Below, one piece after another: positions 1 to 34,968 of a stretch of DNA of 34,968 bases. A program made the position numbers and the translations under genes. The notes below the pieces were generated by a model that made no database searches, had not been told where the DNA came from, and saw nothing but the letters and a program-made list of their open reading frames with translations. The stretch is from a virus: IMG/VR virus record IMGVR_UViG_3300034374_004243, positions 1-34,968 of that record; one strand, given 5' to 3'. Within the stretch, counting starts at the first letter, position 1, and each line of letters begins with the position of its first letter.

Positions 1-1
1 T

Positions 2-979
2 AGAATTGCTTCATTTAGTGCAGGTCTTTTATTAGACAACAGTTTCTCCGCAGCATGGATACCTGAATATGATAATACGAAGATTTGTTTTCTTTCTAGA
101 AGTCTTGGTGTTAAAGGCGGTGCTTATTCTATGTCTAGCACAGCAACAATCTCTACAACAAATAGTACTATACAAACGGGAATATCTACAACAGCTACTT
201 GGATACCACAAACATCGTTCAATATAGATACGTTAGATGGAAATGGTCCAAGTGGTGTATTATTAGATCCACAAAAATTAAATGTGTATCAAATAAATTT
301 TCGTTGGTTGGGCGCTGGTGAAATGAGATTCGCGGTAGAGAATCCAATTAATGGTGATATGATATTTTTTCACCATATTCATTATACTAATCAAAATACA
401 GATGTACATATTGATAATCCTTCATTAAAAATTGGTTATGTGGCAGCAAGTCTCGGTGGGACTGGGACGAATGTTATAGTTCAAGGTGCATCAATGATGG
501 GTGCTGTAGAAGGATTAATATCATCTACAGCACTACCAACTTCTGCTACAAATACTAGAACTACAGGAATGACTTCTGGTACAGAGTGGACTGTTCTGGG
601 TATTAGAAATAACGTTATTCACACTAATAAAATTAACATGAGAGAGATGATATTAAAGTCACTCAGTGTTGGTGGCACAACAGCAGGTGGAGCACCACTC
701 ACAGTAACGATGTGGTATAATCCTGTAACCGTTGATAATCTGGCTTGGTTGCCAAGAGGAAATGAATCTGCTTCGTTATATAGTACAACAGAAACAAGTG
801 TAACAACAACAGGTTTAGTACCATTATTTTCTATTTTACTTTCTGATAATGCTTCAGAAATTGTAAACCTAGATGATTTGAGAATAGTAATTCCACCCAA
901 TAATGAAATTGTAATAACAGTAATATCTACTGCTAATATAAATAGAGCCGGCGCTGCATTAACTTGGTTAGAAGATTAA
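2..979 (+). CDS. Probable virion structural protein (5' truncated)
   Basis: The frame is open from base 2 through the in-frame ATG at 131 to the stop at 977-979, so the gene begins upstream of the window and the ATG is not necessarily its start. At least 325 residues remain. The protein is rich in Ser, Thr, Gly and Asn with beta-type patterning and no catalytic motif that I recognise. Its central part, around FRWLGAGEMRFAVENP and KIGYVAASLGGTG, resembles from memory proteins annotated as structural or tail-associated in marine myoviruses. Its place just before the lysis-like module supports a virion role. It could be a fibre, decoration or baseplate protein, and I cannot tell which. Confidence 0.6.
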   Translation, partial: RIASFSAGLLLDNSFSAAWIPEYDNTKICFLSRSLGVKGGAYSMSSTATISTTNSTIQTGISTTATWIPQTSFNIDTLDGNGPSGVLLDPQKLNVYQINFRWLGAGEMRFAVENPINGDMIFFHHIHYTNQNTDVHIDNPSLKIGYVAASLGGTGTNVIVQGASMMGAVEGLISSTALPTSATNTRTTGMTSGTEWTVLGIRNNVIHTNKINMREMILKSLSVGGTTAGGAPLTVTMWYNPVTVDNLAWLPRGNESASLYSTTETSVTTTGLVPLFSILLSDNASEIVNLDDLRIVIPPNNEIVITVISTANINRAGAALTWLED

Positions 980-989
980 GGAGAAAAAT

Positions 990-1142
990 ATGTTAGAATG
1001 GTTAGGTTCAATTTTAGATCACATTAACTGGTTCTGGTTAATTGTAGGTCTATTAGTTGGTTGGAACGTATTACCACAACCAGCTTGGGTTTCTAGTTCA
1101 ATCGCATGGGTTAAGAACAAAGTTAAAGGCGCTGGTGCGTAA
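990..1142 (+). CDS. Small single-helix membrane protein, candidate holin
   Basis: This 50-residue protein starts at an ATG preceded by AAGGAGA, and its TAA shares one base with the next start (TAATG). It has one hydrophobic Trp-rich helix (about residues 12-30, WFWLIVGLLVGW), then a Pro break and a short amphipathic tail ending in Lys residues. Holins are often small membrane proteins encoded directly before spanins, and this gene is coupled to an i-spanin/o-spanin pair. Holin is therefore a reasonable reading, but it rests on position and topology only. Many small phage membrane proteins look the same. Confidence 0.55.
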   Translation: MLEWLGSILDHINWFWLIVGLLVGWNVLPQPAWVSSSIAWVKNKVKGAGA

Positions 1143-1627
1143 TGTCTCGTATCTTAGTTCCTTTAATTCTTCTGTTAATCATCGGTGGATTAGGCGCCGG
1201 TGGTTACTTCTATACGCAAATGCTTGAAGCTAAACTTGAAGCACAAGAGCAAAAAACTCAGCGCGCATTAGAAGTAGCAGAAGAACAAAAGGTAACAATG
1301 GAGAGAATGCAAGCAGACATTCAAAAGATGGCTGAAATTCAACAAGAGTTGAATACCAAGATAATTGCCGCTGAACAGAATGTAGTTAATCTAAATAATA
1401 AGTTTGATACAGACTCTAGCGGCAAAGCGCGTGACATTGGTAGAAAAGCAATAGAAGATCCAGTCAAATGGAGCATAAAGATAAATAGAGCTACAAAGGA
1501 TGCTTTGAGATGTAATGAGTTGGCTTCTGGTGCTGAGGCACTACCAGATGAGAAAAATAGTCAATGTCCAGAACTTGTGCCTGGTGGTGGATACGAAACC
1601 CAACCTAAAGAAGAAAAAAAACAATGA
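1142..1627 (+). CDS. Rz-like inner-membrane spanin (i-spanin)
   Basis: A 161-residue type II membrane protein. An N-terminal helix (about residues 4-23, ILVPLILLLIIGGLGAGGYF) is followed by a long Glu/Gln/Lys-rich coiled coil (about 28-90) and a C-terminal part containing RCNELASGA, a Cys-containing motif typical of Rz-type proteins. I-spanins sit in the cytoplasmic membrane, cross the periplasm and, with an outer-membrane lipoprotein partner, fuse the two membranes at the end of lysis. The start overlaps the previous stop by one base, and the stop overlaps the start of the lipoprotein gene by four. That arrangement is the main support for the call. Confidence 0.75.
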   Translation: MSRILVPLILLLIIGGLGAGGYFYTQMLEAKLEAQEQKTQRALEVAEEQKVTMERMQADIQKMAEIQQELNTKIIAAEQNVVNLNNKFDTDSSGKARDIGRKAIEDPVKWSIKINRATKDALRCNELASGAEALPDEKNSQCPELVPGGGYETQPKEEKKQ

Positions 1628-1989
1628 AAAAGATACTTTCATTAGTAACCGTTTCTTTTCTTGTTGTCGGATGTCAGACTTCCAGTTTGAATAAGTTTTT
1701 AGTGAAACCAAAGGTAGTTGAAAAACCAAATTTGGTAGTACAGACACCAAGACCTGTACAGAGTAAGAATGTAGAGTTTGTTATTATTACAAAAGAGAAT
1801 GTGGATGAAGTTTTTAGTAACTTAGAAAAAAGTGGACAGGATATGGTTTTCTTTGCACTTACTGACGATGGATATAAAGCCTTGTCACTAAGTGTCGCAG
1901 ATATGAGAAGATATATAGTACAACAAAATGCAGTAATTAAAGCATATAAAGACTATTATCAACCCAAGAAAGAAGAAGCAAAGAAGTGA
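1624..1989 (+). CDS. Rz1-like lipoprotein spanin (o-spanin)
   Basis: A 121-residue lipoprotein: Lys-Lys start, hydrophobic stretch and lipobox LVVGC with the lipidated Cys at residue 17. The region after the Cys is Pro- and Val-rich (about 28-45), as in o-spanins, and is followed by a helical C-terminal half with a Lys/Glu-rich end. The ATG overlaps the stop of the i-spanin gene in an ATGA. The mature protein would be anchored in the inner leaflet of the outer membrane and pair with the upstream protein. It is longer than classical Rz1 and is not embedded inside the i-spanin gene, an arrangement known in other phages. Confidence 0.72.
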   Translation: MKKILSLVTVSFLVVGCQTSSLNKFLVKPKVVEKPNLVVQTPRPVQSKNVEFVIITKENVDEVFSNLEKSGQDMVFFALTDDGYKALSLSVADMRRYIVQQNAVIKAYKDYYQPKKEEAKK

Positions 1990-2162
1990 TTGGTGAGATT
2001 AGATATTGTGAAGACTGCGGTCATAGGTGTCACTGTTATGATTCTGTATGCATTGAAAATGTCGGTATAGGCATGAAAGATAAATCAGAAAAATGCGGTT
2101 GCGGAGTATGCAACTGTTTAGGAGGACACCATGGAAGAGAATCAGGAGAAACCAAAGACTAA
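1986..2162 (+). CDS. Small cysteine-rich protein, GTG start
   Basis: A 58-residue frame starting at a GTG that overlaps the previous stop (GTGA). It encodes nine cysteines in two clusters, CEDCGHRCHCYDSVC near the N-terminus and CGCGVCNC in the second half, with His residues nearby. This is a plausible metal-binding or disulfide-rich fold. Tight coupling with the lysis genes and the non-random cysteine spacing make it a likely real gene. No function can be assigned. The last 32 bases overlap the next gene in another frame. Confidence 0.55.
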   Translation: MIGEIRYCEDCGHRCHCYDSVCIENVGIGMKDKSEKCGCGVCNCLGGHHGRESGETKD

Positions 2163-2253
2163 AATTGATTGGTTATGGTCTGCTCCTGAGTATTTCAGTC
2201 GTTGGCGTTTATTTCCCAGAGCATTTATTAGCATGAATCTCGGTATTAAATAA
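2131..2253 (+). CDS. Short conserved-looking protein, 40 aa
   Basis: The ATG follows a strong ribosome site (TAGGAGGACACC) and the TAA overlaps the next ATG by one base. The 40-residue product has a charged N-terminus and an aromatic-rich, amphipathic remainder (IDWLWSAPEYFSRWRLFPR). There is no clear transmembrane helix, although the segment could lie on a membrane surface. From memory, similar short proteins occur next to coiled-coil membrane proteins in marine myoviruses. The function is unknown. Confidence 0.6.
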   Translation: MEENQEKPKTKIDWLWSAPEYFSRWRLFPRAFISMNLGIK

Positions 2254-2660
2254 TGTCAAACCTAGAAACAGAAGTAAAAATTCTTCAAAAAGATTTAGTA
2301 ACATTTCAAAATATCTTAGATAGATTTGATATTACTATCAATAAACTTACTGAGGTTAGTAATAATTTAAATAAAGTTATTGCTGTACAAGACTCTCGTA
2401 TCGATACACAAGAAAAAGCAATAGAAATAGTACACAAAAGAATAACCGATATGAAAGACGAAATACACGAAGAACTTTCAGATCATTATCAAGTTATTCT
2501 GGAAAAGATTAAAGAGTTACAAGTAGAACAAAAGATACATGCTGATGAAATGTCTAAAAGAGTTGACGCACTAGAGAAATGGAGATATATTGTTATGGGT
2601 GGTGCTGTTGCTCTTGGTTTCTTACTCAGCAAAGTAAATATCATCGATTCATTATTCTAG
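2253..2660 (+). CDS. Coiled-coil protein with C-terminal membrane anchor
   Basis: A 135-residue protein with heptad-like hydrophobic spacing from about residue 3 to 108, then a hydrophobic helix (about 112-128, YIVMGGAVALGFLLSKV) and a short tail. This is the topology of a tail-anchored coiled coil facing the cytoplasm. It overlaps the preceding stop by one base and is the last gene before a new promoter, so it probably ends the lysis-associated transcription unit. A role in lysis timing or membrane attachment is conceivable, but nothing in the sequence proves it. Confidence 0.65.
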   Translation: MSNLETEVKILQKDLVTFQNILDRFDITINKLTEVSNNLNKVIAVQDSRIDTQEKAIEIVHKRITDMKDEIHEELSDHYQVILEKIKELQVEQKIHADEMSKRVDALEKWRYIVMGGAVALGFLLSKVNIIDSLF

Positions 2661-2714
2661 GCTAACAATATAATTCTACAGTCTGTCAACCGTTTTGTCA
2701 ACTAAAAAATGCAG

Positions 2715-2743
2715 TTGACAGTAATAATTTTATCATGTATACT
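2715..2743 (+). promoter_or_regulatory. Sigma70-type promoter before the primase gene
   Basis: TTGACA at 2715-2720, a 17-base spacer and TATACT at 2738-2743 give a near-consensus host-type promoter. It lies in the only gap of about 100 bases in this part of the window. Transcription would start near 2750, just before the GGAGG of the primase gene, leaving a very short leader. Confidence 0.7.
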
Positions 2744-2764
2744 TCTATCATATTGGAGGTGTGA

Positions 2765-3757
2765 ATGCTTTGGATTGATACAAAATACGCTAATCTTCTC
2801 TCGCCAAGACTAGACAAGTATAAAGTCAAACAGACGAATCCGTTTGTGGCTAACTTTAGATGTCCTGTTTGTGGTGACTCTTCTACTAATCCAAATAAGG
2901 CGAGAGGTTACTTTCTTCAACACAAAAATACAGTAATGATGAAGTGTCATAACTGTGGTATCACTATGTCTTTCGATAAGTTTATGGAAAGAATAGATAA
3001 CCCTCTTTATATGCAATATAGATTAGAAAAATTTGGAAAAAAATTTGTAAAAGAATCTTTTGATTTTAAACCTAAATTTGAAACAAAAAGTGTGAAAGAC
3101 CTTCCAAACTTTATCAAAAATATCACAGAATTGAAAGAAAATCACCCAGCAGTCGAATATTGTAAAAGTAGAAAACTGCCAAATTATAAATTAAAATACA
3201 TCTACTATATTGATGATGTATCGAGAGTGACCGAAGTAGTAGAACAATACAAAGATCGTATCAAGTCAAACGAGGGGAGAATAGTACTACCATTTTACAC
3301 AAAAGATGGTGAGGTGGTAGGTTTTACAATGAGAGCAATTGATAACAATCGATTGCGATATCTTACTATTCGTTTGAAAGAAGACCATCCTATGATATTT
3401 GGGCTCGAAAGAGTCAATATGAAGAAACAGGTTTTTTGTGTCGAAGGACCTATTGACAGTCTGTTTCTTTCGAATAGCGTTGCTGTTTCTGGCGCTGATA
3501 TGAAGAAAGCTATTGACATACTGCCTGAAAATACTGTATATATATTTGATAATCAACCGCGAAACAAGCAATTGATAAAACAGATAAAGGGTATGATTAC
3601 TAGAGGATATACAGTTTGTATCTGGCCAAATACTCTTCATGGTAAAGATATAAATGATATGGTAAAGATTGGTTATGATGTGGAGAAGATTATACATAAT
3701 AACTCATACAAAGGACTTGAAGCAGTATTGAAATTAACAATATGGAGGAAAGTGTAA
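2765..3757 (+). CDS. DNA primase, T4 gp61 type
   Basis: A 330-residue primase that makes RNA primers for lagging-strand synthesis with a hexameric replicative helicase (T4 gp41 type). An N-terminal zinc finger is visible as CPVC (Cys33, Cys36) and CHNC (Cys61, Cys64). The toprim domain has the acidic motif EGPID at 227-231 and a second acidic motif around FDNQPRN (261-267). The length matches T4 gp61 (about 340). The start is the ATG five bases after GGAGGTGTG. It is the first gene of an early-looking unit that continues into nucleotide metabolism. Confidence 0.9.
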   Translation: MLWIDTKYANLLSPRLDKYKVKQTNPFVANFRCPVCGDSSTNPNKARGYFLQHKNTVMMKCHNCGITMSFDKFMERIDNPLYMQYRLEKFGKKFVKESFDFKPKFETKSVKDLPNFIKNITELKENHPAVEYCKSRKLPNYKLKYIYYIDDVSRVTEVVEQYKDRIKSNEGRIVLPFYTKDGEVVGFTMRAIDNNRLRYLTIRLKEDHPMIFGLERVNMKKQVFCVEGPIDSLFLSNSVAVSGADMKKAIDILPENTVYIFDNQPRNKQLIKQIKGMITRGYTVCIWPNTLHGKDINDMVKIGYDVEKIIHNNSYKGLEAVLKLTIWRKV

Positions 3758-3849
3758 TGCCGTGGCCATCAAAGAATAGACCAAGAAAAGGTCGTAGAAA
3801 GATTGGATCTAATAAAAGAAAGAATATGAGAAAAAATCGTAAGAAGTGA
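3757..3849 (+). CDS. Tiny highly basic peptide, 30 aa
   Basis: The ATG shares one base with the primase stop (TAATG) and follows TGGAGGA. The 30-residue product has about 15 Lys/Arg residues and no acidic ones (it begins MPWPSKNRPRKGRRK). Its placement between primase and thyX with ordinary coupling makes it likely to be translated. Such peptides could bind RNA or DNA or act on host proteins, but no family is recognisable. Confidence 0.6.
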   Translation: MPWPSKNRPRKGRRKIGSNKRKNMRKNRKK

Positions 3850-3856
3850 GGTATGA

Positions 3857-4516
3857 ATGAAATATTTTGATTATAGTACACGATTGGTTTCTATGACCGA
3901 ACCGTTGATTGATGACGTAAATACATCCGAGGAACTTGTAGCATTCTGTGCAAGAGTTTCAAATCCAACAAATCAAACAAACAACGAGACCGCAGGAAAA
4001 CTTCTATCTTATTGTAAAAAGAATTCTCATTGGTCTATCTTTGAGATGGTAGACGCAACAATTGAGATTAAGTGTACAAGAGATATTGGTAGACAGATTC
4101 TGCGGCATCGGTCTTTCAGTTTTCAAGAATTTAGTCAGCGATATGCTGAAGCACAGGATTTTACATGGAGGGAACCAAGACTACAAGATACAAAGAATAG
4201 ACAGAATAGTCTAGAAGGAGTAGACAAAGACACTAGAGATGCATGGCAATTGATACAGACAAATGCCTTAGTTCAGGCCAAGAAAGATTATCAATGGGCA
4301 TTGAATATGGGTATTGCTAAAGAAGTAGCAAGGTCTATTTTACCAGAAGGGCTCACGATGTCTACAATGTATATGAAGGGTTCTCTTCGTTCTTGGATTC
4401 ATTATTGTGATCTTCGTATGGGTAATGGTACACAAAAAGAACACAGATTAATCGCAGAAAGTTGTTGGCAACTACTATCCGAGAAGTTTCCAACCGTATT
4501 TTTAGAGGGAAATTAA
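3857..4516 (+). CDS. thyX: Flavin-dependent thymidylate synthase ThyX
   Basis: A 219-residue enzyme converting dUMP to dTMP with FAD and methylenetetrahydrofolate. The signature RHRx7S is present as RHR at residues 83-85 with Ser93 (RHRSFSFQEFSQR). The C-terminal region with RSWIHYCDLRMGNGTQKE matches the family's substrate-binding part. The length is normal for ThyX. The gene directly abuts the ribonucleotide reductase gene, so both supply deoxynucleotides for phage replication from one transcript. Confidence 0.95.
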   Translation: MKYFDYSTRLVSMTEPLIDDVNTSEELVAFCARVSNPTNQTNNETAGKLLSYCKKNSHWSIFEMVDATIEIKCTRDIGRQILRHRSFSFQEFSQRYAEAQDFTWREPRLQDTKNRQNSLEGVDKDTRDAWQLIQTNALVQAKKDYQWALNMGIAKEVARSILPEGLTMSTMYMKGSLRSWIHYCDLRMGNGTQKEHRLIAESCWQLLSEKFPTVFLEGN

Positions 4517-6445
4517 ATGCAAAATCATCTTCCAACCGAATATCAACAGTTTATTCATCTATCACGTTATTCACGTTTTATGTGGGATCAGGGTAGACGT
4601 GAGAGTTGGACCGAGACAGTAGGTCGTTATTTTGATTTCTTTGAAGAAGATCTACAAGACAAACATAATTTTAAGTTAAGTAAGAAGGATAGAGACGAAC
4701 TAGAAGATGCTGTATTAGATCAAAAGGTAATGCCCTCTATGCGATGCCTTATGACTGCTGGACCAGCATTGAAGAAAGAGAATGTTGCCGGTTATAACTG
4801 TTCATATCTTGCGATTGACCGTGTTCAAGCGTTTGATGAATTATTGTATATTCTTATGAATGGTACTGGTGTAGGATTCTCAGTAGAACGCCAGTTTGTT
4901 ACTAAACTCCCCATTGTTGCCGAAGATTTCTTTGATTCGGATGTAGTAATCACAGTAGCAGATTCTAAGATTGGTTGGGCAAAGGCACTCAAGGAACTTA
5001 TTGCTCTTCTCTATCAGGGTCAAGTACCTTCTTGGGATACCTCTAAGGTACGTCCGGCTGGAGCACCATTAAAGACTTTTGGTGGGCGCGCATCTGGTCC
5101 AGAACCACTTGAAGATCTTTTCAAGTTTGTAACCTCAATTTTCCGTGGAGCTGCTGGTCGTCGTTTATCTTCGCTTGAATGTCATGATATCGTATGTAAG
5201 ATTGCTGAGATTGTAGTTGTAGGCGGTGTTCGTCGTAGTGCTCTTATCTCACTATCTAATCTATCTGATGATCGTATGAGACACGCAAAAGCCGGTCAGT
5301 GGTGGGAACAAAATCCACAAAGAGCACTTTCAAATAACTCAGCATGTTATACAGAGAAGCCTGATATCGGTATCTTTATGGAAGAATGGTTATCCCTATA
5401 TAATTCTAAGTCTGGTGAACGTGGACTATTCAATCGTGAATCTGCAAAGAAGCAGGTAGCAAAGACAGGTCGTAGAGATGTAGATCATGAGTTTGGTACT
5501 AATCCATGTTCAGAGATTATTCTGAGAGACCGTGAGTTTTGTAATCTTTCAGAAGTTGTGATTCGTTCTACAGATAGTCTAGAAACACTAAAGGAAAAGG
5601 TACGTCTTGCTACTATTCTTGGAACGTTTCAGTCAACATTGACAAACTTTAGATATCTATCAAAGAAGTGGAAAGAGAATTGTGAAGAAGAACGTCTTTT
5701 GGGTGTTTCATTAACAGGGATTATGGACAATGATCTTACAAATGGAAAGAGTGAGAAGAAAGGTAACATTAAGACTCATCAAGTTCTACAGGAACTTAAA
5801 ACCGTCGCAATCGAAACAAACAAAGAGTGGTCTAAGAAAATTGGTATCCCACAGTCAGTTTCGGTTACTTGTGTTAAGCCTAGCGGTACTGTTAGTCAAC
5901 TTGTTGATGCTGCCAGTGGCATTCATGCACGACATAATCCTTACTATATACGGACGGTTCGTGGAGATAAAAAAGACCCTCTGGCGATCATGATGAGAGA
6001 TGTTGGTTTTCCTGTTGAAGATGATGTAATGAAACCAGAACATACTTATGTGTTTTCATTTCCAATGAAGTCACCGGATAGTTCTGTGTTTCGAACTGAT
6101 ATGTCTGCAATTGAACAGTTGGAACTATGGAAGACTTATCAAGACGCTTGGTGTGAACATAAACCTTCTGTAACTATTTCTGTCAAAGAACATGAGTGGT
6201 TAGAGGTTGGTGCGTGGTGTTATGAAAATTTTGATTATATGTCCGGTGTATCATTCTTACCATTTTCTGATCACACATATCGTCAAGCACCATATCAAGA
6301 TTGTACTGAAAACGAATATCAACAACTACTAGAGAAGATGCCAAAGAATGTGGATTGGACTCTTCTACAGAATTATGAGACAACTGATCTAACACTTGGA
6401 GCGCAGGAAATGGCTTGCGCCGCTGGAGGATGTGAAATTATTTAA
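4517..6445 (+). CDS. nrdJ: Class II (B12-dependent) ribonucleoside-triphosphate reductase
   Basis: A 642-residue monomeric adenosylcobalamin-dependent reductase. The first redox cysteine lies in GYNCSYLAID (Cys95). The thiyl-radical Cys and catalytic Glu are in NPCSEI (Cys331, Glu333), and the second redox cysteine is in FCNLSE (Cys342). The spacing of 11 between Cys331 and Cys342 equals that of the Lactobacillus leichmannii enzyme (408/419). The C-terminal shuttle pair CAAGGC (634/639) has the same spacing of 5. The enzyme reduces ribonucleotides without oxygen or a second subunit but depends on host cobalamin. The glutaredoxin at 16992 could be a reductant, which is inference. It is somewhat shorter than the roughly 740-residue reference. 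Confidence 0.95.
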   Translation: MQNHLPTEYQQFIHLSRYSRFMWDQGRRESWTETVGRYFDFFEEDLQDKHNFKLSKKDRDELEDAVLDQKVMPSMRCLMTAGPALKKENVAGYNCSYLAIDRVQAFDELLYILMNGTGVGFSVERQFVTKLPIVAEDFFDSDVVITVADSKIGWAKALKELIALLYQGQVPSWDTSKVRPAGAPLKTFGGRASGPEPLEDLFKFVTSIFRGAAGRRLSSLECHDIVCKIAEIVVVGGVRRSALISLSNLSDDRMRHAKAGQWWEQNPQRALSNNSACYTEKPDIGIFMEEWLSLYNSKSGERGLFNRESAKKQVAKTGRRDVDHEFGTNPCSEIILRDREFCNLSEVVIRSTDSLETLKEKVRLATILGTFQSTLTNFRYLSKKWKENCEEERLLGVSLTGIMDNDLTNGKSEKKGNIKTHQVLQELKTVAIETNKEWSKKIGIPQSVSVTCVKPSGTVSQLVDAASGIHARHNPYYIRTVRGDKKDPLAIMMRDVGFPVEDDVMKPEHTYVFSFPMKSPDSSVFRTDMSAIEQLELWKTYQDAWCEHKPSVTISVKEHEWLEVGAWCYENFDYMSGVSFLPFSDHTYRQAPYQDCTENEYQQLLEKMPKNVDWTLLQNYETTDLTLGAQEMACAAGGCEII

Positions 6446-6472
6446 AAGATTAAAGGTAACTCGGAGTATCAA

Positions 6473-6637
6473 ATGGAAACGATAACATGTGAGGAGTGCG
6501 GAGCAGAATTTGATATACAACATAATGAAATGAATAAGGTCGTATACTGCCCATTCTGCGGAGAAGTCATACAACAAAATGAAGATTTTGATGAATGGGC
6601 AGAAGACCAAGAATTTTGGGATGAAGAAGACGAATAA
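6473..6637 (+). CDS. Small zinc-ribbon protein with acidic tail
   Basis: A 54-residue protein with two Cys pairs, CEEC (residues 6-9) and CPFC (26-29), forming a typical zinc ribbon, followed by a very acidic tail (DFDEWAEDQEFWDEEDE). The TAA overlaps the next ATG by one base. Zinc ribbons of this size in phages often contact nucleic acid or host transcription proteins. The acidic tail might mimic DNA, but that is speculative. Confidence 0.65.
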   Translation: METITCEECGAEFDIQHNEMNKVVYCPFCGEVIQQNEDFDEWAEDQEFWDEEDE

Positions 6638-7044
6638 TGTATGATAATCCTTGGATGTACCAAGGAGAAGTATTTGATGAGAATTTAGTTGACAGGTATC
6701 ATGGTTTCGTTTATTGTATTACTTGCCCCGATGGTAGAAAATATATTGGTAGAAAGACATTTTGGTTCATGAGAAAAACTCGTGGGGCGAAGCGGCGTAG
6801 TCGTATCGAAAGTGATTGGCGTGATTATTATGGTTCCAGTGATGTTGTGAAAGATCTTATAAATCAATCTGAGACAAGTAATTTTCAAAGAGAGATACTA
6901 TCATTACATAAGACTAAAGGTGAAATGAACTATACTGAAGTTAAAGAGCAGTTTCAGAGAAATGTTTTAGAATCGTCGGAATATCTCAATGATAACATCA
7001 ATGGCCGGTATTTTAAGTCGAGAGTGGAGAAATGGTTAGAATAA
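6637..7044 (+). CDS. GIY-YIG-like endonuclease domain protein
   Basis: A 135-residue protein with the two short motifs of the GIY-YIG nuclease fold: GFVYCI at 23-28 and KYIGRK at 35-40. These are followed by an Arg-rich helix and a WRDYYGSS segment typical of phage relatives. Such proteins include Seg-like homing endonucleases, but single-domain versions without a clear DNA-binding module are also found as fixed genes in marine phages. Whether it is a mobile homing gene or a repair/recombination nuclease cannot be decided here. It overlaps the zinc-ribbon gene by one base and so looks resident rather than inserted. Confidence 0.7.
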   Translation: MYDNPWMYQGEVFDENLVDRYHGFVYCITCPDGRKYIGRKTFWFMRKTRGAKRRSRIESDWRDYYGSSDVVKDLINQSETSNFQREILSLHKTKGEMNYTEVKEQFQRNVLESSEYLNDNINGRYFKSRVEKWLE

Positions 7045-7066
7045 TGTTGATGAAATGGAGCTGAAT

Positions 7067-7615
7067 ATGCAAAATGAATTGCCAGATCATTTGGGTGGTC
7101 AAAATGGTAGGAGTTGGACGGATGATGGATCGCTTAATATTATGTGGAATCTTGGTTGCCGAAAGATGCTTGATGTCGGCTGCGGATTTGGAGGTCAAGT
7201 TAAATTAGCAGAATCTCTTGGATGGGAATCTTATGGCGTTGATGGTGATTGGACAGTCCTTCCTAAAGAATCCAATTTTCATTTAAATGATTATACAAAA
7301 GGAAGTCCTACTTTAACTTATGAAGTTGATTTAATTTGGTGTGTAGAATTTTTAGAGCATGTAGAAGAAAAGTATATGGACAACTATATGTCTACATTTC
7401 AAGATAGTAAAGCAAAATATCTTATCGTCACCCATGCTGTACCAGGACAAGCCGGTCATCACCATGTTAACTGTCAAGAGGAAGATTACTGGCTAGATGC
7501 TTTCAAAAGATATGGATTTGAATATGATGAAACACTTACTAAACAAATTCGAGAAGAATCTACTATGAAAAAACCTTTTGTTGCCAGAACAGGATTAGTA
7601 TTTAAGAGGAGTTAA
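7067..7615 (+). CDS. SAM-dependent methyltransferase (class I)
   Basis: This start has GGAG six bases upstream; an ATG at 7055 lacks a ribosome site. The 182-residue product has motif I LDVGCGFGG (about residues 35-43), an acidic residue at the end of strand 2 (GVDGD) and the later EFLEHVEE segment, as in class I methyltransferases of the Methyltransf_23 type. The substrate is unknown. Standing at the head of a glycan-biosynthesis block, it may methylate a sugar or lipid carrier, which is inference from context only. Confidence 0.8.
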   Translation: MQNELPDHLGGQNGRSWTDDGSLNIMWNLGCRKMLDVGCGFGGQVKLAESLGWESYGVDGDWTVLPKESNFHLNDYTKGSPTLTYEVDLIWCVEFLEHVEEKYMDNYMSTFQDSKAKYLIVTHAVPGQAGHHHVNCQEEDYWLDAFKRYGFEYDETLTKQIREESTMKKPFVARTGLVFKRS

Positions 7616-7617
7616 TA

Positions 7618-8490
7618 ATGTTGTATAATGATGTATATAAAAGTTCTCATAAAACTCTTGATAGGTATCCTCTAAATGATGTAGATTTAACTGAGAAAGG
7701 TATTCATCTATATAGAAAACTTCAGGCAGAAATTAAACACTTTCAAAGATTAAAACAAGTTGACAAAGAGAACTTAGACTATTATAATGTAGGATTAATA
7801 GTTCATAAAGGATTTGTTGGTTCTAGTGTTGACGTTGAAAGGGCTTTAAAAGAATTCGAAAATTTCGAGGTAGCGGTATCTAAAAATTCTAACAATATTC
7901 TTTCAATGAATAGAGATAAGTCTAGATTATTATATAATATATCATTACTAATCTATCCCCACATTTATAAACTTATTGGAGGAGATGAGCGAGAAGTAGA
8001 AACCAAGTTCAGAAATAACACATTTGCTCAAATCGTAAGAAATAGACCAGGAGATGACGATCATCAAAAATTAATGCATCTAGATACATACTTTCCTGCA
8101 ATCAAGTTTTGGTGGTTTCCAAAGAAAGTCGATGATGGTCCATTAATGTTTGCTAAGGGTAGTACAAAATCAAACGAAAAAATGCAGATGTGGTATTATC
8201 AACAAAGTGTAAAAGCGTGTAAAAAAGAATACGAAGAGTGGAGAGCAAAAGATCATTATGAAGGATCGTTTAGAGTAAGTGAAGAAGAATTACAAGAGAT
8301 GGGTTATGAAATGGAACCCATCTACGTAAACGAAGATACATTAGTTATTGCTAATGTTGGTGGTTTTCATTCTAGAGGTAATACAAAAGAATTGAATAGA
8401 AGAGTTGCTATTCATGGCAGTGTAAGATTAGATAATCCATTGGGAGATACAATATATGTTAAAGATATACTCAAAAGTTTATCCAGATAA
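7618..8490 (+). CDS. Fe(II)/2-oxoglutarate dioxygenase-like protein
   Basis: A 290-residue protein that begins two bases after the methyltransferase stop. The likely iron ligands are HLD at residues 154-156 and the His of GGFHSRG near residue 254, followed by an Arg-rich NRRVAIHGSVR that could bind 2-oxoglutarate. GPLMFAKGS before the distal His resembles the phytanoyl-CoA dioxygenase (PhyH) pattern. The N-terminal 130 residues are not recognised. In phage and bacterial glycan clusters such enzymes are thought to hydroxylate sugars or lipids; the substrate here is unknown. Confidence 0.6.
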   Translation: MLYNDVYKSSHKTLDRYPLNDVDLTEKGIHLYRKLQAEIKHFQRLKQVDKENLDYYNVGLIVHKGFVGSSVDVERALKEFENFEVAVSKNSNNILSMNRDKSRLLYNISLLIYPHIYKLIGGDEREVETKFRNNTFAQIVRNRPGDDDHQKLMHLDTYFPAIKFWWFPKKVDDGPLMFAKGSTKSNEKMQMWYYQQSVKACKKEYEEWRAKDHYEGSFRVSEEELQEMGYEMEPIYVNEDTLVIANVGGFHSRGNTKELNRRVAIHGSVRLDNPLGDTIYVKDILKSLSR

Positions 8491-8878
8491 GTTATGTCAT
8501 ATGGTATATCGTTCTGACGATTTAACAGAGAATAGAGAAGATGTTGCACCAGAAGATCAATTTATTCAAGTCTCGGCTTTAAAATTAGAAGCAGGAAAGA
8601 CGTTTCGACCACATAGACACATTTGGAAAAATGCCCCTAGAAAACAAGTTGTCGCTCAAGAATCTTGGTGTGTTATGGAAGGTAAAGTAAAAGCACATTT
8701 CTATGACGTGGATGATACTATTTTAGAAGAAATTGTTTTAAATTCAGGAGATATTTCACTTACGTTTGAAGGTGGTCACACATACACAATTTTAGAAAAC
8801 GCTAAAGTTTATGAATACAAAACTGGTCCATATGAAGGTGTAGAAAAGGACAAGGTATTTTTAAATGGGGACGTATAA
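8456..8878 (+). CDS. Cupin-domain protein
   Basis: A 140-residue small beta-barrel protein. KTFRPHRHIWKN with paired histidines fits cupin motif 1, and a later segment GDISLTFEGGHTYTI fits motif 2 with a Gly-rich turn and His. Cupins in sugar clusters act as isomerases, epimerases or regulators. The start used here overlaps the upstream gene by 35 bases and has GGGAG upstream; an ATG at 8501 is a possible shorter start without a ribosome site. The substrate is not predictable. Confidence 0.65.
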   Translation: MLKIYSKVYPDKLCHMVYRSDDLTENREDVAPEDQFIQVSALKLEAGKTFRPHRHIWKNAPRKQVVAQESWCVMEGKVKAHFYDVDDTILEEIVLNSGDISLTFEGGHTYTILENAKVYEYKTGPYEGVEKDKVFLNGDV

Positions 8879-9554
8879 CGTTCGTGGTGGACTAGGCACT
8901 CAAATACTATCACTTTATACATGTTATGCCATAGCTAAAGAAAATAATACAACAGTAAATAAAATATTGTTTAACACTGGTGGTTATTGGCAAAATTCAG
9001 ATATTATAATGGATGAAGATCGTATCTTTTTCGACGACTTTTTGACGTTCAAAAAAAGACCAGAAATTACTACGGTGATTGGTACTAATAAAACCAATCC
9101 TTTCAAAGAACCTAATGTTTCTCTCTTACTTAAATGGTGGGAAAATATTAATGAATCTGAAATTAGTTTAAATTTGAACGGTTGTGATTATGTTAATTCT
9201 GGTAAAACTGTGATTCATGTCAGACAATCAGATAGACCTTTGATACCAATTGAAGTATATGATGAAGAAATTAGATATCATAAAAATCCTATTATATTAT
9301 CTGAAGACAAATCTGTACATAAAAGATATGGTATTACACCAACAAACGATACTGTAAAAGATTGGATGACTATATATCAAGCGCATACTGTTATTGGAGG
9401 ATTTTCTTCTTTTGCATTACTTGCTGGTATGTGGAACCCAAGTCTAAATGTTTATTTCTTTAATAAACTTTTGGCAAATCCAAATGTATCATTCGATGTC
9501 TGGAATATTATACATAAATTTGTAGAAAAATTCCCTAACATTAATTGGACATAA
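8865..9554 (+). CDS. Putative glycosyltransferase (GT11/fucosyltransferase-like)
   Basis: A 229-residue protein with an N-terminal Gly-rich RGGLGTQILSLY that recalls the GGLGNQ motif of GT11 fucosyltransferases. A central IHVRQSDR is similar to the HxRRxD donor-binding segment of that superfamily, and GGFSSFALLAGMWNP recalls the usual Ser-rich late motif. It is shorter than typical GT11 enzymes (about 290), so the assignment is tentative. The start overlaps the cupin gene by 14 bases. A GDP-mannose 4,6-dehydratase downstream would fit a GDP-6-deoxyhexose donor. Confidence 0.5.
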   Translation: MGTYNVRGGLGTQILSLYTCYAIAKENNTTVNKILFNTGGYWQNSDIIMDEDRIFFDDFLTFKKRPEITTVIGTNKTNPFKEPNVSLLLKWWENINESEISLNLNGCDYVNSGKTVIHVRQSDRPLIPIEVYDEEIRYHKNPIILSEDKSVHKRYGITPTNDTVKDWMTIYQAHTVIGGFSSFALLAGMWNPSLNVYFFNKLLANPNVSFDVWNIIHKFVEKFPNINWT

Positions 9555-9572
9555 TATAATGGAGTCTTAAAA

Positions 9573-10211
9573 ATGAAAACTGTTTTGATACTCGGTGGCA
9601 GTGGTGGTATCGGTAAAGTTTTAACAAAAATTATGAAGGATAAATATAATGTTACATCTTTATCATCTAAAAATTTAGATGTAAGAAATCGTAAAGAATG
9701 TGATATATATTTTAAAACAAATCATTTTGATATTGTAGTAAACTTGGCAGCGTATAATGCTAATGGTTTTACACATAGCATTGGATACATTGATACTGCC
9801 AATCAAGTAGATACAAACGTTTGGGGTACTCTAAATGTAGTTCAACTTTGTTTGAAACATTTTATGAGAGAACGTGGTGGTAATATTATTCTCGCCTCTT
9901 CTATTCTAGCGGATAAAGCTCAAGTAGGAACTTCTATATATTCAGCAACAAAGGGATTTATAGAATCATATGTTCGTACCGTTGCCGCAGAAAATTTTAA
10001 TAAGAATGTTTATATAAACGCTATTCAGTTGGGATACTTTGAAAAAGGTCTAACAGAAACTATTAGTGAAGATATTCAACAAGAGATAATGAAGAATATT
10101 CCCGCCAGACGATGGGGTAGAATTGAAGAAGTGTACAACACAATTGAATATATATTAAATACTAGTTATGTTTCTGGTCAAACACTTCGCATTAATGGCG
10201 GTCTGTTATGA
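9573..10211 (+). CDS. Short-chain dehydrogenase/reductase (SDR)
   Basis: A 212-residue classical SDR. The nucleotide-binding GGSGGIG is at residues 8-14, followed by NLAAYN, the catalytic YxxxK within YSATK, and the C-terminal SGQTLRINGG typical of FabG-like enzymes. It probably reduces or oxidises a sugar or acyl intermediate of the surrounding pathway with NAD(P). The start ATG has GGAG upstream. The stop overlaps the next gene in an ATGA, showing translational coupling with the acyltransferase. Confidence 0.85.
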   Translation: MKTVLILGGSGGIGKVLTKIMKDKYNVTSLSSKNLDVRNRKECDIYFKTNHFDIVVNLAAYNANGFTHSIGYIDTANQVDTNVWGTLNVVQLCLKHFMRERGGNIILASSILADKAQVGTSIYSATKGFIESYVRTVAAENFNKNVYINAIQLGYFEKGLTETISEDIQQEIMKNIPARRWGRIEEVYNTIEYILNTSYVSGQTLRINGGLL

Positions 10212-10720
10212 ATCCTGAATTAGTAGATCATGGTTCATTTTGTAAGTATAAAATAGAATCAACGTTTGGAGATTACGTTGTTCTAGATTATAACGTATTT
10301 TCTTCTGTTATTATGGATATTGGTGACTGGGTTCATATTGCTCCACAGGTTGTTATTATCGGTGGCAGGACTTCCAAGCTTGTTATGGGTCATTTTAGTG
10401 GTATCAGTGCTGGCGGCAAAGTTATTTGTGGTGGAGATGATTTTGCTTCTGGCTCTCTTATGAATCCACAAGTACCTAGTAAGTACCGAATTTCAAATAT
10501 AACTACAGTAACATTCGAGCCATTTTCTTGTATTGGTGTTAATAGTGTTGTTATGCCTGGAATTACTCTAGGTGAAGGAGCAGTAGTAGGTTCAAACTCG
10601 ACTCTTACTAAAGATGCCGAACCATGGACAATCTATGTAGGCAGTCCTGCAAGACCTATAAAGAAAAGACCAAACGAACTTGCTTATAAGTATGCTAGGG
10701 AGTTAGGTTATGACTTTTAA
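10208..10720 (+). CDS. Left-handed beta-helix acyltransferase (O/N-acetyltransferase type)
   Basis: A 170-residue hexapeptide-repeat acyltransferase. Irregular hexapeptides run through the middle, and the C-terminal signature VGSNSTLTKDAEPWTIYVGSPARPIKKR is that of maltose/sugar O-acetyltransferases and PglD/PerB-like N-acetyltransferases. These trimers transfer acetyl or formyl groups from acyl-CoA to sugars. With the aminotransferase at 11497 and GMD at 12191, an N-acylated 4-amino-4,6-dideoxyhexose would be a natural product. That is inference; the acceptor is not visible in the sequence. Confidence 0.8.
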   Translation: MNPELVDHGSFCKYKIESTFGDYVVLDYNVFSSVIMDIGDWVHIAPQVVIIGGRTSKLVMGHFSGISAGGKVICGGDDFASGSLMNPQVPSKYRISNITTVTFEPFSCIGVNSVVMPGITLGEGAVVGSNSTLTKDAEPWTIYVGSPARPIKKRPNELAYKYARELGYDF

Positions 10721-11510
10721 TAAATTCTGGAATAGTGAAGGTTATGATATCATTGATTTGGAGTTGACTGATGCCGAAATTAATGGTATAAATGATGATG
10801 TAACAAACATTCTAGCACTAGAGAATAAGACGATTCAATCTGACCATTATCAATATACACAGTGGCCCAGATTATTTGAAGCGTGGAAAAAGAGTAGAAA
10901 TATCGCCAATCTCTGTATGAATGAAAAAATACTTCGTCATCTAGAAAATTGGTATATGAAGAAGGCATTTCCGTTTTCTACAATCAATTTTACAGGTCCA
11001 TCTAATCAACCACTACATAGCGATTGTATTCATTTTCATACCATACCAGAGAGAATGATGATTGGTGTATGGGTTGCTTTAGAAGATGCGACTATAGAGA
11101 ATGGTGCTTTGTCTGTAGTTCCAGGTAGTCACGACTGGGATATATATAACTATGAATCTCTAGGTCTTCCACATCCAGACGATATAGAGAATGGTGAAGA
11201 GATAAACTATAGAGAATATGAGAAGTTTATAGAGCATCTTGTTTTGATAAAAAAAGGAAAGAGAACTCCTGTTCCCGTGAAAAAAGGTGAAGCGATTATA
11301 TGGGAAGCAAATCTTCTACATGGCGGTACATTTACGCCACACAAAGATAAAACAAGAAAAGCACAGGCGATACACTACTTCTTTGAGGGGTGTTCTGAGT
11401 ACTATCATCCAATGTTCTCTAGACCTAGCGAAGGTAAGTATGCTAAAAAATGGTGTAACGAGTATTATAATATAAGAACATATCTGGAGGATATTGATGG
11501 TAGAATATAA
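10710..11510 (+). CDS. Phytanoyl-CoA dioxygenase (PhyH)-family protein
   Basis: A 266-residue Fe(II)/2OG oxygenase. The HxD iron ligands are at His103-Asp105 (PLHSDCIHFH), followed by ENGALSVVPGSHDW, a hallmark of PhyH proteins. The distal His lies in LLHGG and a downstream Arg in DKTRKAQAIHYFF. It overlaps the acyltransferase by 11 bases and has AGGGAG upstream. PhyH-family members are frequent in marine phages and in bacterial glycan clusters, where they probably hydroxylate small substrates. It is the second 2OG-type protein in this block. Confidence 0.85.
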   Translation: MTFNKFWNSEGYDIIDLELTDAEINGINDDVTNILALENKTIQSDHYQYTQWPRLFEAWKKSRNIANLCMNEKILRHLENWYMKKAFPFSTINFTGPSNQPLHSDCIHFHTIPERMMIGVWVALEDATIENGALSVVPGSHDWDIYNYESLGLPHPDDIENGEEINYREYEKFIEHLVLIKKGKRTPVPVKKGEAIIWEANLLHGGTFTPHKDKTRKAQAIHYFFEGCSEYYHPMFSRPSEGKYAKKWCNEYYNIRTYLEDIDGRI

Positions 11511-12216
11511 CGCATGGCCAATAGGACAACTACCTAAACATTTACAAAGACCAGAGCTAGACCAAATTAGAGAACTCGGTTACGATTGGAAAGATCCACG
11601 CGATGTAGTAGATATGTTTGAAAAAAAAGTTGCCAAATACGCAGGATCAAAGTACGCGGTTTCTGTAGACTGCTGTTCGCACGGTATCTTTCTAGCATTA
11701 CAATGTATAAAAAGACACAGAAAAAATATATCAACTATTACTATTCCTAAACACACATATGTTTCAGTACCTCAACAGATAATACATGCTGGATTTAAAG
11801 TAAAATTAGAAGATAGAGAATGGTCAGGTATATATCAGTTAAAACCTTATAGGATATGGGATGGAGCTACTCGTTGGCAAAGAGATATGTATATGGGTGG
11901 ATTTCATATCGTTTCTTTTCAATTAAAGAAACGAGTACCTATTGGTAGAGGTGGTATGATTTTACTTGACAATAAGAACGAATACGAGTATCTTAAAAAG
12001 ATTAGATACGATGGTAGAGATTTAGATGGTAAATATGATGAAGATTCCTTTGAATACTTGGGATGGCATTATTATATGACACCAGAAGACGCCGCTCGTG
12101 GTATCATTATTATGGACCAGATTCCTGAATATAATGACGATAGTGGTGATTGGAAGAATTATCCTGATTTATCAAAAGCGAGGTTTTTTAATGAAAGCGT
12201 TAATTACAGGTATTAG
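11497..12216 (+). CDS. DegT/DnrJ/EryC1-type PLP aminotransferase, C-terminally short
   Basis: ATG at 11497 has GGAGG six bases upstream; the TTG three bases earlier is not needed. The 239-residue product keeps the large PLP domain of sugar aminotransferases: VDCCSHGIFLALQC (cofactor phosphate), the Asp in RIWDGATRW (Asp122), and SFQLKKRVPIGRGG, in which Lys145 aligns with the Schiff-base lysine of the SFxxxKxxxxGEGG motif. Full-length family members have about 370 residues, and the C-terminal small domain is largely missing. It may be a minimal enzyme or a decayed one. It would transaminate a keto-sugar such as the GMD product. Confidence 0.7.
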   Translation: MVEYNAWPIGQLPKHLQRPELDQIRELGYDWKDPRDVVDMFEKKVAKYAGSKYAVSVDCCSHGIFLALQCIKRHRKNISTITIPKHTYVSVPQQIIHAGFKVKLEDREWSGIYQLKPYRIWDGATRWQRDMYMGGFHIVSFQLKKRVPIGRGGMILLDNKNEYEYLKKIRYDGRDLDGKYDEDSFEYLGWHYYMTPEDAARGIIIMDQIPEYNDDSGDWKNYPDLSKARFFNESVNYRY

Positions 12217-13156
12217 TGGACAAGATGGTTCTTATCTTACAGAATATCTTTTAAGTCTTGATTACGAAGTACATGGTATTGTCCGTAGACATAGTGTAGC
12301 AGAAAATCAAAGTGCAAGATTAGAAAAATTCTCTGATAAAATTGCCGGTCTTCATTACGGCGATCTATTAGATGTACACTCATTATATGATATCATTAAT
12401 AAAGTTAAACCAGATGAAATCTATAATTTGGCTGCTATGAGTCAAGTTAGAATTTCTTCTGACATCCCCTCTTTTACTATTAAAACAAATTCTCTAGGTG
12501 TTTTAAATATGCTAGAGATTACTAGTAAACTCTGTCCAGAAGCAAAGTTTTATCAAGCATCTTCTAGTGAAATGTTTGGTAACAGTGTAGATGAAGACGG
12601 ATTTCAAAGACTAACAACACCAATGAATCCTGTCAGTCCATACGGCTGTTCTAAAGTTCTTGGTTATAATCTTGTAAGACATTATAGACACGGATATAAT
12701 ATGCTTGCTTGTAACGGAATTTTATTCAATCACGAATCTCCTAGACGTGGAACAAACTTTGTAACGAATAAAGTTGTGAAGAACGCTGTTCTAATCAAGA
12801 AAAACAAACTCAATAAACTTGAGATGGGTAATATGGATAGCAGTCGTGATTGGGGTCATAGTTCTGATTATGTTAGAGCAATGCACAAAATTATTAATCA
12901 TAGTGATCCAGACGATTGGATTGTAGCAACTGGTAAATCCTATACTGTCCGACAAATGTGTGAATATGTCTTTGGCCGACTAGATTTAAATTATGAAGAC
13001 TTTGTAGTACAAAATCCAAAGTATATGAGACCAGAAGAATTGAAATATCTCTGTGGTGATTCAGAAAAAACTAGAAAGATACTAAATTGGAAACCTAATT
13101 ATACTTTTGAGTTGATGTTAGAAGAGATGATAGAATATTGGATGGGTAAAACATGA
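12191..13156 (+). CDS. gmd: GDP-mannose 4,6-dehydratase
   Basis: A 321-residue extended SDR that converts GDP-mannose to GDP-4-keto-6-deoxymannose. ALITGISGQDGSYLTEYLL at the N-terminus is the family's NADP-binding signature, followed by EIYNLAAMSQV, the catalytic SSS..E and YGCSK (YxxxK), FNHESPRRG and the late RDWGHSSDYV. The start chosen is the ATG at 12191 because the protein begins exactly at the Rossmann strand; an in-frame upstream ATG at 12098 would add 31 unrelated residues. It overlaps the aminotransferase gene by 26 bases. GMD is a known auxiliary gene of marine phages. Confidence 0.93.
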   Translation: MKALITGISGQDGSYLTEYLLSLDYEVHGIVRRHSVAENQSARLEKFSDKIAGLHYGDLLDVHSLYDIINKVKPDEIYNLAAMSQVRISSDIPSFTIKTNSLGVLNMLEITSKLCPEAKFYQASSSEMFGNSVDEDGFQRLTTPMNPVSPYGCSKVLGYNLVRHYRHGYNMLACNGILFNHESPRRGTNFVTNKVVKNAVLIKKNKLNKLEMGNMDSSRDWGHSSDYVRAMHKIINHSDPDDWIVATGKSYTVRQMCEYVFGRLDLNYEDFVVQNPKYMRPEELKYLCGDSEKTRKILNWKPNYTFELMLEEMIEYWMGKT

Positions 13157-13836
13157 AAATTGTTTTCGCCTGTTGTGATCCCATCTATTTAAAAGAACAC
13201 GGAGAGGCTTTTGCTAAGAGTGCGATAAAGAATGGCGAAACACCTTGGATTCATATTCTTTGTGACGAAGAAACGAAACAAGAGATTCTGAATCAGAATT
13301 CTTTTGATTGGCATATCGGGTGTCATTTTAGTTTTAGTGACATTGAACCAAAAGATCGCATGATGTATGCTTGTTCTAGATTTATAGTTGCTTCTGATAT
13401 AATTAGACAAGACAATGTTTCTGAAATGTTGATTGTTGATATTGATGGATTTCTAAGAAAACCTATTGATTGGGACGATTTTAAAAATTGTGATTATTCA
13501 ATTTTCACAAGAGATCCGTTACCAGGAACAGTAGGATGGGAAAATGAAGGAACCCATGTAGCTGCTGGTGCTATGTATCTGAGAAAGTCGGGTTATAGTT
13601 TCATTGATACCGTGGCACATAATCTCATGGAAAATATCAAAAAACATGGCTGTATTTGGTTTATGGATCAAGTCATTTTGTGGAAAGTTCATCAAAATAT
13701 AAAAGACTTGAAGTTTGTTCAGATGCCCTCTAAGTATATTGATTGGGAGTTTAATGAAGACAGTATCATCTGGACTGGCAAAGGTAATCGAAAAAATCAA
13801 AAAAACTATCTAGAGGAACGCAAAAGTGCAAGTTGA
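13153..13836 (+). CDS. GT-A-type glycosyltransferase-like protein
   Basis: A 227-residue protein that starts in an ATGA overlap with gmd. An N-terminal Rossmann-like strand (KIVFACCDPIYLKEHGEAF) is followed by SDIIRQ and a DxD-like motif in MLIVDIDGFLRKP (about residues 93-105), which in GT-A enzymes binds the metal and nucleotide sugar. HVAAGAMYLRKS fits the acceptor-side strand of these folds. It is probably one of the transferases using the sugar made by this cluster. The family number cannot be assigned by eye. Confidence 0.6.
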   Translation: MKIVFACCDPIYLKEHGEAFAKSAIKNGETPWIHILCDEETKQEILNQNSFDWHIGCHFSFSDIEPKDRMMYACSRFIVASDIIRQDNVSEMLIVDIDGFLRKPIDWDDFKNCDYSIFTRDPLPGTVGWENEGTHVAAGAMYLRKSGYSFIDTVAHNLMENIKKHGCIWFMDQVILWKVHQNIKDLKFVQMPSKYIDWEFNEDSIIWTGKGNRKNQKNYLEERKSAS

Positions 13837-14794
13837 TATATACATGCCTAGACTAGACGTTATGTTTAAAGAAGGTCCTGTTCCAGAACAAAGAGGACCA
13901 ATCGCTCCAATACGAGTCCATTGGATAAAGTTTATTGAACAACTATATAATGCTCATGACGTTTTAAAAGACGACGTAAGAGTCATTGAAGTTCCTTTGT
14001 GGCAGATTACGACTGAATTTGTAAAAGAACACAGCAAAGACGCTGATGTTTATTATATACCACACAAGATGGAACAAACTTGGTGGTTAGATAATCGTGT
14101 TAGATATTATATGCAGATGGTTATACCACATATCTTTTCTATTGATAGTAAAGGTTGGTGCGCTACTGCTTCATCTTATCCTATGGAAAATCTTAGTAAG
14201 AATACTGAAAGACACCATCTATTTGATAGAGTTGATTCTGGTGAGACAAAGTTTGATCAACCTAGTTCAAACGATACAGCTTTATCTTTCAAACCATATG
14301 TGTTTTTTCCTTGTCAGATACCACACGATGAGACTATCATATATCATAGTGACGTGAAAGTAGAAGAAGCTTTGGAGATGACCCTAGATTGGGCTTCAAC
14401 AACTGCTAAGAAGGTTGTTATCAAAGGTCATCCTGTCAATCCAGGTTCTATGGAATCTATAAAAAAAGTTGCTAATCGTTATAATTGCGTTTGGGTAGAT
14501 AATTTCAACATCTTTGATTTGATAAAAAATAGTGAGATGGTTGTGACTGTAAACAGTGGTGTGGGGTTAGAATCTATCTTAGCCGGCAAGAAAGTTGTCA
14601 CATTTGGTAGGGCAGATTATGATACCGTCACATGGAAGGTAAATCCTAAAGAATATCGTGATTCTTTATCTAATGCTTATAACACTGATTGGATTAATTT
14701 TGAAAGATACAATAAATTCATTCACACTTGGTATGAGACTCATTACGATTATACCAATCCAGAAAGTTTTAAAAAATTAAAAAATTTCTGTTGA
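13826..14794 (+). CDS. Capsule-polysaccharide-synthesis-like glycosyltransferase, GTG start
   Basis: A 322-residue protein whose C-terminal half carries KKVVIKGHPVNP, FDLIKNSEMVVTVNSGVGLE and ILAGKKVVTFGRADYD. This is the pattern of capsule synthesis proteins of the KpsC/KpsS type (GT-B fold with nucleotide-sugar binding at NSGVGLE). The first codon is GTG, with AGAGGA eight bases upstream; the next in-frame ATG is at 13844. It is the last gene of the glycan block, and its stop codon lies inside the -35 element of the next promoter. Confidence 0.65.
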   Translation: MQVDIYMPRLDVMFKEGPVPEQRGPIAPIRVHWIKFIEQLYNAHDVLKDDVRVIEVPLWQITTEFVKEHSKDADVYYIPHKMEQTWWLDNRVRYYMQMVIPHIFSIDSKGWCATASSYPMENLSKNTERHHLFDRVDSGETKFDQPSSNDTALSFKPYVFFPCQIPHDETIIYHSDVKVEEALEMTLDWASTTAKKVVIKGHPVNPGSMESIKKVANRYNCVWVDNFNIFDLIKNSEMVVTVNSGVGLESILAGKKVVTFGRADYDTVTWKVNPKEYRDSLSNAYNTDWINFERYNKFIHTWYETHYDYTNPESFKKLKNFC

Positions 14795-14819
14795 CATTTA
14801 ATCAGCATGGTACTATAAT
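14791..14819 (+). promoter_or_regulatory. Type B sigma70 promoter cassette, divergent copy
   Basis: TTGACA at 14791-14796, 17-base spacer, TATAAT at 14814-14819. The -35 and the first spacer bases (TTGACATTTAATC) and the bases after the -10 (TATAATGATTA) match the cassettes at 32007, 32458 and 32820 and, less closely, 33384. The stop codon of the upstream glycosyltransferase gene overlaps the -35 box. Confidence 0.75.
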
Positions 14820-14858
14820 GATTAAAGTGAGTTCAGTTTCTATGGAGACCTATGTCTT

Positions 14859-14897
14859 ATGAAACGACTGTTTGGGAAATATATAAAGGTAGTATAA
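14859..14897 (+). CDS. Possible 12-codon leader peptide
   Basis: ATG at 14859 opens a 12-codon frame (MKRLFGKYIKVV) whose TAA shares one base with the ATG of the nucleotidase gene (TAATG), the junction type used between many real genes here. GGAGA lies ten bases upstream. It may be a coupling leader or a relic of a larger gene lost when the promoter cassette arrived. It could equally be chance. Confidence 0.3.
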   Translation: MKRLFGKYIKVV

Positions 14898-15484
14898 TGG
14901 AAAAGATAATTGTCGCTGATTGCGACGGTGTACTTCTGAATTGGGAGTACGCTTTTGATTGTTGGATGAATGAACGTGGATTCTTCAAAGGTCCAGAGTC
15001 TGATCTCTATTATGAGATTGGATCTCGATATGGTCTCACAAAACAACAAGGTAAGAGTTTTATAGCAGAATTCAATCAATCTGCTGCAATTGGTTTTCTA
15101 CCAGCCCTCCGAGATGCCGTTTGGTACGTCAAGCGACTCCATGAAGAACATGGATATGTCTTTGATGTTGTAACCAGTCTCTCTACTGATAAACATGCTG
15201 CAATGCTACGTGAACGGAATCTTAAGAAGGTTTTCGGCGAGAACACTTTTCGTAATATCATCTGTCTTGCTACTGGTGCTCGAAAAGATAAGTATCTTAA
15301 AGAACACTACGAAGATTCAGGATACATCTGGATTGAAGATAAGGTAGAGAATGCAGACGATGGTCTAGCTGTTGGTATGAAACCTCTTCTAGTAGAACAC
15401 GGTTTCAATATGAATGAAGAGAATCTTTCATATCCAATCGTCAAAAACTGGAAAGAAATTTATGAAAGGGTAGTTACATCATGA
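14897..15484 (+). CDS. HAD-superfamily 5'-nucleotidase-like phosphatase
   Basis: A 195-residue HAD protein beginning two strands before the nucleophile motif VADCDGVLLNW (DxDGV). Motif II lies in DVVTSLS and motif IV in WIEDKVENADDG. This arrangement resembles deoxyribonucleotidases of the NT5C type, which dephosphorylate nucleotides. The ATG at 14897 has AAGG upstream and begins right at the catalytic strand; an earlier in-frame ATG at 14852 would add 15 residues with a poorly spaced ribosome site. It fits the nucleotide-metabolism theme of the phage. Confidence 0.75.
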   Translation: MEKIIVADCDGVLLNWEYAFDCWMNERGFFKGPESDLYYEIGSRYGLTKQQGKSFIAEFNQSAAIGFLPALRDAVWYVKRLHEEHGYVFDVVTSLSTDKHAAMLRERNLKKVFGENTFRNIICLATGARKDKYLKEHYEDSGYIWIEDKVENADDGLAVGMKPLLVEHGFNMNEENLSYPIVKNWKEIYERVVTS

Positions 15485-15780
15485 CTGATATTGATGAAAA
15501 ATTACTGAAACAAATATACGACCTTGCCGGTGATATTAGATACGAACAGGTATACGACGAGGTACTTGATAATACAGTAAAACACATTGATAATTGTAAT
15601 GGTAATGGTCTTATAGTTGCAGGTGTAATGTTAACCCAAGCATTGAGTATATACAAAACAATGTTGACAGAAGACGGATTTGATGATATAGTAGAAGGTA
15701 TCGTAGAAGGTATCGTGGCAAGCAAACGTCATGTACAGAAGTTCAATGTTCCTACTACAACTAACAAAACGTTACATTAG
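15481..15780 (+). CDS. Hypothetical protein, 99 aa
   Basis: Starts in an ATGA overlap with the nucleotidase gene. The product is mostly helical and acidic, with a hydrophobic middle (NGLIVAGVMLTQALSIY) too polar at its edges to be a sure membrane helix, and a duplicated short segment VEGIVEGIV. Residues 15-23 (LAGDIRYEQ) are encoded by a 26-base stretch repeated exactly in the next gene. It is not recognised as a member of any family I know. Confidence 0.65.
   Translation: MTDIDEKLLKQIYDLAGDIRYEQVYDEVLDNTVKHIDNCNGNGLIVAGVMLTQALSIYKTMLTEDGFDDIVEGIVEGIVASKRHVQKFNVPTTTNKTLH
15523..15548 (+). repeat. 26-base direct repeat, copy 1
   Basis: Identical to 15835-15860, 312 bases downstream, and read in the same frame in both genes (LAGDIRYEQ). 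The flanking bases differ on both sides. Confidence 0.9.
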
Positions 15781-15795
15781 TAAAGGAGTTGACCA

Positions 15796-15987
15796 ATGAA
15801 AGTTTTTCTGATCATTCTAACCTCATTTGGCGGTCTTGCCGGTGATATTAGATACGAACAAGAAACATCTTCTTACCGAGATTGTGCTATTGCTGCTGAA
15901 TCTATCAAGAACAATCCCGGTAAGTTCTATCGTAATATTGAAGAGTATACCTATAACAATATTGATGCATGGTGTGAATACCGATGA
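15796..15987 (+). CDS. Small protein with hydrophobic N-terminus, 63 aa
   Basis: Starts at an ATG nine bases after AAAGGAG. The N-terminus MKVFLIILTSFGGLAGD looks like a short signal peptide or signal anchor. The rest is hydrophilic with two Cys residues (YRDC and AWCEYR), which could form a disulfide after export. Its residues 14-22 repeat the LAGDIRYEQ of the preceding gene. From memory, small one-disulfide proteins with a hydrophobic start are common among phage accessory genes. The function is unknown. Confidence 0.6.
   Translation: MKVFLIILTSFGGLAGDIRYEQETSSYRDCAIAAESIKNNPGKFYRNIEEYTYNNIDAWCEYR
15835..15860 (+). repeat. 26-base direct repeat, copy 2
   Basis: Exact copy of 15523-15548, located at the junction between the hydrophobic N-terminus and the hydrophilic body of the small exported-like protein. 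Confidence 0.9.
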
Positions 15988-16538
15988 ATATTTTTGCTCT
16001 ATCAACGTGTCCTGAAGAATCTGCACAGATGATGTGTGATAAACATGTTGTCAAGATGATTGTGGAAACTGCACAACTTCTATCAACAGCACATCGTATT
16101 CTAGATGGCGAACAATATACCGATAAGACTGCTAACGGTAGGTCTATCAAACGATGGCGACATCCTAATCATAATTTAGAATCTAGTCTCTACAAAGCAT
16201 CACATGTCAATCATCCTTCTGCGGTATGGGCACGTGAATGTAACAATAATTACATTTGGTTACAATGTCATTTTGAAGCCCTGTGTAGTGAATATACATA
16301 TCGATATCACAAAAAACATTTGACAGAAGAGAAACTCGTTGATATACTATCTCATGTACCAAATAATATTCAACGAGCCAAGTTTACACCCATTCCACAA
16401 GCAATGCCTGATAAATACAAAAGTTCTCATTTCGTAGACGCTTATAGGAGTTATTATGTTGGTGAAAAAGCAAGTTTTGCAAAGTGGACAAACAGACCAG
16501 TTCCTCAATGGTGGAACGATCCCTCTTATAAATCATGA
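15984..16538 (+). CDS. Conserved marine-phage protein, unknown function
   Basis: A 184-residue protein starting in an ATGA overlap. The N-terminus MNIFALSTCPEESAQMMCDKHVVKMIVETAQLLSTAH is strongly patterned, with Cys, Asp, His and Glu residues that could line an active site. The C-terminus YRSYYVGEKASFAKWTNRPVPQWW is also characteristic. From memory this family is widespread in marine T4-like phages, usually as a hypothetical protein and sometimes labelled pyrimidine-dimer glycosylase. I cannot confirm that label, although the WxKYYG-like end loosely recalls T4 DenV. A nucleic-acid or nucleotide enzyme is plausible. Confidence 0.7.
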   Translation: MNIFALSTCPEESAQMMCDKHVVKMIVETAQLLSTAHRILDGEQYTDKTANGRSIKRWRHPNHNLESSLYKASHVNHPSAVWARECNNNYIWLQCHFEALCSEYTYRYHKKHLTEEKLVDILSHVPNNIQRAKFTPIPQAMPDKYKSSHFVDAYRSYYVGEKASFAKWTNRPVPQWWNDPSYKS

Positions 16539-16710
16539 TGAAACAGACGTACAATGGCTTGAACCAATGCAAGCTAAATGTCTGTTAGAAGCTCCAAACT
16601 CTTCATGGAGATACGCCCATATATACTACAGAGAACAAGCAGCAAAGTGGGAAGAGAAACTAAGAGTACTAAACAAAGAACGCATTTTACGACAACTAAA
16701 TCATTTATGA
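16456..16710 (+). CDS. Hypothetical protein, 84 aa, overlapping start
   Basis: The frame runs from an ATG at 16456, which has TAGGAG five bases upstream, to 16710. It overlaps the previous gene by 83 bases. A shorter version could start at ATG 16567 (47 residues). The part outside the overlap reads like a real protein (QWLEPMQAKCLLEAPNSSWRYAHIYYREQAAKWEEKL), and it starts before the 16567 ATG, which favours the longer form. The C-terminal half is helical and basic. No family is recognised. Confidence 0.5.
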   Translation: MLVKKQVLQSGQTDQFLNGGTIPLINHDETDVQWLEPMQAKCLLEAPNSSWRYAHIYYREQAAKWEEKLRVLNKERILRQLNHL

Positions 16711-16722
16711 AAGGAAACTGAG

Positions 16723-16995
16723 TTGGGTAAGAAGAAGGCTTCAGGCAAACATTACGTATCTAATGGTGAACGTCCAAACGTTAACAGGTCTACTGTAAAG
16801 TCGGTCAGACGTAATATTACGCGAGTGGACCGATTGGATGATATTATGAAGGCGTGGCGACGTTTAGAGAATCCTTGGATTACGATTCCTAATCCAAATA
16901 CGAAGGAAACAAACAAACGCCATATTCGTGTTCGCACTAATGACTTGTTTGGAGATCCAAAGGGAGAGTTTCGAATGGCGGTTAGTACGACATGA
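16723..16995 (+). CDS. Basic hypothetical protein, 90 aa, TTG start
   Basis: The first codon is TTG with AAGGA eight bases upstream; no ATG lies near the beginning of the frame. The product is rich in Arg and Lys, begins MGKKKASGKHYVSNGERPN, and has a central helix VDRLDDIMKAWRRLENPW. Its stop overlaps the glutaredoxin start in an ATGA. The basic character suggests nucleic-acid binding, but there is no known motif. Confidence 0.6.
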   Translation: MGKKKASGKHYVSNGERPNVNRSTVKSVRRNITRVDRLDDIMKAWRRLENPWITIPNPNTKETNKRHIRVRTNDLFGDPKGEFRMAVSTT

Positions 16996-17246
16996 CAAAG
17001 CTAGAAATATATACACAAAATGGATGTTCTTATTGTACAAGAGCAAAAACTCTTTATATAAGTAAACAGGAAATGTTTCCTGAATATGTTGAGTATAATA
17101 TTTCTGAAAGCGAGGTTTGGAAAAACGAATTGAAAAATAGAGTGCCAGATGTAAAAACTGTTCCTCAGATTTTCATCAACGATAAACATATTGGCGGATA
17201 TGATGAGTTCTGTGATTGGATTGATAATCATTATAGTGGGAGTTGA
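16992..17246 (+). CDS. grx: Glutaredoxin
   Basis: An 84-residue thioredoxin-fold protein with the active site CSYC at residues 12-15, the cis-proline segment TVPQIFI and the glutathione-binding GGYDEF near the C-terminus. The length is normal for a phage glutaredoxin. It reduces disulfides at the expense of glutathione and may serve the phage ribonucleotide reductase encoded at 4517, as glutaredoxins do for other reductases. The gene is coupled to its upstream neighbour by a four-base overlap. Confidence 0.93.
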   Translation: MTKLEIYTQNGCSYCTRAKTLYISKQEMFPEYVEYNISESEVWKNELKNRVPDVKTVPQIFINDKHIGGYDEFCDWIDNHYSGS

Positions 17247-17248
17247 GA

Positions 17249-17515
17249 ATGCAAGAATTTGAACGTGATTTGTTGGTTCATGCTTTACGTACAAGTGTAG
17301 TTCGTCTTGAGTTTACTAAGAAGAGTGGTGAATATCGTGTAATGAAGGCTACTCTAAAGGAAGATATGATTCCATCAGAACATCAACCTTCAGGCGAAGG
17401 TGTTTTAAAGACAGCAGAAGTACGCCCTGTATATGACCTAGATAATATGGGTTGGCGATCCTTTCGTTGGGATACTCTAAAAAGTTGGGCGGATTGGGAG
17501 AAATTTGAAGTATAA
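17249..17515 (+). CDS. WYL_2 / Sm-like SH3-barrel protein (formerly DUF2693)
   Basis: ATG at 17249 has GGGAG six bases upstream; the TTG at 17243 is a weaker choice. The 88-residue product begins with a helix (MQEFERDLLVHALRTSVVRLEFTK) and then beta-strand segments ending in NMGWRSFRWDTLKSW. This matches from memory the small WYL_2/Sm-like SH3-barrel family found in T4-like phages. The biochemical role is unknown; the fold is often nucleic-acid binding. It is the last gene before a late-promoter-like box. Confidence 0.7.
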   Translation: MQEFERDLLVHALRTSVVRLEFTKKSGEYRVMKATLKEDMIPSEHQPSGEGVLKTAEVRPVYDLDNMGWRSFRWDTLKSWADWEKFEV

Positions 17516-17518
17516 ATA
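17511..17518 (+). promoter_or_regulatory. Possible T4-type late promoter (TATAAATA)
   Basis: The octamer TATAAATA is the -10 consensus of T4-type late promoters. It overlaps the end of the preceding gene and lies about 50 bases before an exported-protein gene. In sequence this AT-rich a few such octamers are expected by chance, so the support is mainly its position. Confidence 0.45.
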
Positions 17519-17566
17519 ATATGATAATTTTGAAGGAGATATTATTAACAACAAAAAGGTAAAACT

Positions 17567-17959
17567 ATGTTTAAATATATTAAATATCTATCTGTAGTTA
17601 CTTTGTTATTTTTAACAACAGTTTCGGTAGCAAAGGCGGAAGAATCAACGACAAAGGCGCCAGAACTTGTTCCTGGTCTTGATTTTATTATTAGCGCAGA
17701 CAATATGTATTCTGTTGAATCAGAAAATTTTAAGACTGAATTTGGTATAGAAGCGGAAGCTACTAATTTAGGTATTCTCGTGGGATTGTATCCTTTAGTA
17801 CATTGGGATTCACAAGATGCATCTGAATACAAAGCAGAGATTACTTGGGATCTTGATGCCGAATGGTTTCAACTATCTCCACACGCAGACGTTATCATGG
17901 ACAGAAATTTAGAACATCAAGAAACAACAGTTGGTGTTAAAATCTCAAAAAGGTTTTAA
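17567..17959 (+). CDS. Exported protein, possible small outer-membrane beta-protein
   Basis: A 130-residue protein with a signal peptide (MFKYIKYLSVVTLLFLTTVSVAKA, likely cleaved near residue 24). The mature 106 residues alternate polar and hydrophobic positions (FGIEAEATNLGILVGL, YKAEITWDLDAEWFQLSP) and end in a C-terminal Phe (VGVKISKRF), features of outer-membrane beta-barrel strands. The segment APELVPGLDF recalls PELVPG near the end of the i-spanin. It may modify the host envelope during infection. No family is recognised. Confidence 0.6.
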   Translation: MFKYIKYLSVVTLLFLTTVSVAKAEESTTKAPELVPGLDFIISADNMYSVESENFKTEFGIEAEATNLGILVGLYPLVHWDSQDASEYKAEITWDLDAEWFQLSPHADVIMDRNLEHQETTVGVKISKRF

Positions 17960-17962
17960 TAT

Positions 17963-17991
17963 ATTATAGGGGGTGAAATTCCCCCTATAAT
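17963..17991 (+). terminator. Perfect 11-bp hairpin after the exported-protein gene
   Basis: ATTATAGGGGG, a 7-base loop, then CCCCCTATAAT form a perfect stem three bases after the stop codon. There is no T-tract behind it, so it is either a weak intrinsic terminator or an mRNA 3'-end protector. Confidence 0.65.
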
Positions 17992-18007
17992 CATAATGGA
18001 GGATATT

Positions 18008-18169
18008 ATGTCGCATAGAAGAGATGATTACCCAGATTTTATAGATGAAATTTATGTACCAAGAAAAAACGAAATCTGTGAAGAATGTCAAAGACCTGCT
18101 ATTACATCTACATTAGATAATTGTCATAGATTAAATTGTCCATATCACAAAGATTATTATACTGATTAA
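18008..18169 (+). CDS. Small zinc-finger-like protein, 53 aa
   Basis: The ATG follows GGAGG at ideal spacing, directly after the hairpin. The 53-residue product has CEEC and, about 15 residues later, CHRLNC followed by PYH, a likely four-ligand zinc site. It begins MSHRRDDYPDF and ends in Tyr/Asp-rich residues. It precedes the GT4 gene by 12 bases, so the two are probably co-transcribed. The function is unknown. Confidence 0.6.
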   Translation: MSHRRDDYPDFIDEIYVPRKNEICEECQRPAITSTLDNCHRLNCPYHKDYYTD

Positions 18170-18181
18170 AGGTTTTTAAGA

Positions 18182-19171
18182 ATGTCGTTGAAAGTAGTTA
18201 TGAATGAAAACGAGTTAAACAATTCTATTGGTATTGAGACAAACGAATTGAATAGAAATGCTATGGGTGGCACAGAGATGATGCAACATGCATTATATTC
18301 AAAGTTATCAAAGGAGTTGTTAGATAAATTCCAAATTATTCCATCTAGAGTTAGGAATATTGATCCTAATCGTCTTCCTATTCTCTGGTTGCACGATTTG
18401 GCGGAAGACCCTGAATCCAGGCACCTCAGTGATAGTGGAAATCGGAGCAGATTCAGACGACTTGTTTTTGTATCCCACTGGCAATTTACAACTTATCATA
18501 AAGTTTTAGGTGTCCCCTACAGCGATTCTATTGTTATTAGAAACGCTATTGAACCTATTCCTACTCACGAAAAATCAAAAGAAGGTCCATTGAGACTCAT
18601 CTATCACACTACACCACACCGTGGTCTTGATGTGTTGTTAGCTGTTTATCAGAAACTATCTGAAAAATGGGGCGATAGAGTTCATCTAGATGTATACTCA
18701 TCTTTTAATATCTATGGATGGCCACAGAGAGATGAACCATTTGAACAATTATTTCAAATTTGTCGTGATCATGAACATATCACATACCATGGAACTGTAT
18801 CCAATCAAGAAGTAAGAGAAGCATTACAAAAAGCACATATTTTTGCATACCCCAGCACATGGCAAGAAACTTCTTGTATTGCTGCGATTGAAGCGATGAG
18901 TGCTGGTTGTTGCGTAGTTTGTCCATCTCTAGCGGCACTTCCAGAAACTACTTCTAACTTTTCTCTTATGTATCCATTTGATGAGGATAAGAATCAACAC
19001 GCTCATATGTTCTACCAAGTTCTAAATGCGGCTATAGAATCATATTGGGAAGAAGATATGCAAACAAAATTGCAGTTTCAGAAACTCTACACAAACACAT
19101 TCTATAGCTGGGATCTACGAGCACAAGAATGGGAGGGATTATTAAAATCCCTATTAGACCACGAAAAGTAA
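18182..19171 (+). CDS. GT4-family glycosyltransferase
   Basis: A 329-residue GT-B enzyme. The N-terminal half has AMGGTEMMQHALY (acceptor side Gly-Gly-Thr-Glu) and LWLHDLAED. The C-terminal half has LRLIYHTTPHRGLDVLL and FAYPSTWQETSCIAAIEAMSAGCCVV, the ExxxCxxAxEAM-type donor motif of GT4. It would transfer a sugar from a nucleotide donor. It lies apart from the main glycan block and converges with the minus-strand operon, its stop abutting theirs at 19171/19172 with no spacer. Confidence 0.88.
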   Translation: MSLKVVMNENELNNSIGIETNELNRNAMGGTEMMQHALYSKLSKELLDKFQIIPSRVRNIDPNRLPILWLHDLAEDPESRHLSDSGNRSRFRRLVFVSHWQFTTYHKVLGVPYSDSIVIRNAIEPIPTHEKSKEGPLRLIYHTTPHRGLDVLLAVYQKLSEKWGDRVHLDVYSSFNIYGWPQRDEPFEQLFQICRDHEHITYHGTVSNQEVREALQKAHIFAYPSTWQETSCIAAIEAMSAGCCVVCPSLAALPETTSNFSLMYPFDEDKNQHAHMFYQVLNAAIESYWEEDMQTKLQFQKLYTNTFYSWDLRAQEWEGLLKSLLDHEK

Positions 19172-19684
19172 TTATAGTTTGTTTAGAGGGTTATTCAAGG
19201 CTTTTTCTATAGTCTTGTTTACCCTATCTTCTAGTTCGCGAATATCAGATTCTACTTTTCTTCGCGTTGCATCCATTCTATCATCCGCAGAGTTAATCAT
19301 CTCTCTCATATCTTTTTCAGTAGATCTCATAAGTTCTCTGATTTCGCGTTCTGTAGCAGAATTCTTTTTCTCTAGTTCGTATATCGTGTCTGATAATTGA
19401 TTCATATCGTTCTTTAGATCGGTACGCATATCTCGCGCGGTTTCTTGAGCCTCACCTACTAGTACATATGACTCTTCGACCTTCTGTTTCAATAATTCTA
19501 CTCTTTTATCGAAGCCAGAAAGATCAGGAGCAACATATGTTGTAATCTTTTGTTTCATTGTCGTATAATCTTTATAGACCTCAAAGGCGCCGTACAAACC
19601 ACCAATTAAAGTGGATAGCGCCATTGCGACAGCAACCATCTTGCCACCCTTGAATTTAACTCCAGCAAATTCTATCTCTGCCAT
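19172..19684 (-). CDS. Membrane-anchored coiled-coil protein
   Basis: A 170-residue protein with one hydrophobic helix (about residues 15-33, MVAVAMALSTLIGGLYGAF). A long charged coiled coil follows, from about 60 to 160, with regular Glu/Arg heptads (for example EREIRELMRSTEKDMREMI). It is the third gene of the minus-strand operon, starting one base after the stop of the Cys-repeat gene. From memory, similar proteins are found in marine myoviruses next to exported repeat proteins, but their role is unknown. A structural or envelope-associated function is possible. Confidence 0.65.
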   Translation of the reverse strand: MAEIEFAGVKFKGGKMVAVAMALSTLIGGLYGAFEVYKDYTTMKQKITTYVAPDLSGFDKRVELLKQKVEESYVLVGEAQETARDMRTDLKNDMNQLSDTIYELEKKNSATEREIRELMRSTEKDMREMINSADDRMDATRRKVESDIRELEDRVNKTIEKALNNPLNKL

Positions 19685-19685
19685 T

Positions 19686-22037
19686 TTACCTTGTACCTAT
19701 TACCCTATTATTGAATTGTGATCTTTCTAACTCATTAAACTTCTGATCATTCATCAAGAATCGACTAATAAATCTGTTATCCTGTATACTTCCACCAGGA
19801 ATCTGTGTTTGTTCATAAAAAGGTTTATCCTGTAACTGCACGCCAGTATAATCTTTAAATCCCGGAACATATCCCATCATAGCGACGATTGATGCCTGTG
19901 CTGCTACTTGTGTTTCAAGTGCTGCTGACTCACCCATCTTTTCTGCTAATGACTCAATACGTTCCTGTATAGCTTGTTTAATTCGTACTTCTTTAGAAGG
20001 TTTTTCTTTTTCCTTCTTTGCTTCTTTCTTTTTGGGTTCTTCTTTTTTCTCTTCTTTTACTTCTTCTTTAGTCTCCTCTTTCTTTTCCTCCTTCTTCTCT
20101 TCTTTCTTTTCTTCTACAGCGGCAACTTTAATTTCTTCTTTTGTTTCTTCCTTAGTTTCTTCTTTGACTTCTTCAGTATTAGTCTCTACTTCTGCTGCTA
20201 TCTGTTGTTCAATTTCTTGTTCTACCTCAGACTCAATCTCTGCGACTACTGCTTGTTGTTCTGCTGCTACAGCTTGTTGAACCTCTTGTCTAGTTTCTGC
20301 TTGTAAAGTTTCTACTCGTGCGGTAAACGCCGCTGTTGCTGTATCTAGTTGTGATACTTCTGGTATAACTACAGTTACATTAGGAATACCTTCAACTTCA
20401 ACTACTGATGTTGTAATCTCTTCTTTATTTGTTTCTGTGACTGCAACAACTACAGTCTCTTCTATTGGATTTGCTTCTGCTACTGTCTCTACTTGTTGTT
20501 CGTCTTCAGCGGTTTTTGTTTCTTCTGCTTGTTTCTCTTGTTGCGCTGCTAGTGCTGCTGCATATCCATCACATGTAGGACTAAACAAAGGATCTATATT
20601 ACAGTTTCTAGCGATAACCGCCTGTTCGTAACCCGGACATCTTGTATCATATAATGGATCTAAAGAACACTGTTGATTGTAGTAAGCAGTTGCGTAACCT
20701 GGGCATTCTGTATCATAGAGAGCGTCAAGACTACATTGTTGATTGTAGTAAGCAGTTGCGTAACCTGGGCATTCTGTATCATAGAGAGCGTCAAGACTAC
20801 ATTGCTGATTATAATAAGCGGTCTTATATCCCGGACAACTAGAATCATATAATGGATCTAAAGAACATTGTTGATCGTAGTATGCCTGTGTGTATCCAGG
20901 ACATTCACTATTATAAAGAGGATCTAAAGAACACTGTTGGTTGAAATATGTTTCATTATAATCAGTGCAGTCAGTATCATATAAAGGGTCTAAAGAACAT
21001 TGTTGATCGAAATAAGCTTCTGCATAACCAGTACATTCAATATCATATAAAGGGTCTAAAGAACACTGTTGATTAAAATAAGTTTCTGCATATCCTGAAC
21101 AGTCTTCGTTATATAAAGGGTCTAAAGAACACTGTTGATCGAAATAAGCTTCCGCATATCCTGAACAATCTTCATTATATAAAGCATCTAAAGAACACTG
21201 TTGACTAAAGTAGGCATCAGCATATCCTGAACATCCACTATCATACAGAGCGTCTAGTTCACACTGTTGATTATAGTATGCTTGAACGTAACCAGAACAA
21301 TTCTCTGAGTATAATGGATCACTATCACAAGGATCAGAAGCAGATGCAGTACCAGCAGTTCCATCACTATAACTATACACGTTATTTGTCGCTGACCAAC
21401 CAGTTACTCTATCATCGGCTGTAGAAGATCCAAAATTATATAATGTACCACCTGGATTTGTATATTGATATTGTGTCCATTCGCCTTGTGTAGCATCGCC
21501 TATAACACCAATAGTGAAAGCATGGTTTTGTATGTTGATCATTTGATGGTACATATCAAAACTACCATCTGGACGAATTTCTAGACCTACTGTATTCCGA
21601 TTACTGTTATAATATTCACTTATATTATTCCATTGATATCTTTGGTAATTTTCATTACCCTGTGTGTAAAATCTTCCTTCTGTTGAATTGTCTATCAAGT
21701 CTGTCCATAATACAGCAATTGCATAGTTATAAGACGAACTAAGGGTTGAATTGGTGTCTAAATTAATACCATTACAACACCAATGGGTCGTTGGATTTAC
21801 AAATTGAACAACACCATTACTATGCATATAGGATGTGGTATAAGTATTTCCATAGAAAGGAAATGAAAATCCTAGATTTACCTGTGCGTAACCATCGTCG
21901 CTGATATTATGTTCAACGATTGTAGGAGCACCTGTAGAGGTGTCAAATGTTTGTGTTTGAGCACTAGCGTTATAGGAGCAAAAGCAAACCAAGAATGCCA
22001 AGAATGCCGACGCCAAATACTTTAGCTTCATCGTCAT
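19686..22037 (-). CDS. Large exported protein: nidogen-like domain, Cys repeats, Glu/Lys-rich region
   Basis: A 783-residue protein. A signal peptide (to about residue 27, ASAQ) is followed by a beta-rich domain at about 40-225 (NLGFSFPFYGNTYTTSYMHS, YAIAVLWTDLID) that resembles nidogen-type extracellular domains. Twelve 22-residue repeats at 237-500 follow the pattern CSLDPLYxxxCxGYxxAYxxQQ, with two Cys each. An Ala/Glu/Val region, a strongly charged Glu/Lys stretch (about 620-690) and a conserved-looking C-terminus complete it. From memory, similar CSLDPLY repeats occur in pelagic phages. It is probably displayed outside the cytoplasm, perhaps as a virion or host-surface component. The start ATG overlaps the upstream gene by 68 bases; an ATG six bases later is an alternative. 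Confidence 0.75.
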   Translation of the reverse strand: MTMKLKYLASAFLAFLVCFCSYNASAQTQTFDTSTGAPTIVEHNISDDGYAQVNLGFSFPFYGNTYTTSYMHSNGVVQFVNPTTHWCCNGINLDTNSTLSSSYNYAIAVLWTDLIDNSTEGRFYTQGNENYQRYQWNNISEYYNSNRNTVGLEIRPDGSFDMYHQMINIQNHAFTIGVIGDATQGEWTQYQYTNPGGTLYNFGSSTADDRVTGWSATNNVYSYSDGTAGTASASDPCDSDPLYSENCSGYVQAYYNQQCELDALYDSGCSGYADAYFSQQCSLDALYNEDCSGYAEAYFDQQCSLDPLYNEDCSGYAETYFNQQCSLDPLYDIECTGYAEAYFDQQCSLDPLYDTDCTDYNETYFNQQCSLDPLYNSECPGYTQAYYDQQCSLDPLYDSSCPGYKTAYYNQQCSLDALYDTECPGYATAYYNQQCSLDALYDTECPGYATAYYNQQCSLDPLYDTRCPGYEQAVIARNCNIDPLFSPTCDGYAAALAAQQEKQAEETKTAEDEQQVETVAEANPIEETVVVAVTETNKEEITTSVVEVEGIPNVTVVIPEVSQLDTATAAFTARVETLQAETRQEVQQAVAAEQQAVVAEIESEVEQEIEQQIAAEVETNTEEVKEETKEETKEEIKVAAVEEKKEEKKEEKKEETKEEVKEEKKEEPKKKEAKKEKEKPSKEVRIKQAIQERIESLAEKMGESAALETQVAAQASIVAMMGYVPGFKDYTGVQLQDKPFYEQTQIPGGSIQDNRFISRFLMNDQKFNELERSQFNNRVIGTR
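20538..21329 (-). repeat. Twelve 66-base repeats encoding 22-residue Cys repeats
   Basis: Each unit encodes C-x2-D-x-L-Y/F-x3-C-x2-Y. Two neighbouring units, 20671-20736 and 20737-20802, are identical at all 66 bases, while the others have diverged. The two outermost downstream units (protein C-terminal side) are the most degenerate. Confidence 0.92.
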
Positions 22038-22563
22038 CTACTTTGTCTCCATCTAGATCTTTTGATTCTGCATCTGGAACCATTTCGGGGTTTGCATCCC
22101 ACTGGTCAGCGGCTGGTTGTCCAATTTGACCAAGATAAGGACAGGGTGTACCTGCCATTTTCATGGCATCAAACACTCTTCTATCTTGACAGAGAACACT
22201 AACAGCGGCGACTTTCATGCCCATATCATAAAGGGTTTTACTCAACTTCAATCTCTCACAATTTGGGTCACGAACAGTGGTCCCTTTACTGAGACCTAAA
22301 ATCTGTGTTTGTACAGCAGTACTCGCGCCCGTAGTGCAAAGATCCATATTATTACTATTAATACTTGGAGAAATAGCGCTGGGTGGTGGATTAATCACTA
22401 TCGTTTTTGTATCAGTGTCAGTAACGACATTACTAGTACTGCTACTATTACTCGTATTCACATTATTGTTATTGTTATTTGTAGTAATAGTGCTTTGAGC
22501 AAACACAGAAGATGAAAACATAAAAACCACGATAAATACCAAAAACGGTATTGCGGTTTTCAT
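21970..22563 (-). CDS. Exported protein with Asn/Ser-rich linker and C-terminal hydrophobic tail
   Basis: A 197-residue protein with a signal peptide (MKTAIPFLVFIVVFMFSSSVFAQ). An Asn/Ser/Thr-rich low-complexity segment (residues 24-60) leads to a Pro-rich turn and a globular part with four Cys (LCTTG, PNCERL, VLCQDR, TPCPYLG). The acidic DLDGDKVDDDE comes before a C-terminal hydrophobic helix (VFGVGILGILGLLLLL). The ribosome site AAGGAGGTG is strong. It is the first gene of the minus-strand operon. An anchored periplasmic or virion surface role is plausible; the family is not recognised. Confidence 0.65.
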   Translation of the reverse strand: MKTAIPFLVFIVVFMFSSSVFAQSTITTNNNNNNVNTSNSSSTSNVVTDTDTKTIVINPPPSAISPSINSNNMDLCTTGASTAVQTQILGLSKGTTVRDPNCERLKLSKTLYDMGMKVAAVSVLCQDRRVFDAMKMAGTPCPYLGQIGQPAADQWDANPEMVPDAESKDLDGDKVDDDEAKVFGVGILGILGLLLLL

Positions 22564-22600
22564 TTTTGCCTTACACCTCCTTATTATTGTCTATACGGTT

Positions 22601-22608
22601 TATTTATA
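22601..22608 (-). promoter_or_regulatory. Possible T4-type late promoter for the minus-strand operon
   Basis: TATAAATA on the minus strand, about 40 bases before the first gene of the operon and in the only intergenic gap there. Together with the box at 17511, both well-placed copies precede genes for signal-peptide proteins. Confidence 0.5.
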
Positions 22609-22624
22609 TTTAAGGATATTTAAA

Positions 22625-23077
22625 ATGCTCACAATAAAAACTTTATTAGCATCTTTTATGATATGGATGAATGTTCATACAGGGTTGACAATACCTCATT
22701 TACCAGATATAATGTTAAAAGATAAAGAACAGTTATTTCATATGGTTTATCCAGGAGTGAAATATGAAGGTCCTGAGAAATCAGTAAATGTGATGGGAGT
22801 GTATGTATCTGATACGATATATCTACCAAATGATTTTGATGTGAATGATATATGGGATCAAAGCATTTTATTACACGAACTCATTCATCATTATCAAGAA
22901 TATAATGACATTGAGGATTTATACGAATGTCCACAGCGAAGAGAATATCATGCTATAATGATTCAGAAAGAGTGGCTGGATCAACAAGACAAAAATATCT
23001 GGGAATATTTAAGTCCATTGTGGGTTCTTGGGGCAATGAGTTGTCCTGGATTGATGGGAGATGGTCGAGCACGATGA
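22625..23077 (+). CDS. Putative zinc metalloprotease-like protein (HExxH)
   Basis: A 150-residue protein with HELIHHYQ at 84-91, the HExxH zincin motif, preceded by ILL and followed by an acidic stretch and ECPQRREYHA, in which a Glu could be the third zinc ligand. The N-terminus MLTIKTLLASFMIWMNVHTG looks like a signal peptide or anchor. From memory it resembles DUF6647-type proteins. An exported peptidase acting on host peptides or cell envelope is the simplest idea; the substrate is unknown. The start has AAGGA eight bases upstream, and the gene is divergent from the minus-strand operon. Confidence 0.6.
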   Translation: MLTIKTLLASFMIWMNVHTGLTIPHLPDIMLKDKEQLFHMVYPGVKYEGPEKSVNVMGVYVSDTIYLPNDFDVNDIWDQSILLHELIHHYQEYNDIEDLYECPQRREYHAIMIQKEWLDQQDKNIWEYLSPLWVLGAMSCPGLMGDGRAR

Positions 23078-23310
23078 GAAAACCGCCTGGCCATGCAGGA
23101 TACGTCAAACCAGACGATCCCTGGTGTGATGAGTTTATAGATTATATCGATACGAGATATGGTGGTCGTGTTGAGTTACAGCAGTTTCTCAAAGATATGG
23201 ATTGGAAGGGAACAGATACACCATGGGGCCCCGGATTGAGATGGACCTACGATTTTGGCAAAGACCAAAAATTTTATATCACAACAAAAAAAGGGGTTGA
23301 CAAAAAATAA
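23074..23310 (+). CDS. Hypothetical protein, 78 aa, ending in a promoter
   Basis: The start at 23074 overlaps the upstream stop in an ATGA; an earlier in-frame ATG at 22927 lies deep in the previous gene. The product is Trp- and Asp-rich (DPWCDEFIDYIDTRYGG, DTPWGPGLRWTYDFGK). Its last codons, Val-Asp-Lys-Lys, are formed by the -35 box and spacer of the next promoter. No family is recognised. Confidence 0.6.
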   Translation: MRKPPGHAGYVKPDDPWCDEFIDYIDTRYGGRVELQQFLKDMDWKGTDTPWGPGLRWTYDFGKDQKFYITTKKGVDKK

Positions 23311-23325
23311 AATCTCTGGTATTAT
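23297..23325 (+). promoter_or_regulatory. Type A sigma70 promoter cassette, copy 1
   Basis: TTGACA at 23297-23302, 17-base spacer, TATTAT at 23320-23325, then ATAAACATGATGAACGAA. The -35 lies inside the last codons of the upstream gene. The same -35, spacing and leader recur at 33674. Confidence 0.75.
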
Positions 23326-23355
23326 ATAAACATGATGAACGAAAGAGTGAATGAG

Positions 23356-23961
23356 ATGACTACTTTTGATTTTGGCAACGGCCTGGTCCCCGCCCACCAG
23401 CATTCTAATGGTGGTGGATGGGTTGCTGATACCGCCACTGTTTCTGAGACCGCCTATGTTGGGCCTAACGCTGTGGTTTCTGGTAACGCTAGGGTGTCTG
23501 GTTGCGCTGTGGTGTATGATAACGCTATGGTGTCTGGTAACGCTATGGTGTCTGGTTACGCTGTGGTGTCTGGTTACGCTGTGGTGTCTGGTTACGCTGT
23601 GGTGTCTGGTTACGCTGTGGTGACTGGTGACGCTGAGGTGTCTGGTAACGCTAAGGTGTACGGTAACGCTTGGGTGTCTGGTAACTCTAAGGTGTATGGT
23701 TACGCTGTGGTGTCTGGTAACGCTAAGGTGTATGATAACGCTGAGGTGTCTGGTAACGCTTGGGTGACTGATAACGCTTGGGTGTCTGGTAACGCTTGGG
23801 TGACTGGTGACCCTGTGGTGTCTGGTGACGCTGAGGTGACTGGTGACGCTGAGGTGTCTGGTAACGCTAAGGTGATTGATAACGCTTGGGTGTCTGGTAA
23901 CGCTATGGTGTATGATAACGTTATGGTGTCTGGTAACGCTGTGGTGACTGGTAATGAATGA
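23356..23961 (+). CDS. Left-handed beta-helix hexapeptide-repeat protein 1
   Basis: The ATG at 23356 has a ribosome-site-like AAAGAG eight bases upstream, matching copy 2. The 201-residue product starts with MTTFDFGNGLVPAHQH and NGGGWVADTATVSETAYVGP, shared with the two paralogs. About 27 hexapeptides of the form V-[S/Y/T]-[G/D]-[N/D/Y]-A-x follow. The V and A positions fit the inward-facing residues of a left-handed beta-helix (three hexapeptides per turn, so about nine turns). Four 18-base units at 23551-23622 are identical. It lacks the features of a catalytic acyltransferase, so a structural, binding or decoy role is likelier. One unit has Pro instead of Ala (GDPV). Confidence 0.75.
   Translation: MTTFDFGNGLVPAHQHSNGGGWVADTATVSETAYVGPNAVVSGNARVSGCAVVYDNAMVSGNAMVSGYAVVSGYAVVSGYAVVSGYAVVTGDAEVSGNAKVYGNAWVSGNSKVYGYAVVSGNAKVYDNAEVSGNAWVTDNAWVSGNAWVTGDPVVSGDAEVTGDAEVSGNAKVIDNAWVSGNAMVYDNVMVSGNAVVTGNE
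23551..23622 (+). repeat. Four identical tandem 18-base units
   Basis: TCTGGTTACGCTGTGGTG repeated four times without a mismatch, inside beta-helix gene 1; this marks the most recent expansion in the array. Confidence 0.95.
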
Positions 23962-23974
23962 AGGAGTGAATGAG

Positions 23975-24610
23975 ATGACTACTTTTGATTTTGGCAACGG
24001 CCTGGTCGCCGCCCACCAGCATCCTAACGGTGGTGGATGGGTTGCGGATACCGCCACTGTTTCTGAAACCGCCTACGTCGGACCTGACGCTATGGTGTCT
24101 GGTAACGCTATGGTGTCTGGTAACGCTATGGTGTATGGTGCCGTCGTGGTGTCTGGTGACGCTGTGGTGACTGGTGACGCTAGGGTGTATGATAACGCTA
24201 GGGTGTCTGATTACGCTTGGGTGTCTGGTGACGCCAGGGTGTCTGGTAACGCTATGGTGTATTGTGGCGCTGTGGTGACTGGTGACGCTAAGGTGTCTGG
24301 TGACGCTGTGGTGACTGGTTACGCTAAGGTGTCTGGTGACGCTGTGGTGTACGGTAACGCTTGGGTGTCTGATTACGCTTGGGTGTCTGGTTACGCCGTG
24401 GTGGATGGTTACGCCGTGGTGGATGGTTACGCCGAGGTGTCTGATTACGCCAGGGTGACTGGTAACGCTAGGGTGTATGGTAACGCTGTGGTGACTGGTT
24501 ACGCTAAGGTGTCTGGTGACGCTGTGGTGTACGGTAACGCTTGGGTGACTGGTAACGCTGTGGTGTCTGGTAACGCTCAGGTGTTTGGTAATGAAAGAAG
24601 GAGTGAATGA
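23975..24610 (+). CDS. Left-handed beta-helix hexapeptide-repeat protein 2
   Basis: The start at 23975 has AAGGAG eight bases upstream, part of a ribosome-site block repeated before 23356 and 24612. The 211-residue product has the same N-terminal head as copy 1, then about 29 hexapeptides. A 65-base segment (24303-24367) recurs exactly at 24483-24547, an internal duplication ten repeats away. The end reads GNERRSE rather than GNE because the stop was lost into the next ribosome site. The 18-base unit is about 50% GC, above the phage background. It probably forms a rigid prism, perhaps trimeric. The function is unknown. Confidence 0.75.
   Translation: MTTFDFGNGLVAAHQHPNGGGWVADTATVSETAYVGPDAMVSGNAMVSGNAMVYGAVVVSGDAVVTGDARVYDNARVSDYAWVSGDARVSGNAMVYCGAVVTGDAKVSGDAVVTGYAKVSGDAVVYGNAWVSDYAWVSGYAVVDGYAVVDGYAEVSDYARVTGNARVYGNAVVTGYAKVSGDAVVYGNAWVTGNAVVSGNAQVFGNERRSE
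24303..24367 (+). repeat. 65-base exact repeat inside beta-helix gene 2
   Basis: Identical to 24483-24547, with a register of 180 bases (ten hexapeptides), which keeps the frame and the three-per-turn helix register close. Confidence 0.9.
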
Positions 24611-24611
24611 A

Positions 24612-24836
24612 ATGCTACAAGTTAATGATACAGTTGTTCTTACAGGCAAGACACGCCATGGTAAAAACCGTATTCAGCAACATGGTAAATTGTGGTTTGT
24701 ACAAGAAGTACGAGGTGGTAAAATGCATCTCCGTAGTGAACACAAAACTGATGGTCCTATGCATAATAAGGATTTTGACGGACGTTGGGTAGAATTACAA
24801 AATGACCCAAACTTTGAATGGCTAAAAGGAGTCTAA
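24612..24836 (+). CDS. Small beta-rich protein, HGKNRIQQ family, copy 1
   Basis: A 74-residue protein with AAGGAG upstream. It begins with an SH3-like strand pattern (MLQVNDTVVLTGKTRHGKNRIQQHGKLWFVQEV) and contains the block HGKNRIQQ(H/F)G, then W, also found in the gene at 33457. Both end in DP(N/D)FE plus a short tail. The gene lies between beta-helix genes 2 and 3. It may be a small nucleic-acid- or protein-binding barrel. No annotated family is recognised. Confidence 0.65.
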   Translation: MLQVNDTVVLTGKTRHGKNRIQQHGKLWFVQEVRGGKMHLRSEHKTDGPMHNKDFDGRWVELQNDPNFEWLKGV

Positions 24837-24837
24837 A

Positions 24838-25263
24838 ATGAACGATACTAATGAAATGACTGCTTTTGATTTTGGCAACGGTCCGGTTCCCGCTCACCGT
24901 CATCCTAACGGAGGCGGTTGGGTTGCTGATACCGCCACTGTTTCTGAGACCGCTTATGTTGGACCTGATGCTGAAGTGTATGATAACGCTGAGGTGTATG
25001 ATAACGCTAGGGTAACTGGTTACGCTAAGGTGTCTGGTAATGCTGAGGTGTCTGGTGACGCTAGGGTGTATGATAACGCTTGGGTGTCTGGTAACGCTTG
25101 GGTGACTGGTGACGCTTGGGTGTCTGATAACGCTAGGGTGTACGGTAACGCTAAGGTGTATGATAACGCTATGGTGTATGATAACGCTAGGGTGTATAAT
25201 AACGCTAGGGTGTATGATTACGCTTGGGTGACTGGTAACGCTAGGGTGACTGGTAATGAATGA
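24838..25263 (+). CDS. Left-handed beta-helix hexapeptide-repeat protein 3
   Basis: A 141-residue paralog of the two upstream beta-helix proteins. The start here is MNDTNEMTAFDFGNG, with AAAGGAG six bases before the ATG. The conserved head NGGGWVADTATVSETAYVGPDA is followed by about 17 hexapeptides, richer in VYDNA than the other copies, ending in VTGNE. The shorter array and different unit usage show that the three copies have diverged and changed length independently. It may be another module of the same complex or an alternative version. Confidence 0.75.
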   Translation: MNDTNEMTAFDFGNGPVPAHRHPNGGGWVADTATVSETAYVGPDAEVYDNAEVYDNARVTGYAKVSGNAEVSGDARVYDNAWVSGNAWVTGDAWVSDNARVYGNAKVYDNAMVYDNARVYNNARVYDYAWVTGNARVTGNE

Positions 25264-25276
25264 AGGAAAAGTCTAA

Positions 25277-26314
25277 ATGTCTCTTAAACCTCGTAAGAAA
25301 CGTGTACTTGCTCGCCGAGTAACAGGTCTTAGTGGTGCCCCTAAGACTCCTGGACGGGCGGCTGATTTTTATTTTCAATACGAAGTTGAGAATAAACAGA
25401 TTATAGAATTGGTCAAGTCTTGGATTCGTACTGAGTTTCCTAAGAAAATTGCCACATCTATTCTAAAACAACCAGACTGGAAATTTATGTTTCCACACTG
25501 GGCATGTATTATTCACACAAACGATTCCTCTCGTATGGACTATCTTCGAAATAGAATTTCTCAACTGGCAGAGGAAGAAGTGAAAGTCGTAAAATCCCCT
25601 AATAAGAATACGACACAAAAAGATAAGATTGATCCAGTAAAAGAATGGATTGGCGAATTAGAAGAGGTAGTAGACCGACAAGATGACAAGTTTGATTTCT
25701 ATCAGTTTGCTCGAATCAAGAATATGAACAAAGCACAAACTGAAAAAATCATTCAATATTATAAAAGAGAATATGAAGAACTCTTGGAAGTAAAGAAAGG
25801 TAAAAGTGAGGATCTTAAAGAAGCCTGGGGATATCTAAAACGTAAAGGTTTGACAAATCGTATTGCATTTTTTGAACGTCTATTGTCTGAACTAGACAAG
25901 CATATAAATAATAAAAAGGTAATACGTCGTCCACGTAAACCAAAGGTAAAGTCTGCCGCGCAACTCGTAAAAAACGTCCAATATCTCAAAGAATCGAATG
26001 AGTTGAAAGTTGTGTCGGTAAGTCCAGAAACAATTGTTGACATGAAACAATTGTGGGTATATAATGTTAAGTATAAGAAATTGACTTGTTATAACTCTTT
26101 GGAGGGTGGTTTTAAGATGAAAGGAACCACACTTCAAAACTTTGATATGGAAACAAGTATGTGTAAGATGTTACGTAAACCTCAAGAGCAACTAGGTGAG
26201 TTGCTAAAATCGGGAAAGGTCAAACTCAGGACTTTCATGGATAAACTAACAACCAAACCATCAACGTTTACAGGTCGTATCAATAAAGATACACTATTAG
26301 TGAGAGTATTATGA
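25277..26314 (+). CDS. Conserved-looking phage protein, 345 aa
   Basis: A basic N-terminus (MSLKPRKKRVLARRVTG) is followed by a mostly helical, charged protein with a middle part rich in Lys/Glu and a C-terminal region with YNVKYKKLTCYNSLEGGFKMKG that looks beta-structured. Its position at the head of a row of replication genes, and its size, resemble from memory unnamed core genes of marine T4-like phages. No catalytic motif is visible. Nucleic-acid binding is plausible from the charge. The stop overlaps the next start in an ATGA. Confidence 0.65.
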   Translation: MSLKPRKKRVLARRVTGLSGAPKTPGRAADFYFQYEVENKQIIELVKSWIRTEFPKKIATSILKQPDWKFMFPHWACIIHTNDSSRMDYLRNRISQLAEEEVKVVKSPNKNTTQKDKIDPVKEWIGELEEVVDRQDDKFDFYQFARIKNMNKAQTEKIIQYYKREYEELLEVKKGKSEDLKEAWGYLKRKGLTNRIAFFERLLSELDKHINNKKVIRRPRKPKVKSAAQLVKNVQYLKESNELKVVSVSPETIVDMKQLWVYNVKYKKLTCYNSLEGGFKMKGTTLQNFDMETSMCKMLRKPQEQLGELLKSGKVKLRTFMDKLTTKPSTFTGRINKDTLLVRVL

Positions 26315-26688
26315 GCAATGTGATTCAGTTTCCTTTGGAACGAATGGGTGTATCGCCCATTGTAAAAGAAAGGAATCTTCCACAATCTGAAGAAGAGACA
26401 ATAAAGGCTATCACAATCAATCGAATGATGTTGGTAGACGAAGTAGTCAACACAGAATTTAGCCGTCTTGCTACGAAAATGATGATGCAAGGGTTTCCTA
26501 TAGAAGATTCTGGATTCTTCAAGGATTATATTTTTGTTGGAGAGATGATGAGAGCCATACTATATAATAGTGTGGATATCGAACATCCTTTATATGATGT
26601 CATCTTAAACAATCGTGACCGTCTCAAGAAGATGATTGAGAATGGCGATATTGTATTTGGTGACGAAGAGGAAGATGACGAAGAATAA
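26311..26688 (+). CDS. Conserved-looking acidic phage protein, 125 aa
   Basis: Starts in an ATGA overlap. The N-terminus MSNVIQFPLERMG resembles that of small phage proteins often found beside replication genes. The middle is helical (VDEVVNTEFSRLATKMMMQGF) and the C-terminus is a run of Asp/Glu (FGDEEEDDEE). It sits immediately before the RNase H gene. A replication-associated role is possible from context only. Confidence 0.65.
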   Translation: MSNVIQFPLERMGVSPIVKERNLPQSEEETIKAITINRMMLVDEVVNTEFSRLATKMMMQGFPIEDSGFFKDYIFVGEMMRAILYNSVDIEHPLYDVILNNRDRLKKMIENGDIVFGDEEEDDEE

Positions 26689-26696
26689 GGTGTGAT

Positions 26697-27539
26697 ATGA
26701 TTTTGTTAGATTTTTCACAGGTATGTCTATCAGGCATTCTGGCGAGTGGCAATAAAGATTTTAGTGAAGATCTTATTCGTCACATGGTACTAAACTCAAT
26801 CCGTAGCTTTAAGACACGGTTCTCTGAATACGGAGAAATGATACTCTGTTGCGATGACAAGAACTATTGGCGTCGTCAAATCTTTCCTTACTATAAGGCA
26901 AATCGTAAGAAGAGTCGAGAAGAATCACCACTCGACTGGAATCTTATCTTTGATACGCTGAATTCAATCAAAGAAGAGATTCGAGATAATTTTCCATATG
27001 TCTTAATTCAAATCGAATCTGCCGAGGCTGATGACATCATTGCTACAATGGTCGAACGATTTGGTGGTAATGGTGAAAAGATCATGATTGTCTCTGGCGA
27101 TAAAGACTTTTCACAATTGCAAAGGTATAAGAATGTTGAACAGTATTCCCCTATTACGAAGAAGTTTATTAGAGTTGAAGATCCTATGGCTTACCTTTAC
27201 GAACATGTTATCAGGGGCGATGCCGGCGACGGAGTACCTAATATTCTTTCTCGTGATGATGTTTTCGTCGTTGGTGCTAGACAGCGTCCATTAACAAAGA
27301 AAAAGGTTGCTGCAATGATTGATGATATGAATCGTGGTATCACTCCTTTTGATGGTGAAGTACATCGAAACTATATGAGAAACATTCAGTTGATTGATCT
27401 ATCTCGTATACCAGAAACAATCCGTACACAAGTTATAGATACATATAAGAACTATGAAAAAAAGGATAAATCAAAGTTGTTGAACTATTTTATTAAGAAG
27501 AGGTTGAAAAATCTAATGTCTGATATTCAGGAGTTTTAA
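26697..27539 (+). CDS. rnh: RNase H / 5'-3' flap exonuclease, T4 Rnh type
   Basis: A 280-residue FEN-family nuclease that removes RNA primers and adjacent DNA on the lagging strand. The acidic metal-binding residues are in ILLDFSQ, CCDDKNYWRR, ESAEADDIIATM, SGDKDFSQL and GDAGDGVPNI, in the order of T4 RNase H (305 residues). The segment YYKANRKKSREE matches the basic arch region. It works with the primase encoded at 2765 and lies in a compact replication operon with 27540 directly downstream. Confidence 0.92.
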   Translation: MILLDFSQVCLSGILASGNKDFSEDLIRHMVLNSIRSFKTRFSEYGEMILCCDDKNYWRRQIFPYYKANRKKSREESPLDWNLIFDTLNSIKEEIRDNFPYVLIQIESAEADDIIATMVERFGGNGEKIMIVSGDKDFSQLQRYKNVEQYSPITKKFIRVEDPMAYLYEHVIRGDAGDGVPNILSRDDVFVVGARQRPLTKKKVAAMIDDMNRGITPFDGEVHRNYMRNIQLIDLSRIPETIRTQVIDTYKNYEKKDKSKLLNYFIKKRLKNLMSDIQEF

Positions 27540-27965
27540 ATGAAAGATGGTATTGCTGAAATTATTGAAAAGGCGTCTAAGTTAAAGACAGAAAATGAGA
27601 AAATTGCGTATTTACAAGAATCGTCAAAGACCTGTATACCATTGATACTTATGTTCAGACTAATGTTTGATCCGAAAGTATTATTTGATCTCCCAGAGGG
27701 TGATCCACCATACAAACCACAACCAAAAGAGTCTGATTTACAAAATTACCTATATCACGATTTTCGTAGAATAAAGTATTTTATTAAAGGTCAGTATGAA
27801 AACATCAAACCGATTAAACGGGAAACGATGTTTATCGAATTTCTGGAATCTATGGATCCAGACGATGCTCTAATGATGTTGTCCATCAAAAATAAAAAGA
27901 GTCCTTATAAAGGAATCACTAAGGCGCTTATTAAGAAAACTTTCACAGAAGCAAAGGATTGGTAA
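27540..27965 (+). CDS. DUF6433-like phage protein
   Basis: A 141-residue protein that starts right after the RNase H stop with CAGGAG upstream. The C-terminal half, MFIEFLESMDPDDALMMLSIKNKKSPYKGITKALIKKTF, matches from memory a conserved family of T4-like phages (DUF6433) usually encoded next to RNase H. It is thought to be replication- or recombination-associated, but its function is not established. The N-terminal part is helical. Confidence 0.7.
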   Translation: MKDGIAEIIEKASKLKTENEKIAYLQESSKTCIPLILMFRLMFDPKVLFDLPEGDPPYKPQPKESDLQNYLYHDFRRIKYFIKGQYENIKPIKRETMFIEFLESMDPDDALMMLSIKNKKSPYKGITKALIKKTFTEAKDW

Positions 27966-27970
27966 TAGTT

Positions 27971-28150
27971 ATGTCTAAGACTTTTCGGGCTCGCCGTAAC
28001 AAGTGGGATGATGATTACGATGATTATGATAATCCACGACGAGTAAAAAAATTTCGAAAAATGAGAGAAGAACGTCAAGAATCTTTAAAAAATAAATTTA
28101 ATTTAAATGAAGGTGAAGATGATCCAGAACATACCATTCATAAATCGTAA
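27971..28150 (+). CDS. Small charged protein, 59 aa
   Basis: The ATG at 27971 is preferred over the in-frame TTG at 27959; the ribosome site is weak. The product begins with a basic stretch (MSKTFRARRNKW), then Asp/Tyr repeats (DDDYDDYDNP), then a basic helix (RRVKKFRKMREERQ) and an acidic tail. Similar short charged proteins follow RNase H in other marine phages, from memory. The function is unknown. Confidence 0.55.
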   Translation: MSKTFRARRNKWDDDYDDYDNPRRVKKFRKMREERQESLKNKFNLNEGEDDPEHTIHKS

Positions 28151-28745
28151 ATCGGCTGTTATTATAGGTAATGGTACTACAAGACAAAATTTCAATTTAA
28201 ATAATCTTGTTAATAAAGAAAATCTTTTAATCTACTCGTGTGGCGTTGCTTACAAAGGATTTGACGATCCTAATAAAGTAGATTATCATGTTACCATTGA
28301 AGAGTATAGGAGAGACCAGTTAGAAAAAGAAGACCAGTCCCCTATAATTTATCCAGAAGATATTGAGGACCATGTAGAGTCTATGTTTTATCATGGACAC
28401 GCTGGTCCTCGTCCTCGTTCTAATACTGGTATGTTTGCTATGAAATGTGCTATAAGAACAGGTTGTTCGGTGTTATATATATTAGGATTCGACTCTTTAA
28501 TTAAAAACGACGAGACTCAATCTATCAGCAATATGTTTAAAGGAAAGGCTGAAACAAGAACAAGAGCTGCGGATAATCCAAATAGAATTAGATATCTAGA
28601 TTGGTTTATGTCGCATAATCATCTTGTAGACTTTATATTTGTTTTTGATAAACAATATGAGTTTTACAGATGTCAATCCAATAATATGCATGGTTTGTCT
28701 TATTCAATGTTTGAGAAGATGTTAACAGATGACATTTCTTTTTGA
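28119..28745 (+). CDS. GT42/MAF-like glycosyltransferase-fold protein
   Basis: The ATG at 28119 has AAGG upstream; an ATG at 28107 has none. The 208-residue product carries SAVIIGNGTTRQNFNL near the N-terminus and SNTGMFAMKCAIRTGCSVLYILGFDSL in the middle. The pattern GNGxS...SxGxxxxxxA...IYLxGxD is typical of GT42 sialyltransferases and of motility-associated (DUF115) glycosyltransferases. It overlaps its upstream neighbour by 32 bases and the following glycosyltransferase by 17. The donor sugar is unknown. Confidence 0.6.
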   Translation: MIQNIPFINRKSAVIIGNGTTRQNFNLNNLVNKENLLIYSCGVAYKGFDDPNKVDYHVTIEEYRRDQLEKEDQSPIIYPEDIEDHVESMFYHGHAGPRPRSNTGMFAMKCAIRTGCSVLYILGFDSLIKNDETQSISNMFKGKAETRTRAADNPNRIRYLDWFMSHNHLVDFIFVFDKQYEFYRCQSNNMHGLSYSMFEKMLTDDISF

Positions 28746-29550
28746 TCCACTAGAAAAAGCAGGAAGCACTACTTTAACCATATTCATAGGATATGATTCT
28801 AAAGAAGATTTCTGCGCTAAAATACTAGCGCATACAATTAGAAAATATAGTAATCATAGAAAAGATTTTGTAATTATTCCTTTGATCTACAATCAACTTT
28901 ATGCCAATGAATATACATCAAGAAAATTAGATAAAAGAGGATCTACAGAATTTTCTATGACTAGATTTCTTTGTGTTCCTATCACAAGATTACATATGCA
29001 ATATCCTGAAAGTATAGAAAATAAATATAAAGGTTTATTAGAAAGATATTCTTTATTTTTAGATTGTGATATGATGTTTACTGAATCTGTTTGGAATTTA
29101 TTAAAAGTGGCGGACTTGTCCAAACCAGTTTCTGTTTGTAAACACGATTATTCTTCTGCATCTCGTTATAAGATGCATGGTACTCCCCAAGAGAATTATC
29201 CTAGAAAGAACTGGTCTTCTGTTACACTGTGGAATTGTCTTCATGATAAAAGCAAACAGATGACCTTTAAATTAGCTGATACAAAAGATCCGGCATATCT
29301 TCATAGATTTCAAGGGTTCGATGATAATGATATTGGAGAACTTCCTTTAAAATGGAATTATCTAGTAGACGAACCAATGGATCGAGATTATTACGGATTA
29401 GAAAAAGATGAACTTCCATCTAACATTCATCATACTTTAGGTTCACCTGTTTTTAGATTATATCAGGATAGCGAATATTCTGATCTTTGGAAAGAAAATT
29501 TCAAAAGCGTGTTTTCTAGAGATTTTGATGAGACAAAAGACACTATTTGA
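28729..29550 (+). CDS. GT-A (GT8-like) glycosyltransferase
   Basis: A 273-residue protein. TIFIGYDSKEDFCAKILAHTI is the first strand and helix of GT8-like enzymes; STEFSMTRFLCVP resembles the segment before the DxD. FLDCDMMF (about residues 112-119) holds the metal-binding DxD, and WSSVTLWNC and GELPLKWNYL fit later conserved blocks. It is translationally overlapped with the GT42-like gene, and the pair is inserted in a replication operon. It may glycosylate phage DNA, virion proteins or host surface molecules; the sequence does not decide. Confidence 0.7.
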   Translation: MTFLFDPLEKAGSTTLTIFIGYDSKEDFCAKILAHTIRKYSNHRKDFVIIPLIYNQLYANEYTSRKLDKRGSTEFSMTRFLCVPITRLHMQYPESIENKYKGLLERYSLFLDCDMMFTESVWNLLKVADLSKPVSVCKHDYSSASRYKMHGTPQENYPRKNWSSVTLWNCLHDKSKQMTFKLADTKDPAYLHRFQGFDDNDIGELPLKWNYLVDEPMDRDYYGLEKDELPSNIHHTLGSPVFRLYQDSEYSDLWKENFKSVFSRDFDETKDTI

Positions 29551-29572
29551 TAAATAGAGATAAGGAGGACTA

Positions 29573-29896
29573 ATGCCAACTTATACATTTTTTAATGAAG
29601 AATCCGGCATGGAATGGGATGACATTATGTCAATCTCAGAAAAAGAAAAATTTCTCAAAAATAATTCTCATATTAAACAGGTTATCAGCTCCATGAACAT
29701 CGTTTCTGGAGTTGGTGGTATTAAGAATGATGGGGGTTGGAACGAAGTAATGGACCGAGTGTCTGATGCTAATCCAAACTCCACGTTTGCTGCTTCTAGA
29801 GGATCACGGCAAACATCAAAGGAGGTAAAAACAAGACAGGCTGTAGAAAAGTGGAGAAAGCAGCGAGCAAAAAGTGGAGACTCAGCAAAACTTTAA
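29573..29896 (+). CDS. FmdB-like phage protein without zinc cysteines
   Basis: A 107-residue protein with AAGGAGG upstream. The start MPTYTFFNEESGMEWDDIMSISEKEKFL matches from memory small marine-phage proteins annotated as FmdB-like, followed by SGVGGIKNDGGWNEVMDRVSDANPNST, also typical. Bacterial FmdB proteins have a Cys4 zinc ribbon; this one contains no cysteine at all, so the name reflects ancestry at best. It precedes phoH by 21 bases. The function is unknown. Confidence 0.7.
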   Translation: MPTYTFFNEESGMEWDDIMSISEKEKFLKNNSHIKQVISSMNIVSGVGGIKNDGGWNEVMDRVSDANPNSTFAASRGSRQTSKEVKTRQAVEKWRKQRAKSGDSAKL

Positions 29897-29917
29897 CTCG
29901 CACAAAGGAACTAATAA

Positions 29918-30658
29918 ATGTCCCTTATTAACCTAGAAGATTACGGCGTAGGTAAACTTACAAAAAGGCAAAAAAGAGAACTGAGAAAACAACAGAGTAA
30001 TTCGCTTAGAATACGATCTATTCAACCGAAAACACAAAATCAAAAACGAGCCTTTGATCACTATGACGAAGAATATAATCTTCTACTGCATGGTCTTGCA
30101 GGAACAGGAAAGACCTTCATATCACTCTACTTAGCACTGTCTGACGTTTTAAGCCAAGACTGCGACCAACATAATGTTACCATTGTTCGCTCGGTAGTCC
30201 CAACAAGAGATATGGGATTTCTACCAGGAAGCGAAAAAGAAAAATCCAAAGTATACGAAGCGCCATACTCTAGCATCTGTAGTGAATTATTTGGAAGAGG
30301 CGATGCATACGAGATTCTGAAAACAAAGAATCTTATCAACTTTGTTACAACATCTTATATTCGTGGACTAACATTAGATGATACGATTGTAATAGTTGAT
30401 GAGGCTCAAAATTTAAACTTCCATGAGTTGGATTCTATCATTACCAGACTTGGTGAAAATAGTCGTATTATGTTCTGTGGTGACTTTAGACAGAGTGATC
30501 TTATTAGAGATGAAGAAAGAAAAGGATTATTGACATTTATGAAAATTCTTGATACAATAGAAGAGTTTCAAACAGTAGAGTTTGAGGAAGACGATATTGT
30601 GCGAAGCAGTATCGTGAAAGACTATATAATCTCAAAAGCAAAGCAGGGAGTTTTGTAG
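29918..30658 (+). CDS. phoH: PhoH-like P-loop ATPase
   Basis: A 246-residue ATPase with Walker A GLAGTGKT (residues 59-66), Walker B IVIVDEAQN (about 147-155) and the sensor-like MFCGDFRQSDL, as in PhoH and the helicase-related PhoH2 core. phoH is a common auxiliary gene of marine phages; in bacteria it belongs to the phosphate-starvation regulon, but its biochemical role is still uncertain (an RNA-related function is proposed). The N-terminus has a basic stretch (TKRQKRELRKQQ). It lies in the middle of the replication operon. Confidence 0.93.
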   Translation: MSLINLEDYGVGKLTKRQKRELRKQQSNSLRIRSIQPKTQNQKRAFDHYDEEYNLLLHGLAGTGKTFISLYLALSDVLSQDCDQHNVTIVRSVVPTRDMGFLPGSEKEKSKVYEAPYSSICSELFGRGDAYEILKTKNLINFVTTSYIRGLTLDDTIVIVDEAQNLNFHELDSIITRLGENSRIMFCGDFRQSDLIRDEERKGLLTFMKILDTIEEFQTVEFEEDDIVRSSIVKDYIISKAKQGVL

Positions 30659-30660
30659 AT

Positions 30661-31026
30661 ATGCGCGAAAAGTTGATTGAACTTGTTTTAGATTACTGTG
30701 TACGTAATGAAGAAGATCGGGAAATTCCATATAAAGCAGATGAACTTCGAAAATATACAAATGAGTATCTATTGGAACTGATTGAAAAACAATTAGATTG
30801 TTATATGAATGTAGTTCACGGTACTCGTTGGCGAGAAAAGGTTGGAGTTAATCTAGTTCCGCCCTCGACACTAGATCAGTTGAATAAAGAAATTACAAAA
30901 CAAGTATCCAAAATAAAGTATGCTAATGATTTTTTATATGGTTACGGCGATGTAGACCCTTTATTTCCTAATAAAAACGATAACACTTTTTTAGGATGGG
31001 AGTTTGATGAAGGTTATCCAAGATGA
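30661..31026 (+). CDS. Hypothetical protein, 121 aa
   Basis: Begins two bases after the phoH stop and overlaps the nuclease gene. The protein is helical and charged (EKLIELVLDYCVRNEEDREIPYKADELRKY) with a Tyr/Gly/Asp-rich end (FLYGYGDVDPLFPNKN). There is no signal peptide, membrane segment or known motif. Its place between phoH and the nuclease suggests a core phage function. Confidence 0.6.
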   Translation: MREKLIELVLDYCVRNEEDREIPYKADELRKYTNEYLLELIEKQLDCYMNVVHGTRWREKVGVNLVPPSTLDQLNKEITKQVSKIKYANDFLYGYGDVDPLFPNKNDNTFLGWEFDEGYPR

Positions 31027-31724
31027 TGAAATTTATTCATCGCCAAATAAGTTTACCTGATATCAAGGCAACAACGAATAAGGAAACCGGCAGGATGTAT
31101 CATACTCCTGCCGGTGACTTACCTTCTATCACCACTGTTCTTGGTCGGTTGTCTCGTGACGGTATTATGGCATGGCGAAAAAAAGTTGGTGAAGAAGAGG
31201 CAAATCGAATTTCAGGACAAGCATCTTCCAGAGGTACTAGGCTTCATAAAATTTGTGAAGACTATATAAATAATGTTGAACCTGTTTTCAAGTCTCCTTT
31301 AGATAAGGAGATGTTTTTAAGTGTTCAAAATACACTAGATAGTATGATAGAAGAGGTTTATGGGCAAGAGGTTCCGTTATATTCTGAGTATCTTGGTATA
31401 GCGGGTAGAGTAGATCTTGTCTGTAAATGGAATGGTAAAGCGTCAATCGTTGATTTCAAGACTTCTCGTAAATTAAAGAAACGTGATTGGATCGATAATT
31501 ATTTTATGCAATGTACCGCATATTGTGTGATGTTTGAAGAACTAACAGGTACGCCGGTGGATCGATTTGTCGTTTTAATAGCAGTAGACCAGGAATCGGA
31601 ACCACAAATTTTTCTCGGCAAGAGAGACGATTATATCTCTCCGCTGGTCGATGCTATTAGAGGATTCTACGATGAAAAGAATCTTGTTCATCCTAACCCT
31701 GCTGTTTTCAGTAGGTTTCACTAA
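31023..31724 (+). CDS. PD-(D/E)XK nuclease (RecB/MGME1-like)
   Basis: A 233-residue single-domain nuclease. GTRLHKICEDYI is the N-terminal His/Glu motif of RecB-type nucleases. GIAGRVDLVCKWNGKASIVDFKTSRK holds the catalytic Asp, then Asp-x-Lys, of the PD-(D/E)XK site, and the Gln-Tyr-like helix is QCTAYCVMF. MGME1-like exonucleases of this size are frequent in T4-like marine phages and probably process recombination or replication ends. It overlaps the previous gene by four bases and the following one by 53. Confidence 0.85.
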   Translation: MMKFIHRQISLPDIKATTNKETGRMYHTPAGDLPSITTVLGRLSRDGIMAWRKKVGEEEANRISGQASSRGTRLHKICEDYINNVEPVFKSPLDKEMFLSVQNTLDSMIEEVYGQEVPLYSEYLGIAGRVDLVCKWNGKASIVDFKTSRKLKKRDWIDNYFMQCTAYCVMFEELTGTPVDRFVVLIAVDQESEPQIFLGKRDDYISPLVDAIRGFYDEKNLVHPNPAVFSRFH

Positions 31725-31998
31725 CACCGCCGCTGCTCAACGAGTTACCTGTGTTCCTTATGATGATGCTATCACACCTCTTATTGAGACATATGAAGAA
31801 AAAGTTTTATATAGAGGAATTACGGACAATAGCAGATTTATGGTGGAAATATGGGCAAATGTTGAAACGGGTTCATTTACCATTGTTCGTATTGGTTATA
31901 TAGAGAGACAAAAAACGATTTGTGCCACGATTGCCGGTGAAGGGTTTCATGAGGTAACAGTACAGCCCAAGCCCGAAAAAAAATCTCCAAAATCGTAA
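31672..31998 (+). CDS. Small exported protein, 108 aa
   Basis: ATG at 31672 has AGAGGA seven bases upstream and lies inside the end of the nuclease gene; an in-frame ATG at 31651 would put seven hydrophilic residues before the signal peptide. The signal peptide MKRILFILTLLFSVGFTNTAAAQ ends in a good AxA site. The mature part has two Cys (RVTCVPY and KTICATI) that could form a disulfide, beta-type patterning, and a Pro/Lys-rich tail (QPKPEKKSPKS). A periplasmic function during infection is likely; the family is unknown. Confidence 0.65.
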   Translation: MKRILFILTLLFSVGFTNTAAAQRVTCVPYDDAITPLIETYEEKVLYRGITDNSRFMVEIWANVETGSFTIVRIGYIERQKTICATIAGEGFHEVTVQPKPEKKSPKS

Positions 31999-32006
31999 AA
32001 AAACTG

Positions 32007-32034
32007 TTGACATTTAATCTCTACCGTATATAAT
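32007..32034 (+). promoter_or_regulatory. Type B sigma70 promoter cassette, copy 1
   Basis: TTGACA at 32007-32012, 16-base spacer, TATAAT at 32029-32034. The leader to the ATG at 32069 (GTGAATGAGACAGAG..., purine-rich) is identical to those at 32480 and 32842. TATAATGATTATA at 32029-32041 is a perfect 6-1-6 palindrome. Confidence 0.85.
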
Positions 32035-32068
32035 GATTATAGTGAATGAGACAGAGAGAGACAGAAAC

Positions 32069-32449
32069 ATGACAGGCATTTACAAAGTTTTCCAGATCAA
32101 CCTCACCGATGAAGAAGTTGACACCATCAACCGCACCGGTGACCATGGCGCTGTTTCTAAGAACGTGCTGCGTATGAAGATTGATATGTCGTTTGGTAAA
32201 CCTGTTGGACATCTGGTCAAGGAAGCCTTTGAGAAAGGTTACTATGAGCATGTCAGCAACATCACCGCTAATAGCCTTGATGGTGTGTTCCATGTTGGTA
32301 ATATGGGTCCAGAAGAGAACATCGAACGGTTTCTTCCCATGCACAGCCTGAGTGTTGGTGATGTGATCATGGATGAGAACGGCATGTACCACATGGTTGC
32401 AAGTTTTGGTTTTGATGAGGTGGACGAACTTAATTTGGAGATTGCATAA
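32069..32449 (+). CDS. Hypothetical early protein, 126 aa
   Basis: The ATG at 32069 follows the type B leader; the in-frame ATG at 32033 lies in the -10 box and cannot be used from this promoter. The product (MTGIYKVFQINLTDEEVDTINRTG...) is mixed alpha/beta with a conserved-looking middle (GHLVKEAFEKGYYEHVSNI) and ends in an acidic strand. From memory, proteins with VFQINLTDEE-like starts occur in other phages. The unusual ribosome site is the GAGAGAGAC of the cassette. The function is unknown. Confidence 0.65.
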   Translation: MTGIYKVFQINLTDEEVDTINRTGDHGAVSKNVLRMKIDMSFGKPVGHLVKEAFEKGYYEHVSNITANSLDGVFHVGNMGPEENIERFLPMHSLSVGDVIMDENGMYHMVASFGFDEVDELNLEIA

Positions 32450-32457
32450 AAAAACTG

Positions 32458-32485
32458 TTGACATTTAATCTCCATCGAGTATAAT
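32458..32485 (+). promoter_or_regulatory. Type B sigma70 promoter cassette, copy 2
   Basis: TTGACA at 32458-32463, 16-base spacer, TATAAT at 32480-32485. The 65 bases 32458-32522, through the start codon of the next gene, are identical to 32820-32884. Confidence 0.85.
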
Positions 32486-32519
32486 GATTATAGTGAATGA
32501 GACAGAGAGAGACAGAAAC

Positions 32520-32747
32520 ATGACCAGCCGCGTAAAAACCACATGCCTCTGCCCCGGAGCCCACAAAACGACGAACACCTCGCCAGTCGCCTATATCGAG
32601 CGGGCGTATGACGATCCTTCAACTTGGTTCGTAAAATACGGCGACTATGCGGGGCGGTGGGCATCCTTCGCGGAGTGCAAGTCTCTCATCGAATCCGTCG
32701 CATCCATTGATGACGATAGCCACTCTTACCCCATCACGATCGGATGA
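32520..32747 (+). CDS. High-GC small protein behind a type B cassette, 75 aa
   Basis: The start codon is the one carried by the cassette (ATG at 32520). By direct count 127 of 228 bases are G or C (about 56%), far above its neighbours, so the gene looks recently acquired from a GC-richer source. The product has CLCPGAHKTT, an aromatic middle (DPSTWFVKYGDYAGRW) and EVCK-like polar segments; it resembles small beta-rich phage proteins but no named family. It stops at the edge of a duplicated fragment of the gene at 33099. Confidence 0.6.
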   Translation: MTSRVKTTCLCPGAHKTTNTSPVAYIERAYDDPSTWFVKYGDYAGRWASFAECKSLIESVASIDDDSHSYPITIG

Positions 32748-32748
32748 T

Positions 32749-32813
32749 GTGGTTGTGATGGTACGCCGATTGTTGAAAAGTGGTCTATCAAAAATTTTCG
32801 GGGATATGAATAA
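32749..32813 (+). pseudogene. 3' remnant of a paralog of the gene at 33099
   Basis: Bases 32757-32813 are identical to the last codons of the 33099 gene (DGTPIVEKWSIKNFRGYE plus stop). A few bases upstream (ATGTGGTTGT) also align with it if about 13 bases are deleted. There is no start, so this is a fragment left by recombination. Confidence 0.8.
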
Positions 32814-32836
32814 TTTTGCTTGACATTTAATCTCCA
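32757..32836 (+). repeat. 80-base direct repeat, copy 1
   Basis: Identical to 33321-33400, 564 bases downstream. It spans a gene 3' end, the intergenic bases and the -35 part of a type B promoter. Confidence 0.95.
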
Positions 32837-32847
32837 TCGAGTATAAT
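32820..32847 (+). promoter_or_regulatory. Type B sigma70 promoter cassette, copy 3
   Basis: TTGACA at 32820-32825, 16-base spacer, TATAAT at 32842-32847; leader identical to copies 1 and 2 up to the ATG at 32882. Confidence 0.85.
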
Positions 32848-32881
32848 GATTATAGTGAATGAGACAGAGAGAGACAGAAAC

Positions 32882-33097
32882 ATGATGAAATTTGCCAAAT
32901 ACGACACCAAAGCCATCGATATCAAGACCGCTTGGATGGCTACCAATGCCGAAAGTGAAGTTGATATCATTGAAAACATTAATGATGAATACGAACTTTG
33001 GATTGGCAAAAATTTCGTAGAGATGTACGAAACCTTCGATATCGCCAAGCGGAATGCTGAGGCGAAGGTTAGTTTCACTGTCAAGTGGGAGGATTGA
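32882..33097 (+). CDS. Hypothetical early protein, 71 aa
   Basis: The ATG at 32882 is supplied by the type B leader (a second ATG follows at once). The 71-residue product (MMKFAKYDTKAIDIKTAWMATNAESEVDIIEN...) is alpha/beta with an acidic middle and ends VSFTVKWED. Its shape recalls small phage proteins of the accessory early region, with no known family. It is followed by the 33099 gene with one base between, so the two form a unit. Confidence 0.6.
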   Translation: MMKFAKYDTKAIDIKTAWMATNAESEVDIIENINDEYELWIGKNFVEMYETFDIAKRNAEAKVSFTVKWED

Positions 33098-33098
33098 T

Positions 33099-33377
33099 AT
33101 GGCGTTTGCTCCTTATACCAACGACCGTCGCACGATTGGAATTGACTCTAAAGTTCTGGGTCAGTTCCGAGAAAAGGAGTATGATCACTTGTTTGAGTTT
33201 GCTGAGAATGATGATTGGTTTGCTGATGAATATCCCCACAAGATTTTCGTTGGTAACGACGAAACTCGTATTGGTCTTGTTAAGAAGACTGTAGCGTATG
33301 TGGTCGTAGACGAAGGCGGCGATGGTACGCCGATTGTTGAAAAGTGGTCTATCAAAAATTTTCGGGGATATGAATAA
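33099..33377 (+). CDS. Hypothetical early protein, 92 aa
   Basis: ATG at 33099 follows GGGAGGATTGAT. The product has an N-terminal basic/aromatic part (MAFAPYTNDRRTIGIDSKVL), a central FEFAENDDWFADEYPHKIFVGN and a C-terminal strand region ending in IVEKWSIKNFRGYE. Its last 19 codons are duplicated at 32757-32813. No family is recognised. Confidence 0.6.
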   Translation: MAFAPYTNDRRTIGIDSKVLGQFREKEYDHLFEFAENDDWFADEYPHKIFVGNDETRIGLVKKTVAYVVVDEGGDGTPIVEKWSIKNFRGYE

Positions 33378-33400
33378 TTTTGCTTGACATTTAATCTCCA
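33321..33400 (+). repeat. 80-base direct repeat, copy 2
   Basis: Identical to 32757-32836. Here it is the intact 3' end of the 33099 gene plus the start of the next promoter. Confidence 0.95.
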
Positions 33401-33412
33401 CTGTAAGATAAT
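33384..33412 (+). promoter_or_regulatory. Type B sigma70 promoter cassette, copy 4 (variant)
   Basis: TTGACA at 33384-33389, 17-base spacer, GATAAT at 33407-33412, then GATTATAGTGAGTGAGAC as in the other copies before the leader diverges to a standard AAAGGAGAG ribosome site. Confidence 0.8.
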
Positions 33413-33456
33413 GATTATAGTGAGTGAGACAACGGAGCAAGCAAAGGAGAGATACT

Positions 33457-33687
33457 ATGCAAATAGGTGATAAAATCCAGCTCAAAGGTAAGAGCAAACA
33501 CGGTAAGAATCGCATCCAGCAGTTTGGTACGGAGTTTTGGATCAGCGAGATTCGCGACCGTATTCAAACAACCAAACACCGTTCGCTGCCAGGACCTTTT
33601 GCAATGGTGTTTAGCCCCACGGGTGACCATCGTTGGATCGCTTTAAAAAATGATCCAGATTTTGAGATATTGGTTGACAAAAATTAA
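33457..33687 (+). CDS. Small beta-rich protein, HGKNRIQQ family, copy 2
   Basis: A 76-residue paralog of the 24612 product: both have a K-HGKNRIQQ-x-G core after an N-terminal strand (MQIGDKIQLKGKSK), a Trp-containing strand (EFWISEIRD), a W(I/V)(A/E)L strand and DP(D/N)FE near the end. An AAAGGAGAG ribosome site precedes it. The last codons (Val-Asp-Lys-Asn) overlap the -35 of the next promoter. A small barrel with a binding function is likely. Confidence 0.65.
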   Translation: MQIGDKIQLKGKSKHGKNRIQQFGTEFWISEIRDRIQTTKHRSLPGPFAMVFSPTGDHRWIALKNDPDFEILVDKN

Positions 33688-33702
33688 TTCTTTTGGTATG
33701 AT
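33674..33702 (+). promoter_or_regulatory. Type A sigma70 promoter cassette, copy 2
   Basis: TTGACA at 33674-33679, 17-base spacer, TATGAT at 33697-33702, then ATAAACATGATGAACGAA as at 23297. It lies across the end of the upstream gene and may drive the small membrane peptide and the tRNA genes. Confidence 0.75.
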
Positions 33703-33731
33703 ATAAACATGATGAACGAAGGAGAATGATG

Positions 33732-33821
33732 ATGTTGAATGCTCTGAAGATGTTGGTCGAGTTTACTGCTTTCTCTTGTCTGATGGCAGTTATCCTAATG
33801 TATATGGTAGCGTTCTCTTAA
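33732..33821 (+). CDS. Tiny membrane peptide, 29 aa
   Basis: Three ATGs in a row (33726, 33729, 33732) follow AAGGAG; the third has the best spacing (seven bases). The 29-residue product is almost entirely one hydrophobic helix with Met, Leu, Val and Phe (MLNALKMLVEFTAFSCLMAV...). It is the first gene after a type A promoter and just before the tRNA cluster. A small host-membrane effector is possible. The ribosome site and promoter argue that it is expressed. Confidence 0.5.
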   Translation: MLNALKMLVEFTAFSCLMAVILMYMVAFS

Positions 33822-33830
33822 TGAGTTTAT

Positions 33831-33905
33831 TCCTGGGTAGCTCAGTGGTAGAGCTGGCGGCTGTTAACCGCCCGGTCGGGGGTTCGAATCCCTCTCCAGG
33901 AGCCA
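33831..33905 (+). tRNA. tRNA-Asn (GTT)
   Basis: A full cloverleaf: acceptor TCCTGGG/TCCAGGA, D-stem GCTC/GAGC, anticodon stem GGCGG/CCGCC with loop CTGTTAA (anticodon GTT), T-stem GGGGG/CCCTC with loop TTCGAAT, discriminator G and encoded CCA (33903-33905). Confidence 0.97.
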
Positions 33906-33909
33906 ATTT

Positions 33910-33986
33910 GCTGGTGTAGCTCAGTTGGGTAGAGCAGGGGTTTTGTAAACCTCTGGTCGGGGGTTCGAGTCCCTCCACCAGCACCA
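33910..33986 (+). tRNA. tRNA-Thr (TGT)
   Basis: Cloverleaf with acceptor GCTGGTG/CACCAGC, D-stem GCTC/GAGC, anticodon stem GGGGT/ACCTC and loop TTTGTAA (anticodon TGT), T-stem GGGGG/CCCTC with loop TTCGAGT, discriminator A and encoded CCA. It follows tRNA-Asn after four bases. Confidence 0.97.
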
Positions 33987-34000
33987 TTTTTGGAGATGAT

Positions 34001-34390
34001 ATGAGTATGCATCTTGTGGGACCGTGGATGACAACAACATCCACTCGTAAACGTAAATCTAAAAAGACCAAACGTCAATTACAAGCCGATATCGAACATG
34101 ATAAATGGCTTCGTAAGATGGGTGTTCATGCAGATAAACGGGGATTGGCTCAGTCTGGTAGAGCGGGCGCTTTGGGAGCGTCAGGTCGTTGGTTCGAATC
34201 CAGCATCCCCGACCAAATTCCTCTCAGTAACAAAATTGTACCGATTCAAACGAATAAATCAGTTGACAGAGAGACAAAACTGATGTATAGTTCTCAATAT
34301 GTTGTCGGTCAAGCGTATAACAAAGGTGGTCTACAGGTACTATCTAAAGAAGACGCTAATGATCCAACCACTGGAAAGAGGCGAGGATGA
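34001..34390 (+). CDS. Small phage protein whose frame runs through a tRNA gene
   Basis: GGAG five bases upstream supports the ATG at 34001. The 129-residue frame begins MSMHLVGPWMTTT, a start I remember from short conserved phage proteins. A basic helical part (KRKSKKTKRQLQADIEHDKWL) follows. Residues 47-72 are the in-frame translation of tRNA-Pro. The end MYSSQYVVGQAYNKGGLQVLSKEDA also resembles the C-terminus of that family. The frame has no stop through the tRNA. Either a tRNA lies inside a working gene, or the gene has been split and only looks intact. An ATG at 34283 could restart the C-terminal part. The stop overlaps the next start. Confidence 0.55.
   Translation: MSMHLVGPWMTTTSTRKRKSKKTKRQLQADIEHDKWLRKMGVHADKRGLAQSGRAGALGASGRWFESSIPDQIPLSNKIVPIQTNKSVDRETKLMYSSQYVVGQAYNKGGLQVLSKEDANDPTTGKRRG
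34139..34215 (+). tRNA. tRNA-Pro (TGG)
   Basis: Cloverleaf with acceptor CGGGGAT/ATCCCCG, D-stem GCTC/GAGC, anticodon stem GGCGC/GCGTC and loop TTTGGGA (anticodon TGG), T-stem GTTGG/CCAGC with loop TTCGAAT, discriminator A and encoded CCA. It lies entirely inside the 34001-34390 frame, on the same strand, 152 bases after tRNA-Thr. Confidence 0.96.
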
Positions 34391-34644
34391 ATACCATCGA
34401 TTTTATTAATAATGCAGAATACCTTATTCGTCAGTGTCTAAATCAAACGTGGAACATGCAGATTGATCCACTGATGAAAGCATGGTTGCAGGACGCATGT
34501 CTTGATCTTGCAAAAGCAAGAGAAACGGAAAATCGCGATCTCCATTGGACTGAAGATTATTATGAAGAAGTACTACTCCTTCGCAAGAAGGTTGAGAAGT
34601 ACGAGACCATTCTAAGACATGCAATGTCTGAAAAGACTGGTTAA
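34387..34644 (+). CDS. Hypothetical helical protein, 85 aa
   Basis: Starts in an ATGA overlap with the preceding frame, which supports translation of that frame's 3' part. The product is helical, Leu/Glu/Arg-rich with a likely coiled coil at the end (EVLLLRKKVEKYETILRHAM). It has one Cys near the start (IRQCLNQTW) and one in the middle. No family is recognised. Confidence 0.6.
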   Translation: MNTIDFINNAEYLIRQCLNQTWNMQIDPLMKAWLQDACLDLAKARETENRDLHWTEDYYEEVLLLRKKVEKYETILRHAMSEKTG

Positions 34645-34687
34645 ATCTAGATTATATCATAAAATAACAAATCGCTATGGGATTGAA

Positions 34688-34968
34688 ATGATGATTAAAC
34701 ACGAACCACTATTTGATACTGACAAGATTAGTGAACACTATACTAAGAAAGATGGTGTTCCTGTTACCTATGTGTGTACAAGTGCTCTGGGCTCTGAGGC
34801 ATGGGCAATGGATATCTTTTACAGAGAGACTCCACATCCTGAGTTTGGTAACCATTACTTTGGATTATATTACAATATGGTTGATACACGAGTAACACAA
34901 AAGCCACAAATTATGATTACCAATGCAGATCGAATTGAATCTGTAGAGTTTGGGCTTGTTGAAGATGA
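34688..34968 (+). CDS. Hypothetical protein (3' truncated by window end)
   Basis: Two adjacent ATGs (34688, 34691) follow GGGA. The frame is open to the window end (93 complete codons). The visible part (MIKHEPLFDTDKISEHYTKKDGVPVTYVCTSALGSEAWAMDIFY...) is alpha/beta with NHYFGLYYN and IMITNADRIESVEFG, consistent with a small globular phage protein. No family is recognised. Confidence 0.6.
   Translation, partial: MMIKHEPLFDTDKISEHYTKKDGVPVTYVCTSALGSEAWAMDIFYRETPHPEFGNHYFGLYYNMVDTRVTQKPQIMITNADRIESVEFGLVED

Follow-up and report, generated by a model that had tools for sequence, protein, structure and literature searches.

Predicted tRNA genes nested in frame within a phage protein gene family of unknown function

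We detected a complete tRNA-Pro gene on the sense strand of an open reading frame (ORF) in a virus record of 34,968 bases (IMGVR_UViG_3300034374_004243, here called the window, that is, the whole stretch of DNA that was analysed). The frame belongs to a small phage protein family, and we consider it very probable that it is a genuine phage gene in which a functional tRNA gene has taken the place of the flexible spacer. The region contains the following features:

33674–33702, plus strand: sigma-70-like promoter, TTGACA-17-TATGAT (consensus scan only, 11/12)
33831–33905, plus strand: free tRNA-Asn(GTT), upstream (ARAGORN; Rfam 63.8 bits)
33910–33986, plus strand: free tRNA-Thr(TGT), upstream (ARAGORN; Rfam 70 bits)
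33992–33995, plus strand: Shine-Dalgarno-like GGAG, read from the sequence, 5 bases ahead of the ATG of ORF 34001–34390
34001–34390, plus strand: family ORF, 129 aa, ATG start, relative of PHROG 27048 members, with the tRNA in frame inside
34001–34138, plus strand: N-part, 46 codons, with the MSMHLVGPWM motif, a basic stretch and one confident helix at residues 24–39 (AF2)
34139–34215, plus strand: nested tRNA-Pro(TGG), 77 nt, CCA encoded (ARAGORN, Rfam)
34217–34387, plus strand: C-part, 57 codons, IPLSNKI ... VGQAYNKGGLQVLS ... TGKRRG
34263–34291, plus strand: sigma-70-like promoter, TTGACA-17-TATAGT, inside the C-part and downstream of the tRNA (scan, 11/12)
34387–34644, plus strand: next ORF, 85 aa, whose start overlaps the stop of ORF 34001–34390 in the ATGA at 34387–34390

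The tRNA-Pro scores 61.9 bits against Rfam RF00005 (cut-off 29), qualifies as a bacterial-type cloverleaf and occupies codons 47–72 of the ORF, a codon beginning at tRNA base 1. An earlier note on this DNA had described a complete sense-strand tRNA-Pro that causes neither a stop nor a frame loss, in a frame with its own ribosome site and an ATGA coupling to the next gene. This description was borne out by ARAGORN and Rfam, by a frame that stays open throughout, 34139–34215 included, and by the GGAG and ATGA listed above. With tRNA-free homologs of the ORF at hand (below), the tRNA meets our definition of a nested tRNA. The 129-aa protein is encoded without any change, tRNA included, by eight IMG/VR loci (L005–L012), so that an assembly slip of the window alone is unlikely. 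The promoter at 33674–33702 is a possible, predicted start of the transcript carrying the tRNAs and the ORF.

PHROG matches were obtained for six of ten window ORFs scanned, among them primase, ribonucleotide reductase, exonuclease and a PhoH-like protein, a gene set that we take to be reminiscent of T4-like phages; no near-DNA match to window positions 1–24000 was found among named phages. A 78-base promoter-leader module occurs three times ahead of small ORFs (31996–32073, 32447–32524 and 32809–32886), each copy with a perfect TTGACA-16-TATAAT and a common leader. A similar promoter lies at 33384–33412, and an exact 80-base repeat is present at 32757 and 33321. These modules presumably resemble the mobile early-promoter cassettes of T4-like phages.

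IMG/VR was scanned eight times for relatives and bacterial genomes once, which yielded several hundred loci, many of them on the same contigs. Among named phages, tblastn with the window protein matched Methylophilales phage Melnitz (four records, 57.6% over residues 70–128) and reached Pelagibacter phage Mosig at E 2, which is not significant; the nested relative L181 matches Mosig at 5e-6 and HTVC008M at 2e-6. The Melnitz gene (147 aa) holds a nested tRNA-Trp(CCA) read in an offset other than the window's, and the Mosig gene (128 aa) has no tRNA; other tRNA-less members include L022, L025 and those of phages PhiW-14 and HTVC008M. As read from alignments, the family N-terminus resembles MSMHLVGPWMTTT or MSGMHLLPVYY and is followed by a basic stretch, a helix that ends near KFLKKMG and a variable spacer; the C-end is of two main kinds, GIATMHKSNMVPVF...MRR or QAYNKGGLQVLS...TGKRR. 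The suggestion that both ends of the frame come from one short phage protein family thus held, both parts being conserved around the variable spacer. PHROG 27048 (unknown function) was matched by five of ten members scanned, full-length in both the tRNA-less L022 (3.6e-19) and the nested L019 (3e-15). The window protein itself matched no PHROG family at E up to 1 and is not assigned to PHROG 27048 by profile; its relationship to proteins that match this family rests on tblastn (L019, 53% over residues 1–73; L022, 66% over residues 1–46) and on common alignments. Pfam gave no match for the window protein and, for seven relatives, only sub-cut-off matches in three.

The census covered 526 sequences (525 loci and the window), many of the loci being stretches of one contig; distinct proteins were counted, not contigs. 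It yielded 221 distinct proteins with the C motif and a start. ARAGORN found nested tRNAs in 100 of them and none in 121, the latter being the relatives with contiguous N- and C-parts that the earlier note had proposed to look for. The ratio 100/221 is not a prevalence, because nested proteins served as seeds in most scans; in the one scan with a tRNA-less first row in its alignment (nine rows, five of them nested), 80 of 151 loci were kept, and 5 of these carry nested tRNAs. Kept among the 100 are L408 and L422, which start at contig ends, and L421, with a frame loss in its N-part. Nested tRNAs are also present in L224 (Thr), L379 (Arg+Pro), L420 and L523, which fall outside the census, and motif-less members were missed, the census being motif-based from both sides. 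By the script's choice of start, 68 proteins contain one nested tRNA, 30 two and 2 three; this choice cuts L235 and L236 short, and the frame of L234–L237 shows three tRNAs where the census lists two.

We found 85 distinct nested tRNA sequences with nine anticodons: Pro tgg (24), Arg tct (23), Trp cca (13), Ala tgc (9), Met cat (8), Ile tat (3), Pro cgg (2), Thr tgt (2) and Asp gtc (1). None contains a stop in the frame in which it is read, and CCA is encoded in 83. Pairs include Arg+Ala, Arg+Pro, Arg+Met, Ala+Pro, Met+Pro, Ala+Thr and Trp+Ile, triples include Arg+Met+Pro and Arg+Pro+Thr, and adjacent nested tRNAs are 4–6 nt apart in 24 of 34 cases. The Arg+Ala pair was found with either kind of C-end (L186, L413). 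A single read offset is used by Pro(tgg) (24/24), Arg(tct) (23/23) and Ala (9/9), and two offsets are used by Trp (12 and 1), Met (4 and 4) and Ile (2 and 1). A 92-nt class-II-like tRNA without U8, called Ile(TAT) by ARAGORN, was observed in L081:2758–2849 and L234:2225–2316 and again in L340–L343; it also occurs free, next to tRNA-Arg in L341.

Protein length indicates what the tRNA does to the spacer. In 70 representatives the median was 125.5 aa without a tRNA (52 proteins), 128 aa with one (13), 148 aa with two (4) and 190 aa with three (1), from which we infer that one tRNA replaces the family spacer rather than lengthening it. The earlier description is refined in this one respect, that a single tRNA takes the place of the spacer. 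In the AF2 model of the tRNA-less L035 (mean pLDDT 72.1, pTM 0.31), helices at 15–19, 25–41 and 45–54 are followed by nothing regular over 55–99 and then by two strands and a helix. In that of the window protein (pTM 0.28), the helix at 24–39 is confident, and blocks 51–80, with most of the tRNA-coded residues, have a pLDDT of 51–60 and only three helical residues. A mostly unstructured spacer would fit a filler role, which is weak evidence given the low pTM. Structure search gave no match in PDB and, at E <0.001, one in BFVD, an uncharacterised phage protein.

dN/dS was estimated for the 10 of 18 tRNA configurations with at least three proteins, short or ambiguous rows being dropped. Over the ten groups it ranged from 0.07 to 0.31 in the N-part and from 0.03 to 0.41 in the C-part (0.21 and 0.17 in the Pro group). 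In the tRNA codons, dN/dS was 0.36–1.50 and pS 0.02–0.27, against a pS of 0.27–0.70 in the flanks. The flanks show a clear excess of third-position changes, which the tRNA codons show weakly or not at all, apart from L138 vs L158, with the tRNA read in different offsets, and from the Asp pair, with very few differences. Both flanks are accordingly inferred to be under purifying selection as protein and the tRNA stretch to be constrained as RNA; with a dN/dS of 0.36–1.50, nothing suggests that the tRNA-coded residues matter as protein. That the gene serves both as tRNA and as protein is an inference from selection, without data on transcripts, mature tRNAs or peptides.

These values bear on the caution, raised in the earlier note, that translated tRNA sequence is a source of spurious ORFs. 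In favour of a tRNA that is open by accident, with no such protein in existence, seven of the 30 first-scan loci match through the tRNA-coded peptide alone (L027, L028, L030–L034); moreover, free tRNA-Pro is open in the window's offset (0) in 8 of 10 representatives, so that Pro alone proves little. This explanation is nonetheless barely credible: the caution is answered by the low dN/dS on both sides (at most 0.41 in all ten groups) and by the like N- and C-parts in the 121 tRNA-free relatives. In addition, none of 40 distinct non-nested tRNAs of the first locus set lies within an ATG ORF of at least 80 aa. With the flanks held in one frame around nine anticodons, the placement of tRNAs within the ORF exceeds chance.

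Of 213 distinct frames followed from the N motif, 205 reach the C motif in frame, so that the outcome that would have refuted the earlier claim, parts that are always separate or one part without homologs, did not occur. Four of the remaining eight run off their contig (L162, L170, L249, L522), one is the tRNA-less frame of Caulobacter phage Cr30, and three carry tRNAs (L420, L421, L523). From the C side, a proper N start is missing in L238 (contig end) and in L298, which has unrelated sequence upstream and no N-part. Four tRNA-bearing members are thus not intact (L298, L420, L421, L523): the frame of L421 is lost in the N-part, and L523 has a stop after the tRNA. In L420:1501–1860 we observed an N-part and a nested tRNA-Arg fused in frame to a different, charged C-terminus.

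Among 90% representatives matched for isotype and offset, the frame is open in 30 of 30 nested tRNAs and 28 of 78 free ones (Fisher 7e-11). This value is overstated, since descent is ignored, free Trp, Met and Ile are counted twice (two offsets) and nested tRNAs were found as open frames. The constant openness of nested tRNAs may in part be ascertainment, as they were detected as frames reaching the C motif, and the two-sided census limits this effect. Free tRNA-Arg is open in the nested offset in none of seven representatives; the D loop of nested Arg(tct) is longer and free of an in-frame TAG, and the free form has a stop at base 21 in four of seven. The D-loop difference is only suggestive, as it comes from just two nested representatives (23 sequences). 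The nested tRNA-Trp lacks U8 and has U14 for A14 (e.g., L002:3916–3989 and L141:2695–2768), and with U8 present, U8-A9-G10 would read as an in-frame TAG at the usual offset. An adaptation of tRNA-Trp to life inside the gene was considered and rejected, because A8 and U14 are also present in at least 3 of 12 free phage tRNA-Trp (L350, L357, L358); the variant may act only as a filter on the tRNAs that fit that frame.

A rival reading has two separate products, with the N-part ending near the tRNA, the C-part restarting downstream and the tRNA untranslated, and the window does have an ATG 22 codons into the C-part. We regard this as very unlikely. That ATG is not shared; no shared start codon lies between the tRNA and the C anchor, and 8 of 24 examined have no ATG, GTG or TTG there. 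In close relatives IPLSNKI is conserved directly after the tRNA, ahead of the ATG. Finally, only 28 of the 85 nested tRNAs have a length divisible by 3, all three classes modulo 3 occur, and the frame is held through all of them, which separate genes would not need. Intron-like removal of the tRNA with rejoining of the message is virtually excluded, since exact excision would break the frame in 57 of 85, the window (77 nt) included, and we found no evidence in its support.

We then have to ask whether the element within the single continuous frame is a working tRNA. It could be dead as a tRNA and merely limit the message, as a site for RNase P or decay. The message would be cut when a nested tRNA is processed, an effect proposed for selB in the available text of PMC8124441, and the class-II-like tRNA-Ile(TAT) of L081 and L234 falls below the Rfam cut-off. 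This remains very unlikely in view of the encoded CCA, the nine anticodons and the covarying stems: in the nested tRNA-Trp, 98.2% of 273 alignment cells are paired, the covariation score was reached by none of 500 shuffles, and both sides changed in 9 of 21 pairs, a number reached by 6 of 500 shuffles. In 19 sources, Rfam scores were 45.5–70.5 bits for nested and 62.5–70.3 for free tRNAs, with nested tRNA-Trp lowest (45.5–59.1) and the other nested tRNAs at 59.7–70.5. Furthermore, no second tRNA was found in the contig fragments of L141, L147, L182 and L302.

Comparison of close relatives points to exchange of tRNAs at the spacer. The window and L016 have a tRNA in the same place and frame, and their DNA identity is about 90% in the N-part, about 98% in the C-part (pN 0) and about 69% in the tRNA codons. 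Two ATGAGT copies 180 bases apart (33821 and 34001) bracket the tRNA-Asn/Thr pair of the window; L014 and L015 lack the pair and carry a single copy, and their site may be either an empty site or a deletion. Other tRNAs are close by in the window, L016, L017 and L018, and the nested tRNA lies kilobases from other tRNAs in the contigs of L158, L081, L169 and L088, which are fragments as well. As it is remote there and alone in the four fragments named above, its site does not in every case form the edge of a tRNA cluster. The contig of L018, which has a nested tRNA-Pro, also encodes an Alphaproteobacterial/permuted tmRNA (5181–5467). In a family tree built without the tRNA-coded residues (84 rows, 119 columns), the tRNA label needs at least eight changes, four of them forced by strong branches; many forks are open, and gain and loss of the tRNA cannot be distinguished.

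In the reading we prefer, a real gene with a functional tRNA in place of its spacer, a ribosome would read straight through the nested tRNA, and the tRNA-derived residues would merely fill out a disordered linker. The tRNA may instead fold, either on other transcripts or ahead of the arriving ribosomes, and be excised by RNase P and 3' nucleases, which would destroy that copy of the message, so that each transcript would give protein or tRNA, not both. Two such fates of the RNA, as the earlier note had imagined, are inferred and fit selection on both layers; RNA and peptide data are lacking. The promoter at 34263–34291, in which TTGACA is invariant in six of six aligned sequences and TATAGT conserved in five, would allow expression of downstream genes despite RNA cutting upstream. 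We further propose that tRNA genes spread through the spacer site by recombination as phase-compatible cassettes, possibly because, in a gene-dense phage genome, the spacer is among the few spots that tolerate a frame-keeping insertion. A wider idea, which we offer tentatively and rate as somewhat short of even, is that of a coding tRNA array, whose spacer docks working tRNAs that are gained, lost, stacked and swapped like exons as phase-compatible cassettes without loss of the protein, with tRNA and protein output coupled because a transcript could serve only one of the two.

Nested tRNAs have been predicted in bacteria and reported in mitochondria. A full-text search of open-licence literature returned one close precedent among the matches listed, selC (tRNA-Sec) nested in selB of Alphaproteobacteria, which rests on sequence evidence (Mukai 2021, PMC8124441). 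According to the portions of that paper available, an either/or between tRNA and full-length protein is predicted and repression of SelB by tRNA processing is a hypothesis only; the stop overlaps the next start in many cases, like the ATGA of the window. There, one tRNA lies in one gene, in a C-terminal extension of a cellular translation factor, and its length is mostly a multiple of 3, whereas the phage family has all three length classes, a mid-gene tRNA between two conserved parts of a gene of unknown function, nine anticodons, one to three tRNAs, and different tRNAs between closely similar flanks. The window, with a tRNA-Pro in the middle of a small phage protein, is not a case of tRNA-Sec in a SelB C-terminal extension. 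The mitochondrial tRNA-Lys inside cox1 of Armadillidium vulgare (Doublet 2015, as cited in PMC8124441) is likewise a full tRNA in a coding region, in the same direction and in a compact genome, but it is a single tRNA in a single gene of an organelle. In mycobacteriophage Fionnbharth, a tRNA-Lys overlaps gene 37 on the opposite strand (PMC10865867, available text). The Melnitz paper counts gene 125 among four tRNAs (PMC9004378; MZ577095–MZ577098). Genes 124/125 are the family gene and its nested tRNA-Trp(CCA), where the window has Pro in another offset; the text available does not remark that gene 125 lies within gene 124, and its main part does not contain "gene 124". Among the matches listed from the open-licence literature, which excludes subscription papers and preprints, none reports a phage protein gene with a tRNA nested on its own strand. 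What is new here is the mid-gene position, the phage family, the nine anticodons, the arrays and the in-frame exchange.

In this family, protein constraint around and tRNA constraint within one open frame are combined on one strand, and the rules of such an overlap can be read from natural variants. Filters that discard ORFs covering tRNAs could remove real members of the family from annotations. Phage Melnitz on Methylophilales H5P1 would offer a tractable system for competition between the ribosome and RNase P on one RNA.
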